A DNA stretch of 64,000 nucleotides from Sphingomonadales bacterium (GTDB lineage Bacteria > Pseudomonadota > Alphaproteobacteria > SMXS01), in assembly GCA_022844405.1 (NCBI GenBank), contig JALHLV010000006.1:1-64000 (forward strand), given 5' to 3'. The number at the start of each line of letters is the position of its first letter. The first letter of the stretch is position 1. This document shows, piece by piece, positions 1 through 64,000 of the stretch. Below the pieces are notes generated by a model that worked only from the letters and a program-made list of their open reading frames with translations, had not been told where the DNA came from and ran no database searches. A program made the position numbers and the translations under genes.

Positions 1-247
1 ACAACTCACAAAAACCAGCGGCAATCTCGCCGGTGGTCTTGTCGTGCCCATCCGCCAACCCGCACAACCCTCGACAACCTCAACTCAACAATCATCGGCG
101 GGGTGAGAAATCCGGGCTAAGCCGCCCCTTTCCGTTGCTGTGCGCCACGTCCCTGAGGCGATCATAGCAAACACGGTCATTGCGGACGCGGTTTAATCGA
201 GCCCGGCCAGGCAGGTATCCAATCACTTATCCCCGCTTTTCCCAATC

Positions 248-256
248 TGTGGACAA
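248..256 (-). promoter_or_regulatory. DnaA-box-like 9-mer upstream of dnaB
   Basis: The + strand reads TGTGGACAA, the complement of TTGTCCACA, one base from the classical DnaA box TTATCCACA. It sits about 110 bases before the chosen dnaB start, and a related TTGTGGAC follows at 263-270. A single 9-mer can occur by chance. It may allow DnaA control of dnaB transcription but does not indicate an origin. The rest of 1-247 shows no convincing gene on either strand. Confidence 0.35.
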
Positions 257-278
257 AGCGCTTGTGGACGGCGCAGAT

Positions 279-293
279 GTTCCTAGAATGTTC
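279..293. promoter_or_regulatory. LexA-type SOS box before dnaB
   Basis: The bases read GTTC-CTAGAAT-GTTC, an exact match to the GTTC-N7-GTTC direct repeat recognised by alphaproteobacterial LexA. It lies 68 bases before the preferred dnaB start, where a promoter would be expected. The co-directional operon includes radA, a recombination and repair gene, so damage control is plausible. No transcript data are available. Confidence 0.55.
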
Positions 294-361
294 TAATGAC
301 TGGCGCGGCCTTCTCAGGCTCTATCAGCCGCCTAATCTTCCGTCAGCCAGGATATGCGCCC

Positions 362-1861
362 ATGCCGTCAGGATTTCAGGAGAGCGCCCGGCTTGCCGCC
401 TTCGACTCGCCGCAGGGCCATGCCGGCCTGCCGCACAATCTGGAGGTGGAACAGGCATTGCTCGGCGCGATCCTGGTCAACAACGACGCCTCCAACCGGG
501 TGTCGTTCCTGACCGCCGACCACTTCTTCGATCCTCTGCACCAGCGCATCTACGCCACGGCCATGCGGCTGATCGAGCGCGGCCAGTTGGCGATTCCCGC
601 GACGTTGAAGACCTATCTGGAGGCCGACGCGGGCCTCAAGGAGGTCGGCGGTCCGCAATATCTCGCCCGGCTCGCCGCCGCCGCTACCTCGATCCTGCAC
701 GCCGAGGAATACGGCAAGACCGTCTACGACCTGTCGCTGCGCCGCCAGCTGATCCTGATCGGCGAGGAGACGGTGCACAATGCCACGGATGGCGACACCG
801 AGAACCCTGCCCTCCACCAGATCGAGCAGGTCGAGCAGAAGCTGTTCAACCTGGCCGAGAGCGGACAGGCCGAGGAAGGCTTCAAGCCGTTCTCCCGCTC
901 GCTGGGAATCGCCATCGAGAACATCGAGGCGGCGCACAAGCGCGAAGGCAAGCTGACCGGCGTTTCGACCGGCATGCGCGCCCTGGACGAACTGCTGGGC
1001 GGCCTGCACAAGTCGGACCTGATCATCCTGGCCGGCCGCCCGTCCATGGGCAAGACGGCTCTCGCCACCAACATCGCCTTCAATGCGGCCAGGCGCTGGC
1101 AGCGCTCGAGACTCGAGGGCGAGGATCCCGTCAAGGGCGGCGGCGCGGTCGTCGGCTTCTTCTCGCTGGAAATGTCGGCCGAGCAGCTCGCCGCCCGCAT
1201 GCTGTCCGAGCAGGCGGACATCCCGTCGGAAAAGCTGCGTCGGGGCGACATGAGCTCCGAACAGTTCCGCGCCCTGGTGCGCGCCTCGCAGGAGATCGAG
1301 GACATCCCGCTGTTCATCGACGATACGCCCGCCCTGTCCATCGCCGGCGTGATGTCGCGGGCGCGGCGGCTCAAACGGCAGCACAATCTGGGCATGGTGG
1401 TGATCGACTATCTGCAGCTTGCCCGGCCGTCGGGCCAGCAGAGGAGCGAGAACCGGGTGCAGGAGGTTTCCGAAATCACCCGTGGCCTCAAGGCATTGGC
1501 GAAGACACTTAATGTACCGGTGCTGGCGCTGTCCCAGCTCAGCCGCTCGGTCGAGCAGCGCGAGGACAAACGGCCCCAGCTGGCGGACCTGCGCGAATCC
1601 GGTTCCATCGAGCAGGACGCCGACGTGGTCATGTTCGTCTACCGCGACGAGTACTACCACGAGCGCCGGCAGCCCGAGATGGGTACGCCCGCTCACCAGG
1701 AGTGGCTTGAGCGCGGCGAACGCATCCGCGGCGTGGCCGAGGTGATCATCGGCAAGCAGCGACACGGGCCCACTGGCGTCGCACGCTTGCACTTCACCAA
1801 GGAAACCACCAAGTTCGGCGATCTCGCACAAATCGACCACTTGCCGGATCGCACCTTTTGA
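362..1861 (+). CDS. dnaB: Replicative DNA helicase DnaB
   Basis: This is the hexameric 5'-3' helicase that unwinds DNA at the fork and recruits primase. The 499-residue product has the usual length. The N-terminal domain opens with LPHNLEVEQALLGAILVN near residue 26, and the RecA-like C-terminal domain carries Walker A GRPSMGKT near residues 225-232 and the DnaB-type segment LSQLSRSVEQREDKRP. I prefer ATG 362, preceded by an AGGA; ATG 296 is also in frame but has no ribosome site and abuts the LexA-type box. It heads a tight operon; its stop overlaps the mlaE start. Confidence 0.97.
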   Translation: MPSGFQESARLAAFDSPQGHAGLPHNLEVEQALLGAILVNNDASNRVSFLTADHFFDPLHQRIYATAMRLIERGQLAIPATLKTYLEADAGLKEVGGPQYLARLAAAATSILHAEEYGKTVYDLSLRRQLILIGEETVHNATDGDTENPALHQIEQVEQKLFNLAESGQAEEGFKPFSRSLGIAIENIEAAHKREGKLTGVSTGMRALDELLGGLHKSDLIILAGRPSMGKTALATNIAFNAARRWQRSRLEGEDPVKGGGAVVGFFSLEMSAEQLAARMLSEQADIPSEKLRRGDMSSEQFRALVRASQEIEDIPLFIDDTPALSIAGVMSRARRLKRQHNLGMVVIDYLQLARPSGQQRSENRVQEVSEITRGLKALAKTLNVPVLALSQLSRSVEQREDKRPQLADLRESGSIEQDADVVMFVYRDEYYHERRQPEMGTPAHQEWLERGERIRGVAEVIIGKQRHGPTGVARLHFTKETTKFGDLAQIDHLPDRTF

Positions 1862-2643
1862 CCATCGCCGCAAATCCCGTCGCCAATGTCGGCCGCGCCA
1901 CGCTGGAATTCCTGGCCGACGTGGGCCGCCTGTGCATCTTCGCCGCGCAGTCGCTGCTGGCGGTGTTCACGCCGCCCTTCTACTTCGCCAATCTGGGCCG
2001 GCAGCTCCTGTCCGTCGGCTTCTACTCCCTGCCCGTCGTCGGCCTGACCGCGCTGTTCACCGGCGCGGTGCTGGCGCAGCAGATCTACATCGGCACCGGG
2101 CGCTTCAACGCCGAGGCGACGGTGCCGACCATCGTCGTGTTCGGCATCACCCGTGAGTTGGGTCCCGTCATCGCCAGCCTGATGGTGGCCGGCCGCGTCG
2201 CCGCCGCCATGGCCGCCGAGCTGGGCACCATGCGGGTGACCGAGCAGATCGACGCGCTGACCACCCTTGCCACCAACCCGTTCCGCTACCTGATCGCGCC
2301 GCGGGTGCTGGCGGCGACGCTGATGCTGCCGATTCTGGTGCTGATCGGCGACATCATCGGCGTCATGGGCGGCTGGCTGCTGGCCACGACCGTGCTCGAC
2401 TACAACTCGATCGGCTACCTGCAGCGGACCGTCGACTTCCTCGAGACCTGGGACGTGATCTCAGGCCTGATCAAAGCTGGCGTGTTCGGTTTCATCATCG
2501 CGCTGATGGGCTGCTACCAGGGCTTCAACAGCAGCGGCGGCGCCCAGGGCGTCGGCCGGGCGACCACCAACGCGGTGGTGTCGGCCTCGATCCTGATCCT
2601 GGCGGCCAATTACATCATCACCTCCATCGCGTTCACCGACTGA
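1858..2643 (+). CDS. mlaE: MlaE-family ABC transporter permease
   Basis: This is the inner-membrane permease of a phospholipid/retrograde lipid transport ABC system (MlaE/YrbE family). The 261-residue product is strongly hydrophobic with the family signature of ARG-type segments: RELGPVIASLMVAGRVAAAM followed by AAELGTMRVTEQIDAL. It starts at a TTG overlapping the dnaB stop and ends in a TGATG overlap with mlaF, implying translational coupling. No mlaD substrate-binding gene follows, so that partner must be encoded elsewhere or be different. Confidence 0.93.
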   Translation: MTIAANPVANVGRATLEFLADVGRLCIFAAQSLLAVFTPPFYFANLGRQLLSVGFYSLPVVGLTALFTGAVLAQQIYIGTGRFNAEATVPTIVVFGITRELGPVIASLMVAGRVAAAMAAELGTMRVTEQIDALTTLATNPFRYLIAPRVLAATLMLPILVLIGDIIGVMGGWLLATTVLDYNSIGYLQRTVDFLETWDVISGLIKAGVFGFIIALMGCYQGFNSSGGAQGVGRATTNAVVSASILILAANYIITSIAFTD

Positions 2644-3416
2644 TGGGCACGCCGAAACTCAGCCTCGAGGGTGTGCGCAAGCGTTTCGGCAGCAAGGTGG
2701 TGCTCGACGGCGTCGATCTCGAGGTCTATCCCGGCGAATCCGTGGTGGTCATGGGCGGTTCCGGTACGGGCAAGTCGGTGATGCTGAAATGCGTCCTGGG
2801 CCTGATCCAGCCCGACAGCGGACGAATTCTGCTCGACGGGCGCGATATCACCCATCTTCGTGGCCGCGAACGCGAGCAGCTGCTGCGCCGCTTCGGCATG
2901 CTGTTCCAGGGCGGCGCGCTGTTCGACAGCCTGCGGGTGTGGCGCAATGTCTCGTTCGGTCTGATGTCGGCCCAGCGCATGAGCAAGCGCGACGCACGCG
3001 CCAGGGCCGTGGACATCCTCGCCAAGGTCGGCCTCGGCCCGGACGTCGGCGATCTGCGGCCCGCCGAACTGTCGGGCGGCATGCAGAAGCGCGTGGCGCT
3101 CGCCCGCGCCATCGCGACCAATCCGGAGATCATCTTCTTCGACGAGCCGACCGCCGGTCTCGATCCGATCATGGCCGACGTCATCAACAAGCTGATCATC
3201 GAGCGCGTGCGGGACCTGGGCGCGACCGCGCTCACCATCACCCACGACATGGCCAGCGCCCGCAAGATCGCCGACCGCATCGGCATGCTGCACGCCGGCA
3301 AGATCATCTGGGCCGGCCCGGTCGCCGAGATCGATCGTTCCGGCAACCCCTATGTGGAGCAGTTTATCCACGGCCGCGCCGAAGGGCCGATCACCATGGC
3401 CGTGCGGAGACAATAG
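2643..3416 (+). CDS. mlaF: MlaF-family ABC transporter ATP-binding protein
   Basis: This is the cytoplasmic ATPase paired with the preceding permease, powering lipid movement between the membranes. Walker A GGSGTGKS lies at residues 38-45, the signature LSGGMQKR near residue 142, and Walker B IIFFDEPTAGLDP near residue 163. The 257-residue length is normal. ATG 2643 overlaps the mlaE stop, and its TAG overlaps the GTG start of radA, so all three are likely co-translated. Confidence 0.95.
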   Translation: MGTPKLSLEGVRKRFGSKVVLDGVDLEVYPGESVVVMGGSGTGKSVMLKCVLGLIQPDSGRILLDGRDITHLRGREREQLLRRFGMLFQGGALFDSLRVWRNVSFGLMSAQRMSKRDARARAVDILAKVGLGPDVGDLRPAELSGGMQKRVALARAIATNPEIIFFDEPTAGLDPIMADVINKLIIERVRDLGATALTITHDMASARKIADRIGMLHAGKIIWAGPVAEIDRSGNPYVEQFIHGRAEGPITMAVRRQ

Positions 3417-4768
3417 TGGCCAAGACCGCGGAAAATTTCGTCTGCCAGAACTGCGGTACGCTCCACCGCAAGTGGCAGGGCAAGTGCGAGGGCTGCGGCG
3501 AATGGAACACCATCGTCCAGGAAATCGGCGCCGAGCCCATCCCGCGGGGCCTGACCATCGGCAAGGGCCATGTCATCGAACTGACCGGCTTGACCGGCGA
3601 GACCGAGCAGGCGCCGCGCCTGATCACCGGCATCGCCGAGTTCGACCGGGCGTGCGGCGGCGGGCTGGTGCCCGGCTCGGCCTTGTTGGTCGGCGGCGAT
3701 CCGGGCATCGGCAAGTCTACTATCCTGCTCCAGGCGGCGGCGCTCCTGGCCAACCGCGGCGTGGACTGCGTCTACATCTCCGGCGAGGAAGCCGCTGCCC
3801 AGATCCGCTCCCGGGCGCTCAGGCTGGGGCTGGCGGACTCGCCGCTTGAACTGGGCTCCGAAACCAGCCTGCGCAACATCCTGGCCACGCTGGAAGCGCG
3901 CCGGCCGCAGGTGGTGGTGATCGATTCGATCCAGACCGTATTCGCCGACAATGTGGAATCGGCGCCCGGATCGGTCAGCCAGGTGCGCGCCTGCGCCCAG
4001 GAACTGATCCGTTTCGCCAAGCGCCGCGGCTGCACCGTCATCCTGGTCGGCCACGTCACCAAGGACGGCCAGATCGCCGGTCCGCGCGTGCTCGAGCACA
4101 TGGTCGATACCGTGCTGTATTTCGAGGGCGAGCGCGGCCACCAGTTCCGCATCCTGCGCGCGGTGAAGAACCGCTATGGCGGCACCGACGAGATCGGCGT
4201 CTTCGAGATGACCGACAAGGGCCTTGCCGAGGTGCCGAACCCGTCCGCCCTGTTCCTGACCAACCGGCGCGAACCGGTAAGCGGCGCCGCTGTGTTCGCC
4301 GGCATCGAGGGCACGCGGCCGGTGCTGGTCGAAATCCAGGCGCTGGTAGCCCCCTCGCCGCTCGCCACGCCGCGCCGCGCCGTGGTCGGCTGGGACACCG
4401 GCCGGCTCGCCATGGTGATGGCCGTGCTCGACGCCCGCTGCGGCCTCGGCTTCGGCGGGCAGGACGTCTACCTCAACGTGGCCGGCGGCCTCCGGGTGAG
4501 CGAGCCGGCGGCCGACCTGGCGGTGGCGGCGGCGCTGGTGTCGTCGCTGGCCGACATTCCCGTGCCGCCGGAAACCGTGATCTTCGGCGAGATCAGCCTG
4601 GCCGGCGAGGTGAGGCCCGTGGCGCAGTCCGACGCGCGGCTCAAGGAGGCCGAAAAGCTGGGCTTCGTCCGCGCCTGGCTGCCGCAGTCGTCGAAGACCG
4701 CAAAATCGAGCCTGCAGCTTACCGAACTGGAAAAGCTGCAGGCCGTCAAAGACCTGTTCATGTCCTGA
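3416..4768 (+). CDS. radA: DNA repair protein RadA
   Basis: RadA processes recombination intermediates as a RecA-related helicase-like ATPase with a C-terminal Lon-protease-like domain. The 450-residue product has the N-terminal zinc finger (C10, C13, C24, C27), Walker A GGDPGIGKST near residue 100, and KNRYG, a variant of the RadA KNRFG motif. The start is GTG 3416, overlapping the mlaF stop; a longer open frame upstream only shadows mlaF. Its place behind the LexA-type box of this operon is consistent with damage control. Confidence 0.96.
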   Translation: MAKTAENFVCQNCGTLHRKWQGKCEGCGEWNTIVQEIGAEPIPRGLTIGKGHVIELTGLTGETEQAPRLITGIAEFDRACGGGLVPGSALLVGGDPGIGKSTILLQAAALLANRGVDCVYISGEEAAAQIRSRALRLGLADSPLELGSETSLRNILATLEARRPQVVVIDSIQTVFADNVESAPGSVSQVRACAQELIRFAKRRGCTVILVGHVTKDGQIAGPRVLEHMVDTVLYFEGERGHQFRILRAVKNRYGGTDEIGVFEMTDKGLAEVPNPSALFLTNRREPVSGAAVFAGIEGTRPVLVEIQALVAPSPLATPRRAVVGWDTGRLAMVMAVLDARCGLGFGGQDVYLNVAGGLRVSEPAADLAVAAALVSSLADIPVPPETVIFGEISLAGEVRPVAQSDARLKEAEKLGFVRAWLPQSSKTAKSSLQLTELEKLQAVKDLFMS

Positions 4769-4775
4769 GCCGCCC

Positions 4776-5342
4776 ATGGAAAGCATCAACACTCTCGATA
4801 TCGTCATCGTCGCCGTGGTCGGCCTGTCGGCGATCATCGGCATGTACCGGGGCCTGGTACGCGAGATCCTGTCGCTGGCGGCATGGATCGGCGCGGGCTG
4901 GATCGCCCTCACCCTCTACGATCCGGCGAAGGAGCTGGTGAAGCGCTGGGTGGACGATCCGCAATGGGCGGGTATCGTCGCCGGCGCGGGGCTGTTCGTG
5001 CTGGCGCTGGTGGCGCTGCTGATAATTGCCGGCCACCTGTCGCGCAACACCAAGCGCGCCAGCATGCTGGGTCCGGCGAACCGCATGCTGGGCATCGTTT
5101 TCGGCATCCTGCGCGGCGGCGTGGTGGTGGCGCTGGTCTACATCGCCACCGTTCACGTCATGGGGCTCTACGAGGATGAGGAGGCCGAGAAGATGGAAAA
5201 CCCCAATTGGGTGGAAACTTCGCGCCTGCTGCCCCATGTAAGGGCCGCGGCGGCGGCCATCGAGCGTCTGGTGCCCGAGACGATGCGCCCCGCGGTCAAG
5301 GAAAAACGGCAGGACACCCGCAACGAATCGGAGGTGCTGTAG
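4776..5342 (+). CDS. cvpA: CvpA family membrane protein
   Basis: CvpA proteins are small inner-membrane proteins, linked by name to colicin V production and commonly found beside purF; their biochemical role is poorly defined. The 188-residue product has four hydrophobic segments and the family pattern GLSAIIGMYRGLVREILSLA near the N terminus. It starts seven bases after radA and precedes purF, the classical arrangement. Confidence 0.92.
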   Translation: MESINTLDIVIVAVVGLSAIIGMYRGLVREILSLAAWIGAGWIALTLYDPAKELVKRWVDDPQWAGIVAGAGLFVLALVALLIIAGHLSRNTKRASMLGPANRMLGIVFGILRGGVVVALVYIATVHVMGLYEDEEAEKMENPNWVETSRLLPHVRAAAAAIERLVPETMRPAVKEKRQDTRNESEVL

Positions 5343-5443
5343 GTGCATTCGGCAACTGACAGGCTTCGGGAATCGAGCTATACACCCGGACGACGGCAGA
5401 TACCGAACCTGCTTGAGAGGCAACCGGCGGAGTCAAGGCCGAC

Positions 5444-6898
5444 GTGACGGTATCCACGAATCCATTCGACGACGACAAGCTGCACGAGGAGTGCGGCGTA
5501 TTCGGCATCTACGGCCACCCGGACGCGGCGGCCTTGACGGTGCTGGGCCTGCATGCGCTGCAGCACCGCGGCCAGGAAGCGGCCGGCGTGGTCACCTATG
5601 ACGGCAAGCAGTTCCATTCCGAGCGCGCGCTGGGCCTGGTCGGCGACACGCTGAGCTCCGAGAGCGTCATCGCCTCGCTTCCGGGCGACTCGGCTATCGG
5701 TCACAACCGCTATTCGACCTCCGGCGGCACCGTGCTGCGCAACGTCCAGCCGCTGTTCGCCGAACTGTCGGGCGGTGGCTTCGCGATCGCCCATAACGGC
5801 AATCTGACCAACGCCATGACGTTGCGCCGCATGCTGGTCAGCAGGGGCGCCATCTTCCAGGCCAGCTCGGACACCGAGGTCATCATCCACCTGGTGGCGC
5901 TCAGCCAGCAGCCGCGCCTCGTCGACCGCGTCGTCGATGCGCTGCGCCAGATCGAGGGCGCCTATTCGCTGGTGATCCTCACCCAGAAGAAGATGATCGG
6001 CATCCGCGACCCGCTCGGCATCCGCCCGCTGGTGCTGGGCGAGATGGAAGGCGGCGTGCCGGTGCTCGCGTCCGAGTCCGTCGCGTTCGACATCATCGGC
6101 GCCAAATATGTCCGCGAGATCGAGCCGGGCGAGATGATCGTGTTCACCGAAAGCGGCATCCAGAGCCTGCATCCCTTCCCGCAGCAGAAGCCGCGTCCGT
6201 GCATCTTCGAGAACATCTATTTCTCGCGGCCGGACTCGCTCACCGCCAGCGGCAGCGTCTACGAGATTCGCAAGCGGATCGGCGCCGAGCTGTCGCGCGA
6301 AATGCCGGTTGACGCCGATCTGGTGATCCCGGTTCCCGATTCCGGCACGCCCTCGGCCATCGGCTATTCCCAGGAATCCGGCATTCCGTTCGAGCTGGGT
6401 ATCATCCGCAACCATTATGTCGGCCGCACCTTCATCGAGCCGACGGATTCGATCCGCCATCTCGGCGTGCGCCTCAAGCACAACGCCAACAAGTCGCAGA
6501 TCGCCGGCAAGCGGGTGATCCTGGTCGACGACAGCATCGTGCGCGGCACCACCTCCATCAAGATCGTGGAAATGATCCGCAGCGCCGGCGCCAAGGAGGT
6601 GCATATGCGCATCGCCAGCCCGCCGACGACCCATTCCTGCTTCTACGGCGTCGACACGCCCGAGCGGCACAAGCTGCTGGCGGCGCGCATGAGCGTCGAG
6701 GACATGGCGCGGCTGATCGGCGTCGATTCCCTGTCCTTCCTGTCGATGGACGGGCTCTACCGCGCCGTTGGCGAGCCGGGCCGCAACGACCGCAGCCCGC
6801 AATATTGCGACGCCTGCTTCTCGGGCGAGTATCCGATCCGGCTGGTCGACCATGACGGCGGCCAGCAATCGCAATTGTCGCTGCTCGCGGAAGCATGA
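5444..6898 (+). CDS. purF: Amidophosphoribosyltransferase PurF
   Basis: PurF catalyses the first step of purine synthesis, making phosphoribosylamine from PRPP and glutamine. The N-terminal glutaminase cysteine is C17 (HEECGVFGIYG), so a 16-residue propeptide must be removed as in the B. subtilis-type enzyme. The PRPP loop VILVDDSIVRGTT lies near residue 355 and the C terminus holds cysteines (YCDACFSG) of the iron-sulfur type. The 484-residue frame starts at GTG 5444, about 100 bases after cvpA. Confidence 0.96.
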   Translation: MTVSTNPFDDDKLHEECGVFGIYGHPDAAALTVLGLHALQHRGQEAAGVVTYDGKQFHSERALGLVGDTLSSESVIASLPGDSAIGHNRYSTSGGTVLRNVQPLFAELSGGGFAIAHNGNLTNAMTLRRMLVSRGAIFQASSDTEVIIHLVALSQQPRLVDRVVDALRQIEGAYSLVILTQKKMIGIRDPLGIRPLVLGEMEGGVPVLASESVAFDIIGAKYVREIEPGEMIVFTESGIQSLHPFPQQKPRPCIFENIYFSRPDSLTASGSVYEIRKRIGAELSREMPVDADLVIPVPDSGTPSAIGYSQESGIPFELGIIRNHYVGRTFIEPTDSIRHLGVRLKHNANKSQIAGKRVILVDDSIVRGTTSIKIVEMIRSAGAKEVHMRIASPPTTHSCFYGVDTPERHKLLAARMSVEDMARLIGVDSLSFLSMDGLYRAVGEPGRNDRSPQYCDACFSGEYPIRLVDHDGGQQSQLSLLAEA

Positions 6899-7611
6899 CT
6901 CAGACGCTGTCCGGAAAGATCGCGCTGGTCACCGGCGCCTCGCGGGGCATCGGCTATCAGGCCGCGCTGGCGCTGGCCAGGGCCGGCGCGCATGTCATCG
7001 CCGTCGCCCGCACCGTCGGTGCCCTCGAGGAGCTGGACGATGAAATCCAGGCGGCCGGCGGCTCGGCGACACTGACGCCGCTCGACCTGAAGCAGGGCGA
7101 GCTCATCGACCGCATCGGCGGCGCTGTCCACGAGCGCTGGGGCCGGCTCGACATCCTCGTCGGCAATGCCGGCATCCTGGGCGAGCTGGCGCCCATGCAT
7201 CACATCGCGCCCAAGGTCTGGGACGAGGTCATGGCGGTGAACCTCACCGCGAACTGGCGGCTGATCCGCGCCTTCGACCCGCTGTTGCGCGCCGCGCCGG
7301 CGGGCCGCGCCCTGTTCATCAGCGCGACCCTCGGTCATGTGCCGCGCGCCTATTGGGGCGCCTATGCGGTCTCCAAGGCGGGCCTGGACATGATGGTGAA
7401 AACCTACGCCGACGAACTGGACGGCACGCCCGTGCGCGTCAACCTGTTCAACCCGGGTCGCACCCGTACCGCCATGCGCGCCAAGGCCATGCCCGGCGAG
7501 GATCCGGACACCCTGCCCCGGCCCGCCGACGTCGCGCCCGACATCGTCCGCATGGTGTCGCCGGACTGGACCGGCCAGGGCGAGCTGGTGAACTGGCGGG
7601 AAGGCGTGTAG
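6895..7611 (+). CDS. Short-chain dehydrogenase/reductase beside purF
   Basis: This is a classical SDR with a Rossmann fold that oxidises or reduces an unknown carbonyl/alcohol with NAD(P). VTGASRGIGYQ near residue 13 binds the nucleotide, LVGNAGILG stands for the NNAG motif, and the active site is S with YAVSK. The 238-residue gene begins at ATG 6895, overlapping the purF stop, and ends the operon. An SDR after purF is a recurring alphaproteobacterial arrangement; its substrate is not known to me. Confidence 0.88.
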   Translation: MTQTLSGKIALVTGASRGIGYQAALALARAGAHVIAVARTVGALEELDDEIQAAGGSATLTPLDLKQGELIDRIGGAVHERWGRLDILVGNAGILGELAPMHHIAPKVWDEVMAVNLTANWRLIRAFDPLLRAAPAGRALFISATLGHVPRAYWGAYAVSKAGLDMMVKTYADELDGTPVRVNLFNPGRTRTAMRAKAMPGEDPDTLPRPADVAPDIVRMVSPDWTGQGELVNWREGV

Positions 7612-7632
7612 CTCTCTTCTCTTTCGGGAATT

Positions 7633-8988
7633 CTATTCTTTTTCCGCGAACGGATTGTCCGACTTCTTCAGCCTGATCCGGATCGGGGTGCCCCACATGT
7701 CGAAGGTGTCGCGCAGGCCGTTCTGCAGATAGCGGATGTATGACTCCGGCACTTCGTCCGGACGCGAGCAGAAGCACACGAATGTCGGTGGGCGTGCCTT
7801 CACCTGGGTCATGTAGCGCAGCTTCAGGCGGCGGCCCGACGGCGCCGGCGGCGGATGCGCCTGGATGGCGCCGTCCAGCCAGCGGTTGAGCCGCGCCGTC
7901 GAGATGCGGCTGTCCCACGCCTCGTAGGCCTTCATCACCGCGGGCATCAGCGTGTCGAGGCCGCGGCCGGTCAGCGCCGAGAACTGCACGAACTGCACAC
8001 CGCGGATTTCCGGCATATCCAGGTCGAGCATGTCCTCGACCTCCTTGAGCACTTCCTTCTTGTTCTCGACCAGGTCCCACTTGTTGAGCGCCACCACCAG
8101 CGCCCTGCCTTCGCGCGCCACCAGGCTGGCCAGCACCTTGTCCTGCCGGTCGAGCGGCGACGTGGCATCGACCAGCAGCACCACGACCTGGGCGAACTTC
8201 ACCGCCCGCAGGCCGTCGGCCACCGACATCTTCTCCAGCTTGTCGATGACCCGGGCCTTGCGGCGCATGCCGGCGGTGTCGAACAGCTTGATGCGCTTGC
8301 CGTCGAATTCCCACTCGACCGAGATCGAATCCCGCGTCAGCCCGGCTTCCGGCCCGGCGAGCAGCCGTTCCTCGCCGATCAGCGTGTTGATCAGGGTCGA
8401 CTTGCCGGCGTTGGGGCGGCCGATGATGGCGAGGTGCAGGACACCGTCCTCATGCGCGGCGTCGTCCTCCTCGCCGTCCTCGTCCGGCACGATGATCTCG
8501 GCGTGCTCGGACAGTGCGTCGTAGAGCTCGCCCATGCCCTGGCCGTGTTCGGCGGAGATCTGCACCGGCGTGCCGAGGCCGAGCCCGAACGCCTCCAGAT
8601 AGCCGCTTTCGCCGGCCGAGCCTTCGGCCTTGTTGGCGACCACGACGACCGGCTTGCCGGTCTGGCGCAGCCACTGGGCGAAGTGCTCGTCGAGCGGCGT
8701 GACGCCGGCGCGGGCATCGATCATGAACATCACCACATCGGCGGACTCGACGGCCCGCTCGGTCTGCTGGCGCATCCGCGCTTCCATGGAGTCGTCGCGG
8801 ACGTCCTCCAGACCGGCGGTGTCGATCAGCGTGAATTCGAGCCCGGCGATGCGTGCCGCGGCTTCGCGGCGGTCGCGGGTGACGCCCGGCCGGTCATCGA
8901 CCAGCGCCAGGCGCCTGCCGGTCAGCCGATTGAAGAGCGTCGATTTGCCGACATTGGGTCGGCCGATGATGGCTGCGGTAAAGGACAT
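7633..8988 (-). CDS. der: GTPase Der (EngA), ribosome assembly
   Basis: Der is an essential tandem GTPase needed for 50S subunit maturation. The 451-residue protein has two G domains with P-loops GRPNVGKST at residues 8-16 and GRPNAGKST near residue 189, switch motifs DTAGLED and [13 protein letters not shown] and NKWD in the two G4 positions, and a C-terminal KH-like domain ending in [12 protein letters not shown]. It is the last gene of the TPR-bamB-der block and converges on the SDR at 6895. Confidence 0.97.
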
Positions 8989-8998
8989 TTTTCCATCG

Positions 8999-10354
8999 TT
9001 ACCGCATCGCCAGCAGTTCGCCGTCGTCGCCCATCAGATAGAGCGTGCCGTTCGCGACCACAGGTCCGATGTAGTTCTTCTTGCTGGGAATCTCGACGCC
9101 GCCGAGGAACTCGCCGGTATAGGGCGAGAACGATGCCAGCATGCCGTCATTGGTGACGACCAGCAGGCGGTCGCCCGCCAGCACCGGGCCGGTCCAGGTA
9201 ATCAGCGCCTTCTTCTTGTTGTTCTTCTTGTAGCGCAGCATGTCGGTGACCCACTTGGCCTTGCCGGTGCGGCGCGACAGGCACATGAGCTGGTTGTCGG
9301 CGGTCACCACGTAGAGATAGTCGCCCGCCACCCAGATACTCTGGGCGCTGGGAACGTCGTTTTCCCAAAGCCGCGAGCCGGTGGTCAGGTCGATGGCGGC
9401 CATGCGGCCGGAATGGCCCACGGCGAACACCGAACCACGGTCGATCACCGGCGAGCCGTCGATGTCGTTGAGCGTCGACAGCGCGGTCATGCGGCCGACG
9501 CGGGTGAGCGAGTCCGCCCAGGCGACGCGGCCGTTGCTCGATTGCAGCGCGAACAACTCCCCCGACGAGAATGCGGCGACGACCGTGCCGCCGATCACCG
9601 CGGGGCTGGCCGAGCCGACCAGGCCCGCGGCCTCGGCGATGGCGACGTGCTGCCAGACCGTGGCGCCGGTGTCGGCGTTGAGCGCGTAGAGCTGGTTGTC
9701 GTGGGTGGTGACGAAGACGAAGCCCTCCGAGGCGGTCGGCGCGCCGCGCAGCGCCACGTCGAACTTCACCCGCCACAACTCGCCGCCGGAGCGCGGATCG
9801 AGGGCCAGTGCCTCACCGGTGCCAAGGGTGACGTAGAGCTTGCCGTTGTCGTAGGCAATGCCGCCGCCCGACGCGGTATCTTCCTTTTCCTTGTCTTTGG
9901 GCGCCTTCAGCCGCTGGCGCCACGCCACGGCGCCGCTGTCGGCGCTGAACGCGGATACTTCCCAGCCCGAACCAAGGGCGAACACCATGCCCTGGGCGAC
10001 CACCGGCTGCGACACCAGGTTGCGGTTGGCCGTGGAGCCTTCCACACGGGCGCGCCAGGCGATCCGCGGCGACGGCCCGAGCGCCAGATGATGCATCGCG
10101 TGGCTGGCATAGCCGCCGGCCTGCGGCCATTCCGGGTTGGCGAAGGGCTGCGGCAGCGTCACCGGCACCGCCTTCAGCGCCTCGTCGGGCGTGACCACGT
10201 CGTTCAGCTCGACGATGGGCTTGCGCTCGCCTTCGAGCACGATCTTCTTTTCCTTGTTTCCACAGGCGGACAGCAGCGCGACGAGCGCGACCGCGGTGAC
10301 GGCGGTCCAGCCCACGCTGCGCGTGTAACCGGAATTGCGACGGGACATCGGCAT
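8999..10354 (-). CDS. bamB: Outer-membrane assembly lipoprotein BamB-like (PQQ beta-propeller)
   Basis: BamB is a lipoprotein of the BAM complex that inserts outer-membrane beta-barrel proteins. From ATG 10354 the 451-residue product has an N-terminal hydrophobic segment and lipobox LLSAC (C31), then repeated propeller blades with PQQ-like patterns such as [20 protein letters not shown] and [19 protein letters not shown] 10348 and a GTG at 10366 are alternative starts. It sits ten bases upstream of der, as in many proteobacteria. Confidence 0.88.
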
Positions 10355-10366
10355 CAGGCGCACCAC

Positions 10367-11050
10367 CTACTTGGTCTTGTTTTCAGTCTTGATTTCGTCG
10401 GCCGGCACGCCGAGGACGGCCAGCATCTGCTGCGCCCTCATCGTGAAGCCGGAATCGGCCGGCGCCTTCTCCAGCAGTTCCTTGAACGTCTTCACCGCGG
10501 CCTCGCGCTGACCCATCTTGTACTGATTCAGTCCCCGGAGCTCCTCGACCGACAGGTGCCAGACATTGTCCTCGCCGGACATGGCCTGAGTCCGCTTCTC
10601 CAGCTCCGGCCCGCCGCCGCTTTCCAGCAGCAGCGACGCGGCATAATAGCCCGCCAGGTCGCGGTAGACCTTGTCGACGCCGGCATCCGCCGCGATTGCG
10701 TCGTAGGTGGCCTGGGCAGCCTTCGTGTCCCTGGCCTGGTTCTGCAGCTCGGCGATACGGAAGCGTGCCAGCAGGCCGTAGCTGTCCGAGCCGCCGTCCT
10801 TGGCGACCGCCTGCAGCTTGGGCAGGGCGTCAGCGGGCTTGCCTTCGTCCACCAGCGCCACCGCCGCGTCGAAGGCATCGCCCTGCGCTGCGTGCTCGAT
10901 CCGCTTCTGGTCCTCGAGGTAGCGGTATCCCGCGACGAGGCCAATGGCCAGGACGATGACGGCCGCCAGGTACTTTCCATAGCGCTTCAGGAAAGTGAAG
11001 ATCTGCTCTTGGCGGACTTCTTCATCGACTTCGCGGAAGATGTCGCTCAC
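10367..11050 (-). CDS. Tetratricopeptide-repeat inner-membrane protein (YfgM-like)
   Basis: The 227-residue product has a short cytoplasmic start (MSDIFREVDEEVRQEQIFTF), one membrane segment near residues 27-45, then a periplasmic alpha-helical TPR-like region rich in alanine. This is the architecture of YfgM-type proteins associated with the Sec translocon and periplasmic folding factors. It lies directly upstream of bamB and der, the usual position. The exact role here is inferred from family and context. Confidence 0.85.
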   Translation of the reverse strand: MSDIFREVDEEVRQEQIFTFLKRYGKYLAAVIVLAIGLVAGYRYLEDQKRIEHAAQGDAFDAAVALVDEGKPADALPKLQAVAKDGGSDSYGLLARFRIAELQNQARDTKAAQATYDAIAADAGVDKVYRDLAGYYAASLLLESGGGPELEKRTQAMSGEDNVWHLSVEELRGLNQYKMGQREAAVKTFKELLEKAPADSGFTMRAQQMLAVLGVPADEIKTENKTK

Positions 11051-11142
11051 TCAGGAACCTCCTACTCGGGAACGGGCGGCTACCTTAGCTTGCGGCCCGT
11101 GGGTTCGCAAACGCTGAGGCGGCCGGGAAGCGTGTCGCGGGG

Positions 11143-11958
11143 CTAATCCCGCATGGAATATGTATGCTCGCGCGCCGGGAAACGCCGGGCTCTGACTTCT
11201 TCGGCATAGTGGGCCGCCGCCTCGTCGATCGCCGCGCCCCATTCGGCATAGCGCTTGACGAAGGTCGGCGTGGTCGCGAACAGGCCGATCATGTCTTCCG
11301 TGACCAGGATCTGGCCGTCCGTCCCCGCCCCGCCGCCGATGCCAATGACCACGTTGGCCACGCTCTGGGTGACCTTCTCGCCCAGTTCGGCGGCGACCGC
11401 CTCCAGCACCGTGGCGAAGGCGCCCGCGTCGGCGACGGCCTTGGCGTCGGCGATCACGTCTTCCCACTCGACGCGGTGCCGGCCCTTCGCCGCATAGCCA
11501 TGCATGTTCACCTTCTGCGGCTGCAGCCCCACATGCGCCATCACCGGGATGCCGCGCTGAACGAGGAATTCGATGGTCGGCGCCATGACCCGGCCGCCCT
11601 CCAGCTTGACCGCCGCGCAGCCGGTCTCGCGCATGATCCGCGCGGCGTTGAGGAACGCCTGCTCGGCCGAGGCCTCGTAGCTGCCGAACGGCATATCGAC
11701 GACGATGCAGGCGCGCGGCGCGCCGCGCATCACCGCCTGGCCGTGCAGAATCATCATCTCCATGGTAACGCCGACCGTGTTGGGCAGGCCATGGATCACC
11801 ATGCCGACGGAATCGCCCACCAGCAGCAGGTCCACGTAAGGATCAAGCAACTGCGCGACGAGCGCCGTATAGGCGGTCAGGCAGACCACCGGCTCCTTGC
11901 CCTTGCGCGCCGCGATGTCGCGTACCGTGACGTTGCGTTCTTTCTCGAACTTGGACAT
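11143..11958 (-). CDS. panB: 3-methyl-2-oxobutanoate hydroxymethyltransferase PanB
   Basis: PanB transfers a hydroxymethyl group from methylene-tetrahydrofolate to 2-oxoisovalerate, the first committed step to pantothenate. The 271-residue product shows [42 protein letters not shown] and AHVGLQPQ, all hallmark segments. I chose ATG 11958 ([15 protein letters not shown]) because the in-frame extension to 12039 is basic and not family-like. panC is not adjacent. Confidence 0.95.
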
Positions 11959-12061
11959 GCCTTCTTCCCGTTCGCCTTTGCTCGTCCGCTCGGTTTGAAC
12001 GTCCGGCGCCTTCATAGCACCTGAGCGCCGGCGCTCCAATGAAGATGACCGATCTGGCAGC

Positions 12062-12090
12062 TTGACACGCGCAGGCGGGTTTATTATTTA
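12062..12090 (+). promoter_or_regulatory. Sigma-70-type promoter of the arsR-SRPBCC operon
   Basis: TTGACA at 12062-12067 is a perfect -35, followed by a 17-base spacer and TATTTA at 12085-12090 as -10. The expected transcription start is near 12097, just before ATG 12125. The -10 overlaps the first of two palindromic repeats, an ideal repressor arrangement. Confidence 0.65.
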
Positions 12091-12118
12091 ACCAAAAGGT
12101 AATTTAACCTTTCGGTAA
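12088..12118. promoter_or_regulatory. Two tandem ArsR operators
   Basis: Two 15-base copies, TTAACC-AAAA-GGTAA (12088-12102) and TTAACC-TTTC-GGTAA (12104-12118), repeat every 16 bases. Each has the inverted core ACC-N4-GGT. They cover the -10 region and the likely start site, immediately upstream of the arsR-type gene, so autorepression is the simplest reading. Their in-phase spacing suggests side-by-side binding of dimers. Confidence 0.6.
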
Positions 12119-12124
12119 AATTCC

Positions 12125-12472
12125 ATGCCCGCCGACCGTCTCAGCGTCACCTTCTCCGCCCTCGCCGACCCGACCAGGCGCGCCATCCTGGCGCGCCTTA
12201 CCCTGGGCGAGGCGTCGGTGACCGAGCTGGCCGAGCCCTTCGACATGACCATGCCCGCCATCACCAAGCACCTCAAGGTGCTCGAGCGCGCCGGTCTGGT
12301 CGCCCGCGGGCGCGCGGCGCAGTGGCGGCCGGTCAGGCTGGAGGCCGAGCCGCTGCGCGAGGTGTCGGGCTGGCTGCAGAACTACCGCCGGTTCTGGGAC
12401 GAGAGCCTCGACCGCCTCGACGACTATCTCCAGGCCATCCAGAAGGGAGACCCCGATGCCGGACGTCACTGA
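12125..12472 (+). CDS. ArsR/SmtB family transcriptional repressor
   Basis: This 115-residue winged-helix protein has the ArsR pattern FSALADPTRRAILARLTLGEASVTELA and the recognition helix MTMPAITKHLKVLERAGLV. No cysteine metal-binding box is present, so it is of the metal-independent (SdpR-like) group often paired with SRPBCC/AHSA1 genes. It overlaps the next gene by 17 bases and probably controls the whole downstream operon through the tandem operators at 12088-12118. Confidence 0.92.
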   Translation: MPADRLSVTFSALADPTRRAILARLTLGEASVTELAEPFDMTMPAITKHLKVLERAGLVARGRAAQWRPVRLEAEPLREVSGWLQNYRRFWDESLDRLDDYLQAIQKGDPDAGRH

Positions 12473-12974
12473 AGCGGTCGAGAGCAACCTGATCATCACC
12501 CGCGTGCTCGACGCGCCGCGCGGCCTGGTCTGGAAGGCCTTTTCCCAGGGCGAGCACCTCGCCCGCTGGTGGGGACCGAAAGGTTTCACCTGGGTGAGCG
12601 GTACCCTCGACTTTCGCCCCGGCGGCCGCTTCCATTACTGCATGCGGGGCGACGACGGCTACGAGCTGTGGGGCAAGTTCGAGTACCGCGAAATCGAGGA
12701 GCCGTCGCGCATCGCGTGGCTCAATTCATTCTCTGATCCGGAAGGTGGCACCATCCGTGCGCCGTTCATGGCGGATTTCCCGCTACGGGTCCTGAACGTC
12801 ATGACCTTCCGGGAAGACGGCGATCGCACCCTGCTGCGCCTGCAAAGCGCGCCGCTCGACGCCACCGGCGCCGAATGGGCTGTTTTCAAGGGGATGCATG
12901 CCTCCATGCAGCAGGGCTTCGGCGGCACATTCGATCAACTCGACACCGTTCTCGCAGAACTTCAAAGCCGGTAA
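12456..12974 (+). CDS. SRPBCC (AHSA1-like) domain protein 1
   Basis: The 172-residue product has the START-like fold of the Aha1 C-terminal family: it opens with ITRVLDAPRGLVWKAFSQGE, then LARWWGPKGFT and LDFRPGGRF. These proteins form a hydrophobic ligand cavity; the ligand is unknown. The 17-base overlap with arsR implies coupled translation. It is the first of four such proteins in a row. Confidence 0.88.
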   Translation: MPDVTEAVESNLIITRVLDAPRGLVWKAFSQGEHLARWWGPKGFTWVSGTLDFRPGGRFHYCMRGDDGYELWGKFEYREIEEPSRIAWLNSFSDPEGGTIRAPFMADFPLRVLNVMTFREDGDRTLLRLQSAPLDATGAEWAVFKGMHASMQQGFGGTFDQLDTVLAELQSR

Positions 12975-13001
12975 TCCGACCTCGCAACCAAGGGGATTTT
13001 A

Positions 13002-13463
13002 ATGACCTCCCATGATCATGAACTCGTTCTGACCCGCCTGATCGACGCACCCCGCGCCAAGTTGTTCCGCTGCTGGACCGAGCCGGAGCTGATGAAACAG
13101 TGGTTTGTGCCCTCGCCCTGGACCCTCGCCAGGGCCGAGATCGACCTGCGGCCCGGCGGCAGCAGCCTGGTCGTCATGCGCGATCCCGAGGGCAATGAGT
13201 ATCCGAACCCGGGCATCTACCTGGAAGTGGTAAAGGACGAGAAGCTGGTCTTCACCGACGCCTATGTCTCGGCGTGGCAGCCGTCGGAGAAGCCGTTCAT
13301 GACCGCCATCGTCACCTTCGAGGATGAAGCCGGCAAGACTCGCTACACCGCCCGCGCGCTGCATTGGACAGCCGAGGACCGGAAGACCCATGAGGAAATG
13401 GGCTTTCACGAAGGCTGGGGCAAATGCGCCGACCAGCTCGCCGCGCTGGCCGCGAAGATTTGA
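13002..13463 (+). CDS. SRPBCC (AHSA1-like) domain protein 2
   Basis: This 153-residue paralogue shows LVLTRLIDAPRAKLFRCWTE, LMKQWFVPSPWT and IDLRPGGSS in the order expected of the family. An AGGGG ribosome site precedes ATG 13002. It is clearly diverged from its neighbours, so the cluster is not a recent tandem duplication. Role: likely binding of a small hydrophobic molecule, unproven. Confidence 0.87.
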   Translation: MTSHDHELVLTRLIDAPRAKLFRCWTEPELMKQWFVPSPWTLARAEIDLRPGGSSLVVMRDPEGNEYPNPGIYLEVVKDEKLVFTDAYVSAWQPSEKPFMTAIVTFEDEAGKTRYTARALHWTAEDRKTHEEMGFHEGWGKCADQLAALAAKI

Positions 13464-13474
13464 GGAGAACCGCC

Positions 13475-13945
13475 ATGGACAAGCAGATGACACGGCTGCC
13501 GCATCAGGATGTGCTGATCGACCGCCGCTTCGCCGCGCCGCGCGCCCTGGTCTTCAAGGCGTGGACCGATCCGGCCATGATGGCCAACTGGTGGGGGCCG
13601 AAGCACTTCACCAACCCGGTCTGCCGGGTCGACGCCCGGCCCGGCGGCGAAATCTACATCGTGATGCGCGCGCCGGACGGAAACGATTACCCCATGCAGG
13701 GCTGGTTCCACCAGGTCGTCGACGGCGAGCGCATCGTGTTCGCCGACAAGGCGGTGAGTCCGGAAGGCGTGCTGCAGCTGGAGGGCGTGTCGATCATCGA
13801 CTTCGCCGACGACGGCGACGGCACCGCGGTCACCGTGTGGAGCAGCGCCATCGGCTTCGTCGAGGAAGCGCCGCAAATGCTCGCCGGCATGAACGAGGGG
13901 TGGTCGCAAAGTCTTGACCGACTGCGCGAATTGCTGGCCAACTGA
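13475..13945 (+). CDS. SRPBCC (AHSA1-like) domain protein 3
   Basis: The 156-residue product has VLIDRRFAAPRALVFKAWTD, MMANWWGPKHFTNP and DARPGGEIYI. ATG 13475 is preceded by GAGGAG at a good distance, which decides the start against an upstream in-frame extension. It is closest in pattern to protein 2 and again lacks any extra domain. Confidence 0.87.
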   Translation: MDKQMTRLPHQDVLIDRRFAAPRALVFKAWTDPAMMANWWGPKHFTNPVCRVDARPGGEIYIVMRAPDGNDYPMQGWFHQVVDGERIVFADKAVSPEGVLQLEGVSIIDFADDGDGTAVTVWSSAIGFVEEAPQMLAGMNEGWSQSLDRLRELLAN

Positions 13946-13955
13946 GGTGACACCG

Positions 13956-14525
13956 ATGAACGCCCTGACCCGGGACCAACCGCCACGCCGGAGACGTGCC
14001 ATGTGGATTATCCTTGCCGTCGTCGTTGCCCTGATCGCCGCCGCGCTGATCTACGCCGCGACCAGGCCCGACACGTTCCGGGTCGCGCGCAGCGCCACGG
14101 TGAACGCGCCGCCCGAGGCGATCTATCCGATGATCGCCGACTTCCACCGCTGGACCGAATGGTCGCCCTACGAAGCGCTCGACGCCGACCTGCAGCGCAG
14201 CTATGGCGGCACCGAGAACGGTGTGGGCGCGACCTATGCCTGGGAAGGCAAGAAAGCGGGAGCCGGCCGAATGGAGATCGTCGACGTCACGCCGCCGAAC
14301 CTGATTTCCATCAAGCTGGACTTCACCAAGCCCTTCGTGGCCAGCAACATGGCCGAGTTCTCCATGCGGCCCGAGGCCGGCGGCACCGCCGTGACCTGGT
14401 CCATGACCGGCAAGCAGAACCCGATGTCCAAGGTTATGGGAGTCTTTTTCAGCATGGACAAGTTCGTCGGACGGGATTTCGAGACCGGCCTCGCCAATAT
14501 CAAGAGGAACGCCGAGCGTTCGTAA
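13956..14525 (+). CDS. Membrane-anchored SRPBCC protein
   Basis: From ATG 13956 the 189-residue protein has a basic start (RRRRAMW), one membrane segment near residues 16-34, then a polyketide-cyclase/SRPBCC domain (ARSATVNAPPEAIYPMIADF, WTEWSPYEALD). The anchor places the domain outside the cytoplasmic membrane, unlike the three preceding paralogues. The pattern GGTENGVGATYAWEG is typical of this subgroup. Confidence 0.85.
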   Translation: MNALTRDQPPRRRRAMWIILAVVVALIAAALIYAATRPDTFRVARSATVNAPPEAIYPMIADFHRWTEWSPYEALDADLQRSYGGTENGVGATYAWEGKKAGAGRMEIVDVTPPNLISIKLDFTKPFVASNMAEFSMRPEAGGTAVTWSMTGKQNPMSKVMGVFFSMDKFVGRDFETGLANIKRNAERS

Positions 14526-14541
14526 ACCGGGAGAGAGCAGA

Positions 14542-15204
14542 ATGAGAAGATTGCTGGCCGCCTGCGCCATCGTTGTCATGACGTCCGCCGCCGCCATTTC
14601 CGCCGAAGACAAGGCGCCGCCGCCATCGGCCCCGCCGGTGCCGGCGGGCGCCTACACGCTGGACAAGTCCCATGCCAGCCTGACCTTCATGGTCAACCAT
14701 CTCGGCTTTTCGAACTACACCGCCCAGTTCACCCGCTTCGACGCCACGCTGCAGTTCGATCCGGCGACGCCGGCGGCGGCCACGGTCGAGGCCACCATCG
14801 ACGCCAATTCCCTCGAGCTGCCCTCGCCGCCCGCCGGCTTCACCGAGACGATGAAGGGCCCGCAGTGGCTCGATACGGCGAAGTACCCGACCATCACCTT
14901 CAAGTCCACGAAGGTGGAGCCCGCCGGCGGCAACAAGGCGAAGATCACGGGCGATTTCACCCTGCACGGCGTGACCAGGCCGGTGACGTTCGACGCCAGC
15001 TTCAACGGCGGCTACGCCGGTCATCCCATGGACCCGAACGCCCGTATCGGCTTTTCGGCCGAGGGCACGTTCAAACGGTCCGATTTCGGCATCGCCTACG
15101 GCGTTCCGGCGCCCGGCACGACCATGGGCGTCGGCGACGAGATCAAGGTCATGATCGAGGCCGAGTTCACCGGCCCGCCGCTGGCCGGCGCCACGAAGAA
15201 GTAA
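14542..15204 (+). CDS. YceI-family periplasmic protein
   Basis: YceI proteins are lipocalin-like periplasmic proteins that bind polyisoprenoid chains. The 220-residue product has a signal peptide ending around AAAISAED, then the domain start AYTLDKSHASLTFMVNHLG, and the characteristic FTLHGVTRPVTFDASFNG near residue 145. It is 17 bases downstream of the anchored SRPBCC gene and probably in the same operon, grouping several hydrophobic-ligand proteins. Confidence 0.9.
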   Translation: MRRLLAACAIVVMTSAAAISAEDKAPPPSAPPVPAGAYTLDKSHASLTFMVNHLGFSNYTAQFTRFDATLQFDPATPAAATVEATIDANSLELPSPPAGFTETMKGPQWLDTAKYPTITFKSTKVEPAGGNKAKITGDFTLHGVTRPVTFDASFNGGYAGHPMDPNARIGFSAEGTFKRSDFGIAYGVPAPGTTMGVGDEIKVMIEAEFTGPPLAGATKK

Positions 15205-15212
15205 TCTGTTCA

Positions 15213-16412
15213 ATGGCTTCCGGACTGTCTTTAAAACGCTTCGGCCGGGTGGCCGAAGCGCTGCGGGAACGGTCGGCGCGCGGTGAGATCGCGGGCGGCA
15301 TCGCCCTAGTAGAGCGCCACGGTGAACGCACGGTGGCGTTGGCCGGCGTGATGGACCTGGCGGATGGCCGCCCCATGGCCCGCGACACCATCTTCCGCGT
15401 CGCCTCGGTCACCAAGCCGCTGACGGCGGTCGCCGCCATGATCCTGGTCGAGGAGACGCGCCTGCATCTCGACGACCCGGTGGACCAGTTCCTGCCCGAG
15501 CTGGCGGACCGCCGCGTGCTGCGGTCGCTCGACGGGTCTCTGGCCGATACGGTGGCGGCCGATCGCGCCATTACGCTGCGCGACCTGCTTACCTTCCGTG
15601 CCGGGCTCGGCGCGGTCATGGCCATGCCCGGGACCCATCCGATCCAGCGGGCCATGGAGGATGCTGGTGTCGGGCCCGGCCCGGTGCCGTGCCAGATCCC
15701 GCCCGACGAGTTCATGCGGCGGATCGGCGCCCTGCCCCTGATCCACCAGCCGGGCGAGCGGTGGATGTATCACACTGCCGCCGACATCCTGGGCGTTCTG
15801 ATCGCCCGCGCCAGCGGCATGGACCTCGGAGAGTTCATGCGGCAACGGCTGTTCGAGCCGCTGGGCATGAAGGACACGGATTTCAGCGTGCCCGGCGGCA
15901 AGCTCGACCGGTTCGCCACCTGCTACGTCCGAGACGAAAGCGGCGCCCTCGCCGTCTGGGATACGCCGCGCGGCGGCATGTGGAGCAGCCCGCCTGCGTT
16001 TCCCTCCGGCGGCGGCGGGCTGGTGTCGACCGCCGACGATCTTGCCGCGTTCGGGCGCATGATGCTGAATATGGGGGCCGTCCCCGGCGGCCGCATCCTG
16101 TCGCGGCCGGCGGTGGAACTGATGACCACCGACCACATCACACCCGCGCAGAAGGCCGCGTCGTTCTTCTATCCGGGTTTTTGGGACAGCCAGGGCTGGG
16201 GCTTCGGCATGTCCGTCGTCACACGGCGCGACGGCGTCGCGGCCTCGCCTGGCCGCTACGGCTGGGATGGCGGCTACGGCACCACTCTGGCCATCGACCC
16301 GCGCGAGGACCTGGTCGCGGTGTTTCTGATGCAGCGGGTGATGACGGGACCCGACGATTTCCGGATCAACGAGGATTTCCTGACGTTGACGTATTCCGCC
16401 CTCGACGACTGA
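15213..16412 (+). CDS. Beta-lactamase-fold serine hydrolase (class C/esterase type)
   Basis: This 399-residue protein belongs to the AmpC-like serine hydrolases that act as esterases, peptidases or lactamases. The catalytic SVTK (S-x-x-K) is near residue 67 and the family context QPGERWMYHTAADILG gives the Y-x-N-like motif as YHT. No signal peptide is evident, so a cytoplasmic esterase is likelier than a beta-lactamase. It starts nine bases after the YceI gene and ends the operon. Confidence 0.87.
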   Translation: MASGLSLKRFGRVAEALRERSARGEIAGGIALVERHGERTVALAGVMDLADGRPMARDTIFRVASVTKPLTAVAAMILVEETRLHLDDPVDQFLPELADRRVLRSLDGSLADTVAADRAITLRDLLTFRAGLGAVMAMPGTHPIQRAMEDAGVGPGPVPCQIPPDEFMRRIGALPLIHQPGERWMYHTAADILGVLIARASGMDLGEFMRQRLFEPLGMKDTDFSVPGGKLDRFATCYVRDESGALAVWDTPRGGMWSSPPAFPSGGGGLVSTADDLAAFGRMMLNMGAVPGGRILSRPAVELMTTDHITPAQKAASFFYPGFWDSQGWGFGMSVVTRRDGVAASPGRYGWDGGYGTTLAIDPREDLVAVFLMQRVMTGPDDFRINEDFLTLTYSALDD

Positions 16413-16814
16413 CGAGGGGAGGTTGCTGACCTCGACGCCAACGCCGGAATCCTCGTTCCCGTGCGGCCCGATCCGGCAGAACCGCCAGGTACACCGGATA
16501 GGCCGGCGCGCAGGCCATGCCGGAAAAGCCGGGTTGTCGTCGATCACACGGCATGTCTGGAACATATCAGGAACATTGATGACATTGGAGCCGGCTTTCG
16601 CGCGCCCGAGCGGACCAGAACGATGCGCGGTTCCTGTTGGTCATAGAATCGTCATTGAGTCACGCGGACACAAGTGGCAGAGTGAATATGCGGGAGGACT
16701 ACAATATCTACGGCCGGATCGCCTTCGGGTTCCGGCCCGGTTTTGCCGAGTGGAAGCACGACCCTCGCCGTTAAGTGCCGTCTGCCTTGAATTCAACCGG
16801 GGAGAAGAACGCAC
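16413..16814. other. Intergenic stretch without a convincing gene
   Basis: About 400 bases separate the serine hydrolase from the small secreted protein. Open frames here have no family likeness. A 28-codon frame at 16688-16774 (MREDYNIYGRIAFGFRPGFA at its start) is the only coding-looking piece, without a clear ribosome site. I see no tRNA, strong hairpin or repeat. Confidence 0.4.
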
Positions 16815-17120
16815 ATGACTTCACGAGCCATCATCCTGAGCATCGCCGGAGTATTGGCCATCGCGGTCGCCAGCCCCGCGCCGGCGGCACCGGTCGCCGC
16901 GTCCGAGATGGGCGCCTATTGCCGCGCCCAGGCGGCCAAGACATTCGGCGCCCGGCCCACCTATGTGAAATCCACCAGGGCCATGCCGGCCGCGGATGGT
17001 TCGGCGACCGTCAGCGGCAACTACGAGGACGGCGAAGGTCATACCAAGCACTTCAAGTGCCGCTACGACGCGAAGGGCAACTTCCTCGACGTGAAGCCCG
17101 CCGCGGCGCCCAAGAAGTAG
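16815..17120 (+). CDS. Small secreted protein of unknown function
   Basis: The 101-residue product has a signal peptide (hydrophobic residues 5-22, likely cleavage after APAA). The mature part has two cysteines (YCRAQ and FKCRY) that could form one disulfide. A GGGGAG ribosome site precedes ATG 16815. I recognise no family; it is probably periplasmic. Confidence 0.6.
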   Translation: MTSRAIILSIAGVLAIAVASPAPAAPVAASEMGAYCRAQAAKTFGARPTYVKSTRAMPAADGSATVSGNYEDGEGHTKHFKCRYDAKGNFLDVKPAAAPKK

Positions 17121-17128
17121 GCCGGCCG

Positions 17129-18925
17129 TCACGCATCCAACAGGATCGCCGGCTCGGCCCCGCTGCCTGACTGGCGCTCGAACAGGCGGCGGTAGATGCC
17201 GTTCCTGTCGGCCAGCAGCGCCGTGTGGTCGCCGTCCTCGACGATCCGGCCGCCGTCGAACACCAGGATTCGGTCGAGGGTGCGCACCGTCGACAGGCGG
17301 TGGGCGATGATGATCGACGTTCGGCCCTTCATCAACCGGTCCATGGCCTGCTGGATCAGGTGTTCGGATTCCGAATCCAGGCTCGAGGTCGCCTCGTCGA
17401 GGATCAGGATCGGCGCATCGGCGAGAAACGCCCGCGCCAGCGCCACCCGCTGGCGCTCGCCGCCCGACAGCTTCACGCCCCGCTCGCCCACCAGCGTTCC
17501 ATAGCCGCGCGGCAGGCTGGCGATGAAGTCGTGGGCGTTGGCGAGCCGGGCGGCGCGTTCCACCTCGGCCGCCGATGCGCCGGGCCGCGCATAGGCGATG
17601 TTGTCGCGCAGGCTGCGGTGGAACAGCACCGGCTCCTGCTGGACGATGGCGATCCGCGCGCGCAGCGACCGCTGCGTCGCGTGGCGCACGTCCTGGCCGT
17701 CGATCAGCACCTTGCCGCCGGTGACGTCGTAGAGCCGCTGGATCAGCTTGACGAAGGTGGTCTTGCCCGAGCCCGAATGGCCGACGAGGCCGATCCGCTC
17801 GCCGCCCGCGATCGTCACCGACAGGTCGCGGTAGAGCGGCGTCTGGTGGCCGCCATAGTGGAAGGTGACCTGGCTGAACCGGATCTCGCCCGCCGCGATG
17901 GCGATGGGCCGCGCGTCCGGCAGATCGTCGATGCCCAGCGGCTCGGCGTGGATGTCCACCAGTTCTTCCAGTTCGTTCACGGAACGCTGCAAGTGGCTGA
18001 CATGCTGGCCGATATTGATCAGGTAGGTGTGCAGGATGAAGTAGGACGTCAGCACATAGGTGACCTCGCCCGGCGTCGCATGGCCGGCGAACCACAGCCA
18101 CAGCGCGCTGCCGACCAGCCCGGTGCGCACCGCCCACAGCAGCGTCGACTGGAGCGTGCCGGACCAGGTGCCGCGCCACCAGGTGCGCAGCGTCCGCCGT
18201 TGCCATTTGGCAATGTGCCAGGTAAGCCTTGCCTCCTCCCGCTCCTCGGCGCCGAACGCCTTCACCACCGCATTGGCGCCGACCGCGTCGGCCAGCACGC
18301 CGCCGATGCGGGTGTCCCAGGCATTGGAGACGGTGGCCGACGGCGCCACCCAGCGGGTCGCCAGCAGCACGGTCAGCGTCACATAGGCGACCGCGCCCAC
18401 CGCCATCACCAGACCCAGCACCGGCCAGTGCCAGGCCAGCACCAGCACGGTGCCGGTCAGCAGCACCAACGAGGGCAGCAGCGCCAGCAGCAGGGTGTCG
18501 TTGAGGATGTCGAGCGCCCACATGCCGCGGGTGATCTTGCGCACGGTCGAGCCGGCGAAGGCATTGGCGTGCCAGTCGGTCGAGAACCGCTGGACGTGGC
18601 GGAACGCGTCGTCCAGCACCTCGCCCATCAGCCGCAACGTGAACGGCACCACGCCCATCCAGGCGACATGGCGCAGCGCGACCATGGCGAGCCCCAGCCC
18701 GGCCATGATGGCAAAGGTTGGCAGAACGGCGTCGCGCGCGCCGGTGGCCAGCGCGTCGATCAGTTGCCCCGCGAACACCGGCACGAACACTTCGGTGGCC
18801 GTCGCCAGGGAAATCGCCGCGCCGATGAAGACCGCGCGCCCGCGCTGGCGTCCCCAATGGCGGAACACGAAGCCCAGCACGGCCCGCATCACGCCCGCGC
18901 GTCCCTTTGTCTTGCTCTTGCTCAT
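17129..18925 (-). CDS. ABC exporter half-transporter (MsbA-like)
   Basis: The 598-residue product fuses a six-helix membrane domain with a nucleotide-binding domain. Walker [10 protein letters not shown], signature LSGGERQR, Walker [16 protein letters not shown] and the H-loop IIAHRLSTV are all present. Such half-transporters dimerise to export lipids, peptides or drugs; nothing nearby names the cargo. It converges on the small secreted protein at 16815. Confidence 0.92.
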
Positions 18926-18988
18926 GATGAAATCTGGCGCCGTCGGCGCCGTCTCCAGTTCGAATATCAGGGAATGTGGCCCGGAACC

Positions 18989-19011
18989 AGCGCCGGACCA
19001 GGGCCGGCGCT
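18989..19011. other. GC-rich stem-loop between two genes
   Basis: AGCGCCGG and CCGGCGCT pair over an ACCAGGG loop (8-base stem). It lies between the DJ-1-like gene and the ABC exporter, both on the minus strand. It may help end transcription of the former, but has no T-run. The rest of the 255-base gap shows no gene. Confidence 0.3.
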
Positions 19012-19180
19012 TCTAGCGGCGGTATCGCCCCGAAGCGCGGCCGAGGAGGCGCGTTGAAGAATCGATCATCACTGGCCCTCCTTTCTCTGAAAACGGGAAA
19101 CGGGGTTTTAGCACCGGCCAGCGGGATCGGCAACCTCCTGAGAAATCCCAGCAGAGTAGCCAACCGGCGCTACGGGAAGG

Positions 19181-20323
19181 TCAGTTATACCCAGGATATT
19201 CAAGCTGCACGGCGACAAAGGCGGCCGTGCGCATACCGTAGCGGGCCTCGATCGCGCGCAGCGACTGGTCCAGCGCCGTTGCCGGCGGCTGGTCTCTCAC
19301 GGGCGGCAGACGTCGCTCCTTCGGCCAGTCGGCGGCGACCTTGTCGGGCAGGATGCGGATGCCGTTTCTTGTCTCGAGCGCGTCCGGCGATGCGGCAAAC
19401 GTCAATGCGCGTGACCGGTAGGTCCGCGACCACACGTCAGCGACGAGCGCGAGGGAAACCTCGTCGACGCCCGACACAAGTTGAAGGCCCAGCGTCTCCC
19501 GTTTCCAGAAGGCGAGCGTATTGCCGAGCGCCGTCAGCGCGAACGGGCGCGAGAACCTGAACGCGCCGCTGTCGTGGCGCGCGTCCCAATTGGCGACGCC
19601 GATATCGCGGGCCACTGCCTCCGCCTTCTCCCGGCCGGCGATGGCCTCGATCAGGGTGAGCGCCACGGGCATGGACGCGCTGACGCCCGTCGTCGTCGCC
19701 ACGCCCCGGTCCACGACCAGCCGACGGTCCGGCACGTAGCGAATGGCGAGATGCCGCTTGCGCCAGCCCTCGATGTAGAACCAGTGGGTCGTCGCCTGCT
19801 TGCCGTTGAGCAGTCCAGCCTCGGCGAGCACCTTGCCGCCGGCGCAGACGCCGATGATGATCGCGCCCTTCCCGGCTTGGCTCCTGATCCAGCGCAACGC
19901 CGCCGGATCGTCGTCGCGGCTCATGGCCGGCACGATGACATAGTCGGCCCCGTCCGGATGCCGCGCATCGAACCCGGCAACCGTCGACTCTGGCGCGATG
20001 GTCAGCGCCGGCAACAGCCGCATGGGTCCAGGTTCCGTCGCCAGCGCCACCACATCGGCCACGCCCGAGCGCTTCAGGATGCCATAGGGCATCAGATAGT
20101 CCGTGGTCTCGGTGCCGTCGTTGATGCCGATGACCGCGACCAGCGGCTTTTGCCGGTTGGGCGGCTTCAGCCCGGCCACGATGGCGTCGGCCTCCGCCTG
20201 CGCGACCGGCGGCGCGCCCTTGGCGGAAGGCGCGGGCGGCAGCGAGAAAATCCAGGCCACGCCGCCCGCCGCGACCAGTGCCGCCGCAGCCAAAGCTCCC
20301 AGTAACACGCGTCGAAGAGTCAT
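19181..20323 (-). CDS. Membrane-anchored DJ-1/PfpI-family protein
   Basis: The 380-residue protein has an N-terminal membrane segment or signal (VLLGALAAAALVAAGGVAWI), then a DJ-1/PfpI domain with the nucleophile elbow IIGVCAGGKVLAEAG near residue 160. Region 190-250 (TTTGVSASMPVALTLIEAI) matches GlxA-type regulators, but no AraC helix-turn-helix follows; a ~110-residue C-terminal part of unknown kind takes its place. The anchor suggests a periplasmic enzyme or sensor rather than a regulator. Confidence 0.78.
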   Translation of the reverse strand: MTLRRVLLGALAAAALVAAGGVAWIFSLPPAPSAKGAPPVAQAEADAIVAGLKPPNRQKPLVAVIGINDGTETTDYLMPYGILKRSGVADVVALATEPGPMRLLPALTIAPESTVAGFDARHPDGADYVIVPAMSRDDDPAALRWIRSQAGKGAIIIGVCAGGKVLAEAGLLNGKQATTHWFYIEGWRKRHLAIRYVPDRRLVVDRGVATTTGVSASMPVALTLIEAIAGREKAEAVARDIGVANWDARHDSGAFRFSRPFALTALGNTLAFWKRETLGLQLVSGVDEVSLALVADVWSRTYRSRALTFAASPDALETRNGIRILPDKVAADWPKERRLPPVRDQPPATALDQSLRAIEARYGMRTAAFVAVQLEYPGYN

Positions 20324-20487
20324 CTTTGCCGAGGCCGCTGTTCCGGTCAGGTGGTTCGACGCGCAACCTAGCGCGGCAGCTCCCTGTCCGGAAATGACAT
20401 AAACCCGGCAAATCCTGCCAGTCGGAACGGGATCGACGCCAGGCCGGCTCTTTCGCTGCCACCCGTCAAGCCAGGCAGGTTAGCCGG

Positions 20488-20733
20488 CTAATCCGGATCG
20501 CCGGTCTCGTCCCGCCCGGCGAGGAACGCCTCGATCTCGTCCAGGTCGGCGCAGTACGGATAGTCCTTGTCGCCGAACACGATCGCGTGGGTTTCCGGAT
20601 CGCGCAGCATGTAGCCGCCATGGGCCAGTACGCGCTTGTCAGGCTTTTCCGCCTTCATCATATGCCAGCCGTGCCGCACGACCATGCGGCGGATGCGGCG
20701 TTCCACGGCGGCGAGACTGTCGCGGCGGCTCAT
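20488..20733 (-). CDS. Small conserved-looking protein, unknown
   Basis: From ATG 20733 the 81-residue protein begins MSRRDSLAAVERRIRRMVVR and contains GYMLRDPETHAIVFGDKDYP, then an acidic tail. It is 13 bases downstream of the PhnA-like gene and probably co-transcribed. A basic N-terminal helix and acidic end suggest a small cytoplasmic protein. No family recognised. Confidence 0.6.
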   Translation of the reverse strand: MSRRDSLAAVERRIRRMVVRHGWHMMKAEKPDKRVLAHGGYMLRDPETHAIVFGDKDYPYCADLDEIEAFLAGRDETGDPD

Positions 20734-20746
20734 GAACCTTCCCCGG

Positions 20747-21049
20747 TCAGCGCTTGCGCACGAACTCGGTGCGCAGGACCAAGCCCTTGATCCCATCATG
20801 GCGGCAGTCGATCTCGTCCGGGTCAGCGGTGAGCCGGATCGACCGGATGACCGTGCCCTGCTTCAGCGTGGTGCTGGTGCCCTTGACCTTCAGGTCCTTG
20901 ATCAGGGTGACCGAGTCCCCGTCGGCCAGGGTGCTCCCAGCCGCGTCGCGGACCTCGATCCCTTCCACAGCGGCGGGCTGAGCCGCCTCGCCGGCCGGAC
21001 GCCACTCGCCGGTCGCCTCGTCGTATACATACTCGTCGCCGCCGGCCAT
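20747..21049 (-). CDS. PhnA/YjdM-like protein without zinc ribbon
   Basis: The 100-residue product keeps the C-terminal PhnA domain (VRDAAGSTLADGDSVTLIKD, LKVKGTSTTLKQGT, IDCRHDGIKGLVLRTEFVRK). YjdM proteins normally open with a four-cysteine zinc ribbon; here the matching part reads GGDEYVYDEATGEWRP with no cysteine. The family was named for alkylphosphonate use, but its function is uncertain. The in-frame extension upstream of ATG 21049 is not family-like. Confidence 0.85.
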   Translation of the reverse strand: MAGGDEYVYDEATGEWRPAGEAAQPAAVEGIEVRDAAGSTLADGDSVTLIKDLKVKGTSTTLKQGTVIRSIRLTADPDEIDCRHDGIKGLVLRTEFVRKR

Positions 21050-21230
21050 GGGTGCCTCCGTGCTGGATGCCGCCTTCTGACAGGCGCGGGCGCGGCGCGC
21101 AACGTTGAAAGCGAACTCGGTCATCGAGGACATGGCGATGGCACTGGAGGTGGCGGCCACATCATAGGCTGGAATCGCCAACGCCGTTTGAGCCGGAGTC
21201 GAGACAGAACACCCAGGCAGCTGGCCTTCG

Positions 21231-22040
21231 CTAAGGCCGGTGACGTCCGCGCATGAACGTCCAGTCGACGTGAAGCATGCCGCCCTGGACCTTGACCTCG
21301 CGCTTGCCACCGCCGATCGGTCCCTCGAGCGTGAAATCCATGACGGCCATGGGCGCCGCGGACGCGGGGACGAGTTTGGCCGGATAGCCGGGCGCTTCGT
21401 GCTGCTGGAAGCCGCCCGCGCTGGGCGAGAGGAACATATAGCGGGTGCGCGCGCGGTTCAGATCGGTCTCGACCGTGAGGGGTGTGTCACCCGTGCTGAG
21501 CGAACGGGTTCCGGAAGTGTGGACGATCGGCTCCGGCCCGGCGATCGTCGGGTCATCCAGATGGTAGGTGTCGTCGATCTTGAGGGTCCCGGTGCAGTCC
21601 TCGTTGAACCAGGGCTGGTAGGAACCGGTCGCGGCGAAGGGATCGCTGCTGTTGGGATTGTCGTAGGTGGCGAAGTAGGAGGACGAAGATTCGCCGCTGG
21701 AGGTGACGGGGCATTCAAGCGCCGCGATGCGCTTGTAGACCTGCGTCATGACGCCCTCGTTGGGGTTTCCGGTGACGATCTCGGACGTCCACCGGATCTG
21801 GATGGACAGGGTTCCTTCCAGGCCGGATTCCTCGGCGACCAGGCCGCCGCCCGGCTTCCGCGCCGGTCCCGCGCCTGGAGACGGTTGACCGGCGTCGGAC
21901 GCCGTAGAAGCTGCCTGACTTGCGGTGCCTGTCGCTGGGCTAGCCGCCGAAGCGGGGTCGGCGGGGTTCGGCGCCTCGCCGCAAGCCGCCAGCACGCCGA
22001 TGCACGCGAACGCCAGAATTGCCGTTGACCCCCGACCCAT
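21231..22040 (-). CDS. Hypothetical lipoprotein
   Basis: The 269-residue product has a lipobox LAAC with C20, then a low-complexity Ala/Ser/Pro linker to about residue 70. The remaining domain (GTLSIQIRWTSEIVTGNPNE onward) is not one I recognise. Residues near 160-175 mention a TYHLDDPTIAG segment of beta character. It should be anchored in the outer or inner membrane facing the periplasm. Confidence 0.65.
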   Translation of the reverse strand: MGRGSTAILAFACIGVLAACGEAPNPADPASAASPATGTASQAASTASDAGQPSPGAGPARKPGGGLVAEESGLEGTLSIQIRWTSEIVTGNPNEGVMTQVYKRIAALECPVTSSGESSSSYFATYDNPNSSDPFAATGSYQPWFNEDCTGTLKIDDTYHLDDPTIAGPEPIVHTSGTRSLSTGDTPLTVETDLNRARTRYMFLSPSAGGFQQHEAPGYPAKLVPASAAPMAVMDFTLEGPIGGGKREVKVQGGMLHVDWTFMRGRHRP

Positions 22041-22274
22041 GCGAAATCCCTGTACCCACGGCCGGCTAGTCCAACCGGAGGTGATAGTCTATCGAGTTTT
22101 TCTGAAAGGGCGAGCGACTCCGGCGACTGAACGCTGCACTCAAGCACGTTCCTGCCATAGGCGATCCGCGCGTGCGCTATTCCTGCAGCGGACATCCGAA
22201 ACGGACCCGGGGCTGGACGGTACGGGCAATATTGGCAACGACTATTTCGCCGAAGCCATGCTTGCCTCCGGCGC

Positions 22275-22679
22275 TCATGGGCTATGCCAGTCCTCCAACC
22301 CAAGCCCGCCGACGCGAATGAACTCGCGCGCATTATGCGTCACGATCTTGAGGCCTCGCCGCAAGGCGCTCGCGGCAAGCAGCAGGTCATAGGCTCCTAT
22401 GGGCGTGCCCTGGCTGTTCAGGCTTGCACGCAATTGCGCCGCCACGCGGGCGTCCTCGCGCTCGAACGGCAAGACAGAGATCGTGTTCAGAAGCATCCGC
22501 ATGGCTTCCCGCAGGCGCGGTGCAAGGTTGGGATTACGCGCCAGCCCGTACTCGACTTCCATCTCCGTGATCACCGAGACGGCCAGTTGAGGCGGCGCTT
22601 CCTGGCGAAGCCGCGCCATGACGGCCCGCTCGCCACGCGCGAAGTCGCTCAGCACATTGGTGTCGAGGAGATACTTCAC
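22275..22679 (-). CDS. vapC: VapC-type PIN-domain toxin ribonuclease
   Basis: The 134-residue protein is a PIN-domain RNase: YLLDTNVLSDF gives the first acidic residue, EMEVEYG the second, and GAYDLLLAASAL the third, ending with a THNAREF block. VapC toxins cleave tRNA or rRNA when freed. It overlaps its antitoxin by four bases (ATGA), the standard module layout. Confidence 0.93.
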   Translation of the reverse strand: MKYLLDTNVLSDFARGERAVMARLRQEAPPQLAVSVITEMEVEYGLARNPNLAPRLREAMRMLLNTISVLPFEREDARVAAQLRASLNSQGTPIGAYDLLLAASALRRGLKIVTHNAREFIRVGGLGLEDWHSP

Positions 22680-22918
22680 GAATAGGCATCTTCACGCGGT
22701 GGCAGCAACTCGCCGCGATACGATTCGAACGGCGGCGTGTCGGGGTTGCCCTGCCACTCCAGAATCAGCGATGGCCAGCCGGGGCTGCCGAGTGTCTTCT
22801 TGTCCAGCCACTCGCGCAGCGCCTTGCGGATCAATCCGCTGCGCGTCTCGCCCAATTCCTTTGCCGTCTGGTCCAATTCCTTGGCCGTTGGATCGTCGAG
22901 ATAGAGGTTGAAGTTCAT
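22676..22918 (-). CDS. vapB: VapB-type ribbon-helix-helix antitoxin
   Basis: The 80-residue protein begins with a ribbon-helix-helix DNA-binding part (MNFNLYLDDPTAKELDQTAK, then TRSGLIRKALREWL). The C-terminal tail with WPSLILEWQG should wrap the toxin. It is first in the operon and likely represses it through the palindrome at 22941-22961. Confidence 0.88.
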   Translation of the reverse strand: MNFNLYLDDPTAKELDQTAKELGETRSGLIRKALREWLDKKTLGSPGWPSLILEWQGNPDTPPFESYRGELLPPREDAYS

Positions 22919-22940
22919 GAGGCTTCACCGGAGGCCAGAG

Positions 22941-22961
22941 TATAACCTTCGACAGGTTATA
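22941..22961. promoter_or_regulatory. Palindromic operator of the vapBC module
   Basis: TATAACC and GGTTATA form perfect 7-base arms around TTCGACA, 22 bases before the vapB start codon. AT-rich arms in GC-rich DNA and the position fit an autoregulatory operator overlapping the -10. Confidence 0.6.
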
Positions 22962-23047
22962 TTCCGCCTCCGATCGTGGCAAGCACAGTTGGGACACATC
23001 AAACAGATGTGCCCGCGGCGTCGCGGCAAGATCGTCGGCGACGGCGG

Positions 23048-23620
23048 TCACCCCACCTTGCGCCGGTAGAACAGCGCCCTGCCCGACGGCACCAACTGAA
23101 GCAGGACATCGAAGTCGGCGATATTGTCCGTGAGCACCGCGAGGCCGAGCTTGCGGCCCTGAAGGAACAGGGTGCAGTCCATGAGCGCCCGCAGCCTCGT
23201 GTCGGCCGCGTAGCCCTGAAGCCGGCACAGCATGCCCGAGAGAAGCGCGGCACGGCCCAACACGTCCGGGTCCGGCGTGAACACAAGGTGCGCCGGCATC
23301 GCGCGGACCTGCCGCCTGATTTCGGCGATGGCGGTCGGCGTGCGCCGATCGGTCGGGTTCAGCACGCCGACGGTGTGCATCAGTTCCTGGATGGCGACGG
23401 TGGAATGGTTGACCTGCCGGCTGGCAATCAGGTCGTCCATGCGCGCCGGCGTCCGGTCCTGCAGCTGGTCGATGTAGACGCAGGTATCGAGCAGCAGCGA
23501 CTGCCCGGCAATGTCGACGTCGTCGATGAACGGCAGTTCCTCGTCGGAACGGCGGGCGAGCGTCCGGCCGGGATCGAGACGTGCCCAGCGGCGGGCGGCA
23601 TCGAAATCGAACGCGGTCAC
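23048..23620 (-). CDS. PIN-domain toxin with N-terminal extension
   Basis: The 190-residue product has PIN-type acidic positions in SLLLDTCVYIDQLQ, VAIQELMH, DCTLFLQG and VLTDNIADFDVLL. About 50 residues precede the PIN core, which is unusual for VapC. GTG 23620 lies one base after the antitoxin stop. It forms a second toxin-antitoxin module right beside vapBC on the same strand. Confidence 0.8.
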   Translation of the reverse strand: MTAFDFDAARRWARLDPGRTLARRSDEELPFIDDVDIAGQSLLLDTCVYIDQLQDRTPARMDDLIASRQVNHSTVAIQELMHTVGVLNPTDRRTPTAIAEIRRQVRAMPAHLVFTPDPDVLGRAALLSGMLCRLQGYAADTRLRALMDCTLFLQGRKLGLAVLTDNIADFDVLLQLVPSGRALFYRRKVG

Positions 23621-23621
23621 C

Positions 23622-23900
23622 TCAGAAGCCGAGATCCAGGTCCGGGTCCACATTCCCGCGCGCCTTGCGGAACGCCTCGGCGAAGCCGTCGTCGAGCGCG
23701 ATGCTGGCCAGCGCGAACTCGATCAGGTCGCTGTCGGCGTCGATGCCCGTGCGCTGCTTGGCGCGCGCCACCAGCGCCGGACTGACCCGCCCGCCGATCC
23801 GCCCGCGCTTCTCACCCAGCAGACCGGACCGCTCGGCCGCGCTCAGTACGGCCTCAACGCGGGATGGGTCGGATGGAGGTTTGGGAATTGTCTTCGGCAT
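23622..23900 (-). CDS. Antitoxin of the second PIN module
   Basis: The 92-residue protein starts with a Pro-rich basic part and holds a short ribbon-helix-helix-like region (RIGGRVSPALVARAKQRTGI, then DLIEFALASIAL). The acidic C terminus (NVDPDLDLGF) probably contacts the toxin. A palindrome 14 bases upstream supports autoregulation. Confidence 0.75.
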   Translation of the reverse strand: MPKTIPKPPSDPSRVEAVLSAAERSGLLGEKRGRIGGRVSPALVARAKQRTGIDADSDLIEFALASIALDDGFAEAFRKARGNVDPDLDLGF

Positions 23901-23913
23901 GGTGTATCGCCCT

Positions 23914-23942
23914 TGTTGAACAATTATCCAATATGTTCAACA
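23914..23942. promoter_or_regulatory. Palindromic operator of the second toxin-antitoxin module
   Basis: TGTTGAACA (23914-23922) and TGTTCAACA (23934-23942) are perfect 9-base inverted arms separated by 11 AT-rich bases. The site is 14 bases before the antitoxin start and covers the likely promoter (GATAAT on the minus strand). Confidence 0.6.
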
Positions 23943-24126
23943 TAACATCCGGCCAAGGGGCCTTCAAGGCACCCGTCGTCTGCTTCCACTCGATCGTTGT
24001 AGGGCAACATATCACGCTGTACTTACGCGTCTTTCCGGAACGCGCAGATAAGCCACCGACAATTCCACCGTCGCGCATTTGCGCTTGCCAGAGAAAGTTC
24101 GCGGATGGGGAGGTCTCCACCATCGG

Positions 24127-24744
24127 TCAATCAGATTGGCGCAGCCCATCAAGAACCTGACGAAGCGTCGCGAGTGCAATGCGGCGTGTCCGCATTGGAT
24201 TTCTAGATTCTGCGATCGACAGCGCCGTTTCGTTGAGCGCACCACTGATGAAGGCCGTCAGGGCGTTGGAGTCGATCCGCACCATTTCGCCAGCGCGCAT
24301 CGCCGCATCGAGGCCGGTCCGCAACGATCGGCCCCCAATCTCGATGTCGATCGCCCGCCACTCGGTCCAACCCAAAACGCTCGGCGCATCGGTAAGTACG
24401 ATCCGCCGTACGCCCTCCCTCAGAACGATCTCCAGAAAGGCTTCGCACCCCCGTTGAATTCCCTCGAAGTAAGTTGGAGAACCAATCGCAATATGGTCGA
24501 CGTGCGAGACTATCTCCCGTTGGACCTCTTCAAAGACCGCCCGGAATAGCCCGCGCTTGTCGCGATAGTGGTGATAGATCGAACCCTTGGTGACCGACGC
24601 GGCAGCGGCAATTGTATCGAGCGACGCTCGTTCGTACCCATGATTGGCAAAGATCTCGCGGGCTGCGACCAGCAAGGCGGCTTTCGTCAGTCCCGACCAT
24701 TCTGCATTAGTCCTTTGTCGGGGCGCGGATTTCATCCCGGTCAA
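24127..24744 (-). CDS. TetR-family repressor
   Basis: The 205-residue protein has the TetR N-terminal DNA-binding domain: AAREIFANHGYERASLDTIA then VTKGSIYHHYRDKRGLFRAV. The C-terminal ligand domain is of the common AcrR-like kind. It is the last gene of the VOC-TfoX_C-TetR operon (ATGA overlap at 24741-24744). It likely represses the operon via the palindrome at 25448-25478, so the ligand may relate to the VOC enzyme substrate. Confidence 0.92.
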   Translation of the reverse strand: MTGMKSAPRQRTNAEWSGLTKAALLVAAREIFANHGYERASLDTIAAAASVTKGSIYHHYRDKRGLFRAVFEEVQREIVSHVDHIAIGSPTYFEGIQRGCEAFLEIVLREGVRRIVLTDAPSVLGWTEWRAIDIEIGGRSLRTGLDAAMRAGEMVRIDSNALTAFISGALNETALSIAESRNPMRTRRIALATLRQVLDGLRQSD

Positions 24745-25031
24745 GGTCGGAGGCGCTCAGCCGTCTGTTCCCCTGCCGCGATACGCAATCGTTGTTTCTC
24801 CTCGGCCGTCAGGGAAGACCAGTGAACTCCGCGCAATGCGCCCTCCAGCGAATACAGATAGTAACAGTAGGGAAGGCGCTTTCCGGCGCGTTCACAGAGA
24901 CGTCGGTAGGTATTGGCCGGGCCGATGCGCGCGAGCTGTCGGACGGACACAATTCCGCATTCGCGAAGCCTTGACGCGATCGTGACGCCAAGATTGGGCA
25001 GCCTCGCGAAAGGTTTTGAATTCGCACTCAT
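24741..25031 (-). CDS. TfoX C-terminal-domain protein
   Basis: The 96-residue product matches the stand-alone TfoX_C domain: LPNLGVTIASRLRECGIVSV, RQLARIGPANTYRRLCE and YYLYSLEGALRGVHW. The helix-hairpin-helix-like opening suggests nucleic-acid or protein contact. It overlaps both neighbours by four bases, so the three are co-translated. Confidence 0.85.
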   Translation of the reverse strand: MSANSKPFARLPNLGVTIASRLRECGIVSVRQLARIGPANTYRRLCERAGKRLPYCYYLYSLEGALRGVHWSSLTAEEKQRLRIAAGEQTAERLRP

Positions 25032-25447
25032 TGCGGTTTTTCACTGTACGAACCTGCATATTCGGCAGCCGCCTCGATTATCATGACCACATCGACGAGG
25101 AACCCGGCGGGATCGACCGCAAAGAAGTGTCGTTGCCCCCATGGTTCATCGCGCGGACTGCCCAGTACATTCACGTTGGAATTGCGCAGCGTCTCGAACG
25201 CACTGTCAACGTCATCAACCTGCATCGTAACGATGGCGGCGGCATTCGGCTGCTGATCGGGAGCAGGAATGCTTGCATGGCCTGCCTCGACCAATCCGAG
25301 CTGGAGCAAAGGAAGATGGGGATGCGCCAGATGCACATACCAATCAGCAACGAAGACGGCCCGCAGGCCGAAGTGATCCTCATAGAAGGATCGCGAGGCC
25401 GATAATTCGCCTGTGGCCAGAACTTGGAATATCCCCGTGAGCCTCAT
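25028..25447 (-). CDS. VOC/glyoxalase-family protein
   Basis: The 139-residue protein has the VOC fold pattern (LTGIFQVLATGELSASRSFY, DHFGLRAVF, then QVDDVDSAFETL and FFAVDPAGFLVDVV). Family members bind metal as glyoxalases, dioxygenases or resistance proteins; metal ligands here are not certain. The start ATG 25447 touches a large palindrome and has no clear ribosome site, so the mRNA may be leaderless. Confidence 0.85.
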   Translation of the reverse strand: MRLTGIFQVLATGELSASRSFYEDHFGLRAVFVADWYVHLAHPHLPLLQLGLVEAGHASIPAPDQQPNAAAIVTMQVDDVDSAFETLRNSNVNVLGSPRDEPWGQRHFFAVDPAGFLVDVVMIIEAAAEYAGSYSEKPQ

Positions 25448-25478
25448 CCCATTTACATACTTTAGGTATGCAAATGGG
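25448..25478. promoter_or_regulatory. Large palindrome abutting the VOC start codon
   Basis: CCCATTTACATAC and GTATGCAAATGGG are 13-base inverted arms with one mismatch around TTTAG. The site ends at the base next to the ATG. It is a strong candidate TetR operator overlapping the promoter. Confidence 0.65.
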
Positions 25479-25635
25479 TCAAGGGGCGCGACGCGGCGCT
25501 TGGAGCCTTGGCTAGCTACCGTAGTGCGACGCGGATTGCCGCGAATGACGCCGCCTCAAAAGAGATCGCAGAAGGATTATCGTGGACTCGGAGAGACGAT
25601 AGATCACAAACGCCAACGAGCGATAGCGCCCCCCC

Positions 25636-27183
25636 TCACTCCCACTCGATCGTCCCCGGCGGCTTCGACGTCACGTCGTAAACCACCCGGTTGATCCCTC
25701 GCACCTCGTTGATGATCCGGCTCGACACCCGGCCCAGGAACTCGTGGTCGAACGGGTAATAGTCCGCCGTCATGCCATCGGTCGACGTCACCGCCCGCAG
25801 CGCGCAGACGTAATCATATGTCCGCTCGTCGCCCATCACGCCCACGGTGCGCACCGGGAGCAGCACGGCGAAGGCCTGCCAGATGGCGTCGTAGAGGCCG
25901 GCGCGGCGGATTTCCTCCAGGTAGATCTTGTCGGCCTTCTGCAGCAGGGTGATCTTGCCCTGCTCGATGGCGCCGGGGATGCGGATGGCGAGGCCCGGGC
26001 CGGGGAACGGGTGGCGGCCCACAAGGTCCTCGGGCAAGCCCAGCTCGCGGCCCAGCACCCGCACCTCGTCCTTGAACAGCTCGCGCAGCGGCTCGACCAG
26101 CGCCATGTTCATGCGCTCGGGCAGGCCGCCGACATTGTGGTGCGACTTGATGGTGACGCTGGGGCCACCGCCGAACGAGACGCTCTCGATCACGTCGGGA
26201 TAGAGCGTGCCCTGGGCGAGGAACTTGGCGCCGCCGATCTTCTTCGCCTCGGCTTCGAACACGTCGATGAAGGTGGCGCCGATGATCTTGCGCTTCTGCT
26301 CCGGGTCGCTGACGCCCTCCAGCTTGCCGAGGAACAGGTCGGCGGCGTCCACATGCACCAGGGAAATGTTGTAGTGTCCGCGGAACAGGCTCACCACCTG
26401 CTCGGCCTCGTCGGCGCGCAGCAGGCCGTGGTCGACGAACACGCAGGTCAGCTGGTCGCCGATGGCCTCGTGCAGCAGCACGGCGACGACGGAGGAATCC
26501 ACGCCGCCCGACAGGCCGCAGATCACCCTGCCGCTGCCGACCTGGGCGCGCACCTCGGCGATCTTGCTCTCGAGGAACGCGGCCATGGACCAGTCGGCGA
26601 CGCAGCCGGCGATGTTCAGCACGAAGTTCCGCAGCAGCTTGCCGCCGTCGGGCGTGTGCATCACCTCGGGGTGGAACTGCACGGCATAGATGCGCCGCGC
26701 CTCGTCGGCGATGGCGGCGAACGGCGCGCCGTCGCTGACGCCGACGACCTTGAAGCCGTCGGGAATGGCGTTCACCCGGTCGCCGTGGCTCATCCACACC
26801 TGGTGGCGCTCGCCCGGCGCCCAGACTCCGTCGAACAAGGCGCAGCGTTCGGTGACGGTGAGGAACGCGCGGCCGAACTCGCGGTGGTCGGAATTCTCCA
26901 CCGAGCCGCCGAGCTGGGCGCACAGCGCCTGCTCGCCATAGCAGATGCCGAAGATCGGCACGCCCCGGTCCAGCACCTTTTGCGGTATCCGCGGCGCGTC
27001 GTCCGCGTTCGCGCTGGCCGGGCTGCCGGAGAGGATGATTCCCCTGGGGTCGAACGCGTCGATCATGCCGTCGACCTTGTTGAACGGCACGATCTCGCAA
27101 TAGACGCCCGCCTCGCGCACGCGGCGGGCGATCAGCTGGGTCACCTGGGAGCCGAAATCGACGATGAGGACGTGTTCAGTCAT
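25636..27183 (-). CDS. guaA: GMP synthase (glutamine-hydrolysing)
   Basis: GuaA converts XMP to GMP using glutamine and ATP. The 515-residue product has the class I amidotransferase domain (GICYGEQ with C81, and the His in [10 protein letters not shown]), the ATP pyrophosphatase P-loop GLSGGVDSS near residue 223, and a C-terminal dimer domain ending PPGTIEWE, the classic terminus. It is the last gene of the ppx-rlmE-guaB-rsmB-guaA run. Confidence 0.98.
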
Positions 27184-27194
27184 GGCGTTGGACC

Positions 27195-28472
27195 CTATGG
27201 CGAGCGGTTCATCACGGCAACGAAAAAGCCGTCGGTCTGATGCGTGGCGGGTGTGAGAACCAGGTAGTCAGGCTGGTGCGACAAGGTCGCGGGCGGAGGG
27301 CCTTGCGTGGCCGGCCAGTTCTCCTTCCACGGGACGCGGGCGAAGGCCGGATTGCGGGCGAGGAAGGCGTCGGCGCGCGCCTCGCACTCCTCGGGCAGCA
27401 GCGAGCAGGTCATGTAGACGAGCTGGCCGCCGGGCTTGACCGATGCCGCGCCCCGGTCGAGCAGCTCGTCCTGTAGCTGGGTGAGCGCGGCGAGCAGCTC
27501 CGGCGTCAGCCGCCAGCGCAGTTCCGGGTTGCGCCGCCAGGTGCCGGTGCCGCTGCATGGCACGTCGAGCACGACGCGGTCGACGCCGGCCGGGAGTTTC
27601 GACGGGCTGTCCACGTACTGGATGTTGCGCGCGTCGGCCCGCTTGGCGCGCGGGCGCAGCTTCTCCAGCCGCCGTCGGTCGGCATCGTAGGCGTAGATCT
27701 GGCCTGAATTGCCCATCTGCGCCGCCATCGCCAGCGTCTTGCCGCCGCCGCCCGCGCACAGGTCCAGCACCTGCATGCCCTTGCCCGCGCCGGTCAGCAA
27801 CGCGGCGATCTGCGAGGCTTCATCCTGAACCTCGACGAGGCCGCCCATATAGCTGATATGATGGGTGATATCGGTAGCAGGCGGTAGCCTCAGGCTGGTC
27901 GAGAGCATGCCGCCGCGCGAGGCCTCCGGCAGCAGCGTCATGGCGTCCTCGGGCGTGCCGCGCAGCAGGTTGACCCGCAGGTCGAGCGGCGCCCTGCCCT
28001 CCAACGCGGCCATTTCCGCCTCCAGCCGCTCGCCGAAGCGGCGCGCTAGCTGGTCCTCCAGCCAGGCCGGGAAGTTCAGCCGCGCCCAGACAGGCGCGGT
28101 CGAGAAGTCGGCTGCAAGCGCCTGTCGAAGCAGGGACATTTCCGGTTCGGCGATGGGCGCCGGCGCATGCGGATCGCCCTCGAACCGGCCGTTCATCGCC
28201 GACAGGTCGGCGCCGGACAGCGCCACCTGGGCCAGCACCGCGAGCCGCGCGCCTCCGTTCTCGTCTCCCAACCGCCAGTTCAGCTCGCCGCGACGGCGCA
28301 GCACCGCGTAGAGCAGGTCGCCGACGGCGCGGCGGTCCTTCGAGCCGGCATAGCGCCGCTGCCTGAAATAATCACGCAGGATGGTGTCGGTGGCCGCGCC
28401 ACCGTCGCGGGTGGAGCCGTCGACCGCCGCAACCAGGTCGATCGCGGCCTGGATGCGGGCGCCTTCCCTCAT
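27195..28472 (-). CDS. RsmB/NOL1-NOP2-Sun-type RNA m5C methyltransferase
   Basis: The 425-residue protein has the SAM site [15 protein letters not shown], the [18 protein letters not shown] motif and the catalytic cysteine motif [10 protein letters not shown]. These mark RsmB-type 16S rRNA cytosine-5 methyltransferases. Which RNA base is methylated cannot be settled. It sits between guaB and guaA, six and eleven bases from each. Confidence 0.9.
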
Positions 28473-28478
28473 GATCGG

Positions 28479-30716
<2,238 letters not shown>

Positions 30717-30736
<20 letters not shown>

Positions 30737-31811
30737 TCCCGTTCCGGCGCTGTTCGGTGTCGGCGTCGATCATCAGGTCGAGCAGCAGGCCTTCGCGCAG
30801 GCCGCGGTCGGCGACGCGCAGCTGGTCGCAGGGCCACATGTTGGCGATGGCCTCGTAGATGGCGCAGCCGGCGATGACCAGATCGGCACGGTCCTTGCCC
30901 ACGCAGGGTTCGGCCATGCGTTCCTCATAGCTCATGCCGGTCAACCGGCGGGAGATGTCGTGGATGTGCTCGCGGCCGATCCACATGCCGTCGACCCGGC
31001 TGCGGTCGTAGCGCCTCAGACCCAGATGGATGCCGGCGATGGTGGTCACGGTGCCCGACGTGCCGATCATCTGCACCTGGTGCGCCTTCACCCGCTCGCG
31101 CAGCCGGTATTGCCGTTCGAACGGCTGCAGCAGGTCTTCCACATGGCGGACCATGCTGCGGTACATTTCGGCCGTTACCTCGCGGCCGCCGAAGGCTTCG
31201 GCGAGGGTCACGACGCCACACGGAAGCGAGGTCCAGGCGCGGATGTCGCAGGCCTTGTCGGGCGTCGCGGCCGCCCAGATCAGCTCGGTGCTGCCGCCGC
31301 CGATGTCGAACACGAAGGCATAGTCCGACCCGTCGTCGAACAGCGAGATGCAGCCCGAGACGGCGAGCCGCGCCTCTTCCTCGGGCGTGATCACGTGCAG
31401 ATTCAGGCCGGTCTCGCTGCGCACCTTGTCGAGGAATTCCTCGTGGTTGCTGGCGGCGCGGCAGGCGGCGGTCGCCACGTGGCGCTGGCGGGTGACGCCG
31501 CGGCGTTCGATCTTGTCGGCGCAAACCTTCAGCGCCTCGACGGTGCGGTCCATCGCCTCGGCCGACAGGGCGCCCTTGTTGGCGACGCCCTCGCCCAGCC
31601 GGACGATGCGGGAAAACGAGTCGATGACGCGAAAGCCCGCGCCCGTGGGCTTGGCGATCAGCAGCCGGCAGTTGTTGGTGCCCAGGTCCACGGCGGCATA
31701 GGTATGCCCCCAGCGGCCGGCGCCCTGCCCGTTTCCGGGCCGCGCTTCGATATGGTCGGCCGCGTGACTCACCTGACTTTTGGGCTCCGGTTCAAAGACT
31801 TGGGAATTCAC
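30717..31811 (-). CDS. ppx: Ppx/GppA phosphatase family protein
   Basis: This family hydrolyses polyphosphate or pppGpp. The 364-residue product has the actin-like ATPase motifs YAAVDLGTNNCRLLIAKP and VFDIGGGSTEL, and a SGTVTTIAGI segment. It is the short form, lacking the C-terminal HD-like part of E. coli Ppx. GTG 31811 is the start. Substrate choice between polyphosphate and pppGpp is unclear. Confidence 0.9.
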
Positions 31812-31868
31812 CCCAATGTAACGCGCTTTGCCGGTGGTGCAAGGCGTTGACAGGATGCGGCCCGCTCC

Positions 31869-32573
31869 CTATGTTGCGCCCGCCTTCGTTGGGGGATCGT
31901 CTAACGGTAGGACAGCGGACTCTGACTCCGCCAGTCTAGGTTCGAATCCTAGTCCCCCAGCCAACCTCTCTCCGGCTTCGCCATACAAATCCCGCAGCGC
32001 CTCGACGCTTTGCCTGGAGTAGTAGGCGGCGCTCCAGCGATGGGCCTGCCGTGCGCCGCGGTCGCGCAGGCCGGCGCTCAGGTGCCGCACGCTGCCGGCG
32101 CCTACCATGAGGGCGCACAGCGTATCGAGCATGCCCAGCGTCAGGCTCTGGTTGAACTTGCGCAGGCTCGCATAGGTGCGCTCCGCGGGGACGCGGTCTT
32201 CGTGGACGAGGAATATCTCGCCCGAATCCACCCGCCGTTCCATCCGGTGCAGCGTCGCGCCGACCGTCGGATGATTCTCGATCAGCGGGATGAGGTCATA
32301 TCCCATGCCTCTGAGCCGCGGCAGCGCGGGATGGATGTTCAGGGGGAGCTCGATGGCCTCCAGCGCCTGCTGGGTCAGGACCAGGTCGCTGTAGCACGAT
32401 ATGGCCAGGTCCCATGTCCCCGCGGCGATGCGGTCCAGAACCCCGGCCCGGGCCGCCGGCTCGTTCACGCTCCACGATGCCCAGGTCAGGTCGGCGCAGA
32501 TGGCGGACACCCTGGCATGGGCGGCGGCGCCAAGGTTGGTGTCGGTGATCAGCAGGGTCCTGGGAGGCCACAT
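31869..32573 (-). CDS. Formyltransferase-like protein overlapping tRNA-Gln
   Basis: The 234-residue product resembles the formyl-THF-dependent formyltransferase domain: LPLNIHPALPRLRGMGYDL supplies N79 and H81 and RRVDSGEIF supplies D116, the Asn-His-Asp catalytic set. Its last ~30 residues (LGFEPRLAESESAVLPLDDP) are simply the antisense reading of the tRNA-Gln gene, so the natural 3' end may have been lost or the coding end may be accidental. Six bases separate it from the CphA-like gene, indicating an operon. Confidence 0.75.
   Translation of the reverse strand: MWPPRTLLITDTNLGAAAHARVSAICADLTWASWSVNEPAARAGVLDRIAAGTWDLAISCYSDLVLTQQALEAIELPLNIHPALPRLRGMGYDLIPLIENHPTVGATLHRMERRVDSGEIFLVHEDRVPAERTYASLRKFNQSLTLGMLDTLCALMVGAGSVRHLSAGLRDRGARQAHRWSAAYYSRQSVEALRDLYGEAGERLAGGLGFEPRLAESESAVLPLDDPPTKAGAT
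31890..31963 (+). tRNA. tRNA-Gln (CTG anticodon)
   Basis: A full cloverleaf folds: acceptor TGGGGGA with TCCCCCA, anticodon stem GCGGA/TCCGC with loop CTCTGAC (anticodon CTG), T arm CTAGG-TTCGAAT-CCTAG, and an encoded CCA end. It lies wholly inside the 3' end of the formyltransferase-like gene on the opposite strand. Confidence 0.96.
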
Positions 32574-32579
32574 GCGGCG

Positions 32580-34745
32580 CTAGCCCAAGCGGTTGAGCAG
32601 CGCGTTGACCGTGTCCATGGCCGAGGTAAGCGATTTCATTGCGATCTCCTGGCCGATGCGGGCGGATACGGGAATATCCATGCAGGGCGTGTCCCACGGG
32701 CATGCCGGGGCGATCTCGCCGAACTCAATAGCACGACTTTCTTGTCCGGCATCCCGCATATGCATGCGTGCCAATCGCTCGACGGCCCGGATAACATCTC
32801 GGGACGTGAGCATGGCGTCGGCCGTACCGCCATTGTCATGCGCCCCCATGCCCGCCAGATGCTCGAGGAATCGCGCCCGGGGCAGCGCGCGTGGCCGCCA
32901 GCACCTGAGTATGGCGACGATGCCGGTGGCATCGGTGACGTCGATCCTCTCGACGATCGGCCTGATCCCGCCGAGACCATCCTGGTAGGGCGCGACGATC
33001 CCGTGGACCAGCCGGGTGATCGCGTCCTGATCGAGGACATCCGTGACCACCCGCTTCGAGCACCGTACCATGGTGTCGGACAATTTGGTGCCGGCGGCGA
33101 ATGTCACATCGCACCGCCCCAGCGGAAAGCCGCGCGCTTCGATCGCCGTCACCGGCGATGACACCACCACGGCCTCGACCCTGGGATCCAGCAGCAGCGC
33201 CTCGACCTCGGGCGAACGGACCGAATTGAACGGGTCGCCCGCTGGCGCCCTCGGGTTGCCCCGCAGGTAGGTGCCGTGTCCGACGATCAGCTTTCGGCGC
33301 GATAGAGCGTCGATCACGGCCCGCTGGACTGACCGCTGGTAGTCGTCCTCGCCGATCACGACAAAGCTGGGAACCATCCCGGACAGGCGAAACGGCAGCA
33401 TCGTTCTCAGGACCAGGCTGGCATCGCCGTGGCCGGATATGCCCGGGTTCGAGTTCACCTCGATGATCGCCGACGGAACCTCCTTCCACGACCGGGAAAT
33501 GTCCGGGGTCACAAAGTCGATGCCAAGCGCGCTCATGCGGAACAGCTGCGCGACGCGAACCGCCATATCGCGGTTGTCGGGATGGAGTTGCTCCGTCACG
33601 TCCTCGAGCAAGCCGCCGCGCGCCAGATTGGCCTCGCCGGAGAGGTCGATTTGCCGGCCCCCGCCGGGGACCGACTCCAGCGTCAGCCCATAATTCTCGG
33701 CGATGAACCGTTGCAGGGAAGGATCAGCCACGACTTCCTTCAGGTAGGTGTCACGCGACTGGGCCTTGCGCGCATCGGCGCGCCGCTGGTTCTCGCTGGC
33801 GATCAGCTCGCGGATCGTCGCTCGTCCGTCGCCGACCACGACGGGCGGCGTGCGCCGGTAGACCCACAGCAGCTTGCCATCGACGACCGTCATCCGGTGG
33901 TCCAGGCCGGCGACGTGGTTCTCGAGGACGAGCGGGTAGTCGCTGACACCGGCGGCGTGTTCCACGGCTTCGGCCAGGTGCCGTTCGGATAGGATGCGCG
34001 CGGTGACGCCGAGACCCTTGCCGCGATTCCTCGGCTTCACCACGCAGGGAAAGCCGATACGCCTGGCAGCGTCGAGGGCATCATCGGCCCGCCAGAGCGA
34101 CACCGCCCTGGTCGTCGGCAGCCCGGCGCGCTGGAGAAACTCCACCGTCGACAGCTTGTCCCGGGAAAGGATCTGGCCGGTCAGGCTGTCCTGGCTGTTG
34201 GCCAGTTCGAAGAAGTGCCGGCCGCGCGCCCCGCTCCCGATCTGGAACACCGATCCCCCAGGGCTCGCGGACACCACGCCCAGTCCGAGTCCCCCGGCCG
34301 CCTGCATCAGCAGCCCGCCGATCTCGCCTGCAGGCCGCCATGTACGGGCGTGGCGCCCCAGCATGCGGGCCGCTTCCGGCACATCTTCGCTGACGATCGC
34401 GCCGTGGCAGTGGAGCAATGCGGTCGCGGCGATGCTCGGCGGGAAGTGGGACATGCAGATCCAGCCGGTGGCCCCCGATGCGCCCGCGCTCCATCGCGGC
34501 GGCGCGGGATGCTCCAGCAGGGCGGATGCCAGCGCGCCGATCGCCTCCGGCAGGGCAAGCTCGCCGCGGGACGCTTTTATGTCCAGGTCATACCCCGACT
34601 GTTCCAGTGCACGGGCGAGATGCTGGAGAGAAAAGCGCCTGTCCGGCAGCGAAAACGACATCTCGATGCAGGCTTCCGGATGACGCCCGCTGGCACCGAA
34701 ATACTGCTTCAGGACTGGTTTCTCGCCGCGCGCCGTATCCGACAT
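32580..34745 (-). CDS. Cyanophycin-synthetase-like ATP-grasp protein with degenerate Mur-ligase domain
   Basis: The 721-residue protein follows CphA layout: N-terminal domain to about 190, ATP-grasp at ~195-455 (SRDKLSTVEFLQRAGLPTTR, VVKPRNRGKGLGVTARI, D410, AIIEVNSNPGISGH), then a Mur-ligase-like tail. CphA normally has the P-loop GTNGKTTT at the tail start; here it reads GEDDYQRSV (465-473), so that ATP site is dead, though VEALLLDPRVEAVVVSSPV and LGRCDVTFA are still alignable. It may ligate one amino acid or peptide only. It lies four bases after the permease gene. Confidence 0.82.
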   Translation of the reverse strand: MSDTARGEKPVLKQYFGASGRHPEACIEMSFSLPDRRFSLQHLARALEQSGYDLDIKASRGELALPEAIGALASALLEHPAPPRWSAGASGATGWICMSHFPPSIAATALLHCHGAIVSEDVPEAARMLGRHARTWRPAGEIGGLLMQAAGGLGLGVVSASPGGSVFQIGSGARGRHFFELANSQDSLTGQILSRDKLSTVEFLQRAGLPTTRAVSLWRADDALDAARRIGFPCVVKPRNRGKGLGVTARILSERHLAEAVEHAAGVSDYPLVLENHVAGLDHRMTVVDGKLLWVYRRTPPVVVGDGRATIRELIASENQRRADARKAQSRDTYLKEVVADPSLQRFIAENYGLTLESVPGGGRQIDLSGEANLARGGLLEDVTEQLHPDNRDMAVRVAQLFRMSALGIDFVTPDISRSWKEVPSAIIEVNSNPGISGHGDASLVLRTMLPFRLSGMVPSFVVIGEDDYQRSVQRAVIDALSRRKLIVGHGTYLRGNPRAPAGDPFNSVRSPEVEALLLDPRVEAVVVSSPVTAIEARGFPLGRCDVTFAAGTKLSDTMVRCSKRVVTDVLDQDAITRLVHGIVAPYQDGLGGIRPIVERIDVTDATGIVAILRCWRPRALPRARFLEHLAGMGAHDNGGTADAMLTSRDVIRAVERLARMHMRDAGQESRAIEFGEIAPACPWDTPCMDIPVSARIGQEIAMKSLTSAMDTVNALLNRLG

Positions 34746-34749
34746 CCGT

Positions 34750-36069
34750 TCAGCCCACCGCCAGCCAGGCGAAGCGCGCCGCGAATAGCGCGGCCAGCAG
34801 GATCATCAGCCAGTCGCCGCGGCCTGCCTGCCCCGTCGCCAGCTTCAGCGCTACATAGGCGATGACGCCGAAGGCGATGCCGTTGGCGATCGAAAACGTC
34901 AGCGGGATGCCCACGAGAACGAGGAACGCCGGGATCGCCGTCGCCGGATCGTGCCAGTCGACCCTGGCGAGCGGCGCCATCATCATGGCGCCGACCAGGA
35001 TCAGCGCCGGTGCGGTTGCCGCGGCAGGAATCGCCTGGGCATAGGGCGCGGCGAACATCGCGGCGAGGAACAGCAGGCCGACGACCACCGCCGTCAGGCC
35101 GGTGCGTCCGCCGGCGGATACGCCCGAGGCGCTCTCGATGTAGTTCACCACCGGGCTGGTGCCGGCGACCGCGCCGGCCATGCTCGCCGCGGAGTCGGCA
35201 AACAGCATGCGCTTGAGGCGCGGGATGTGCCCCTCGGGCGTCATCAGTCCGGCGCGCTGGGTAACGGCGACGAGCGTTCCCACATTGTCGAACAGGTCGA
35301 CGAACAGGAAGATGAAGACGATCTCGACGAGGGCGATGCCGGTGCCGTGGCCACCAAGTCCCAGCGCCCCGGGGATGTCGAGGCGGAAAGCAGTCGATGT
35401 CAGCGCGGCGACGCTGTAGTCCACCGGCTGCATGGTGACCTGGCCCAGCACCCATGCCAGCGCCGTGGTCGCCAGAATGCCGGTCAGAATGGCGGCGCGT
35501 ACCCGCCACGCCAGCAGCGCCGCCGTGAGCGCCAGGCCGAACACGGTCAGCCCGGCCGCCGGCGTCGTCAAATCGCCCAGCGCCACGGCGGTCGCCGGGT
35601 GGGCGACGACGATGCCCGCGCCGTGCAGGCCGATGAAGGCGATGAACAGGCCGATGCCGGCGGCGATGGCGGCATAGAGCGACTGCGGAATGGCGGCGAT
35701 GATCAGTTGCCGCAGGCCCGCCACGGTCAGCAGCAGCATGGCGAGGCCAGACAGGAACACGCAGCCCAGCGCCGTCTCCCACGGCAGGCCCATGCCCTTC
35801 ACCACCGTATAGGTGAAATAGGCGTTGAGCCCCATGCCGGGCGCCAGTGCGATGGGCGAGTTGGCCGCGAGGCCGATCAGGATCGAGCCCATGGCCGCGC
35901 CCAGGCAGGTGGCGGCGGCAGCGCCGGCAAAAGGCATCCCCGCGTCGGCCAGGATCGTCGGATTGACGACGATGATGTAGGCCATGGTGAGGAAGCTGGT
36001 CAGTCCGGCCAGCACCTCGGTGCGGACGGTCGTGCCGTTTTCAGTGAGGTGGAAGACCCTGTCGAGCAA
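34750..36069 (-). CDS. NCS2/AzgA-type purine permease
   Basis: This is a multi-pass nucleobase permease. The 439-residue product shows FHLTENGTTVRTEVLAGLTS, FLTMAYIIVVNPTIL, LAPGMGLNAYFTYTVV and FLFVDLFDNVGTLVAV, hallmark segments of AzgA-like hypoxanthine/guanine transporters. I place the start at TTG 36069, just before the family-like LDRVFHLTE; an open extension to 36306 has no family likeness. It heads an operon with the CphA-like and formyltransferase-like genes, hinting that these act on a nucleobase-related compound. Confidence 0.85.
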   Translation of the reverse strand: MLDRVFHLTENGTTVRTEVLAGLTSFLTMAYIIVVNPTILADAGMPFAGAAAATCLGAAMGSILIGLAANSPIALAPGMGLNAYFTYTVVKGMGLPWETALGCVFLSGLAMLLLTVAGLRQLIIAAIPQSLYAAIAAGIGLFIAFIGLHGAGIVVAHPATAVALGDLTTPAAGLTVFGLALTAALLAWRVRAAILTGILATTALAWVLGQVTMQPVDYSVAALTSTAFRLDIPGALGLGGHGTGIALVEIVFIFLFVDLFDNVGTLVAVTQRAGLMTPEGHIPRLKRMLFADSAASMAGAVAGTSPVVNYIESASGVSAGGRTGLTAVVVGLLFLAAMFAAPYAQAIPAAATAPALILVGAMMMAPLARVDWHDPATAIPAFLVLVGIPLTFSIANGIAFGVIAYVALKLATGQAGRGDWLMILLAALFAARFAWLAVG

Positions 36070-36289
36070 GGCGACGTTCCCGCTCAATCGCCGGCCGATG
36101 CGGTCGCGAGGCGGACGATGACGCCGCGCGTGATGATCGCGCCCGCAGACAGTTCGACGATCATCCGCTATCCTCCGTGCTGGCCTCTTTGCGATTGTCC
36201 GGGTTTTTCCGGCGGTTGCCAAGCGGCCACATCCCCCGAATCCTGACAGAGCTTTGCCCGGCAATGCCGCCGGGCGCGGAGTTTGCGCC

Positions 36290-36874
36290 ATGCAACTCGA
36301 AGACACCTATCGGCCATTGCTGGTCGAGACCAGTGCCGACCTGCTGGTCGTCATCTCCGGCTGCTCGGGAGGAGGAAAATCCACCTTGCTCGCCGAACTC
36401 GCGCGCCGGGGCCATGCCGTCTATGAGGAAGCTGGCCGGCAGGTCGTGAAGGAACAGCTCCATATCGGCGGCAATGGCCTGGCGTGGAGCGACGCCGGCA
36501 AGTTCGACGAACTCACCATCTCGCGCACCATGCACAACATGATCTCGGCGGCGCGGACGGGCCGCGTCGCCTTCTTCGACCGGGGCATCGTCGACCAGGT
36601 GGCGGGCTGCGACGAGGCCGGCCTGGCGCTACCGGACTATCTGCGGGCGGCCGCCGGACTGTTCCGCTGCCACCGTCTGGTTTTCCTTGCGCCGCCCTGG
36701 CCGGAGATATTCCGGAACGACGAAGAGCGCCGTCACAGCTTCGAGGATGCAGCGGCGAGCTATGCGCCGTTGCGGGCGGCATACGAGGCGCTTGGGTACG
36801 AAACAGTGGAACTGCCGAAGGTATCGCCTCGCGAACGCGCGGCGTTCGTGCTGGAGCGGCTGGGCCAGGGTTGA
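36290..36874 (+). CDS. AAA_28-type P-loop ATPase/kinase
   Basis: The 194-residue protein has Walker A VISGCSGGGKSTLLAEL near residue 27, YEEAGRQVV and FFDRGIVDQVAG, typical of small AAA_28 nucleotide kinases/ATPases. It resembles stand-alone bacterial proteins of unknown role. The start ATG 36290 is chosen over 36254. It reads away from the permease operon. Confidence 0.8.
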   Translation: MQLEDTYRPLLVETSADLLVVISGCSGGGKSTLLAELARRGHAVYEEAGRQVVKEQLHIGGNGLAWSDAGKFDELTISRTMHNMISAARTGRVAFFDRGIVDQVAGCDEAGLALPDYLRAAAGLFRCHRLVFLAPPWPEIFRNDEERRHSFEDAAASYAPLRAAYEALGYETVELPKVSPRERAAFVLERLGQG

Positions 36875-36953
36875 CGCACACCGCCTTGTCCAGTCATTGC
36901 GGCTGTGGAATGCTGGCGATGTCGGTTTCCTGCCCGAGCGTTGGAGGAACGCG

Positions 36954-38045
36954 GTGCCCAAGGCGCTATTCCGGTCGTTGATCGCCGTCGGCGCGCTGCT
37001 TCTCGCCGCGCCGGCCTTCGCCAAGGTCGATCCCGGCATGGTCGGGTCGTGGTTCGTCATGACCTCGAACAGCCAGGGCGCCGTGTTCATGACCCTCGAT
37101 ATCCAGGCCAACGGAAACTATTCGATCCGAGGCGAAGGGCCGGGCGCGCCAGCGGCGCGCGGCGGCCGGATCGAGGCCTCGGGCGGCAGGTTCACCATGA
37201 CCGGCACGGGGGCCGATTCCGGTACCTATCTCATGCCCTATCCCTCCATGCTGCAGCTTACCGGCAGGAACGGCATGGTGTGGTGGAACCGCAAGGACCC
37301 GAACGCGGCGGGACCGCAAATGGGGCCGTCGCAGCCCGACGTGCCGCCGGTTGCCCTCGCCCAGGTCGCGGGCCAGAGCGTGCCGGCCAAGCTCCCCGAT
37401 TATCTGGTGACCATCGCCAAGCGGGTGACGAGCTGGCAGAAGGATGCGCGGCTGGTGGCGCTGGAGATCCGTATTTCCGGCGCCGAGCCCTCGACCCGGT
37501 TCTATTTCTGGTCGCCCACGGCACGCCAAGCGCTGTCGGTGATGCCGGACGCGGCCATCGGCTACCAGGTCACTCCGGTGGACGACTGGAACTATGCCAC
37601 GACGCCGTTGCCGCCGCGCTTCATCGACCTGGCGCAGGCCGCGAGGGTCGCGCGCCAGCACGGCATGAAGGCCATGAACGCCGCCGACTTGCGCGTCTTC
37701 GCGCCGGACGGGCGCCCACCGGTGCTTGCCTGGCAGCTCCGGGATTCGTCCGGGCCGTGGTACGTGGACGGCCTGTCGGGCGCCATGCTGCTGGGCGACG
37801 TCAGCGGCGACCGGGCCTATCTGGAGGCCGAATGGCAGCGCGCCGCCGCCGGCATGCGCTCGTTCATGGATAGCCTCAACCCGAAGAAGGCGCAGCCGCG
37901 GGGCCAGGGTGGCGGCGGCCGGCAATGCGGCTTCTCCTATCCGAGCGCGGGCACCGACTACCAATGCACCGGCCAGGGCGGCAACTGGTCGTGCACCGAA
38001 TATTACGGCGGCTCCTGCACCTGCTCCGTCTACACGGCCTGCTGA
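36954..38045 (+). CDS. Secreted protein with Cys-rich tail
   Basis: From GTG 36954, after GGAGG, the 363-residue product has a signal peptide (SLIAVGALLLAAPAFA). The middle part contains lipocalin-like strands (GSWFVMTSNSQGAVFMTLDI); the last 38 residues hold six cysteines in the pattern C-x13-C-x8-C-x8-C-x-C-x6-C. I know no family for it. It overlaps the next gene in a TGATG. Confidence 0.65.
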   Translation: MPKALFRSLIAVGALLLAAPAFAKVDPGMVGSWFVMTSNSQGAVFMTLDIQANGNYSIRGEGPGAPAARGGRIEASGGRFTMTGTGADSGTYLMPYPSMLQLTGRNGMVWWNRKDPNAAGPQMGPSQPDVPPVALAQVAGQSVPAKLPDYLVTIAKRVTSWQKDARLVALEIRISGAEPSTRFYFWSPTARQALSVMPDAAIGYQVTPVDDWNYATTPLPPRFIDLAQAARVARQHGMKAMNAADLRVFAPDGRPPVLAWQLRDSSGPWYVDGLSGAMLLGDVSGDRAYLEAEWQRAAAGMRSFMDSLNPKKAQPRGQGGGGRQCGFSYPSAGTDYQCTGQGGNWSCTEYYGGSCTCSVYTAC

Positions 38046-38989
38046 TGCGCTGGAGCGCCCTCGCCGTGCTGCTGCTGGCGCTCGCGGGCGCCGCGCTCGC
38101 CGAGCCCTACCGCGACGAGATCAACACCGGTGGCCAGTGGCGGCCGGGCGACCCGCTCTATGAGGGCGGCGGCACCGAGCGGGACCATTTCGGCACCCAG
38201 GGCCGGAGTACCGAGGGCGAGACATGCGTCGGCAACGTCATCCCGGTCGACAGGATCGGCGGCGGCAAGAGCTGGAACCCGGGCTGCTACGCCATCAGGG
38301 GCGACAGGCGCCACGCCTGCTGCGGCTGCATCTCGTCGCCCGACGATCCCTACAGCGTGCAGGAGTTCGAGGCCGAGGGCCTGCCGGTGTGCGGCGCCCA
38401 GGACCAATCAGGCAGGAGACCGCCGGACGGCGGCAAGAATATCTACCGGGAATCGAACGACCCCCGCGATCGGGGCCGGCCGGGCCATCCGGACATCGAG
38501 CGTCTGGCGGAGGCCATCGACGACTGCCTGCGCAAGAGCGTCGAGCCCGGCTGGGGCCTCTACGATACGCCGAGCCTGGTCGAGTACTCGGAAGGCGTCG
38601 CGTATTACGAGGGTGGCAGCGTCCATTACAATCCGGCCACGCTGGGCCGCATGCCGCCGGAGCGGCAGGTCTATGCGCTGGCGCGGGCCTATGCCGGCCA
38701 TGCGATCTACCTGCGCGACCGCTACCTTCGACATGGCGAGCCCGGCAAGTACGAGGCGGCGCAGCCGTCATCTCTCGACACCGACCGCATCGTCGGTTTC
38801 GCGACCCGTTGCCTGATGAGCAAGGACATGCTCGAGATGCCCATCAACAAATCGCCGGATGACCCGCGCGTCACTTATGGCATGTCGGTCGGCGGCAATG
38901 CGCCGCGCCTCGACGCCTTCGACAAGGGTTTCCAAGGCTGGCCGCTGTCGCCGCTCTACCGGCCCAAGCTGGACCCGGCCCACCGTTAG
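38045..38989 (+). CDS. Secreted cysteine-containing protein of unknown function
   Basis: The 314-residue product has a clean signal peptide (LAVLLLALAGAALA) and many cysteines (ETCVGNV, GCYAIRGDRRHACCGCISS, VCGAQ, DDCLRKS, TRCLMS). The later part (YEGGSVHYNPATLGRMPPER) looks like a small peptidase-type or binding domain but has no clear motif. It starts at the ATG overlapping its neighbour's stop and likely forms a secreted pair with it. Confidence 0.65.
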   Translation: MRWSALAVLLLALAGAALAEPYRDEINTGGQWRPGDPLYEGGGTERDHFGTQGRSTEGETCVGNVIPVDRIGGGKSWNPGCYAIRGDRRHACCGCISSPDDPYSVQEFEAEGLPVCGAQDQSGRRPPDGGKNIYRESNDPRDRGRPGHPDIERLAEAIDDCLRKSVEPGWGLYDTPSLVEYSEGVAYYEGGSVHYNPATLGRMPPERQVYALARAYAGHAIYLRDRYLRHGEPGKYEAAQPSSLDTDRIVGFATRCLMSKDMLEMPINKSPDDPRVTYGMSVGGNAPRLDAFDKGFQGWPLSPLYRPKLDPAHR

Positions 38990-39771
38990 GCGGCCGTGTA
39001 GCCGCCATCCATGACCAGCTCGGACCCGTGCATGTTGCTGGACTCGTCGCTGGCGAGGAAGCGGATGCCGGCGGCGATCTCCTCGGGCTTGCCCATGCGG
39101 CCGATGGGATGGGCGGCCACCGAGGCGTCATAGGCCGCCTGCGCGGACGGCGCCATACCCAGCTCGTGGAATCGCTGGAAGATCGAGTCCAGCATGCCGG
39201 TGTCGATGCCGCCCGGATGGACCGAATTGACCCGGATCTTGTAGCGCAGCGCGCTGAATTCCAGGGCGAGCGCCTTGGTCATCAGCCGGACCGCGCCCTT
39301 GCTGGCGCAGTAGGCGACGTTGAACGGCGCGCCGATCAGGCCCGCGTTCGACGACAGGTTCACGATCGAGGCGCCGCCCCTGCGCCGTTCGCCGGCGCTG
39401 CGCAGCAGGGGCAGGCAACTCCTGACGCCGAGATAGACGCCGTCCACGTTGATCGCCATCACCTTGCGCCAGGATTCGAGCGTACTGCCCTCGATTGGCT
39501 CGACCACCGAGATGCCGGCGTTGTTGACGAGGATGTCGAGGTGACCGTGCGTGCGCTCGACGGCGGCGACCGCCGAAGCCCAGGCGTCCTCGTCGGTCAC
39601 GTCGAGGTCGAGCCACTCGGCGCCGTGCGGGCGCCGGCCCGCTGGCGTCGATGCCAGGTCGGTGGCGACAACCTGCGCACCTGCCTCCAGCAGCGCCGCG
39701 CAGGTGGCGCCGCCTATGCCGCCGCCCGCGCCGGTGACGAGCGCGACGGTGCCTTCAAGCGATGTGGTCAT
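38986..39771 (-). CDS. SDR-family oxidoreductase
   Basis: This 261-residue classical SDR has VTGAGGGIGGATCAA, LVNNAGISV, a serine in NLSSNAG and YCASKGAV. The C-terminal GSELVMDGGYTA is typical of the 3-oxoacyl/steroid type. Its stop overlaps the convergent secreted protein by four bases. Substrate unknown. Confidence 0.9.
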   Translation of the reverse strand: MTTSLEGTVALVTGAGGGIGGATCAALLEAGAQVVATDLASTPAGRRPHGAEWLDLDVTDEDAWASAVAAVERTHGHLDILVNNAGISVVEPIEGSTLESWRKVMAINVDGVYLGVRSCLPLLRSAGERRRGGASIVNLSSNAGLIGAPFNVAYCASKGAVRLMTKALALEFSALRYKIRVNSVHPGGIDTGMLDSIFQRFHELGMAPSAQAAYDASVAAHPIGRMGKPEEIAAGIRFLASDESSNMHGSELVMDGGYTAA

Positions 39772-39831
39772 GGTGCTCCCCCTTGATGCAGGCGGAACCT
39801 AGCATCCCGAACGGCAGGGAGCCACGGCCGC

Positions 39832-41028
<1,197 letters not shown>

Positions 41029-41125
41029 CCGGAAGCAGGTCTTTCAGCGGAGAATGTGGCCTGGTCCCGGGAACGCGCCCTCTCGCTGGCAGCAGGTCTC
41101 CTGGAGGATCGATGATCCGGCCCCT

Positions 41126-41153
41126 TATATAGGATCGAAACCCGATCTCTCAA
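41126..41153 (-). promoter_or_regulatory. Promoter of the desaturase gene
   Basis: On the minus strand TTGAGA (-35) and TATATA (-10) are 16 bases apart, about 100 bases before the desaturase ATG. The spacer holds the inverted repeat GATCG-GGTTT-CGATC, a possible regulator site for lipid control. Confidence 0.5.
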
Positions 41154-41157
41154 AACG

Positions 41158-43506
41158 TTATTGCGGTAGCCCCTGCTCACGACGGCTGCGGAGCCAGTGG
41201 ACACCCAGCCCGCCGCCCAGCAGCAGCAAACCGAGCAGGTCGCTATACAGACCCGACGCGAGCAGCATGAGGCCGCCGACCGCGCACAGAACCCGTTCCA
41301 CGGCGCTTGCCCGCGCCAGCGCGTAGCCCGTCAGCCCCACGGCAAGGCCCAGCAAGGCCACGCCTGACTTGACGAACGTCAGCAGGATGCCGCTCCAGTC
41401 CGCCCAGCCAGCCGGATCGAGGCCCTCGGGGGTCAGGGACAGTAATTGAAGCCCGGACGGCGTGAGGCAGAACATCACCGGAATGACGAAGGCAGGCAGC
41501 GTGTATTTCCACGTCTGCATCATGGTACGGAACGGCTGCCCGCCGGTGATCGCCGACGCGGCGAACGGCGCGAGCGCCGTCGGCGGCGACACCTCGCCCA
41601 GCACGGCGTAGTAGAACATGAACATGTGCGCGGCCGGCTCGGGAATGCCTACATGGGTCAGCGCGGGCACCAGCATCACGGCCGCGATGATATAGCTCGC
41701 GGTCACCGGCAGGGCCGCGCCGATCACCCACATGGCCACCGCCGCGAGCAGGATCACCAGCAGCCGGTCGCCGCCACCGGCGCTGACGATCATCGAGGAG
41801 ATCGTCAGCCCCAGTCCCGTCAGGTTGACCACCGAGACGATGAGGCCGGCGCAGGCGCAGGTGGCGATAATGCCGAGGGTCGACACCGCGCCGTCATGCA
41901 GGGCGCCGACCATGCCGAGGGCGCCGGGTTCTGGCTGCGCGTCCCGCCGCAGCGCCAGTAAGGCCTGCAGCGCCGACACCATGATCGCCGTCATCATCAT
42001 CCAGAACAGGGAGACCGACACACGACCGTCGAACAGCTCGCCCAGGCCATGGCCGGCGGCCGTTCCGGTGACGCCATATAGGTGCACCGCGAGCCCCGCC
42101 GCCACACCGATGGCCAGGGCGGATGGCGTCACCAGCCGGTCCTCCCGACGCAGCATGGACAGGAGAAGCGCCAGGATGATCGACCAGAAGACGGCCATGA
42201 AGGCCGAGAATCCCATGGTCAACAGCAGGGCGATCGTCAGCAGCGACAGAAAGTGATAGCCGTGGCCTTTCGTCAGGCTCCACAGCGACAGGTCCGACAT
42301 GCGCACCGGCGCCACGCCTAGCCGCCTTGCATCGGCTTCCGTGGTCAGCCAGCACGAGAAATAGTACAGCACCGCGGGGATCGCCGCGTAGCTGATCACC
42401 TGCAGGTAGGGCACCTGCAGGTATTCGGCGATGATGAACGCCACGGCGCCCAAGGTCGGTGGCGCGACAAGCGCGCCGATGCCTGCCGCCGACAGCATGC
42501 CGCCGGCGACGTTCGGCGGGTAGCCGCTGCGCTTCAGCATGGGCCAGGACAACGAGGCAAGGGTCACCGTGGTCGCCACGCCCGAACCCGAGACGGTTCC
42601 CAGCAGGAATCCCGACGCCACGACGGCCCGTCCCGGCGCGGCCGGCGACGGCTTCCTGCCGAACAGCGCGAACGCCCAGTCGATGAAGAACTTTCCCGCG
42701 CCGCCGCGCGCCAGCACGCTGCCGAACAGGGAAAACACGATGATGAAGGTGGCGGCGACGTCCATGGGGGTCGAAAACACCCCCTCGAACGTCAGGTAGT
42801 TCTGCGCGATCATCCGCGTCGCCGAGAAGCCCCGGTGGTCGAAGGGGATCGGCACATAGGGACCGAGATAGCAATACGCCAGGAACACCAGCGTGATGGC
42901 GGGCAGGATCCAGCCGATGGCGCGCCGCGTCGCCTCGAGGATAAGGACGATCAGCACCAGTCCGAGCGCGATCTCTTCCGGCGTTGGCCGCGTGGCGCGG
43001 TTCTTGTAGAGGTCGATCTGGGTGGCGAGATACAGCGCGCTCCATATCGCGAGACCAGCCAGGACCCAGTCGGCGATCCGCAGCCGTGCCACGAAGGGTA
43101 CGGAGACCGCCAGCGGATACAGCAGGAACGGCAGCGCCAGCGTTGCCAGGATCATGCAGGATTTGGGATCGCCGGCCAGCATGCCGGTCTCGGACAGCGT
43201 GACCGCGATCATGCCCAGAGCGACGAGCGCCGTCAGCCACTCTTCCAGCGTCGCGCGGCGCACGACAGACGGCGGCGCAAGCGGTCGGCGCAGGAACACC
43301 AGCACCAAAGCCGCGGCCAGGAAACTGGCCCGGTACCAGGTCGTGTTGATGGCGAACTGGGTCCAGTACAGGGCATAGCACGCCAACAGGAAGGCGCCGA
43401 CGCCGGTTGCCCACTTCAGCCAGCCCTGGACGTGTTCCGGTTCGCCGTCCTCCGACAAGGCGGCGACGGCGAGCGGCGCTTCGGTGGACTTCTCCAGAGT
43501 ACTCAT
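41158..43506 (-). CDS. TRAP transporter fused small/large permease
   Basis: The 782-residue membrane protein fuses the small 4-helix (DctQ-like) and large (DctM-like) parts of a TRAP transporter, the form paired with TAXI binding proteins. DctM-type segments include GAGKFFIDWAFALFG, GSGVATTVTLAS, GGMLSAAGIGALVAPPTLGA and FYYAVLGEVSPPTALAPFAA. It overlaps the TAXI gene by four bases. Substrate probably a carboxylate or similar, undetermined. Confidence 0.93.
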   Translation of the reverse strand: MSTLEKSTEAPLAVAALSEDGEPEHVQGWLKWATGVGAFLLACYALYWTQFAINTTWYRASFLAAALVLVFLRRPLAPPSVVRRATLEEWLTALVALGMIAVTLSETGMLAGDPKSCMILATLALPFLLYPLAVSVPFVARLRIADWVLAGLAIWSALYLATQIDLYKNRATRPTPEEIALGLVLIVLILEATRRAIGWILPAITLVFLAYCYLGPYVPIPFDHRGFSATRMIAQNYLTFEGVFSTPMDVAATFIIVFSLFGSVLARGGAGKFFIDWAFALFGRKPSPAAPGRAVVASGFLLGTVSGSGVATTVTLASLSWPMLKRSGYPPNVAGGMLSAAGIGALVAPPTLGAVAFIIAEYLQVPYLQVISYAAIPAVLYYFSCWLTTEADARRLGVAPVRMSDLSLWSLTKGHGYHFLSLLTIALLLTMGFSAFMAVFWSIILALLLSMLRREDRLVTPSALAIGVAAGLAVHLYGVTGTAAGHGLGELFDGRVSVSLFWMMMTAIMVSALQALLALRRDAQPEPGALGMVGALHDGAVSTLGIIATCACAGLIVSVVNLTGLGLTISSMIVSAGGGDRLLVILLAAVAMWVIGAALPVTASYIIAAVMLVPALTHVGIPEPAAHMFMFYYAVLGEVSPPTALAPFAASAITGGQPFRTMMQTWKYTLPAFVIPVMFCLTPSGLQLLSLTPEGLDPAGWADWSGILLTFVKSGVALLGLAVGLTGYALARASAVERVLCAVGGLMLLASGLYSDLLGLLLLGGGLGVHWLRSRREQGLPQ

Positions 43507-44540
43507 GCCAGCACGCCGCGGGACCGGTAGAAGCGCTCGGCCGCCGGGTGGAACGGCACAGCCGTGCGCCGCGCGGCACCCGCGAGGGTCAGCTTGCGCG
43601 CTTCCGGGTGGATCTTGTGCAGCTGGTCCAGATGGCCGAAGAAGGTTTCCAGCAATCGGGTCACGAACTCTCCGTCGATCGCCGACGGCACCAGCAGCAG
43701 GTTCGCGACGCCCAGGCCCGGCACCGCCTTGTCCTGGGTGCGATAGGTTCCCGCCGGAAGCTCGAACGGCGAATAGATGCCCGGCCAGGCCGCCTCCAGC
43801 GCCGGCAGCTCGCCGCCCGTCGGGATGAAGCGCAGCGCCGGCTGTCCCGAGATGGAGAGATCGTTGATCGCCGAGGTCGGAATACCGCCGACCCAGAACA
43901 GGCCGGCGATCTTGCCGTCCTTGAGCGCCGAGACCGATTCCGCGACGCTCAGATTGTCGCGCGTCACGTCCTTGAGCGGATCGAGGCCGGCCGCCTGCAG
44001 CACGCGGTCGGCGAAGGCCTCGGTGGACGACCCGGCCGAGCCGATCGAGACACGCATCCCCTTGAGGTCCGCAGTACGGTGGATCGGCCTGGAGGCATCG
44101 ACCACAAGGTGCAGGAAGCTGTCGTAAAGCACCGCGAGCGTGCTGACCTTCTGGCGGCCGACGCTATCATATGGCGCCCTGCCCTTGATCGCCTCGAAGG
44201 CCGAATCCACCGTCGAAAAGCCCAGCTCGGCCTGGCCGGCGTCGAGCAGCATGATGTTGTCGACCGACCCTCCGGTGACCTGGGCGGTCGCCTGGATGTT
44301 GTCGCCATGCTCGGTCAGCAGCTTGGCCAGTCCGCCGCCATAGGGATAGAAGACGCCTCCCGTGCCGCCTGTAACGATGGCCATTCTCAGGCGGCGGGCA
44401 TGGGCGGCTGTCGGCAGCACGAGGCACGATGCGGCCAGCGCCGCGCCCAGCCCCAGGATGCGCCTGCGGGAGACGCGCGGGCTATGTCGGCTTGTCGTGA
44501 GACGCAAGGAAGGTTCCGTCTGGTTGGCGACCGGGCTCAT
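43503..44540 (-). CDS. TAXI-family TRAP solute-binding protein
   Basis: The 345-residue periplasmic receptor begins with a twin-arginine-type signal (SRRRILGLGAALAASCLVLP, ending TAAHA). The core starts RMAIVTGGTGGVFYPYGGGLA, the TAXI hallmark, followed by TGGSVDNIMLLDAGQAELGF. ATG 44540 is chosen over an earlier in-frame start. It heads the two-gene transporter operon, back-to-back with prfC. Confidence 0.92.
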   Translation of the reverse strand: MSPVANQTEPSLRLTTSRHSPRVSRRRILGLGAALAASCLVLPTAAHARRLRMAIVTGGTGGVFYPYGGGLAKLLTEHGDNIQATAQVTGGSVDNIMLLDAGQAELGFSTVDSAFEAIKGRAPYDSVGRQKVSTLAVLYDSFLHLVVDASRPIHRTADLKGMRVSIGSAGSSTEAFADRVLQAAGLDPLKDVTRDNLSVAESVSALKDGKIAGLFWVGGIPTSAINDLSISGQPALRFIPTGGELPALEAAWPGIYSPFELPAGTYRTQDKAVPGLGVANLLLVPSAIDGEFVTRLLETFFGHLDQLHKIHPEARKLTLAGAARRTAVPFHPAAERFYRSRGVLA

Positions 44541-44640
44541 CAAAGCACAGCCGAACCGCCGAGTCAGGTCAACATTAGCGTGGCGTTGCAGTGCCCGCGG
44601 CCCTATATGTGCGCCCGACCCAAACGGCATTGCGAGACCG

Positions 44641-46260
44641 ATGACGGATTCCAGCATGGCCGCCGCGGTGCGGGAGCGCAACGGCTCCGCCCCCTATGCC
44701 TCGCGGCGGACCTTCGCGATCATTTCCCACCCGGACGCGGGCAAGACCACGCTGACCGAAAAGCTGCTGCTGTTCGGTGGTGCGATCCGGCTTGCCGGCA
44801 ATGTGCGCGCCCGCGGCGAGCGGCGGCGCACCCAGTCGGACTGGATGGAGATCGAGCGCGCCCGCGGCATCTCGATCACCAGCTCGGTGATGACCTTCGA
44901 GCGCGGCGGCATCACCTTCAACCTGCTCGACACGCCAGGCCACCAGGACTTCTCCGAGGACACCTACCGCACCCTGACCGCGGTGGATTCGGCGATCATG
45001 GTGATCGACGCCGCCAAGGGCATTGAGGCCCAGACCAGGAAGCTGTTCGAGGTGTGCCGACTCAGGGACATCCCGATCATCACCTTCATCAACAAGGTGG
45101 ACCGCGAGGCGCGCGACCCGTTCGAGCTGCTCGACGAGATCGAGAGCACGCTGGCGCTCAATGTCTGCCCCATGACCCTGCCGATCGGCTCCGGCTCGGC
45201 GTTCCATGGGCTCTACGACCTGCGGGCCGGCAAGCACCTGACCTCGTCGATGGGCCGCGACGGCAAGTACGACCTGGCGGTCGACGCGCCCTCGCCCACC
45301 GGACCGGAACTGGCGGCGCGCGTGCCGGCCGACGTGCTGGAGCCGTTCCGCGAGATGGCCGAATTGGCGCAGGTCGCCTATTCGGACTTCGACGTCGAGG
45401 CCTACCGCGAAGGCCATCTGACGCCGGTCTATTTCGGCAGCGCGCTGAAGGATTACGGCGTCGACCGGCTGCTCGACGCGCTGGAGGCGTTCGCGCCGCC
45501 GCCGCAACCGCAACCCGCCGAGCCGGCGCCCGTCGATCCGTCGGAAAGCCGGGTGACGGGCTTCGTCTTCAAGGTCCAGGCCAACATGGACCCGAACCAC
45601 CGCGACCGCATCGCCTTCGTGCGGCTGGTGTCGGGCCGGTTCCGGCGCGGGATGAAGCTGCGGCAGGTGCGCAGCGGCAAGCCGCTCGCCATCGCCAACC
45701 CGATCTTCTTCTTCGCCCAGGAACGCGAGCTGGCCGAGGAAGCCTTTCCCGGCGACATCATCGGCGTCCCCAACCACGGTACGCTGCGCGTGGGCGATGC
45801 GTTGGTCGAGGGCGACGACGTCAAGTTCACCGGCATCCCCAGCTTCGCGCCCGAAATCCTGCGCCGGGTGCGGTTGGAAGACCCCAGCCGTTCCAAGCAG
45901 CTGCGCAGCGCTCTCGAGGATCTGTCGGAGGAAGGCGTGGTGCAGGCGTTCCGGCCGCTGCTGGGCTCGAGCTGGATCGTCGGCGTGGTCGGCCAGCTCC
46001 AGCTCGACGTCATGGCCTCGCGCGTCGCCGCCGAATACAAGGTCGCCATCGGCTTCGAGCCGGCGCCCTTCGAAACCGCCCGCTGGGTCGACAGCGACGA
46101 TGCCGTTGAGCTCAAGAAATTCCTCGACGAGCGCCGCTCGGTGCTGGCCGAGGACCGGGACGGCGCGCCCGTCCTGCTCGCCCGCAACATGTGGGAGTTG
46201 AACCGGACCATGGAGGAATGGCCCAAGATCCACTTCTACAAGACCCGCGAGCGCGCCTAG
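44641..46260 (+). CDS. prfC: Peptide chain release factor 3
   Basis: RF3 is a GTPase that recycles class I release factors. The 539-residue protein has FAIISHPDAGKTTLTEKLLL, the switch DTPGHQDFSEDTYRTLTAV, NKVDR, and C-terminal domains with FKVQANMDPNHRDRIAFVR. ATG 44641 is the natural start; an upstream in-frame extension overlaps the divergent promoter region. Confidence 0.97.
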   Translation: MTDSSMAAAVRERNGSAPYASRRTFAIISHPDAGKTTLTEKLLLFGGAIRLAGNVRARGERRRTQSDWMEIERARGISITSSVMTFERGGITFNLLDTPGHQDFSEDTYRTLTAVDSAIMVIDAAKGIEAQTRKLFEVCRLRDIPIITFINKVDREARDPFELLDEIESTLALNVCPMTLPIGSGSAFHGLYDLRAGKHLTSSMGRDGKYDLAVDAPSPTGPELAARVPADVLEPFREMAELAQVAYSDFDVEAYREGHLTPVYFGSALKDYGVDRLLDALEAFAPPPQPQPAEPAPVDPSESRVTGFVFKVQANMDPNHRDRIAFVRLVSGRFRRGMKLRQVRSGKPLAIANPIFFFAQERELAEEAFPGDIIGVPNHGTLRVGDALVEGDDVKFTGIPSFAPEILRRVRLEDPSRSKQLRSALEDLSEEGVVQAFRPLLGSSWIVGVVGQLQLDVMASRVAAEYKVAIGFEPAPFETARWVDSDDAVELKKFLDERRSVLAEDRDGAPVLLARNMWELNRTMEEWPKIHFYKTRERA

Positions 46261-46886
46261 AACACTCTGCACAGCACCAGGTAGTAGAACGCCGTCGCCA
46301 CCATGAAGCTGATCGCCAGGATCGTCGACTGGATGCCGACGATGCGGCCGAAGCTGGCCATGGGATGGCGGGTGTAGCCATAGGCGTGCAGGGTGCGCGC
46401 CAGCACCAGCAGGCCGCCGCCGAAATGCACCATGATCGCCGGTGCGCCCGACAGTTCCACCATCACCAGCAGCGCCAGCCCGGTCGGCGCATATTCGGTG
46501 AAGTTGGCGTGCACGCGGGTGACGCGCTGGGATTTCTCGTCCTCGCCCTGCGAGCCCGGCGCGGTCATGATCCGCACCCGGTGATGCATCACGTTGTAGG
46601 TCAGGATCACCAGCAGCAGGCCCAGCGCCATGCCGTAATAGAGGCTGACCGGCGCCGCGCGCCCCGCGATGGCATCGGGCATGCCGCCGCCCAGCGCGCC
46701 GGCGACGACCAGCGCCACGCCGCCGATCAGGCAGGCATAGGCCGCCAGCATGAAATTTTTCAGGATCTTCGCGCCCGGCGCGTATTCCCACGCGCCCTTG
46801 GCGTAGCCATGGACGATGCCCAGACCCACCATGACCAGCGCGAGGCCAAGGATCAGCGCGAACGCGCCCCACGGAATAATGGTCAT
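46257..46886 (-). CDS. MAPEG-family membrane protein
   Basis: The 209-residue product has four or five membrane segments and the MAPEG pattern RVHANFTEYAPTGLALLVMV, then HFGGGLLVLARTLHAYGY. Bacterial MAPEG proteins are glutathione-transferase-like; activity here is unproven. The first ~75 residues form extra hydrophobic segments before the core. It ends overlapping the prfC stop. Confidence 0.87.
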   Translation of the reverse strand: MTIIPWGAFALILGLALVMVGLGIVHGYAKGAWEYAPGAKILKNFMLAAYACLIGGVALVVAGALGGGMPDAIAGRAAPVSLYYGMALGLLLVILTYNVMHHRVRIMTAPGSQGEDEKSQRVTRVHANFTEYAPTGLALLVMVELSGAPAIMVHFGGGLLVLARTLHAYGYTRHPMASFGRIVGIQSTILAISFMVATAFYYLVLCRVF

Positions 46887-46925
46887 TGCTCTCTCCCCTT
46901 TGCCCGATCAAACCAGCAAGAGGGA

Positions 46926-46950
46926 CCGGCCGCAATGATCTTGCGGCCGG
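46926..46950. terminator. Perfect 10-base stem-loop after the Hcp-fold gene
   Basis: CCGGCCGCAA and TTGCGGCCGG pair exactly around TGATC. It lies 22 bases past the Hcp-like stop and before the MAPEG start. There is no T-run, so it may work as a non-classical terminator. Confidence 0.5.
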
Positions 46951-46971
46951 CGGCGGTTACCCGCGAGGTGT

Positions 46972-47472
46972 TTACTGGGCGCCCTTCCTGGGCGGCGGCG
47001 ATGACATGATGGACAGGTCGCTGTAGGAGACCTTGCCGTAGCTCATCTCCTGGACGTGCGGGTCGCCATGCACGTCGCAAGCGGTCACGGTGACATCCTC
47101 CAGGGTGTATTTGCCGGTCCTGGCGGTGAGCACTGCATTCGCGAAGTGCTTGCCCGTGGCGCATTTGGCGGTGGCGCCCGAGGTGGTCACGACGACCTTA
47201 CCCGGACCGGCGGGCGGCGGCGCTGGCGGGCCTGCGGACGCCTTGCCCGCGCTCATGCCGCTGGAGCCGACGCTGGTCGGGTTGCTGGCGCCCCACGAGA
47301 ACGACTGGACCTCGATCTGGCCGCCGCTGCCGCCGCCACCCCCGCCGCCGAACTTCGTCTTGGACTCGCCCTTCACGCCGTCCAGTTCCAGCAGGTAGTC
47401 GGATGCCGCGTAGGTCGCCGACGACATCAGCATGACGGCAAGCGACGCCGTCGCCAAAGTGCGCATGATCAT
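46972..47472 (-). CDS. Exported Hcp-fold protein
   Basis: The 166-residue product has a signal peptide (TLATASLAVMLMSSATYA) followed by the Hcp tube-protein pattern: DYLLELDGVKGES and QIEVQSFSWGASN. A glycine-rich loop and a Pro/Ala-rich segment interrupt the core. Hcp proteins normally travel by type VI secretion without a signal peptide; no T6SS gene is here. ATG 47472 has the best spacing from GGGAG; 47478 is possible. Confidence 0.8.
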   Translation of the reverse strand: MIMRTLATASLAVMLMSSATYAASDYLLELDGVKGESKTKFGGGGGGGSGGQIEVQSFSWGASNPTSVGSSGMSAGKASAGPPAPPPAGPGKVVVTTSGATAKCATGKHFANAVLTARTGKYTLEDVTVTACDVHGDPHVQEMSYGKVSYSDLSIMSSPPPRKGAQ

Positions 47473-47591
47473 CTGCATCTCTCCCAAGTCGCCATCAGTG
47501 GCGATGACTGAAATATTGCGCCGCCGGAACCTTTCGCAAGCGGTGTGGCGGGAATCTTGCGCTTCCGGTCACTTGACTTGCGGCCGGGCGC

Positions 47592-48380
47592 TTACGGCAA
47601 AGTGTGCATGCCGCCTTCCAGCATGAAGGTGCTGCCGGTCATGTAGTCCGAGCCCGGACCAGCGAGGAATATGGCGATCGGGCCGGCGTCCACGTCCGGA
47701 TCGCCCAGCCGGCGCATCGGGATGCGCTGCTTCAGCGCCTCGACGAATTCGGGCCGGGCGGTCTTCCAGGCGTCGAACGCGCGGGTCTCCAACGCCGGGT
47801 TGATGGTATTGACGGTGATGCCGTACTGGCCCCACTCGTTGGCGGCGGTGCGGGTCAGCGCCCGGATCGCTTCCTTGGTGGAGTTGTAGCAGGTGTTGCC
47901 CGGGAACCCCATCTGGCCCGAGCTCGACGCGAAGTTGATGATCTTGCCGTAGTGCTGGGCCTTCATCTGCGGGAACACCGCCTTCATGAACCACAGCGAG
48001 GCGGTCGCGCCGGTGCGGAAGGTGTATTCCCACTCGTCCTCGTTGGTGTCCTCCATGGCGACGAAGACCGTCGACGGCTGCGGGTCGGCCTCGGTGCCGA
48101 AGCCCTGGGCGTTGTTGACCAGGATATGGACGGTGCCGAACGCCTTTACCGTCTTGTCGACGGCGGCGAACACCTGGTCGCGCTTGCCCACGTCGCAGGC
48201 CACGCCGATGGCCTCGCCGCCCGCGTCGTTGATCTCCTTGGCGACGGCCTCGACCGTCGACGGCGTCCGCGATACCACCGCGACCTTGGCGCCTTCTCTG
48301 GCGTAGGCGATGGCGATGGCGCGGCCGATACCCCTGCCCGCGCCGGTGACGATGGCGACCTTGTCCTGCAGCTGCTTCAT
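47592..48380 (-). CDS. SDR-family oxidoreductase
   Basis: The 262-residue SDR shows VTGAGRGIGRAIAI, LVNNAQGFG, NFASSSGQMG and YNSTKEAI as nucleotide, NNAG, Ser and Y-x-x-x-K motifs, ending TGSTFMLEGGMHTLP. ATG 48380 (MKQLQDKVAIV) is chosen over an upstream in-frame start. A palindrome about 100 bases upstream may control it. Substrate unknown. Confidence 0.9.
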   Translation of the reverse strand: MKQLQDKVAIVTGAGRGIGRAIAIAYAREGAKVAVVSRTPSTVEAVAKEINDAGGEAIGVACDVGKRDQVFAAVDKTVKAFGTVHILVNNAQGFGTEADPQPSTVFVAMEDTNEDEWEYTFRTGATASLWFMKAVFPQMKAQHYGKIINFASSSGQMGFPGNTCYNSTKEAIRALTRTAANEWGQYGITVNTINPALETRAFDAWKTARPEFVEALKQRIPMRRLGDPDVDAGPIAIFLAGPGSDYMTGSTFMLEGGMHTLP

Positions 48381-48482
48381 GGCTCGGTTCTCCACATACG
48401 GCGGCGCGGCCCCGCGACCGCGCGCTCCCCAAAAGACCGGCAAACCCTAAGCGAGCGCGGGCGTGGACACAACAGTTTATTT

Positions 48483-48496
48483 TAAACGCTTGTTTA
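48483..48496. promoter_or_regulatory. Short palindrome upstream of the SDR gene
   Basis: TAAAC-GCTT-GTTTA lies in an AT-rich patch about 100 bases before the SDR start on the minus strand. The arms are five bases. TetR-like operators often look like this, but no regulator gene is adjacent. Confidence 0.35.
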
Positions 48497-48565
48497 TTAA
48501 AAACCCGGAGCCGTCACGGGGATTGACCGTCACTCCCGCCAACCGTATGGTCCGCGCGGTTTCGG

Positions 48566-48641
48566 GAGCCCGTAGCTCAGCTGGTAGAGCATCTGACTTT
48601 TAATCAGAGGGTCTCGGGTTCGAACCCCGACGGGCTCACCA
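48566..48641 (+). tRNA. tRNA-Lys (TTT anticodon)
   Basis: A full cloverleaf folds from acceptor GAGCCCG with CGGGCTC, anticodon stem-loop CTGA-CTTTTAA-TCAG (anticodon TTT), T arm TCGGG-TTCGAAC-CCCGA and encoded CCA. It is an isolated tRNA gene. Confidence 0.96.
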
Positions 48642-48832
48642 AGAAAACTGCCATCCCTCGCAAGTCGCCAGCACCGCCGAAGCGCGTATTTTCCGGTTGT
48701 CGCCGGTTGTTCGGCGTTCAGGGAACATCCGGCGCGCGCCCTGCGTTCAGGCTGTGACCGGTATCGGTGCTGCCGCTCCGCCGATCCGGGAACAATCCCG
48801 TTCACCGGCGCATCGTTCAAACAGGAGAAGAC

Positions 48833-49018
48833 ATGTCCCTGCTGCATGTGGTCATCGTACTGGTCGTCGTCGGCATTCTGCTCTGGCTGGTCAATGCCTA
48901 CATTCCGATGGACGCGAAGATCAAAAAGATCCTGAACGTCGTGGTGGTCATCGCCGTCATCATCTGGCTGTTGCAGGCTTTCGGCCTGCTGGGCGCGATC
49001 GGGAACATCCGCATCTGA
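48833..49018 (+). CDS. Small two-helix membrane protein (Thivi_2564-like)
   Basis: The 61-residue protein has two hydrophobic helices (LLHVVIVLVVVGILLWLV and ILNVVVVIAVIIWLLQAF) joined by NAYIPMDAKIKK. This matches a widespread short family named after Thivi_2564, function unknown. An AGGAG site precedes ATG 48833. Confidence 0.85.
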   Translation: MSLLHVVIVLVVVGILLWLVNAYIPMDAKIKKILNVVVVIAVIIWLLQAFGLLGAIGNIRI

Positions 49019-49129
49019 GAACCGGCCGCCCTCCGGCCCGTGCCGTCAGCGACATTGTGCTGGACAGGATCGCGCCTGCTCGTCACGGTTTGCCCGCTCC
49101 AGGCCCAAGCGTTGACCGTTTTTGCGAAC

Positions 49130-49663
49130 ATGCCGAAACCGGATTTTCAACCTACCCTGATCGGTGAAACGACGATCATCCGGCCGCTTCAGGCGCAGGA
49201 CTGGTCCGGGATGTTGCATGCCGCGTCCGATCCGCGGATCTGGGAACTCCATCCCGTGCACGACCGCTACAAGGCGTCTGTTTTCAGAGAGTTTTTCGAT
49301 GGTGGCCTAGCGTCCGGGATGGCCTTTGCCATTCTCCGCCGCGACACCGGGGCAATCATCGGCTCAAGCCGGTATCATGACCACGATCCCGAAGCCGGCG
49401 AGATCGAGATCGGCTGGACGTTTCTCGTCCGCGATCAATGGGGCGGAACCACCAATCGCGAGGTCAAGCGGTTGATGCTCGACCATGCTTTCACCTTCGT
49501 CGACACCGTGGTGTTCTGGGTCGGCACCGAGAACTGGCGATCCCGGCGTGCCATGGAGAAAATCGGCGGCCGTCTGCGGAATGGGCTTCGCTGGCGCGCC
49601 TATGGCGGCGTCGACACGCCGCATGTCGTCTTCGAGATGTGCAGGTCGGGCTTCAGCCTTTGA
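49130..49663 (+). CDS. GNAT-family acetyltransferase
   Basis: The 177-residue product follows the GNAT layout: IRPLQAQDWSGMLHAASDPR at the start, AIIGSSRYHDHDPEAGEIEI for the central strands, and NWRSRRAMEKIGGRLRNGL at the end, where RimJ-like members bind acetyl-CoA. It probably acetylates a small molecule or protein N terminus. The start at ATG 49130 is the family-like one. Confidence 0.88.
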   Translation: MPKPDFQPTLIGETTIIRPLQAQDWSGMLHAASDPRIWELHPVHDRYKASVFREFFDGGLASGMAFAILRRDTGAIIGSSRYHDHDPEAGEIEIGWTFLVRDQWGGTTNREVKRLMLDHAFTFVDTVVFWVGTENWRSRRAMEKIGGRLRNGLRWRAYGGVDTPHVVFEMCRSGFSL

Positions 49664-49691
49664 GACCTGAACGACGCACGCGGCGCAGGGT

Positions 49692-49874
49692 TCACGGACC
49701 GGATGCCGCGATGTCCTCGCCGCCGCGCTCCTCGTGATTGGCGGCGCGCGAATAGGTGATCGACGCTTCCGGATGCTGGGACTTCACGAACTTGGCGGCT
49801 TCCAGCGCATCCTCGGCCTCGAGGGTCACGTGCTCGGACGCCTCGTTGATCCGGTAACCGACGGTGTACAGCAC
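49692..49874 (-). CDS. Small hypothetical protein
   Basis: From GTG 49874 after GGGGA the 60-residue product reads LYTVGYRINEASEHVTLEAE, then DALEAAKFVKSQHPEASITY. It could be a small conserved cytoplasmic protein. A longer reading from ATG 49922 gives a less natural start. No family recognised. Confidence 0.5.
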   Translation of the reverse strand: MLYTVGYRINEASEHVTLEAEDALEAAKFVKSQHPEASITYSRAANHEERGGEDIAASGP

Positions 49875-50220
49875 AGTGTTTCCCCATGTCGTTGATGTCG
49901 ATGGAAACGCGTTTTCCAACACGCCGGTTCCGACGGTGGTCGCGGGTCAACATCAAACATGCCATGCGTTTAAACTAATATCATGTATCTTACTCACAAA
50001 TATTTGTTATAATTGATTTTTATTCAATATGAGCTCATGCGGTTAACGGCATGGAAAAACGCTTTTCGCGCCAGAGTTCCATTTACAAAACTTAACATCC
50101 AACACGTTGCTTCGGTTGCCCAAAATGGGTATCCGCTTGTTGCCGATTTTACTGTATACTGGCCGAGTCTCTACCCTCATGGGCGCGAGCGGATCCGGGC
50201 ATCAAGGCGCGGGGTTGATC
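49875..50220. other. AT-rich intergenic stretch with palindrome and TATAAT
   Basis: Around 49960-50100 base composition drops well below the neighbours. It holds the perfect 12-base palindrome ACAAATATTTGT (49996-50007) directly before a consensus TATAAT (50008-50013). This looks like a promoter/operator for the gene at 50221 with a long leader, or part of a foreign fragment. No gene is evident. Confidence 0.4.
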
Positions 50221-50469
50221 ATGAATTCACCGATTATCGACAAGATCATGAACGAGCAGGACCGGGATTTCATCCGCGTCCTCGAGGATCTGATCGACGT
50301 GCTGATTGCCCGCGGGTTGATCACCATGGACATGCTGCCCAGGGACGCGGTGGAGAAACTCGCCATGCGCCGGCAGATGCGCGACACGCTGCGCGACCAG
50401 GCGGGAACGCCGGTGCGCGACATCAGCGCCATCGACCGGAAGCTGGCGGCGCTGCGCTTCAAGGAATAG
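50221..50469 (+). CDS. Small helical protein, unknown
   Basis: The 82-residue product begins MNSPIIDKIMNEQDRDFIRV and is predicted helical with several acidic/basic pairs (RQMRDTLRDQAGTPVRD). No domain recognised. The ATG at 50221 follows an AT-rich upstream region; an in-frame extension to 50107 is not protein-like. Confidence 0.6.
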   Translation: MNSPIIDKIMNEQDRDFIRVLEDLIDVLIARGLITMDMLPRDAVEKLAMRRQMRDTLRDQAGTPVRDISAIDRKLAALRFKE

Positions 50470-50637
50470 CAACCGCTAGTCGACAGCGAACGCCATCGGC
50501 TCGGCGCCGCCCCTGGCGCCGGTGAAGTCGTAGCCCAAGTTCATGATCAACGTGCCGCACCAGGCGAATGCCCGGCCATGGCCAAGCTGCGCGGTTCTGC
50601 TACTGTTGCGCGGTGTGCTGGCGGGGGAGGAGACGGC

Positions 50638-51582
50638 ATGGCATCCATCGAGGATATGATCGATCCGGACGTGCGGGTGAATTTCACGCCCGAGCGCGGC
50701 GAGCAACTGGCGATGATCGGGCCGGACATGACCGCCGCCCGCGCCAGATGGGCCGAGCTGCTGGTGGCCTGGCGCCTGATCCTGCCGGGCTTCGACGGCC
50801 GCGAGGAAGCCGCGTCCGTACCCGGCCTGCCCGGCAATCCGGATGTTCCCATCCATATCTACACGCCCAATCGGGTGGAATTCCCCGATGCCGTGATGAT
50901 CTGGGTGCATGGCGGCGGCTACGTCATGGGCACGGCCGACGATCCGTTCGTCTATCGCTACACGCCGCTGATGAAGGTGGTGTCGGTAGACTACCGGATG
51001 GCGCCAGAGCACCGTTCGCCCGCCGCCGTCCTGGACACCTGCGCGGTGATCGAGTGGGTGGCGGCCAACGCGGCGAGCCTGGGCGTCGATCCGTCGAAGA
51101 TCATCCTGGGCGGCCCCAGCGGCGGTGGCGGCGTGGCGGCGGGCGCGGCGCTGATGAACCGCGACCGTGGCGGACCCGCCCTGCTTTACCAGATGCTGAT
51201 CTATCCGATGATCGACGACCGGCACCACACGCCGTCCGGTCATTTCGACCTGCCCGCCTACTGCTGGACCCGCGCGGTGTCGCTGCGGGCCTGGTCCATG
51301 TATGTGGAAGCGGAGGGCGAGCCGTCCTGCTACGCCGCAGCGGCCCGGGCGCCCGACGTCACCGGCCTGCCGTCCGCCTACATCATGACCGGCGACCTGG
51401 ACCTGTTCCGCGACGAGGACATCGCCTATGCCCGGCGGCTGATCGGCGCCGGCATCCGCGTCGACCTGGCCGTGTTCCCCGGCGCGCCGCACGGCTTCGA
51501 CCTGATCGCGCCCGACGCACGGGTCAGCCGCCGCGCCATCGCCCACCAGTTGGACTGCCTGCGACAGGTGCTTTCCAAGTGA
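50638..51582 (+). CDS. HSL-type alpha/beta hydrolase
   Basis: The 314-residue esterase/lipase has the oxyanion motif WVHGGGYVMG, the nucleophile elbow GGPSGGG (usual form GDSAGG), the Asp in TGDLDLFRDE, and the His in PHGFDLI. GGGAGGAG precedes ATG 50638. It is followed at 11 bases by a SnoaL-like gene, suggesting a shared pathway. Confidence 0.9.
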   Translation: MASIEDMIDPDVRVNFTPERGEQLAMIGPDMTAARARWAELLVAWRLILPGFDGREEAASVPGLPGNPDVPIHIYTPNRVEFPDAVMIWVHGGGYVMGTADDPFVYRYTPLMKVVSVDYRMAPEHRSPAAVLDTCAVIEWVAANAASLGVDPSKIILGGPSGGGGVAAGAALMNRDRGGPALLYQMLIYPMIDDRHHTPSGHFDLPAYCWTRAVSLRAWSMYVEAEGEPSCYAAAARAPDVTGLPSAYIMTGDLDLFRDEDIAYARRLIGAGIRVDLAVFPGAPHGFDLIAPDARVSRRAIAHQLDCLRQVLSK

Positions 51583-51593
51583 CCGGAGGCCCC

Positions 51594-52142
51594 ATGACCG
51601 ACGACGACCGTGTCCGCCGCATCGACGAGATGCTGGCCAAGGACGCCATCTATGATCTGCTGTGCCGCTACTGTCACGGCATCGACCGCTGCGATGCCGA
51701 GGTACTGAAGTCGGCTTACTGGCTGGACGCGACCGAGACCCACGGCACCTTCGACGGCAATGCCTGGGAATTCGCCGTGTTCATGACCGACAACATGCGG
51801 GCCAACATGCGCCGCAGCCAGCAGAAGATCGGCAATGCCTGGATCGTCATCGAGCCGGACGGCGTTCACGCCCGCGGCGAAACCTACGTCACCGGCTATC
51901 TGGACATCGACGAGCCGGCCGGGCCGGTCCAGCGCACCGTCGGCGGCCGTTACCTGGACCGCTTCGAGTGTCGCGACGGCGAGTGGCGCATCATCGACCG
52001 GCTCTATGTCATGGACTGGAACCGCAATGAACCATCGACCGCGGAATGGGACGACGGCCTCTATGCCATGCTGAAGACGCGCGGCGCACGCTACCCGGAT
52101 GATCCGTGGGACAAGGGTCTCCCGGCACGCCGATCTGGCTGA
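51594..52142 (+). CDS. SnoaL-like domain protein
   Basis: The 182-residue product has the SnoaL_4/NTF2-like pattern: AIYDLLCRYCHGIDRCDAEV, LKSAYWLDATETHGTF and GGRYLDRFECRDGEWRI. Many such proteins act in aromatic or steroid degradation, as isomerases or dehydratases. It sits between the hydrolase and hemerythrin genes, all on the plus strand. Confidence 0.85.
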   Translation: MTDDDRVRRIDEMLAKDAIYDLLCRYCHGIDRCDAEVLKSAYWLDATETHGTFDGNAWEFAVFMTDNMRANMRRSQQKIGNAWIVIEPDGVHARGETYVTGYLDIDEPAGPVQRTVGGRYLDRFECRDGEWRIIDRLYVMDWNRNEPSTAEWDDGLYAMLKTRGARYPDDPWDKGLPARRSG

Positions 52143-52204
52143 GGGAACGGTTCGGCGACGGCGGCGTTGTCGAGGCTGAGCGCAACCCAACATCGGAGAT
52201 TCCC

Positions 52205-52750
52205 ATGCCCAAGACCCAGCCCGACGCCATCGCCCTGCTGAAAGCCGATCACCGCAAGGTCGAAGACCTGTTCGCCCAGTTCGACTCAGCCAAGGGCGCC
52301 GACCGCAAGCAGAAGCTGGCCCAGCAGATCTGCATGGAGCTGACCGTCCACACCATCATCGAGGAGGAGATCTTCTATCCGGCCTGCAAGGAAAAGGTGG
52401 ATGCTGACCTGCTCGACGAATCCTATGTGGAGCACGACGGCGCCAAGGTGCTGATCGCCGAAATCACCGGCGGCAGCCCCGGCGACGACTTCTATGACGC
52501 CAAGGTCACCGTACTTTCCGAGCAGATCAGCCATCATGTGGAGGAAGAGGAGAAGCGTTCCGAGGGCCTGTTCGCCCAGGCGCGCGCCGCCGGCCTCGAC
52601 GTCGACGCGCTCGGCGCCCGGATGGAGGCGCGCAAGCAGGAGTTGACCGCCCAGTTCAAGGCGAGCGGCCTGCCCTCGCCCGAAACCCGCAGCTTCATGG
52701 GCCACGACCTGAAGCAGGGCGCCCCGATCGGCGCCATCGCCTATCGGTAA
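52205..52750 (+). CDS. Hemerythrin-like HHE domain protein
   Basis: The 181-residue product has the iron-ligand spacing of hemerythrin HHE proteins: DHRKVEDLFAQF, HTIIEEEIFYP, EHDGAK and HHVEEEEKR. Such proteins bind two irons and sense oxygen, iron or redox stress. The C-terminal ~45 residues are an extension. It converges on the ABC transporter, overlapping by ten bases. Confidence 0.88.
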   Translation: MPKTQPDAIALLKADHRKVEDLFAQFDSAKGADRKQKLAQQICMELTVHTIIEEEIFYPACKEKVDADLLDESYVEHDGAKVLIAEITGGSPGDDFYDAKVTVLSEQISHHVEEEEKRSEGLFAQARAAGLDVDALGARMEARKQELTAQFKASGLPSPETRSFMGHDLKQGAPIGAIAYR

Positions 52751-54609
52751 CCCGCTGCCTGCAGCTCGAACAGCTCCGCGTACCGGCTGGACGAGGCCAG
52801 CAGCTCTTCATGGGAGCCCATGGCCTCGATCTGGCCGTCGGCCATGACGAGGATGCGGTCGGCCATGCGGACGCTGGAGAAGCGGTGGCTGATCAGCACG
52901 GCGGTGCGTCGTTCGCTGAGGTCGCGGAACCGCTGGAACACTTCGAATTCGGCGCGGGCGTCGAGCGCCGCCGTGGGCTCGTCCAGAATCAGCACCTGCG
53001 CGTCACGCATATAGGCGCGGGCGATGGCGATTTTCTGCCATTCGCCGCCCGACAGGTCGATGCCGGTGCGGAACCGCTTGCCGAGGGTCTGGTCGTAGCC
53101 GGCCGGCAGCCGCCGGATCAGCTCGTCGGCCATGCCGCGGCGCGCCGCCCGCTCGATGCGGTCCCGGTCGTCGCGCGCCTCGATGCGGCCGACGGCGATG
53201 TTGTCGGCAGCGCTCAGATGATAGCGCATGAAGTCCTGGAAGATGACGCCGATGTTGCCGCGCAGATCGTCGAGGTCATACTCGCGCAGGTCGTGTCCGT
53301 CGAGCAGGATCCGGCCCTCGGACGGGTCGTAGAGCCGGGCAAGCAGCTTGACCAGCGTGGTCTTGCCCGCACCGTTCTCGCCGACCAGCGCCAGCACCTC
53401 GCCCGGGTTCAGGGTGAAGTCCAAATGCCGGACCGCCCAGCGCCGCGCGTCCGGATACTTGAAACCCGCGTCCTCGAAGGTGAAACCCCGCAGGATCGGC
53501 CGCGGGAACGGCAGCGGGTCCGGCGGTGACGCGATCTCCGGCCTGATCTCGAAGAAGCCGAACAAATCGTCCAGGTAGAGTGCCTGCCCCGCCACCTGCG
53601 ACACGCCCAGCAGCAGCCCTTCCAGCAGGCCGCGCAGCCGCAGGAACGAGCCGGCGAGGAACACCAGGTCGCCGATGCTGAACTGGCCCGCCAGCGTGCG
53701 CCAGACCAGGAAGGCATAGGCGGCATAATAGCCGAGCGAGCCCAGCGCGGTCAGCGCGCCGCCCCAGCCGGCGCGGCGGATGGCGAGCCGCTTGTTGCCG
53801 AGATAGATGTCGCCGGACAGTTTCCGGTAGCGCTCGATCAGGAAGGCGTTGAGGCCGAAGATCTTCACTTCCTTGGCGGTCTCGACGCTGGCGCCAGTCT
53901 GGCGCACATAGTCCAGCTCGCGCCGCTCCTGCGTCCGCGTGAACGCCAGCGCATAGCTCTGGGCGTTGAAATGGGCCTCGCCGACGAACGCCGGCACCAG
54001 CGCCACCAGCAGCAGCGCGATCAGCCAGGGCGCGAACACTATCAGGCCGGCGGCGAAGCTGATGACGGTGACCACGTCCTGCGCCTGCGAGAACATCATG
54101 CTCATCAGCGACATGCGCCCGGCCGCCTGGCGCCGCGCCCGGTCGAGCTGGTCCTGCAGTTCGCTGTCCTCGAAATCCTCCAGGTCGAGCGTCGCCGCGT
54201 GCTGCATCAGCCGGATGCTGGTCTCGTTGCTGAACCGCTCGGACAGCAGTCCGTCGAGCAGCGCCACCAGCCGGCCCAGCAGGTCGGCTAACACCGCCAG
54301 CCCGAATTCGAGCGCCACCAGAACGCCCAGTTTCGTCAGCAGCCCGCTTTCCAGCCAGTCGCGCAGGTCCGGCGCCATGCCGGGGAGCCGCGTGAGCAGC
54401 ACCACCTCGTCGATGATCAGCTTGCCGATGTAAAGCGTGATGACGGGCAGTAATGCGCGGATCAGGCGCAGCGACAGCGTGGCCGCCGTCAGCGCCGGGC
54501 TGGTGCGCCAGACCAGCGCCAGGAACGGCGGCAGGTTGCGCAGCGCGCCCACCCGCTCGCGCCATGTCTGCGACGGCGGCGCCTCGCCTGATCGTTTTGG
54601 TTCAGCCAT
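52741..54609 (-). CDS. ABC exporter half-transporter
   Basis: The 622-residue product has a membrane domain with about six helices, then an ABC domain with Walker A GENGAGKTT, signature DLSGGEWQK, Walker B VLILDEPTAALDARAE and ISHRFSSV. The LSGGEWQK signature and the Q-loop area IFQDFMRYH place it in a group of peptide/lipid exporters. It is divergent from the amidotransferase (64-base gap). Cargo unknown. Confidence 0.92.
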   Translation of the reverse strand: MAEPKRSGEAPPSQTWRERVGALRNLPPFLALVWRTSPALTAATLSLRLIRALLPVITLYIGKLIIDEVVLLTRLPGMAPDLRDWLESGLLTKLGVLVALEFGLAVLADLLGRLVALLDGLLSERFSNETSIRLMQHAATLDLEDFEDSELQDQLDRARRQAAGRMSLMSMMFSQAQDVVTVISFAAGLIVFAPWLIALLLVALVPAFVGEAHFNAQSYALAFTRTQERRELDYVRQTGASVETAKEVKIFGLNAFLIERYRKLSGDIYLGNKRLAIRRAGWGGALTALGSLGYYAAYAFLVWRTLAGQFSIGDLVFLAGSFLRLRGLLEGLLLGVSQVAGQALYLDDLFGFFEIRPEIASPPDPLPFPRPILRGFTFEDAGFKYPDARRWAVRHLDFTLNPGEVLALVGENGAGKTTLVKLLARLYDPSEGRILLDGHDLREYDLDDLRGNIGVIFQDFMRYHLSAADNIAVGRIEARDDRDRIERAARRGMADELIRRLPAGYDQTLGKRFRTGIDLSGGEWQKIAIARAYMRDAQVLILDEPTAALDARAEFEVFQRFRDLSERRTAVLISHRFSSVRMADRILVMADGQIEAMGSHEELLASSSRYAELFELQAAGYR

Positions 54610-54673
54610 GGCGTGATGATGGCATGGCCGGTATGGATGGACCAAGCGGCGCCGCCGCCGCTATGGTGTCGCC

Positions 54674-55507
54674 ATGCCCGTGAAGCTGCTCATCGCCGAC
54701 ATCTACTCCGTCAACGGCCGCGCCGGCATCGTCTCGGCGGGCGGATCGAAGGCGGGCGACATGTTCACCCGCGCCGTCCGGCTGCACCGGCCGGACGCGG
54801 CGCTTTCGATCCTGACCTTCGATACCACGTCGCCGGAGCTGCCCACGCCCATCGAGGCGTTCGACGGCATCATCTGGAGCGGCTCGAACCTGACGATCCA
54901 CCGGCCCAATGCGCTGATCGACGCGCAGATCGACATGGCGCGCGCGGTATTCGACGCCGGCGTGCCGCAATTCGGCGTGTGCTATGGCATCCAGCTCGCC
55001 ACCGTCGCCGCCGGCGGCACGGTCGTCGCCAATCCCAACGGCCCGGAGATCGGCTGGGCGCGCGACGTGACCCTGACCGACGCCGGCCGCGACCATCCCA
55101 TGTACCGCGGCAAGGCCGACCGGTTCGACGCGCTGTGCTGGCACAACGATACGGTCTGGGAGTTGCCCGACAACGCCGAGCTGCTCGCCGGCAATGCCCA
55201 TTCCCATGTCCAGGCCGCGATCCTGCGGCGCGGGCGCGGCGAGTTCTGGGCGGTGCAATATCACCTGGAATTCGACGGCAACGAAGTCGCCAGCCTGGTC
55301 GGCGGCAACGCGCCCGGCCTCATCGCGGCCGGCGCCCTGACCGAGCAAAGCGTGGCCGCCATCATCGGCGACATGAACGAGGTCGCCGCGCTGGCCGAAA
55401 ACCCGTCCGCCGCGCCGGAGGCGCTGAAGCCGGTCGTCGACCCGCTGACCCGCACCGCCGAACTGGGCAACTGGCTCGACCGGGTCGACGCGCTCCGCCG
55501 CCGCTAA
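54674..55507 (+). CDS. Class I glutamine amidotransferase-like protein
   Basis: The 277-residue product has the nucleophile elbow FGVCYGIQLA (C103) and the His-Glu pair in FWAVQYHLEF (H197, E199); the usual HPE reads HLE here. It resembles GuaA-type stand-alone amidotransferases in which ammonia is passed to a partner or an ester/amide is hydrolysed. The orphan ATP-grasp gene 640 bases on could be a partner, a guess. Confidence 0.85.
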   Translation: MPVKLLIADIYSVNGRAGIVSAGGSKAGDMFTRAVRLHRPDAALSILTFDTTSPELPTPIEAFDGIIWSGSNLTIHRPNALIDAQIDMARAVFDAGVPQFGVCYGIQLATVAAGGTVVANPNGPEIGWARDVTLTDAGRDHPMYRGKADRFDALCWHNDTVWELPDNAELLAGNAHSHVQAAILRRGRGEFWAVQYHLEFDGNEVASLVGGNAPGLIAAGALTEQSVAAIIGDMNEVAALAENPSAAPEALKPVVDPLTRTAELGNWLDRVDALRRR

Positions 55508-55520
55508 ATACATCCCCGTT

Positions 55521-55620
55521 CGTCATTGCGAGGAGCGCAGCGACGCGGCAACCCAGAAACAGCGGTGCAGCAGCATCAACGCCTGGGTTGCCGCGTCGGC
55601 TTCGCCTCCTCGCAATGACG
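55521..55620 (+). repeat. Palindromic 100-base repeat, left copy
   Basis: The element begins CGTCATTGCGAGGAGCGCAG and ends GCCTCCTCGCAATGACG. It is itself a near-perfect inverted repeat: the outer ~36 bases of each end pair. Its reverse complement matches the right copy at 95 of 100 positions. This is the REP-like type common in proteobacteria, here bracketing a GIY-YIG gene. Confidence 0.85.
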
Positions 55621-55654
55621 GTGATATGATTGTGCATACCTCTGGGGATTGGGG

Positions 55655-55942
55655 ATGCGCCAACCGGCCGTCTATATCGTTGCCAGCAAACGCAACGGCA
55701 CACTCTACACCGGCGTGACATCCAATCTTCCACGGCGGATTTGGGAACACCGCGAAGGGCTGCTGCCTGGTTTCACCAAGAAGTACGGTTGCAAGCTGCT
55801 GGTCTGGTACGAGATTTACCAGGACATGCCCAATGCCATCGCCCGAGAGAAACAGATCAAGGGCGGCTCCCGAAAGGACAAGCTGGCGCTGATCGAAGGC
55901 ATGAATCCGGACTGGCGCGACCTGTATGAAGACCTCGCCTAA
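55655..55942 (+). CDS. GIY-YIG nuclease family protein
   Basis: The 95-residue protein is a stand-alone GIY-YIG domain: AVYIVASKRNGTLYTGVTS gives the two tyrosine motifs, PRRIWEHREG the arginine, and AIAREKQIKGG the metal-binding Glu (E65), so catalysis looks intact. It is the short UPF0213/YhbQ-like type. ATG 55655 has a GGGG site. It is enclosed by inverted palindromes. Confidence 0.92.
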   Translation: MRQPAVYIVASKRNGTLYTGVTSNLPRRIWEHREGLLPGFTKKYGCKLLVWYEIYQDMPNAIAREKQIKGGSRKDKLALIEGMNPDWRDLYEDLA

Positions 55943-55949
55943 CTCCATC

Positions 55950-56049
55950 CGTCATTGCGAGGAGGCGAAGCCGACGCGGCAACCCAGGCGCTGGCGCCGC
56001 TGCACCGTTGTTTCTGGGTTGCCGCGTCGCTGCGCTCCTCGCAATGACG
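55950..56049 (-). repeat. Palindromic 100-base repeat, right copy
   Basis: In reverse complement it starts CGTCATTGCGAGGAGCGCAG like the left copy and ends the same way. Only five bases differ, all in the centre (around AAACAA and CGGCGCCAG). It begins seven bases after the GIY-YIG stop codon and so may also act as its terminator. Confidence 0.85.
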
Positions 56050-56143
56050 GAGAAGGTTGGAACAACCGGGCTTACATCTGACGATCTTGTCGGGATACAG
56101 TCGCTCCCGCTGAACCGCTATCGATAACGTGGGAGACAAAACC

Positions 56144-57442
56144 GTGCGCGCAGCCCCTTTCTTTCCTGGCCAGACCATGAGCACCGCCTTCGCCGTGACG
56201 GTGGACGACATGTCGCTGCATTTCGACCCGGCCAAGCTGACCCCGAAGCAGCGCAGGGACGAGGCCGAAAGCGCCGACCTGATGGGTTTCCTGCAGGTGG
56301 TGTATATCGGCCTGGGCAAGCCAGCCGATTACGTCATGATGTATGAGGAGTTCGGCGTCGCACCCTGGCCCGAGCGGCTGGCGACCATCACCGAATTCTT
56401 CAAGCGCATGGGCATCGACCCGATACCACCCGAGCACCGCGCCCTGCATCCCAAGACCGACTTCTATAATTCCATTGCCCGCAATCTGCCGCCGACCGAG
56501 AGCATCACGCTGTACATGACCAGCGGCACCAACGCCGTGCTGCACAACGATCCGGAAGCCTACCGGGTCAGCCAGAACGTCAATTCCAAGATCCATTTCG
56601 CCCGCAATGCACCGGGCTTCGGCATTCCGGTGCCCGAGACCATCGTGCTGACCAAGAGCACGCTGGACTCAGCCGTCGCGCGAGACTTCATCGCCGGGCA
56701 CGGCAATAAGGTGATGATGAAGGTTCTCGGCCTGGCCGGCGCGCGCAACGTGACGACGGTGACCAGCATCCAGGAGGCGAAGGACTACGTCGCCGAGTAT
56801 GAGGACAGCATGGAGCTGATCCTGCAGCAGCGGCTGGACCTGAGCCGTTTCACCGAGATGACCGTCGACCTGCGGGTGACGCCCGACGAGATCGTCATCG
56901 CCAATGTGCGGAAAATCATGTTCGCCGACGGCGTCTGGGTTGGCAATTTGATCGGCCCGGACGTGATCCTGACCGACGCGCACAGGAAGGTTCTGCTGAA
57001 CGTCGGCGAATACGCCCGTGCCCAGGGTTTCGTGGTGCCCGAGGGCATCAATTGCGGCATCGACTATTTCATCGCCGGCGACGAGGTGATGGTCACCGAG
57101 ATCAACTGCCGCTGGACCGGCGGCCTGTTCCCCACCGAGATGATCCGCAAGGTCGGCGCCCAGAACGAGAGCTGTGTCGCCTTCGTCGACCTGGTGCGCG
57201 AGGACAAGTTCAACGACTGGCTGGACTTCATCGACCGCCACCTGTGGAAGGAAACCAAGGGCGCGTTCGCCATGATCCCGCTGGGCTTCAGCCCGATCCC
57301 GCAGGTGATAGGCGGTGTCGACCACTACCTGACCTGGCAGGTCGTCCCCGGCGAGTTCGAGTCGTTCAAGGAAGTGCGGCGCCGCGAGCTGGGCGACGGC
57401 GCGCTGATGCGGGCGGACTCGATCAGCCTGGAGTTCAGTTGA
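56144..57442 (+). CDS. Orphan ATP-grasp-fold protein
   Basis: The 432-residue product shows the ATP-grasp order: K193 in VMMKVLGLAGARNVTTV, a central LILQQRLDLSRFTEMTVDLR, D307 in GIDYFIAGDEVMV and EINCRWTGG (E319, N321, R323) as metal/phosphate ligands. The N-terminal 150 residues form an unrelated preATP-grasp part. It probably joins a carboxylate to an amine; substrates are unknown. GTG 56144 after GGGAG is preferred; ATG 56177 is an alternative. Confidence 0.72.
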   Translation: MRAAPFFPGQTMSTAFAVTVDDMSLHFDPAKLTPKQRRDEAESADLMGFLQVVYIGLGKPADYVMMYEEFGVAPWPERLATITEFFKRMGIDPIPPEHRALHPKTDFYNSIARNLPPTESITLYMTSGTNAVLHNDPEAYRVSQNVNSKIHFARNAPGFGIPVPETIVLTKSTLDSAVARDFIAGHGNKVMMKVLGLAGARNVTTVTSIQEAKDYVAEYEDSMELILQQRLDLSRFTEMTVDLRVTPDEIVIANVRKIMFADGVWVGNLIGPDVILTDAHRKVLLNVGEYARAQGFVVPEGINCGIDYFIAGDEVMVTEINCRWTGGLFPTEMIRKVGAQNESCVAFVDLVREDKFNDWLDFIDRHLWKETKGAFAMIPLGFSPIPQVIGGVDHYLTWQVVPGEFESFKEVRRRELGDGALMRADSISLEFS

Positions 57443-57538
57443 GGTTGCAAACGGCGGTTCGGTTTGAAACGGCCGCCGCCGAGTGGCGTGATATGATGCC
57501 CTTGGAGTTCACCGGCAACCTTGCTTGAGGAGGCCACC

Positions 57539-58957
57539 GTGCGTGACGATCCACTCTCTGACCAGCGGCCCAGGCCGACCTTCCAGGAAATCCTCGCGTC
57601 GGATGCCGATTCACCGCCTCTTGCGATGTTTGCCGAGAACGCACCCTGGCTCGGCTCCGGGGACATCGACAAGGCGCGGTACTTCTCGCGCTCCTGGCAC
57701 GACCTGGAGATGGAGCGGCTGTGGCCGCGCATCTGGCAGATGGCGTGCCGGGAAGAGCAGATCCCCGAGATTGGCGACAGCATCGTCTACGAAGTCGGCT
57801 CCTATTCGATCCTCCTCGTGCGCGGTGTCGACACCCAAATCAGGGCGTTCTTCAACTCGTGCCTTCACCGCGGCACGCAACTGCGGCCCGGCGGCCGCGG
57901 CGAAGGCGAGGTCGTCTCGACGAGCATGATCACCTGCCCGTTCCACGGCTGGTCATGGAACCTGGATGGCAGCCTCGCTCACATCCCCACCAGATGGGAC
58001 TTCGCCCATGTCGACGAGGCGAATTCCGACCTTCGGCAGGTGAAAGCCCAGACATGGGGCGGCTTCGTCTTCATCAACATGGACGAAGCGGCAGGGCCGC
58101 TGGAGGACTATCTCGGCGATCTGGTCGGCCACTTCGAGCGCTGGCCCCTGGAGGACCGCTACATCGCGGCCCATGTCCAGAAGATCATGCCGTGCAACTG
58201 GAAGATCGCCCAGGAGGCGTTCATCGAGGTGCTGCACGTGGAAACCACGCATCCGCAGACCCTGCCATATATCGGCGACGTCAATTCCCAGTACGACGTC
58301 TTCGGCTCTCACGTAAACCGGATGATCACCCCGCAAGGCGTGGCGAGCCCTCTGCTGCCGTCCCTCGAGGAACAGCAGATCGCCGACAGTTTCATCAAGG
58401 AGCTCGCCGGATCGCCCGGCCCCGGTGCGGATGAGAACTTCTCGCTACCACGGATGGAGATCGCGCCGGGCGAGACCGCGCGCAAGAGCATGGCGGCGCT
58501 GATGCGCGGCAATCTCACCGCCACCACCGGCGTCGATCACTCCGGGCTGTCGATCACCGAAACCCTCGATACCACCATGTACCAGGTGTTTCCGAACCTC
58601 ATGCCGTGCGGCGGCGGCGGCGTACCGGTGGTCTTCCGGTTCAGGCCGAACGGCGACGACCCCGACACCTCGATCATGGACGTCATGCTGCTTTATGCCT
58701 TCCCGCAGGACAGGGCGCGCCCGGACCCTGCGCCGATGACAAAGCTCGGCATCGAAGACAGCTGGTTCAAGGCGCCCGAACTCGGCGGCATCGCCGCGAT
58801 CTTCGAACAGGACACGGCGAACATGCCTCTGGTTCATCGCGGCATGAAGGCCGGTGGACGGCAAACCCTGGGCAAGCCGGGCGTCACGCTGGCCAACTAC
58901 CAGGAACTGCGCATCCGCCACTACCACATGACGCTGGACAGGTATCTGGGCGTCTGA
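57539..58957 (+). CDS. Rieske-type aromatic-ring oxygenase, alpha subunit
   Basis: The 472-residue product has the Rieske cluster C108-x-H110 (SCLHRGTQL) and C133-x2-H136 (CPFHGWSW), and the mononuclear iron histidines H233 and H238 in FIEVLHVETTHP. These mark ring-hydroxylating dioxygenases. No beta subunit or ferredoxin gene is adjacent. GTG 57539 follows GAGGAG, better than the earlier TTG. Confidence 0.93.
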   Translation: MRDDPLSDQRPRPTFQEILASDADSPPLAMFAENAPWLGSGDIDKARYFSRSWHDLEMERLWPRIWQMACREEQIPEIGDSIVYEVGSYSILLVRGVDTQIRAFFNSCLHRGTQLRPGGRGEGEVVSTSMITCPFHGWSWNLDGSLAHIPTRWDFAHVDEANSDLRQVKAQTWGGFVFINMDEAAGPLEDYLGDLVGHFERWPLEDRYIAAHVQKIMPCNWKIAQEAFIEVLHVETTHPQTLPYIGDVNSQYDVFGSHVNRMITPQGVASPLLPSLEEQQIADSFIKELAGSPGPGADENFSLPRMEIAPGETARKSMAALMRGNLTATTGVDHSGLSITETLDTTMYQVFPNLMPCGGGGVPVVFRFRPNGDDPDTSIMDVMLLYAFPQDRARPDPAPMTKLGIEDSWFKAPELGGIAAIFEQDTANMPLVHRGMKAGGRQTLGKPGVTLANYQELRIRHYHMTLDRYLGV

Positions 58958-59059
58958 GGGAGTCGGGAGGCCAAGGCGCCGGGGAAGCCAAAGCCATTTC
59001 CATGAGCGGTGCTTGCCCTTAGGGTTTGGCGCAACCGTTCGACCGCCTATATGGGACCC

Positions 59060-60058
59060 ATGACCAAATACTCCGTTCTCGATCTCTGCCCCGTCGTCGA
59101 AGGCGCCACGCCGGCCGACGCGTTCCGCAATTCCCGCGATCTCGCCCAGCATGTGGAGCGGCTCGGCTACGAGCGGTTCTGGCTGGCCGAGCATCATGGC
59201 ATGCCGGGCGTGGCGAGCGCGGCCACGTCCATCGTCATCTCGCATGTGGCGGCCGGCACCTCGCGGATCAGGGTCGGCGCCGGCGGCATCATGCTGCCGA
59301 ACCACGCGCCGCTGGTGATCGCCGAGCAGTTCGGCACCCTGGCCTCGCTCTATCCGGGCCGGGTCGATCTCGGGCTGGGCCGCGCGCCGGGCACCGACCA
59401 GATGACCGCCCGCGCCCTGCGCCGCCACCTGGAGACGGACGCCAACGAGTTTCCGCGCGACGTGATGGAGCTGGTGAACTATTTCCGCGACCCGGAGCCC
59501 AACCAGTACGTCCGCGCCATTCCCGGCGAGGGCACCCATGTGCCGGTGTGGATTTTGGGCTCCAGCCTGTTCGGCGCGTCGCTGGCGGCGGCGCTGGGCC
59601 TGCCCTTCGCCTTCGCCTCGCACTTTGCGCCGGCGCAGATGATGCAGGCCATCGAGATCTACCGTGGCAAGTTCAAGCCGTCCGAGTTCCTGGAAAAGTC
59701 CTACCTGATGCTGGGCTACAACGTGTTCGCCGCGCCGACCGATGCCGAGGCCCGGCTGCTGGCCAGCTCCATGCAGCAGGCGTTCATCGCCATCCGCACC
59801 GGCCGCTCGGTCCGGCTGCAGCCGCCGATCGAGAACTTTCAGGACACGCTCGGCCCGTCCGAGCTCTATCTGCTGGAGCAGACGCTGGACCGCTCGGCCA
59901 TCGGCTCGCCCGAGACGGTGCGCCGGACGCTCGACGACTTCGTGAGCAAGACCGGCGCCGACGAGGTGATGATCGCCTCCCAGATCTACGACCACGCGCT
60001 GCGCAAGCGGTCATACGCGATTGCCGCTGAAGTGGTCGGCATGGCGGCCATGGCCTGA
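59060..60058 (+). CDS. LLM-class flavin-dependent oxidoreductase
   Basis: This 332-residue protein is of the luciferase-like monooxygenase family using FMN or F420: [40 protein letters not shown] and [22 protein letters not shown] 59060 and ATG 59051 are both possible. It follows the Rieske gene by about 100 bases and may take part in the same catabolic route. Confidence 0.9.
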
Positions 60059-60128
60059 CCACTCTTTCCAGGCCGCGTTCCCGCTACACACCTAACCCAT
60101 TGGCAAATTTCCCGAAACGGTTGCGCAA

Positions 60129-60147
60129 CCTACGCGGGTGGCGTAGG
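60129..60147. other. 7-base inverted repeat in an intergenic gap
   Basis: CCTACGC and GCGTAGG pair around GGGTG, about 100 bases before the M23-type gene. It could be a regulator site or a hairpin ending transcription of the flavoenzyme gene. No T-run follows. Confidence 0.35.
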
Positions 60148-60249
60148 CTCGTTTCGTCGAGGCCCGCGGTTGTCTGTCAGGGGACGGACGGCCCTCACTC
60201 ATAAGGCATGTCCCGTGGTGGCATTTGCGCCATGGGTGGGAGACAGCCC

Positions 60250-62046
60250 ATGAACCGCGCAGCCCTTGCTCCGCTTACCCCCCTTGTTGCCCTCGCCGCC
60301 TTCACCATGACTTCGGAAGCTCAGGAAGAGCGACCTCAGCGAGCCAATCCTCCATTGGGTGTGAGGCAGGCCGAGCCCGATACGAAGCCGGCCCGTCAGC
60401 CCGTCCAGCGGGATACGTCGCGCGTTGGAGCGACGGTGTTCAAGGCCGATGATGACGCGCCCTACAAGCTCGCCCCCGGAACCCTCCAACGGCTCAGGCC
60501 GGGCGCCACTACCATGCGCAATGTCCAGCAGCCCATGTTCGACCTGCCTTATTTCGGCGACGACCTGGCGTCCGGCGAACGGTACTACGTGGGCAAGAAG
60601 ATCCATTCCTCGTCCGGCAGCCAGCAATGGGGCTACGACGTCGGCGCCATGCGCAAGAAGTCCGGCAGCGATCAGTGGTCCGAGGTCAAGGACGGCGCCG
60701 ACTGGAAGGCCATCAAGAATTCGGACTACTTCGTCTGGGGCAAGCCGGTCTATGCCATGGCCGATGGCACCGTGATCCGCTGCTGGCGCAACGCGCCGCA
60801 GAATCCGCGCCCCTACAGTTCGTCCATGGGCGACGACTTCGACGAGCCGTTCGAGGACCGCGACTGGCTGCACCAGAAATGGCGCGACAAGATGATGTCT
60901 GGCGCCGGCAATCACCTGCTGGTGCTGCAGGACAACGGCAATCTGGTGCTGTACGCGCACGCCCAGACCGGCACGATTCCGTCGAACCTCTGCCCGCACA
61001 ACCAGGCGCTGTATTCCAAGGCGGAAGCGGACGGCGAAGCCGACGTTCCGGCCGCCCAGCAGGCACGCATCCAGGCCGGGCAGAAGCTCTATCTGACCGG
61101 CAACAGCGGCAACTCCAGCGCGCCGCACCTGCACGTGCATCAGCAGGACGAGGATGGCAATCCGGTGCAGTTCAAGTTCCGCCGCGGCCTGTCGACGCCG
61201 GTCATGGAGGACAAGAAGGCCGACATCAACAAGTGGACCCGCTTCGCCGGCAGCCGCATCCCGGACGGTCCGGTGCTGTTCTGGCCGCCCGAGAAGCTTG
61301 TGGGTGAGAATTCGCGGCACGGCTACGACGCCGACAGCTTCCAGCGCTGGTTCGACCACATGGCCGACAGCGGCTACTGGCTGGAATGGCTCGACGGCTA
61401 CAGCGTCGGCGGCAAGGCTTTCCTCAACCATGTCTGGCGGCCGGCCAAGGGCGAATGGCGCGCCTTCTTCCTGATCAATGCGGCGAGCTACCAGGCCGAG
61501 TTCACCAAGGCCGAGAACGACAAGTTCTATCCGGTGATGGTCGAAAGTTCGCTGGTCGGCGGCCAGGTCCGCTATTCGGCCATCTTCGTCAAGAACAAGC
61601 CCGGCGGCTACCTGGCGCGGCACGGCCTGACCTACGACCAGCACATGGCGGTGATGGACGAGGCCAAGGGCAAGAGCCTCAACCCGGTCAACATCTCGGT
61701 CACGTCGAGCGGTGGCCAGGAGCGCTACACCGTGCTGTGGCGCTCGGAGAACATCGGCGCCTGGGTGGTGAAGTCGAAAATCCCGGAGGCCGACTACCAG
61801 GCGCTCTACAACACCCAGTCCGGCGAGAACCGGAGACCGTCCTACGTCAACGCCTACATGGACAACGGCAAGCCGACCTACACCGTGGTGTTCGCGCAGA
61901 TACCGGGCGCCCGCAAGGACCGCCATGGCATGACCTCGGACCAGTACCAGGCCGAGTTCAACAGCGCCAACCTGCCGACGCGGGCTGTCTCAGGCTATGA
62001 CGGCGCGCAATCGAACCACAAGTTCACCGCGTTCTGGCGGCAGTAG
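60250..62046 (+). CDS. Secreted M23-like protein with C-terminal tandem repeat domain
   Basis: From ATG 60250 the 598-residue protein has a signal peptide (LAPLTPLVALAAFTMTSEA). Residues ~115-300 match the LytM/M23 core, with YDVG (D130) and HLHVH (293-297); the usual HxxxD reads QWGYD, so the first metal ligand must be H119 or be absent. Residues ~405-598 hold three or four repeats with WRAFFLINAASYQAEF, RYSAIFVKNK and YTVVFAQIPG, as in BTRD1-type domains. It likely acts on peptidoglycan or a protein at the cell surface. Confidence 0.78.
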   Translation: MNRAALAPLTPLVALAAFTMTSEAQEERPQRANPPLGVRQAEPDTKPARQPVQRDTSRVGATVFKADDDAPYKLAPGTLQRLRPGATTMRNVQQPMFDLPYFGDDLASGERYYVGKKIHSSSGSQQWGYDVGAMRKKSGSDQWSEVKDGADWKAIKNSDYFVWGKPVYAMADGTVIRCWRNAPQNPRPYSSSMGDDFDEPFEDRDWLHQKWRDKMMSGAGNHLLVLQDNGNLVLYAHAQTGTIPSNLCPHNQALYSKAEADGEADVPAAQQARIQAGQKLYLTGNSGNSSAPHLHVHQQDEDGNPVQFKFRRGLSTPVMEDKKADINKWTRFAGSRIPDGPVLFWPPEKLVGENSRHGYDADSFQRWFDHMADSGYWLEWLDGYSVGGKAFLNHVWRPAKGEWRAFFLINAASYQAEFTKAENDKFYPVMVESSLVGGQVRYSAIFVKNKPGGYLARHGLTYDQHMAVMDEAKGKSLNPVNISVTSSGGQERYTVLWRSENIGAWVVKSKIPEADYQALYNTQSGENRRPSYVNAYMDNGKPTYTVVFAQIPGARKDRHGMTSDQYQAEFNSANLPTRAVSGYDGAQSNHKFTAFWRQ

Positions 62047-62056
62047 GACCATCGCC

Positions 62057-62087
62057 CGCTCGGCGCCTGAAGATCAGGCGCCGAGCG
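62057..62087. terminator. Strong bidirectional stem-loop
   Basis: CGCTCGGCGCCTGA and TCAGGCGCCGAGCG form a perfect 14-base stem with loop AGA. It lies between the convergent M23-type and SDR genes and should end transcription from both sides. No T-run. Confidence 0.7.
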
Positions 62088-62093
62088 CGGCGT

Positions 62094-62915
62094 TCAGTCG
62101 CGCTTCATGGCCGCACGGGTGAGCGCGGCGGGCGATTGGGAAACGTCGATCCAGCCGCCGATGAGCCCCGCCGTCAACCCGCCGTCGACGGCGATGTCGA
62201 CGCCGTTGAGCCAGCCGCAGTCGCCCTGGGCGACGAAGTCGATGATTTTGGCGATGTCGTCCGGCTCGGCGGGTCGGCCGATCTGTGCGGTCATCCATGC
62301 CACCTGCGCGGCGCCGATCTGCGCGGTGAAGTTCTCGGTCAGGCGGGTCTGGGTGCCGCCCGGACTGACGCTGTTGACCCGGACGCCCCGTTCGAGGCCC
62401 AGGCCCGCCGCCCGATAGGTCCAGGCGACCGCGCATTGCTTGGAGAAGGTATAGGGGTCCTTCTCCCACAGCGCGGCGTTGTCGCGGCACCAGGCCAGCC
62501 CCGAGGCGAAATCCGGCGTGTCGAGCAACTGGCCGACCACGGCGGCCCGGCGCTGCCAGTCCCGGCCGGCGGTGGAGGCCACGATGGTGACGCTGCCGCC
62601 GGACCGCAGCCGCGGAATCATCCGCTGGGTCAGATGACGCATGCCCAGGAAATTGACGGCGACGACCGGCTCGGCGGGGCGCGGGCCCGGTATGCCCGCG
62701 ACGTTCACCAGCGCGTCCCAGGGTCCGTTCAGTGCCTCGAGCGCTGCGTCGATGGCATCGGCGTCGGACAGGTCGCACGGCAGGAACCGTCCGTGACCAT
62801 GGGTGGGCTCGACCACGTCGAGGATGACGATGTCGGCGCCCTGGGCCGCCATGCGCGCGGCGCTGGCGGCGCCGATACCGGTCGCACCGCCCGTCATGAC
62901 CACCTTGACATCCAT
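62094..62915 (-). CDS. SDR-family oxidoreductase (coniferyl-alcohol-dehydrogenase-like)
   Basis: The 273-residue SDR has VVMTGGATGIGAASAARMAA, ALVNVAGIPG, a serine in IVASTAG and YTFSKQCAV (Y-x-x-x-K). The long insertion before the active site (VVGQLLDTPDFASGLAW) is typical of 3-alpha-hydroxysteroid or coniferyl-alcohol types. ATG 62915 follows AGGAGA. It is 16 bases downstream of the AMP-ligase gene. Confidence 0.88.
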   Translation of the reverse strand: MDVKVVMTGGATGIGAASAARMAAQGADIVILDVVEPTHGHGRFLPCDLSDADAIDAALEALNGPWDALVNVAGIPGPRPAEPVVAVNFLGMRHLTQRMIPRLRSGGSVTIVASTAGRDWQRRAAVVGQLLDTPDFASGLAWCRDNAALWEKDPYTFSKQCAVAWTYRAAGLGLERGVRVNSVSPGGTQTRLTENFTAQIGAAQVAWMTAQIGRPAEPDDIAKIIDFVAQGDCGWLNGVDIAVDGGLTAGLIGGWIDVSQSPAALTRAAMKRD

Positions 62916-62931
62916 CGGGGTCTCCTTGTTT

Positions 62932-64000
62932 TCAGGCGTGTCCGGGCGCTCGCGACCGGGTCCGTTGGATGGCCCGCAGGGCGTGTTCGGCGACCTTGGC
63001 GCGGTCGATCCTGCCGTTGGCCAGACGCGGCAGCGCGTCGGTATAGGCGAACGCACCGGGCCGCTTCTCGGGAGGCAGCTTGGCGGTGCAGTGCTGCACC
63101 AGCGCGTCGTGCTGGGGCGCGCCCTTGGCGACGATCAGGCCGACGACCTCGCGCCCGCCCTGCCGCGTCGGTAACCCGACCACGGCGGCGTCGCTGACCG
63201 ACGGATGGGCACGCAACACGGCCTCGACCTCCACCGGATAGACCTCTACCCCGTTGCGGACGATGATGCCGCCGACCCGGCCCTTGAGCTGCAGGAACCG
63301 GCTGCTGTCGAACATGGCCAGGTCGCCCGTGTGGAACCAGCCGTCGCGGTAGCCTTCGTTGGTCATTGGCTCAGGCACCACATAGGCGGTCGACGTCGTC
63401 GCGCTGCGGCAACGGAGCCGGCCCACCTTGTTGGCCGGCAGTGCGTTGCCCTCAGCGTCGACGATCTCGACCTCCATGCCGGGAACCGTGCGTCCCACGC
63501 TCTCCGAGCGCCGCGCCATGTCCTCGGGATGCAGCACCGAAACCCAGCCGGTCGAGGACGTGCCGTAGACTTCGTGGTAATGCGGCGTGACGCCGGCCAG
63601 CATGGCCTTCTTGCTTTCCGGCGCGAGCGGCGGTCCGCCGCCGACGAGCGCCCGGATGTTGGGAAGCAGCATGGTGCCCTTCTGGGCGCAGGACAGGAAC
63701 ACCGTGCACAGCTCGGGCGTGACCATGGCGACGGCGTTGTCGTAATAGCTGAAGTTCCTGACGATGTCGTAGAAACGCGAGAACTCGGGCAGCATCACGA
63801 TCTTGGCGCCGGACATGACCTGGTACATCAGGAAGCCATGGAAGCCGGCGAAGGAGAGGCTGCCGATCGTCAGAACCGTGGCGGGGTCCTTGCTGGAGAT
63901 GATCCCCGTATTGCCGTAGCCGGCAAGGTATTCGCGGTAGCGCGCGATCACCTGGCGGTGGTGGACGACCACGCCCTTACTCACGCCGGTGCTGGACGGG
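62932..64000 (-). CDS. AMP-forming acyl-CoA synthetase-like ligase, 5' part beyond the window
   Basis: Only the C-terminal ~355 residues lie here. The edge reads PSSTGVSKGVVVHH, the AMP-binding P-loop, then YGTSSTGWVS, the DGWFHTGDLA motif and GRIDRAKVAEHAL with the acyl-transfer Lys area. It activates a carboxylate to an acyl-CoA. It forms an operon with the SDR, so a side-chain-modified alcohol/acid substrate is likely. Confidence 0.9.
   Translation of the reverse strand, partial: PSSTGVSKGVVVHHRQVIARYREYLAGYGNTGIISSKDPATVLTIGSLSFAGFHGFLMYQVMSGAKIVMLPEFSRFYDIVRNFSYYDNAVAMVTPELCTVFLSCAQKGTMLLPNIRALVGGGPPLAPESKKAMLAGVTPHYHEVYGTSSTGWVSVLHPEDMARRSESVGRTVPGMEVEIVDAEGNALPANKVGRLRCRSATTSTAYVVPEPMTNEGYRDGWFHTGDLAMFDSSRFLQLKGRVGGIIVRNGVEVYPVEVEAVLRAHPSVSDAAVVGLPTRQGGREVVGLIVAKGAPQHDALVQHCTAKLPPEKRPGAFAYTDALPRLANGRIDRAKVAEHALRAIQRTRSRAPGHA

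Follow-up and report, generated by a model that had tools for sequence, protein, structure and literature searches.

Two adjoining genes of a Sphingomonadales bacterium, encoding a CphA2-like ATP-grasp ligase (LIG) and a formyltransferase (FT), form an insertion in a variable slot of the genome and are moderately likely to be a horizontally acquired two-gene module yielding an N-formylated dipeptide, short peptide or end-capped polymer. The genes lie within a window of 64,000 nucleotides, comprising positions 1 to 64,000 of the forward strand of contig JALHLV010000006.1 (assembly GCA_022844405.1). A purine permease gene located immediately upstream is resident in the genus and is a bystander.

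Gene layout and the insertion slot

Three minus-strand frames separated by 4 and 6 bases are present in the window, exactly as a preliminary description of this DNA had stated. The family calls made there were upheld by Pfam and NCBIfam searches, which matched the frames to a purine permease (Xan_ur_permease, 1.6e-43), a cyanophycin-synthetase-type ATP-grasp ligase and a member of Formyl_trans_N (1.1e-6). The best NCBIfam model for LIG was cyanophycin synthetase, with a match of 9.3e-63, yet this was far below the curated cut-off of that model. A tRNA-Gln gene on the strand opposite FT had been overlooked. The features are as follows.

34750-36069, minus strand: permease, Xan_ur_permease (NCS2), a resident gene outside the inserted module (Pfam and six congeners)
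32580-34745, minus strand: LIG, CphA2-like ATP-grasp ligase of 721 aa (NCBIfam, profile A3 and AlphaFold model)
34257-34745, minus strand: LIG residues 1-163, N-like domain lacking the primer-making HxxEH motif
33381-34256, minus strand: LIG residues 164-455, ATP-grasp (G) domain with the sole apparent active site (residue map to TeCphA1)
32976-33380, minus strand: LIG residues 456-590, Mur-like core lacking both P-loop and lid module
32583-32975, minus strand: LIG residues 591-721, C-terminal extension, low confidence
31869-32573, minus strand: FT, formyltransferase of 234 aa (Pfam, alignment with the L010 and L011 homologues, and PDB profile match)
31890-31963, plus strand: tRNA-Gln (CTG), at the edge of the insertion (position shared by six congeners)
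31971-34750, no strand assigned: inserted segment without congener homology (blastn against six congeners)

The permease starts with TTG, and its frame stays open to 36306. Elsewhere in the window, a PIN-domain protein and a ribbon-helix-helix partner (22275-22918) resemble a VapBC toxin-antitoxin pair, two adjoining short minus-strand genes of 190 and 92 aa (23048-23900) have a pair-like layout and no Pfam match, and two overlapping plus-strand frames of 363 and 341 aa near the permease (36954-38989) also have no Pfam match.

Six congeneric genomes were compared with the window. In all six, tRNA-Gln is flanked by the permease gene (76-92% identical) and a Ppx/GppA gene (78-95%), and the order of the three is conserved. 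The slot between tRNA-Gln and the permease was occupied by a nucleotide-sugar transferase/TPR gene in four congeners, by a 157-aa frame in one and by a PAS-FAD oxidoreductase gene in the other; neither LIG nor FT was present in this slot in any of the six. Thus, the gene content of the segment at 31971-34750 and of its counterparts (L143 to L148) differs by congener, and the site is one of variable insertion. Nucleotide homology to the six congeners, as detected by blastn, ended ∼7 bases beyond tRNA-Gln (about position 31970) and resumed at the permease stop codon (34750-34752). Because other genes fill the slot in the congeners and nucleotide homology is interrupted up to the permease stop, LIG and FT are an insertion.

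The scattered distribution of the pair, described below, fits horizontal transfer. The window contains no second, directly repeated copy of the 3′ end of tRNA-Gln, which would have pointed to insertion by an integrase. Viral contigs yielded no relative, and plasmids yielded only CphA-type matches, none of which spanned 80% of LIG. Base composition was considered as proof of transfer and set aside; the GC3 of LIG is slightly low (0.82 versus 0.90), a difference that is not decisive.

These comparisons bear directly on the pathway put forward in the preliminary description, in which a nucleobase-like compound enters through the permease and is extended by LIG with an amino acid and by FT with a formyl group. 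The three frames are codirectional, and the gaps of 4 and 6 bases make cotranscription possible at present. However, six congeners with neither LIG nor FT carry the permease at this position, no permease relative was found at the other LIG loci, and the trio is not linked in other genomes. A conserved three-gene unit and a nucleobase-like substrate supplied by the permease are, therefore, largely refuted by synteny, and we regard this pathway as exceedingly improbable.

The ligase and its relation to CphA1 and CphA2

A profile built from 23 related ligases (A3) matched CphA1 over the N domain, the G domain and the Mur core (Mcore). The AlphaFold model of LIG had a mean pLDDT of 75, with values of >70 over most of residues 7-590, and aligned with CphA1 with a Z score of 30.6 over 552 residues and with CphA2 with a Z score of 26.5 over 544. 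The C-terminal extension of 130 residues (32583-32975) is absent from the closest relatives of LIG and gave no significant PDB relative and no recognized homologue.

The roles of residues in TeCphA1 are known from mutation studies, in which CphA1 was impaired by Ala at Glu215, His267 or Arg458 (PMC9427784). Residue mapping showed that the G domain of LIG keeps K197, K237, R284, R298, N373, D410 and E429. The ATP-grasp catalytic set is complete, as K220, K261, R309, D431 and E450 of TeCphA1 correspond to LIG K197, K237, R284, D410 and E429; the ATP lysines, both Mg ligands and the acceptor-carboxylate residues are retained, and TeCphA1 Arg309, Arg323, Asn394 and Gly456 are all kept. The substrate residues Glu215, His267 and Arg458 are replaced by Ile192, Lys243 and Ser437. 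In the Mur part, the active site of TeCphA1 (K499/E558) is lost and the P-loop GTNGKT, present in six of six CphA1 controls, reads GEDDYQR. The HxxEH motif, which is the primer-making site of the N domain (PMC9262961), is absent from LIG. LIG, therefore, differs from CphA1 in both of these sites and in its specificity residues while sharing with it the N/G/Mcore fold and the ATP-grasp catalytic residues.

CphA2 is defined by N and G domains followed by a Mur part without P-loop or lid (PMC9427784), and this is the architecture found in LIG and in the CphA2 structures (PDB 7ta5, 8fxh and 8fxi). A lysine in the ATP-grasp P-loop, at the position of His267, and an RSWKE motif are common to LIG and CphA2. 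In the G-domain tree the LIG clade grouped with CphA2 with support of 91/97, just below the 95/80 bar, in a tree that contained two CphA2 sequences and whose deeper order was poorly resolved. LIG is so predicted to have one ATP-grasp site, which would make amide bonds as in CphA2. The two differ in that CphA2 is cyanobacterial and LIG proteobacterial, with ∼21 to 22% identity over the fold, and in that LIG adjoins a formyltransferase in a genome without CphA1 or cyanophycinase.

The absence of a cyanophycinase, noted in the preliminary description, was confirmed across the whole genome. The statement that there is no second cphA was correct for the window but not for the genome, in which strong matches revealed seven more CphA-like ligases. 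The eight strong ligase matches fall in frames that do not exceed 766 aa, too short for CphA1, which the genome therefore lacks. With neither cyanophycinase nor CphA1, the host has no known source of beta-Asp-Arg, and for this reason LIG is not called CphA2 by function. That LIG might make ordinary cyanophycin, or repolymerize beta-Asp-Arg like cyanobacterial CphA2, draws on its domain order, the shared lysine and RSWKE motif and its position in the tree. The missing source of beta-Asp-Arg, the replaced specificity residues and the formyltransferase partner all argue against such an activity, and it is very unlikely, in agreement with the expectation of the preliminary description that ordinary cyanophycin is not the product. 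The ordinary cyanophycin arrangement, with a cyanophycinase-like gene adjoining a full-length CphA1, was observed in two other genomes of the class (L101 in G087 and L106 in G024).

The formyltransferase and recurrence of the pair

Asn79, His81 and Asp116 of FT and the NIHP motif were invariant in an alignment of three homologues. The best PDB relatives of FT were sugar N-formyltransferases (profile E value of 3.4e-8), with GAR transformylase, Fmt and the gramicidin formylation domain ranking lower among the solved relatives. These solved relatives all act on amines. FT shares family membership, the NIHP..RG motif and the Asn-His-Asp set with both the sugar N-formyltransferases (4nv1, VioF and WlaRD) and the formylation domain of linear gramicidin synthetase; it differs in having a peptide-type ligase as its partner and no recognized sugar-nucleotide genes nearby.

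The FT frame runs antisense to tRNA-Gln from about residue 204, that is, over the last ∼30 codons, and residues 210-234 match the six congeners that lack FT at 96-100%. As this tail is tRNA antisense shared with genomes without FT, these ∼30 codons are not original FT sequence. The original C terminus has probably been lost or replaced, and FT may be damaged at this end. The structure model of FT was of low confidence (pLDDT 45).

A peptide-pattern scan for LIG relatives was performed on one genome per species for 84,980 species. Three relatives with 36-40% identity (L009, L010 and L011) stood clearly above the rest. In L010, an FT homologue adjoins the ligase gene tail to tail, 1 base apart; in L011, the homologue is on the same strand with an 88-base gap. 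These homologues are 33-35% identical to FT and are the sole such genes in their genomes. For L009, no FT was found beside the ligase or elsewhere in an assembly of only 2.0 Mb. LIG and the three relatives formed one supported clade (100/98, or 98/90 on the G domain alone), in which LIG is a long branch and which lies apart from every other ligase of the host genome. The pair thus recurs, without the permease, in two unrelated, distant bacteria, and the linkage of ligase and formyltransferase, for which the preliminary description had suggested a neighborhood search, is real. The change in orientation between L010 and L011 argues against a merely inherited neighborhood. No shared neighbors beyond the pair were seen among the called genes of the window, L010 and L011.

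The pair is known from only these three loci, the window included. Across 398 genomes of the phylum, an FT profile recovered only the window's own copy at 1e-15; one additional weak match (7.7e-15) in 385 genomes of the class, L125, lies near a NeuB-like gene and is probably a sugar formyltransferase. Nothing beyond the known loci was detected when ∼200 relatives of the L010 genome and ∼200 of the L011 genome were scanned. This type of FT is very rare. Searches of the literature yielded nothing joining cyanophycin synthetase, ATP-grasp and formyltransferase and nothing relevant on such ligases with a sulfotransferase or methyltransferase. The pairing of a CphA2-like ligase with a formyltransferase is sound, and the literature searched does not describe it.

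Proposed pathway, alternatives and related ligases

In the pathway that we propose, LIG would activate an amino acid or short peptide by phosphorylating its C-terminal carboxylate and would join the activated carboxylate to the amine of a second amino acid or dipeptide. FT is predicted to use 10-formyltetrahydrofolate as the donor and to formylate a free amine on that same molecule, and formylation of the peptide product of LIG, or of its first amino acid, would be the simplest joint reading of the two enzymes. We infer from their linkage that both act on one molecule; how the steps are ordered and to which class the product belongs are likewise inferred. A precedent for an acyl cap combined with ligation is provided by the N-acetylglutaminylglutamine synthetase (TIGR03103) system, in which a related ATP-grasp enzyme is coupled to an amine-capping enzyme; there, the cap is acetyl and comes from a GNAT domain, the partners are others and the ligase is distant in the tree. 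The earlier suggestion that an amino acid and a formyl group are added is, once the nucleobase is removed from it, still a reasonable reading of the chemistry.

The product might alternatively be a decorated surface glycan, with FT formylating an amino sugar and LIG coupling an amino acid to a sugar that may be lipid-linked. The closeness of FT to sugar N-formyltransferases would be explained, several of the paralogous ligases sit with glycosyltransferases, and four congeners have the nucleotide-sugar transferase gene in the same slot. However, no sugar-nucleotide aminotransferase, dehydratase or glycosyltransferase was recognized beside the pair among the called genes of the window, L010 and L011, and LIG folds like a peptide ligase; we judge glycan decoration to be distinctly unlikely. 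The insert might also be a decaying fragment, in which FT lost its own end on joining tRNA-Gln, LIG is evolving fast and the module is dead in this host. Such decay would account for the FT frame crossing tRNA-Gln antisense and for the long branch of LIG and its C-terminal extension missing in relatives, but both frames are intact at full length with coding-like codon use (GC3 of 0.82-0.87), and the catalytic residues of the ATP-grasp ligase and the formyltransferase are kept. A dead module is unlikely on this evidence, and a functional peptide-formylating pair is preferred.

The seven further CphA-like ligases of the host genome (G000) also lack the Mur P-loop. They are located on contigs C1, C3, C8, C9 (two), C16 and C18 (L089 to L095), and the six congeners have two to six such single-site ligases per genome. 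Most of the seven adjoin methyl-, sulfo- or glycosyltransferases or phosphodiesterase-like proteins. Their immediate same-strand neighbors include methyltransferases (two loci) and a sulfotransferase; at one locus, an alkaline-phosphatase-like protein is accompanied by a glycosyltransferase and a second sulfotransferase. The alkaline-phosphatase-like protein has no Pfam match of its own, and its counterpart in G005 matches Phosphodiest. Other neighbors were a MAPEG protein, a weak match to cupin, and a glycosyltransferase accompanied by a phosphodiesterase. Judged by similarity of translations, congeners repeat the pairings with methyltransferase, sulfotransferase and MAPEG, and methyltransferase or glycosyltransferase neighbors of such ligases occur in other families of the class. 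Enrichment of these neighbors is an impression rather than a statistic. Seen against these neighborhoods, LIG and FT look like one module of ligase plus tailoring transferase among many.

More tentatively, the pair may fall within a large and so far undescribed class of peptide pathways that need neither ribosome nor NRPS, in which single-site CphA-like ligases are each accompanied by their own tailoring transferase (formyl, methyl, sulfo or glycosyl) and in which a genus with up to eight ligases per genome gains modules at variable slots. As the ligase-transferase pairs are short, this idea is cheap to test. CphA2 has been described as a cyanobacterial enzyme for cyanophycin recycling (PMC9262961 and PMC10206079). 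If the idea is true, the CphA2 fold would have been reused many times for small modified peptides in proteobacteria without cyanophycin metabolism, and standard genome-mining rules may miss such peptides.
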